6,798 nt of DNA from Candidatus Altarchaeota archaeon (GCA_030590165.1 JAUUZA010000034.1:1-6798); one strand, 5' to 3'. Positions 1 to 6,798 are shown, counted from the first letter of the stretch. Translations and numbers: made by a program. The notes: generated by a model not told the origin, from the letters alone.

Positions 1-222
1 CAGAGGCTTCCAAATCTTAGAAAATTAGTGAATGAAATTGTTAAGTTCAAGACGCTTCCTTTCTGTTCAAGGTGGGTTTCGAAGCCAGAATATTTGAGAA
101 TGCTTGTAAAAAGTGAGACTTTGCATAATTATCCTCTACTTGTAGAAGTTTCAGGGGGAATGGTTAGTCAGGCTGAGGATACCTTTTACATAAAGGACGG
201 GAAGGTTACAATAGTAACTTAA
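1..222 (+). CDS. 3' end of an unrecognised protein gene (5' truncated by window edge)
   Basis: The reading frame is open from the first base to the TAA at 220-222, giving 73 visible C-terminal residues. There is a GTG at 28, but the frame continues upstream of it (QRLPNLRKL...), so the gene most likely begins outside the window and the GTG is probably internal. The visible part is a mixed, soluble-looking segment ending in a short beta-like stretch (TFYIKDGKVTIVT). It has no membrane segment, no metal-binding cluster and no motif I recognise. It lies 25 bases upstream of the pilus ATPase on the same strand, so it could be cotranscribed with it, but nothing visible ties its function to the pilus genes. 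I do not assign a function. Confidence 0.6.
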   Translation, partial: QRLPNLRKLVNEIVKFKTLPFCSRWVSKPEYLRMLVKSETLHNYPLLVEVSGGMVSQAEDTFYIKDGKVTIVT

Positions 223-230
223 TTTAAGTT
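219..230 (+). promoter_or_regulatory. possible archaeal TATA-like element before the ATPase gene
   Basis: The A/T-only run TTAATTTAAG (219-228) is centred about 24 bases before the GTG start at 248. This is close to the spacing expected of an archaeal TATA box for a leaderless or nearly leaderless transcript. No Shine-Dalgarno-like sequence precedes that GTG, which agrees with leaderless translation. In an AT-rich genome such runs are common, and the upstream gene may simply read through, so this is a weak call. Confidence 0.25.
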
Positions 231-237
231 CCGTTAA

Positions 238-261
238 GTATACTCTTGTGCTTGGGTATAC
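238..261 (+). promoter_or_regulatory. inverted repeat / potential hairpin enclosing the ATPase GTG start codon
   Basis: The palindrome GTATAC occurs at 238-243 and again at 256-261. The two copies can pair, and the pairing extends inward by a T-G wobble (244/255) and a C-G pair (245/254). This gives an 8-pair stem with the 8-base loop TTGTGCTT (246-253), which holds the GTG start at 248-250. The same sequence could instead be a protein-binding operator with two GTATAC sites 18 bases apart. The pairing is visible in the sequence; any regulatory role is inferred. Confidence 0.3.
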
Positions 262-1480
262 CTGCGAGGGCACGGCAGATAGAAACTATCCGATTATTGG
301 TTCTTCTGAAAAGAAACTTCTTCTTCGGTTTTTGGAGCTTTATTCAACTAAAGGGGACATTTTAGATACTTTGATAAAACAAGCCAAGAAAAAATTTGAA
401 TTTAATGAAGAGTCTATTCGTTTTTGGGCCCCAAAACTTATTGAGGGGCGTTTTGGTCCCTTTGAACCTCTTTTTTCTGAGGAGCTTGAAGAAATTATGA
501 TTAATGAAATTAATGGTTCAATTTTTGTTTATGATAGAAAAAGAGGAATGGAAAAAACAAATTTAAAGATAACTTCAAAAGAATATTTTCTTGAAATTGT
601 TAATAGAATGTTGGCTCCTCTTGGGAGACGAGTGAATCAAGCTAATCCACGAGAATCAGGAATTCTTGAAAATGGAGATAGAATTAGTGTTGCAATTCCA
701 CCATATTCACGAGAACATTCACTTTCAATTAGAAGATACGCTGCAGATTCATTTACTTTATCCGACCTCATTGAATTGGAAATGTTGACAGCTGAAGCTG
801 CTGCGTTTTTATGGGCAGTTATGGAAGCAGGAAATATTAATGTGGGTATAGTTGGAAACACCGGTTCAGGAAAGACAACATTAATGAATGCTTTAATAAC
901 TTTTTTTCCTAAAAAAAGTCGCATAGTTATTATTGAGGATATTCCTGAAATTAGACCCTTACAAGAACAGGTAGTTGGATTGATTTCAAATAAAACTTTG
1001 AAAATTTCAATGAAGGATTCAATTCTTGATTCACTTAGACTTCGTCCAGATAGAGTAATTGTTGGGGAAGTTAGGAGTAATGAAGAGGTTGAAGCCTTGA
1101 GAGAATCTTGTTTGGCGGGGCATGCACTTGGAACTTATTTTACTTATCACGCTGAAAGTTTAAAATTAGCTTATTCTCGTTTAATGAGTCAAGGATTTCC
1201 AAAATATGATTTAAGTGTGATTTCTTTGATTGTGGTTTGTAAACGATATGAGGTTAATGGAAAAACAGTAAGGCGTGTTATTGAGATAGGGGGGCAGAAA
1301 CCAATCTTTTTGATGAAAAACGGAAGACTAAAAAAGATTAATGAATTTAATTCGGAATACTTAAAAAAATCATTTGGAAATTTAGATAAAGAAATTAAGA
1401 AAAAAATAAAGTTGTTGAAGAGTTTTAGGGGAATGAAACAGAAAGAATTATTTATGAAGTTAGGGGGAAATAAAAAGTGA
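248..1480 (+). CDS. Tad/VirB11-like type IV pilus or secretion assembly ATPase (CpaF/TadA family)
   Basis: This is a cytoplasmic hexameric-type secretion ATPase expected to drive assembly of a type IV filament. Its 410 residues show the full family signature. An N-terminal domain at about 75-165 carries the FVYDRKRGMEKTN and ENGDRISVAIPP segments. Walker A is GNTGSGKT at 203-210, the Asp box is IIEDIPEI at 228-235, Walker B is PDRVIVGEV at 267-275, and the His box is GHALGTYFTYHAES at 291-304. A lysine-rich tail (about 370-410) follows the ATPase core. The GTG at 248 is the first usable start after the in-frame stop at 215-217; the next candidate, a TTG at 332, has no ribosome site. At 410 residues it is shorter than many archaeal relatives because the region before the N-domain is brief. 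Its stop overlaps the next GTG by four bases, and two T2SSF proteins follow, which favours a Tad-like pilus over a DNA-transfer VirB11 role. The cargo is not shown by the sequence. Confidence 0.93.
   Translation: MLGYTCEGTADRNYPIIGSSEKKLLLRFLELYSTKGDILDTLIKQAKKKFEFNEESIRFWAPKLIEGRFGPFEPLFSEELEEIMINEINGSIFVYDRKRGMEKTNLKITSKEYFLEIVNRMLAPLGRRVNQANPRESGILENGDRISVAIPPYSREHSLSIRRYAADSFTLSDLIELEMLTAEAAAFLWAVMEAGNINVGIVGNTGSGKTTLMNALITFFPKKSRIVIIEDIPEIRPLQEQVVGLISNKTLKISMKDSILDSLRLRPDRVIVGEVRSNEEVEALRESCLAGHALGTYFTYHAESLKLAYSRLMSQGFPKYDLSVISLIVVCKRYEVNGKTVRRVIEIGGQKPIFLMKNGRLKKINEFNSEYLKKSFGNLDKEIKKKIKLLKSFRGMKQKELFMKLGGNKK
1463..1467 (+). promoter_or_regulatory. Shine-Dalgarno-like GGGGG before the first T2SSF gene
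   Basis: GGGGG lies 9 bases before the GTG at 1477, inside the end of the ATPase gene. It can pair with the CCUCC anti-Shine-Dalgarno with one G-U wobble and supports the GTG start in the GTGA overlap. Confidence 0.45.
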
Positions 1481-2151
1481 TTTATGATTTGAATTCTCTA
1501 AATAAAATTGCAGTGAAAGCTGGAATAAAAGATGTTGAAAGGCTTTCAAAAAAATTTATTCCGACTCTTTTTCTGCCTGTTTTCTTAATAAATATAAATC
1601 TTCTTCTGGCTTTTTTGTTTTTGATATTGTTGTTGAGATTACCCTACCTTTATCTATGGTATTTATCAAAACAAAGACATAAAAAAATTAGACAACAGCT
1701 TCCTCTTTTTATTTCATCTTTGAAGTGGATGTTATCAATTCACCCAATTCAAAAAGCACTTTGTATTGTTAAATTTGGTGAGGTTTCAAAAATTTTTAAG
1801 ATATTCTGTGTAAATTATAATAAGGGTGAAGATTTTCAAAAAGCAATTAAAAAATGTGCAATTTTTCCTGAACTTGAGGAATTAATAAAACGTTTAATTG
1901 TAATTTACAATACGGGGAGTGGGGAAGAATTACTTAATCTTTATGCAGACAAGGTTTCGAGTGAAAATTTAACTCGTGCTAGAAAACTCTCTGCAAGAAT
2001 GGAGATTTTTGCTGTTGCCTACACTACGGTTGCAGCAATAATTCCTGCTATGTATTCAGGACTTACTATGAATGCAGGGGGAAGTAATGCCATTTATTTA
2101 GGGGCTTTAGCAAGTTTATTATTAGTGATATTATGGAAAGTCGTGGAATGA
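1477..2151 (+). CDS. T2SSF-domain (TadB/TadC/FlaJ-like) membrane platform protein, first copy
   Basis: This is a polytopic inner-platform protein expected to sit in the membrane above the ATPase and connect it to the growing filament. The 224-residue protein has a long hydrophobic stretch at about 28-63 (one or two helices). A cytoplasmic helical T2SSF-like domain follows at about 70-172, with RQQLPLFISSLKWML at 72-86 and the IYNTGSGEELLNLYADKV segment at 143-160 typical of the family. Two further membrane segments lie at about 176-196 and 203-222. It has only one T2SSF domain, as in TadB or TadC, whereas archaellar FlaJ-type proteins carry two and are over twice as long. It starts with GTG in a GTGA overlap with the ATPase stop, behind a GGGGG ribosome site, so its translation is probably coupled. 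Membership rests on domain pattern and neighbours rather than strong sequence motifs. Confidence 0.82.
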   Translation: MIYDLNSLNKIAVKAGIKDVERLSKKFIPTLFLPVFLININLLLAFLFLILLLRLPYLYLWYLSKQRHKKIRQQLPLFISSLKWMLSIHPIQKALCIVKFGEVSKIFKIFCVNYNKGEDFQKAIKKCAIFPELEELIKRLIVIYNTGSGEELLNLYADKVSSENLTRARKLSARMEIFAVAYTTVAAIIPAMYSGLTMNAGGSNAIYLGALASLLLVILWKVVE

Positions 2152-2774
2152 TTATTGCTTTAGGTGGGTTGGCCTTAGTTTTTCCAGAGTATGCACTCTT
2201 TTTTGTAATGGGTGCTTTGATTTTTGTAATTTTTCAGAGATGGAAAATTTCAAAGAAGAGAATAAAATCAGATGAAATGTCGGTTGAACTTTTATTCAGT
2301 TTAGGTAGTTTAAAAAATATGACTGAAGTTTCAGTTGCGAATGAAATGAAAAAATTCAATTGTTTTGAAGAATATGTTATTAAATTTGAAAAAACATCAA
2401 AACTTGATTTTCCAAATTTTGGTTGGAAAAGTTCAACAGTTGCAATGGCTATTCGTTCAGCTCTTAAAACTGGAAATCAAAAAATTCTTTCAAAAGCTCT
2501 GCAACAGATTTCTGCCAGACAGCAGTCCTTGAGTGAAACACAATCTATTATGACATCACAAAAGTATACACTTATTGCTTCAATGGCAGTTGCCTCTGCT
2601 ATATTGGGTTTGACTTCATCAATATCTGGGCAAAATTATTTGTACTATGTTATTATTCAATCTTTAATTTCTTCTCTTTGGGTCACTTTTCTTGGAAATA
2701 ATTTTTATGAAGCACTTTCACTCTCTCTACCCCTATGTTTATCTGCATATTTTCTTTCCCTTCGGTTTGTGTAA
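2148..2774 (+). CDS. second T2SSF-like membrane platform protein (TadB/TadC-like, divergent)
   Basis: This probable partner of the preceding platform protein has 208 residues from the chosen start. A hydrophobic stretch at about 1-29 is followed by a cytoplasmic helical region at about 35-135, including the ALKTGNQKILSKALQQISARQQSLSE segment split here as ALKTGNQKILSKALQQ (105-120) and ISARQQSLSE (121-130). Three closely spaced membrane helices follow at about 139-158, 163-183 and 188-206. The layout (helix, soluble helical domain, helices) is that of T2SSF proteins, but the sequence is more divergent than the first copy. I start it at the ATG at 2148, which makes an ATGA overlap with the upstream stop and has GGAAAG seven bases before it. 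An ATG at 2133 would add MESRG and create a 19-base overlap, but has no ribosome site. The pair probably forms a two-subunit platform in place of one FlaJ-like protein. Confidence 0.75.
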   Translation: MIIALGGLALVFPEYALFFVMGALIFVIFQRWKISKKRIKSDEMSVELLFSLGSLKNMTEVSVANEMKKFNCFEEYVIKFEKTSKLDFPNFGWKSSTVAMAIRSALKTGNQKILSKALQQISARQQSLSETQSIMTSQKYTLIASMAVASAILGLTSSISGQNYLYYVIIQSLISSLWVTFLGNNFYEALSLSLPLCLSAYFLSLRFV

Positions 2775-2777
2775 TCC

Positions 2778-2785
2778 TTTTATTC
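2778..2785 (+). promoter_or_regulatory. possible TATA-like element before the prepilin gene
   Basis: The 30-base gap between the second T2SSF gene and the prepilin-like gene contains TTTTATTC, centred roughly 24 bases before the ATG at 2805. It could give the subunit gene its own leaderless transcript, which would make sense because a subunit is needed in excess of motor proteins. The match to an archaeal TATA box is poor and the call is tentative. Confidence 0.2.
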
Positions 2786-2804
2786 TTGTATGTAATAGTG
2801 ATAC

Positions 2805-3047
2805 ATGCGTGGCATGACCACGGTGGAATGGCTAGTTATTGCGGCTATAGTTTTATTGGCGTCTAAGTATGTCATAGGATATTGGCAAGGAATATGGAAT
2901 CCAACAAAGGCAAAGGCTGAAGAGCTAGGGGCGTCGTTTAATGAAAGTCTTGATAACCTCAATGTTTTGAGCGAGAAACAAATTTTACCTCTGCCAAATC
3001 ACCAAGAGTTGCATTTGGAAGGTTTTTGGAAAAACTTTGGCCTGTAG
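2805..3047 (+). CDS. small prepilin-like protein with class III (type IV pilin) signal peptide
   Basis: The 80-residue protein begins MRGMTTVEWLVIAAIVLLA. A short basic leader ends in Gly3, and processing after it would put a glutamate at mature position +5, followed by a hydrophobic helix of about 20 residues. This is the hallmark of substrates of archaeal prepilin peptidases and of TadE/Flp-like pseudopilins. After cleavage a 77-residue protein remains, with a roughly 50-residue polar tail and no cysteine. Such a tail is short for a globular pilin head, so it may be a Flp-like structural pilin or a minor pseudopilin. It lies 30 bases after the second T2SSF gene, so it is the obvious candidate substrate of that machine. 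An internal ATG at 2814 would remove the leader and is rejected. Its last 89 bases are antisense to the 3' end of the aMBF1 gene. Confidence 0.72.
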   Translation: MRGMTTVEWLVIAAIVLLASKYVIGYWQGIWNPTKAKAEELGASFNESLDNLNVLSEKQILPLPNHQELHLEGFWKNFGL

Positions 3048-3441
3048 AAATTATTCCACTTAATTGAATTTCGAGAGTTTTTTCTAGTTTCTTTTTTATT
3101 TTATTGTCTGGAGTAAGTTTTCCTTTTACAACTCTTTCAACAATATTAAGTTTTTCAGAAATTTTTATTGCGAGTTCTTTTGTTGTCAATCCCTTTTTCA
3201 TCATTGCATCTTTTATTCGTTTAGCATAGTCTGGAAAAATATCCTCTTCTCTTTTTGATTGTTTAGTAAATTGTGGCGTGTATTGTGTTTTATATTGAAC
3301 TTGAGATTTTCTGGTGACTATGGGTTTTGGTATTGATACTTCCCTCCCTAATTTAGTACAATTTTCACAAACAGAAAAAAAAAGACCATCCGTCTTGATT
3401 TTTGTCACTGCTCTTTTTTCTCCGCATATTTCGCAAAGCAT
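2959..3441 (-). CDS. mbf1: archaeal multiprotein bridging factor aMBF1 (zinc ribbon plus HTH)
   Basis: aMBF1 is a widespread archaeal basal-transcription or translation-associated factor related to eukaryotic MBF1. The 160-residue protein opens with a zinc ribbon, CEIC at 3-6 and CENC at 25-28. A basic, flexible linker runs from about 35 to 66. The conserved Cro/C1-type HTH follows at about 70-127, with DYAKRIKDAMMKKGLTTKEL at 71-90 and a KGKLTPDNKIKKKLEKTLEI core at 106-125. It ends with ATLGDLAEV, resembling the LGD tail of the family, so the C-terminus looks genuine even though it overlaps the prepilin gene on the other strand. The ATG lies 11 bases after the AMMECR1 stop; only a weak AAAGAAA precedes it. 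It is the last gene of the minus-strand unit, and I see no clear oligo-T terminator after it. Length and domain order are normal. Confidence 0.92.
   Translation of the reverse strand: MLCEICGEKRAVTKIKTDGLFFSVCENCTKLGREVSIPKPIVTRKSQVQYKTQYTPQFTKQSKREEDIFPDYAKRIKDAMMKKGLTTKELAIKISEKLNIVERVVKGKLTPDNKIKKKLEKTLEIQLSGIISTGQSFSKNLPNATLGDLAEVKFVSRSKH
3078..3103 (+). terminator. possible oligo-T terminator for the pilus operon
   Basis: About 30 bases after the prepilin stop the plus strand carries a T-rich tract with runs of six (3078-3083) and six (3092-3097) T residues. Archaeal terminators are often simple oligo-T tracts without a hairpin. The tract is also the antisense of lysine codons in the aMBF1 gene, so it may be coding composition only. 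Confidence 0.25.
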
Positions 3442-3452
3442 AATTTTCTTTA

Positions 3453-3956
3453 TTATGTTTCTTTAAAAATTTGAGCGCTGAATTTCCAAATTTGTGATGT
3501 TTTCCACGCATTTTTATTTAAACCTGCCTTTTCTGAAACTGCTTCAAGAAATTCAATTATAGACATTTTCCATTCAATTGCAACCTGTGGGAGTAAAAGT
3601 CCTGAATTCAAACCTTGTTTGATAATAATTCCGTGTTTTCCAATTTCAATTTTCCTTTCTGGATTTTTTACAAGTTCAGGAGGAGTAAGTAAACTAATTT
3701 CAATTTTAATGTCTTTCATTTCGTCATGAGTTACTTTTTCAAATCTTGAATCACTTAATGTAGATATTGCCGCTAGTTTTAGATTTTTTGAAATTTTTGA
3801 TGGCTTAATTATCCCAATACACCCCCTTAATTTTTCGTGTTTCTTAAGTGTCACAAAAACTCCCGCTTCACCCTCAATTTCAGGTTCAAATTCTTTATTT
3901 TGAAAATAAGCATCAATAATTTTTCTAGTTTGATTTATAATGTCTTCATACTCCAA
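3453..3956 (-). CDS. AMMECR1-family protein
   Basis: This 167-residue protein has the AMMECR1 signature LRGCIG at 43-48, preceded by GVFVTL at 32-37 and followed by SRFEKVTHDEM (70-80), EISLLTPPE (86-94), the GLLLPQVAIEW block (119-129) and EKAGLNKNAW (142-151). The family is conserved across archaea, bacteria and eukaryotes. It has a two-subdomain alpha/beta fold and no settled biochemical activity, though the invariant RGCxG cysteine suggests a catalytic or redox role. The start is a TTG, supported by a strong GGGGGTG ribosome site seven bases before it; the next in-frame methionine is at residue 80, inside the domain. The protein is slightly shorter than common archaeal members (about 190-200 residues). 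The cysteine usually found in the segment before KAGL is a serine here (SEKAGL). It overlaps the end of the upstream surface-protein gene by 22 bases. Confidence 0.92.
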   Translation of the reverse strand: MEYEDIINQTRKIIDAYFQNKEFEPEIEGEAGVFVTLKKHEKLRGCIGIIKPSKISKNLKLAAISTLSDSRFEKVTHDEMKDIKIEISLLTPPELVKNPERKIEIGKHGIIIKQGLNSGLLLPQVAIEWKMSIIEFLEAVSEKAGLNKNAWKTSQIWKFSAQIFKET

Positions 3957-6798
3957 ATCAAAACACCCCCAATAATTAGGACGGCTAAGGATTCACTAAA
4001 GGTTATTCCAGGTGCTGTAACAAATAATTGTCCAGAGTTTGAAGCTAAAACATTCATAGTTATTTGTTCTTCCGAAGAAACATCAACACTATTTTTACTA
4101 CTTGCGAAAATTTTAACTTGGACATCAGTAAGTATTTTACCTCCATACAAGACAAGTGTTAATTTCTTTACTTCATTAGGGCCTAAGTGAACATTTACTG
4201 AAGATTCACCCTCAAGTTTTACAAAGGGTAATTGGTCTCCAGATAAACTAACAATATAATCATCTTCTATTAATTGTGGGTCTCTTATGACGACACTTGC
4301 ATAACGCATCTCACCAATATTCATAGTCACACTTGAGGGATTTATTGATAAAAAGTCATCAAGTACACAACGACTTTCTCCCTTATAATTTAATTTACAA
4401 GTCAAACCTTCCCCACAATCTCCTTCTGTACAAATTTTTCCAAGGTTGTCAGGAGCACAACTATCAGGAGAACCATTACTATCTGTATCAACACATGAAT
4501 TTCCTTCAATACAATCCGAATCACTTGAACAACAGTCAGGATCGCCTGTACCGACACCAACCTCATAACAAAGCGGGCTTGGGCAATAATAATCTAAACT
4601 GATTGTACAAATTTCACAAGTACTTGTATCTGCATTACAATAATGATTCACGCTTGTTATATTCCCAGCATCATGACAATCATTATTGACTGAACAACAA
4701 TCAGCATCAGTTCCAACGCAATTTTCACTTATACAAATTCCATTGAAATATCCTTCATCTTCACTTTCAGCACATTCAACACAGCGATTTCCAAGATAAG
4801 CACAAAATGACCCTATATTACATTGAAGGTCTGAAGCACAACACTTTGAAGATTCACAAATATCACTCCCTGAAATTGGTGAACATTCACCTTGTGCTTC
4901 TGTTATTGTTGTTATAACCTCACAACAATATTTTGTGGAATCAATTTGATTAGTTTCACAATTCTTTGAATTACACATTCGATTTTCACTACAAAGTTGA
5001 CCACTTGATATTAAAGTATTACAAGACCAAATTGTTCCATAATCAAAGTATGAAGAAGCATTAGTACACCATTCTTCATTTGAACAGGCTGAATCAGAGA
5101 CACAGCATTCATACCCAGAAGAACAACAAGCTCCATTTTCAAAGTGGGTGTCAGTAGGACAACAAACTCCATATGAACAAGTGAAATTGCTTGTATCTGT
5201 TCCCCAAGACCAACAATTTGGAGCGGCCGAAGGACAGGAAGTTGGACAATCTGAAGTTGCATCACATTGGTAACAGTTTGTATTGTCTTGTGCATTGAAT
5301 AAAAGTTCAATATCAGTTACATTTGTAAAAATAATTACAGTAGTTTCATTTGAAAGAGTTTGTTTTGTATCATTAAACATTGCTAAAGGTATTAAGGTAA
5401 GAAATTCAATTAAGTTTGATGCTCCTGCTGAAATGTAAGTTGGTGAAGAAAATTCAGTGACTGATGTGTCTCCATTAGTTATAGTCAAACCAACTAAGGC
5501 ATTAGAAATATCAATAGTTCCAATATTATTAATTGTTACATTTACACTTCCATCCGTTCCAACTTTAATATTATCAGAAATTGAACTGCTTGATGCTAAA
5601 TAATTTAAATTAACTACTTCTTGTTCACAGCCAGTTGGAGGTCCACTTCCTGATGAACCACATGAACAAGTTAAAGTAACATTATTCACTCCTTGAGTGA
5701 ATATATTTTCTAAAGAAATATAATTTACACCACCATTTGCCGAAACTATATTATTTGTTTGAGTATAAATTGAAGCTAAATTTTCATCAAATATTTCAAC
5801 AGTGCAGTTTGCTTGTGTTTCACAAAGACAATCAATACTTACATTTACAAAAGAAAGTGAACTATTTCCAAACCAAGAAACATCTTTGTAAATATCTAAA
5901 CAACTTCCTCCGCCTTTAATACATTCACCTTTATTGTTGATGTATTCTCGAGTCCCCGTGTTTCCATCAGAGTCACATGGAGTTGCACAAGCTAATTGTG
6001 GGTGGGTTGTATTGCACGACCCTTCTGAAAAACTGTAGACACCGGCAGTTTCAGAGAAGAAACCACAACTTCCCTTATATGTTGAATTTCCCATACAAGA
6101 GCAGTTTGAAGCCGTATCACAAGCGTAATTTGAACATTCAGACCAAATTCCTGAGTTACATGAATCAATATCACCATCTAAATCAGAGTCTAAATTAGTT
6201 GTTCCTGATGGAATACAATTATCAGTTATACCGTCCCCATCAGTATCGTGTGGACAAGCAAGTGATTCACAACAAATTCCTGCAAAATTACCTCCATTTT
6301 GAGTATCACTTGGATTTGTTGTGTCATTGAAATAAATTATTTCTTTTGATAAAATATTATAACTTTCACAGTTGGATGTTGAACAAACACTGTCAATATA
6401 ACAACCAGTTTTTTTTCCCTTTAAACAAGCACAATCAAAATTACCCGCCCCACATTCAATTGAAGTACAATCAAGGTCATAGCTTGAAGTACATAAATAA
6501 TTTTTAGAATCATCTACAATAGTTGCTGAAGCATCACAATAAGACCTACAATCTGTTGAAATTCCTAGTGAACAGTTTGTAACCTTGCCACTTGGTGATG
6601 TAAAACACCAAGTTCCAGTATCTTGAGGACTACAACAATTTTTTTCTTCACCTTCTAAATTATTTTGATCTGTCCAAATACCATTCATTTGTTCACAGGC
6701 AGTTTCACAAGAATCCGTCATATCTGAAGTGAGACTCCAAGTTCCAGTATAATTATCACAAAATTTATCGTAGTAATTATCATTGTCAATATCTACTG
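3935..6798 (-). CDS. large cysteine-rich, Ca-motif-rich secreted surface protein (N-terminus beyond right edge)
   Basis: The frame is open from the right edge to the TAA at 3937-3935, so at least 953 C-terminal residues are seen; the ATG at 6721 is internal. Numbering from that Met, about 84 cysteines (roughly 9%) all lie before residue 786, and none fall in two cysteine-free beta-rich blocks. In order: a cysteine-rich region (5-365) with aspartate repeats like DTDGDGITDNC (159-169); a CARDB-like block (about 371-475); a second cysteine-rich region (483-785) with four CC-x5-C modules; an Ig-like beta block (about 790-895); and a hydrophobic helix (908-925) with a three-residue tail. There are around 16 N-x-S/T sequons. 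This is the pattern of a disulfide-stabilised, probably glycosylated, C-terminally anchored cell-surface protein. A role in adhesion or cell contact is inference. It heads the AMMECR1-aMBF1 unit, and its end overlaps AMMECR1 by 22 bases. Confidence 0.85.
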   Translation of the reverse strand, partial: VDIDNDNYYDKFCDNYTGTWSLTSDMTDSCETACEQMNGIWTDQNNLEGEEKNCCSPQDTGTWCFTSPSGKVTNCSLGISTDCRSYCDASATIVDDSKNYLCTSSYDLDCTSIECGAGNFDCACLKGKKTGCYIDSVCSTSNCESYNILSKEIIYFNDTTNPSDTQNGGNFAGICCESLACPHDTDGDGITDNCIPSGTTNLDSDLDGDIDSCNSGIWSECSNYACDTASNCSCMGNSTYKGSCGFFSETAGVYSFSEGSCNTTHPQLACATPCDSDGNTGTREYINNKGECIKGGGSCLDIYKDVSWFGNSSLSFVNVSIDCLCETQANCTVEIFDENLASIYTQTNNIVSANGGVNYISLENIFTQGVNNVTLTCSCGSSGSGPPTGCEQEVVNLNYLASSSSISDNIKVGTDGSVNVTINNIGTIDISNALVGLTITNGDTSVTEFSSPTYISAGASNLIEFLTLIPLAMFNDTKQTLSNETTVIIFTNVTDIELLFNAQDNTNCYQCDATSDCPTSCPSAAPNCWSWGTDTSNFTCSYGVCCPTDTHFENGACCSSGYECCVSDSACSNEEWCTNASSYFDYGTIWSCNTLISSGQLCSENRMCNSKNCETNQIDSTKYCCEVITTITEAQGECSPISGSDICESSKCCASDLQCNIGSFCAYLGNRCVECAESEDEGYFNGICISENCVGTDADCCSVNNDCHDAGNITSVNHYCNADTSTCEICTISLDYYCPSPLCYEVGVGTGDPDCCSSDSDCIEGNSCVDTDSNGSPDSCAPDNLGKICTEGDCGEGLTCKLNYKGESRCVLDDFLSINPSSVTMNIGEMRYASVVIRDPQLIEDDYIVSLSGDQLPFVKLEGESSVNVHLGPNEVKKLTLVLYGGKILTDVQVKIFASSKNSVDVSSEEQITMNVLASNSGQLFVTAPGITFSESLAVLIIGGVLIWSMKTL
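3964..3970 (-). promoter_or_regulatory. Shine-Dalgarno sequence that fixes the AMMECR1 TTG start
   Basis: On the minus strand GGGGGTG lies seven bases before the TTG at 3956-3954. It matches GGAGGTG with A replaced by G, so one pair becomes G-U. It sits inside the 3' end of the cysteine-rich protein gene and is the main reason for accepting the TTG. Confidence 0.6.
4457..5107 (-). repeat. four CC-x5-C(-x5-C) cysteine modules in the surface protein
   Basis: Modules start at residues 539 (CCVSDSACSNEEWC), 627 (CCASDLQCNIGSFC), 675 (CCSVNNDC, with the next cysteine 13 residues on) and 730 (CCSSDSDCIEGNSC). Three follow CC-x5-C-x5-C exactly, and the third carries an insertion before its last cysteine. 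The C-x-x-D-x-x-C-x-x-G-x-x-C flavour resembles small disulfide knots in animal secreted proteins such as Dickkopf, and also some bacterial surface proteins. Relatedness to those is not implied by this short pattern. Confidence 0.6.
6158..6247 (-). repeat. tandem DxDxDG calcium-binding-like repeats in the surface protein
   Basis: Residues 159-169 (DTDGDGITDNC) and 177-188 (LDSDLDGDIDSC) follow the D-x-D-x-D-G...D-x-C pattern of thrombospondin type 3 and related calcium-binding repeats. Related copies lie at residues 745-755 (DTDSNGSPDSC; 4457-4489) and at the right edge (DIDNDNYYDKFC; 6758-6793). The aspartate spacing is visible; calcium binding is inferred from the family. Confidence 0.6.

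Follow-up and report, generated by a model that had tools for sequence, protein, structure and literature searches.

A phylum-conserved four-gene set, probably of the Tad/Epd filament type, with its own small candidate pilin in Altarchaeota

Does a secretion ATPase, followed by two short membrane proteins and an 80-residue protein with a pilin-like leader, amount to a filament machine in a Candidatus Altarchaeota archaeon, and if so, of which kind? The window analysed here, namely, a whole contig of 6798 bases, belongs to a genome of 724 kb in 64 contigs (87.6% complete), and a preliminary description had read the four genes as a streamlined archaeal Tad-like set without visible accessory genes. 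Its features are as follows.

1-222: type II methionyl aminopeptidase, 3' end, neighbour of the four-gene set
248-1480, plus strand: secretion ATPase of the TadA/CpaF/FlaI type, 410 residues, with a short N-terminal domain (T2SSE, TIGR03819, CpaF profile match, motifs)
1477-2151, plus strand: platform protein 1, 224 residues, approximately the N-terminal half of a FlaJ/PilC-type platform (T2SSF, AlphaFold2/Foldseek/VIA, hhalign)
2133-2774, plus strand: platform protein 2, 213 residues, by hhalign profiles approximately the C-terminal half of such a platform
2772-2785, plus strand: AT-rich box, possible TATA box of a leaderless promoter (position-specific AT peak, suggestive only)
2805-3047, plus strand: Flp-like prepilin, 80 residues, with a conserved core of residues 1-52 (2805-2960) and a variable tail (alignment of eight homologues)
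2959-3441, minus strand: MBF1, convergent to the prepilin gene
3453-3956, minus strand: AMMECR1
3935-6796, minus strand: large, membrane-anchored Cys-rich surface protein

All four reading frames previously proposed, that is, the ATPase, the two platforms and the 80-residue prepilin, were recovered on the same strand, as was the gap of 30 bases ahead of the prepilin, which measures 23-30 bases among six family members. Joining by 4-base overlaps, also proposed, holds for the ATPase and platform 1 (1477-1480) but not for the two platforms, which overlap by 19 bases, as platform 2 starts at the ATG at 2133, inside platform 1. The position of this start is kept in relatives, where M1 is invariant, five of six begin with 'ME' and G002 starts at a TTG; the ATG at 2148, which would restore a 4-base overlap, was rejected for this reason. 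BLASTP with the 80-residue protein against its seven relatives gave values from 2e-29 to 2e-11, and differences in the prepilin core fall mainly on third codon positions, both against the nearest relative (8/7/31 for the first, second and third positions) and in further comparisons (16/13/33 and 16/14/30). Together, these matches and the third-position bias argue that the four genes are real. A search against Rfam gave no match.

The ATPase was assigned by several comparisons. It matches Pfam T2SSE (3.4e-29), and its best NCBIfam model is TIGR03819 TadA (8.3e-42), although this score lies below the model's cut-off. The motifs GNTGSGKTT (Walker A), GEVR and GTYFTYHAES are conserved in an alignment of eight relatives. 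When the family profile was compared with the PDB, CpaF came first with 181 bits, ahead of an archaeal GspE (160) and FlaI (147), with VirB11 reaching up to 89 bits and bacterial GspE, PilB and PilT staying under 40 bits. Counting against a Tad assignment is the homologue from G009, for which NCBIfam places FlaI nearer than TadA. A maximum likelihood tree of 34 ATPase domains, taken from the phylum and from further archaeal genomes, unites the eight prepilin-linked ATPases in a single clade with support of 100/100. Their sisters are ATPases from six other small archaeal genomes (joint group 99/95), whose loci encode a PAC2 protein and have a pair of platform genes, fused in one case; the ATPases of two other filament systems encoded by the same genome, on contigs C60 and C53, fall outside this joint group. 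The same prepilin was sought in sister clades (12 genomes), together with a relaxed leader scan near their ATPase modules, and nothing convincing was found, which suggests that the prepilin linkage is specific to the phylum, as sampled.

Both membrane proteins had been called T2SSF-like, a view that our data uphold by different routes. Platform 1 matches T2SSF weakly (1.9e-4, under Pfam's cut-off), and its AlphaFold2 model (pLDDT 83) has as top structural matches the PilC N-domain, OutF, EpsF, SpoIIIAB and TcpE, with a Foldseek probability of 1.00 for PilC, OutF and EpsF, and a VIA Z-score of 10.4 against PilC (rmsd 2.5 over 98 residues). Thus modelled, platform 1 has the fold of the PilC/EpsF cytoplasmic domain. 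Platform 2 alone is too diverged to match a Pfam family, and NCBIfam gave nothing useful for it; when its profile was compared with that of its homologues using hhalign, however, it gave 98.1% and 7.4e-14, and several of these homologues have significant T2SSF matches. The most informative comparison was with the homologous fused platform of G057 (569 residues), to which platform 1 aligns best over the N half (6.9e-13, versus 2.5e-7 for the C half), whereas platform 2 aligns with the C half (9.9e-11) and has no match in the N half. These profile comparisons identify platform 2 as the probable C-terminal half of a split platform, and the mapping of the two proteins to the two halves of a fused homologue agrees with the fission described for Tad/Epd systems (PMC6668835). 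The profiles of platforms 1 and 2 show no direct similarity to each other by hhalign. The AlphaFold2 model of platform 2 (pLDDT 86) has a helix order resembling that of platform 1. Foldseek and VIA found nothing for it beyond a background of helical bundles, and no solved chain with the membrane domain of a full-length platform turned up. The missing structural match is not evidence against platform 2, since the solved platform structures seen consist of cytoplasmic domains only. The locus therefore holds two adjacent platform genes with one T2SSF domain each, recognised by fold and profile in platform 1 and by profile in platform 2, and the absence of any T2SSF profile match, on which the initial interpretation had agreed to fall, did not materialise. 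Across family members, platform sizes range from 205 to 243 residues.

The prepilin carries the leader MRG, followed by MTTVEWLVIAAIVLL, of the class III/Flp type; its start thus reads M-R-G, then, past the predicted cleavage site, M-T-T-V-E-W-L-V-I-A-A-I-V-L-L. In the eight genomes the residue preceding this site is Gly, Ala or Ser, and the alignment of the eight homologues has invariant positions E8, W9, I12, I15, V23 and W31, such that Glu+5 and Trp+6 of the predicted mature chain are present in all of them. The signature of a short prepilin, namely, a single helix with Glu+5, an aromatic residue at +6 and a Gly/Ala/Ser site, was found in eight of eight, with cleavage as a prediction. The last third of the gene (2959-3047) overlaps the convergent MBF1 in antisense and is not conserved in sequence, and what follows residue ~55 varies among the six family genomes, this tail running 55-110 bases into the convergent gene. 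The conserved pilin would therefore comprise ~52 residues; the prepilins of G009 and G008, of 53 and 60 residues, both have 50 residues after the predicted site. Neither Flp_Fap (PF04964) nor Class_IIIsignal (PF04021) matched at the locus in any genome searched, these being short models that each exceeded the cut-off in one of 14 control genomes, so that a miss carries little information; recognition by them is a tool-based marker and does not strictly define the family. Pfam and NCBIfam gave nothing useful for the prepilin, and its profile gave chance matches only against the PDB. Upstream, an AT peak at -33 to -20 before the start across the eight genomes (circular-shift p 0.019; p 0.003 after the post hoc exclusion of G009, whose prepilin overlaps the preceding gene) suggests an AT-rich box, placed in most genomes ~20-33 bases ahead of the prepilin, that may be the TATA box of the pilin's own leaderless promoter.

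Conservation of the set as a unit was then evaluated by the neighbourhood comparison that the preliminary description had called for. When 60 other genomes were searched for the ATPase, five of six family members proved to carry close copies (54-60% identity), and two more genomes of the class (G008 and G009) copies at 46-50%. All seven of these relatives keep the window's gene order, from the ATPase through platforms 1 and 2 to the small prepilin, so that the four genes stay together in 8 of the 10 phylum genomes sampled, the window's own included. Separation of the four genes in related genomes, the other outcome that would have refuted the preliminary description, was thus not seen either. 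A prepilin profile likewise finds exactly one copy in each of 8 out of the 10 genomes; since its rows are those same eight copies, the BLASTP search that used only the window protein as query serves as the independent measure. The MBF1, AMMECR1 and Cys-rich neighbourhood mostly accompanies the module in the six family genomes, although G002 has no MBF1 gene between the prepilin and AMMECR1. The block also remains intact in G008 and G009, where its flanks differ, an argument for its being a functional unit. G006, a member of the same genus as G005, lacks both the module and the otherwise syntenic AMMECR1; because this neighbour is missing too, true loss is less likely than an assembly gap.

An operon without accessory genes is supported, as genes for TadZ/FlaH, a minor pilin or a peptidase are absent from the locus; the claim that no accessory genes are visible does not extend to the cell. 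An A24-like prepilin-peptidase candidate, the single one found in the genome, lies at G000:C37:26706-27044, with 26.5 bits, just at the PF01478 cut-off. Its reading frame of 249 residues has six predicted transmembrane segments and two plausible catalytic Asp residues, in GVDFMTTYLPEN and ASGDMWLMA; counting against it, hmmscan of this reading frame against Pfam and NCBIfam gave no match, and hence no assignment to EppA or TadV. The genome also encodes two further type IV filament systems. One (C60) has an ATPase of 721 residues, two strong full-size T2SSF platforms (291 and 366 residues), at least one KGQASPDF-type prepilin and further leader-bearing proteins, and the other (C53) an ATPase of 741 residues, a platform-like protein of 643 residues and small membrane proteins. 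Sharing of parts between systems is therefore possible.

How does this set compare with known machines? Archaella and FlaI-FlaJ pili have a homologous ATPase and platform. In archaella the platform is a single long FlaJ, accompanied by FlaH and several archaellins, whereas the module has a split platform and a tiny pilin, and an archaellum was rejected on account of this split and of a locus without FlaH or archaellins. A T2SS or T4aP identity was likewise rejected, given the score gap between CpaF and the bacterial GspE/PilB/PilT chains in the profile comparison. The closest bacterial counterpart is the Tad/type IVc system (CpaF-TadB-TadC-Flp), which is alike in its ATPase, in its split platform and in a single-helix Flp of ~45-50 residues with Glu+5 and an aromatic +6, Trp here and Tyr in Caulobacter, whose pilin has 45 mature residues and makes core hydrogen bonds through these two positions (PMC11067988). 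Nevertheless, a strict bacterial Tad pilus does not describe the module: in the ORF listing, TadZ, the secretin RcpA, TadE/F and TadV lie beside it in none of the eight loci, RcpC is also missing from the locus, the prepilin escapes Flp_Fap and the host is archaeal. Among archaea, the Epd (EppA-dependent) pili of Methanococcus maripaludis and the Epd-like pili of Clade 1 share one VirB11-type ATPase and two adjacent single-T2SSF platform genes, and likewise have short class III prepilins, in adhesive pili (PMC6668835, PMC4858521). Where the module has four genes, Epd loci are complex and also encode five or more other class III proteins, together with putative adhesins, a peptidase and an ATPase of the FlaH or MinD type.

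Based on these comparisons, we consider the module to be a reduced type IV filament assembly set of the Epd/Tad (T4cP) kind, with a probability of roughly 0.8. To be weighed against this reading are a prepilin that matches neither Flp_Fap nor Class_IIIsignal, a platform 2 for which no T2SSF structural match was found, a locus lacking TadZ/FlaH, minor pilin and peptidase genes, and the points noted above on the G009 homologue and the peptidase candidate. The 80-residue prepilin would insert into the membrane and be cut after Gly3 by a class-III-type prepilin peptidase encoded elsewhere, for which the C37 protein is a candidate, leaving a single amphipathic helix beginning M-T-T-V-E-W. Both half-platforms would jointly be the equivalent of one FlaJ/PilC platform, and a hexameric ATPase would drive this platform to push pilins singly into a thin helical filament, held via Glu+5 and the aromatic +6 as in the Caulobacter Tad pilus. 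Such a filament might also be retracted, and its likely use would be attachment to surfaces or partner cells.

Whether the module could do so unaided is where the readings diverge. It might be an auxiliary module whose filament is built only with parts of the genome's two other type IV systems, such as minor pilins or a FlaH-like ATPase, a reading that overlaps with ours and differs in the dependence claimed. The coexistence of the C60 and C53 systems and the single peptidase candidate speak for it, as does the case made by Makarova et al. (2016; PMC4858521) for ATPase/TadC modules working with pilins supplied in trans; that the four genes stay together, encode their own pilin and have an ATPase lineage far from those of C60 and C53 speaks against. 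On balance we regard such dependence as possible, at somewhat less than even odds. Near self-sufficiency, on the other hand, would mean a four-gene pilus with a shared peptidase, that is, one ATPase, a split platform and a single pilin of ~50 residues, without minor pilins, TadZ/FlaH or tip adhesin. Such a pilus might be the smallest machine among type IV filament systems and might serve DPANN-like archaea in holding host cells, a proposal that we advance tentatively and consider rather unlikely.

Dispensing with an external filament altogether, the small prepilin could make up no more than a short pseudopilus, by which proteins or DNA would be carried over the membrane in the manner of T2SS or competence systems. 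An operon with one small prepilin and no adhesin would fit, and the convergent Cys-rich protein found nearby in family genomes could be the client. Yet a Tad-type ATPase and Flp geometry are traits of pilus makers, T2SS minor pseudopilins and GspLM-like parts are missing from the locus, and the Cys-rich gene is missing from the G008 and G009 neighbourhoods, which makes this reading improbable. Finally, the lack of a Pfam family and the antisense position of its 3' third relative to MBF1 could indicate that the 80-residue frame is open by chance or encodes an unrelated small membrane protein. This we judge extremely improbable, and its chance-ORF form is refuted, given the homologue that each of the eight loci has in this position, the invariant Glu+5 and Trp+6 and the third-position bias.

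The reduced Epd/Tad-type set is therefore best viewed as a slimmed-down relative of known Tad/Epd pili and not as a new machine type. Two short platform genes, initially seen as unusual in archaea, have already been described: the platform is split into two genes in the Epd/Tad clade (Denise et al., 2019; PMC6668835), and two tadC genes are reported for Clade 1 and many Clade 2 euryarchaeal loci by Makarova et al. (2016; PMC4858521), who also describe an ancestral T4P plan of four components as well as loci with three. Two-platform archaeal pili, including Epd and Tad ancestors, class III pilins and small T4P sets are thus known. What is new is the phylum-conserved four-gene form, with family platforms of half size and its own ~50-residue pilin, in DPANN-like archaea; in the part of the literature covered, we found no published description of this set. 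TadA-TadB-TadC clusters likewise occur in other small-genome archaea, namely, Undinarchaeota and Nanohaloarchaeota ('Nucleotidisoterales'), where the study of Nanohaloarchaeota, also citing Undinarchaeota, reports no annotated pilin, possibly since such genes are small and poorly conserved (PMC9563170). Here, by contrast, a clear candidate subunit is encoded within the operon and conserved across the phylum, so that the question of which filament such Tad clusters make can be put to the test through a single small protein. Should the set prove to work alone, it would also define the least requirement of a type IV filament machine.

In all six genomes of the family that carry the module, the 3' end of the prepilin gene overlaps a convergent gene in antisense, by 55–110 bases, and thus the tail of the pilin is probably shaped by the coding of the other strand. 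The convergent gene is that of MBF1, or of AMMECR1 in G002. The features concerned here are as follows (L, locus; G, genome).

Window 2959-3047: prepilin 3' end antisense to the convergent gene; same place in L082-L086
Window 3935-6796, minus strand: Cys-rich surface protein; relatives' copies, L082:4167-7745 and L086:10665-15197
L048:8472-10178 (G057): fused platform gene, both halves, 569 aa
L007:335-1012 and L043:2121-2795: PAC2-family protein adjoining the family's second (C60-type) filament system
L049:4925-6550 (G039) and L047:6533-8224 (G017): ATPase relatives with N-terminal Cys-rich ferredoxin-like motifs

The surface protein, convergent to the module and syntenic within the family, contains about 9–10% Cys and a membrane anchor at its C-terminal end, and reaches 1193 aa (complete) in G005 and >1900 aa in G004. 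Its gene overlaps AMMECR1 by 22 bases, and its Pfam search gave nothing above cut-off.

Among the sister loci, all six (L047-L052) encode a PAC2-family protein close to the ATPase and platform genes, as assigned by Pfam PAC2 for L049, and for L007 and L043, and by sequence motif for the remaining loci. G057, with its fused platform, is nested among relatives with split platforms; therefore, platform fusion or fission took place inside this group. Ferredoxin-like motifs are odd company for a pilus motor ATPase. Those of the relatives, 4Fe-4S domains according to Pfam in L049 and recognized by eye in L047, hint at possible redox control.
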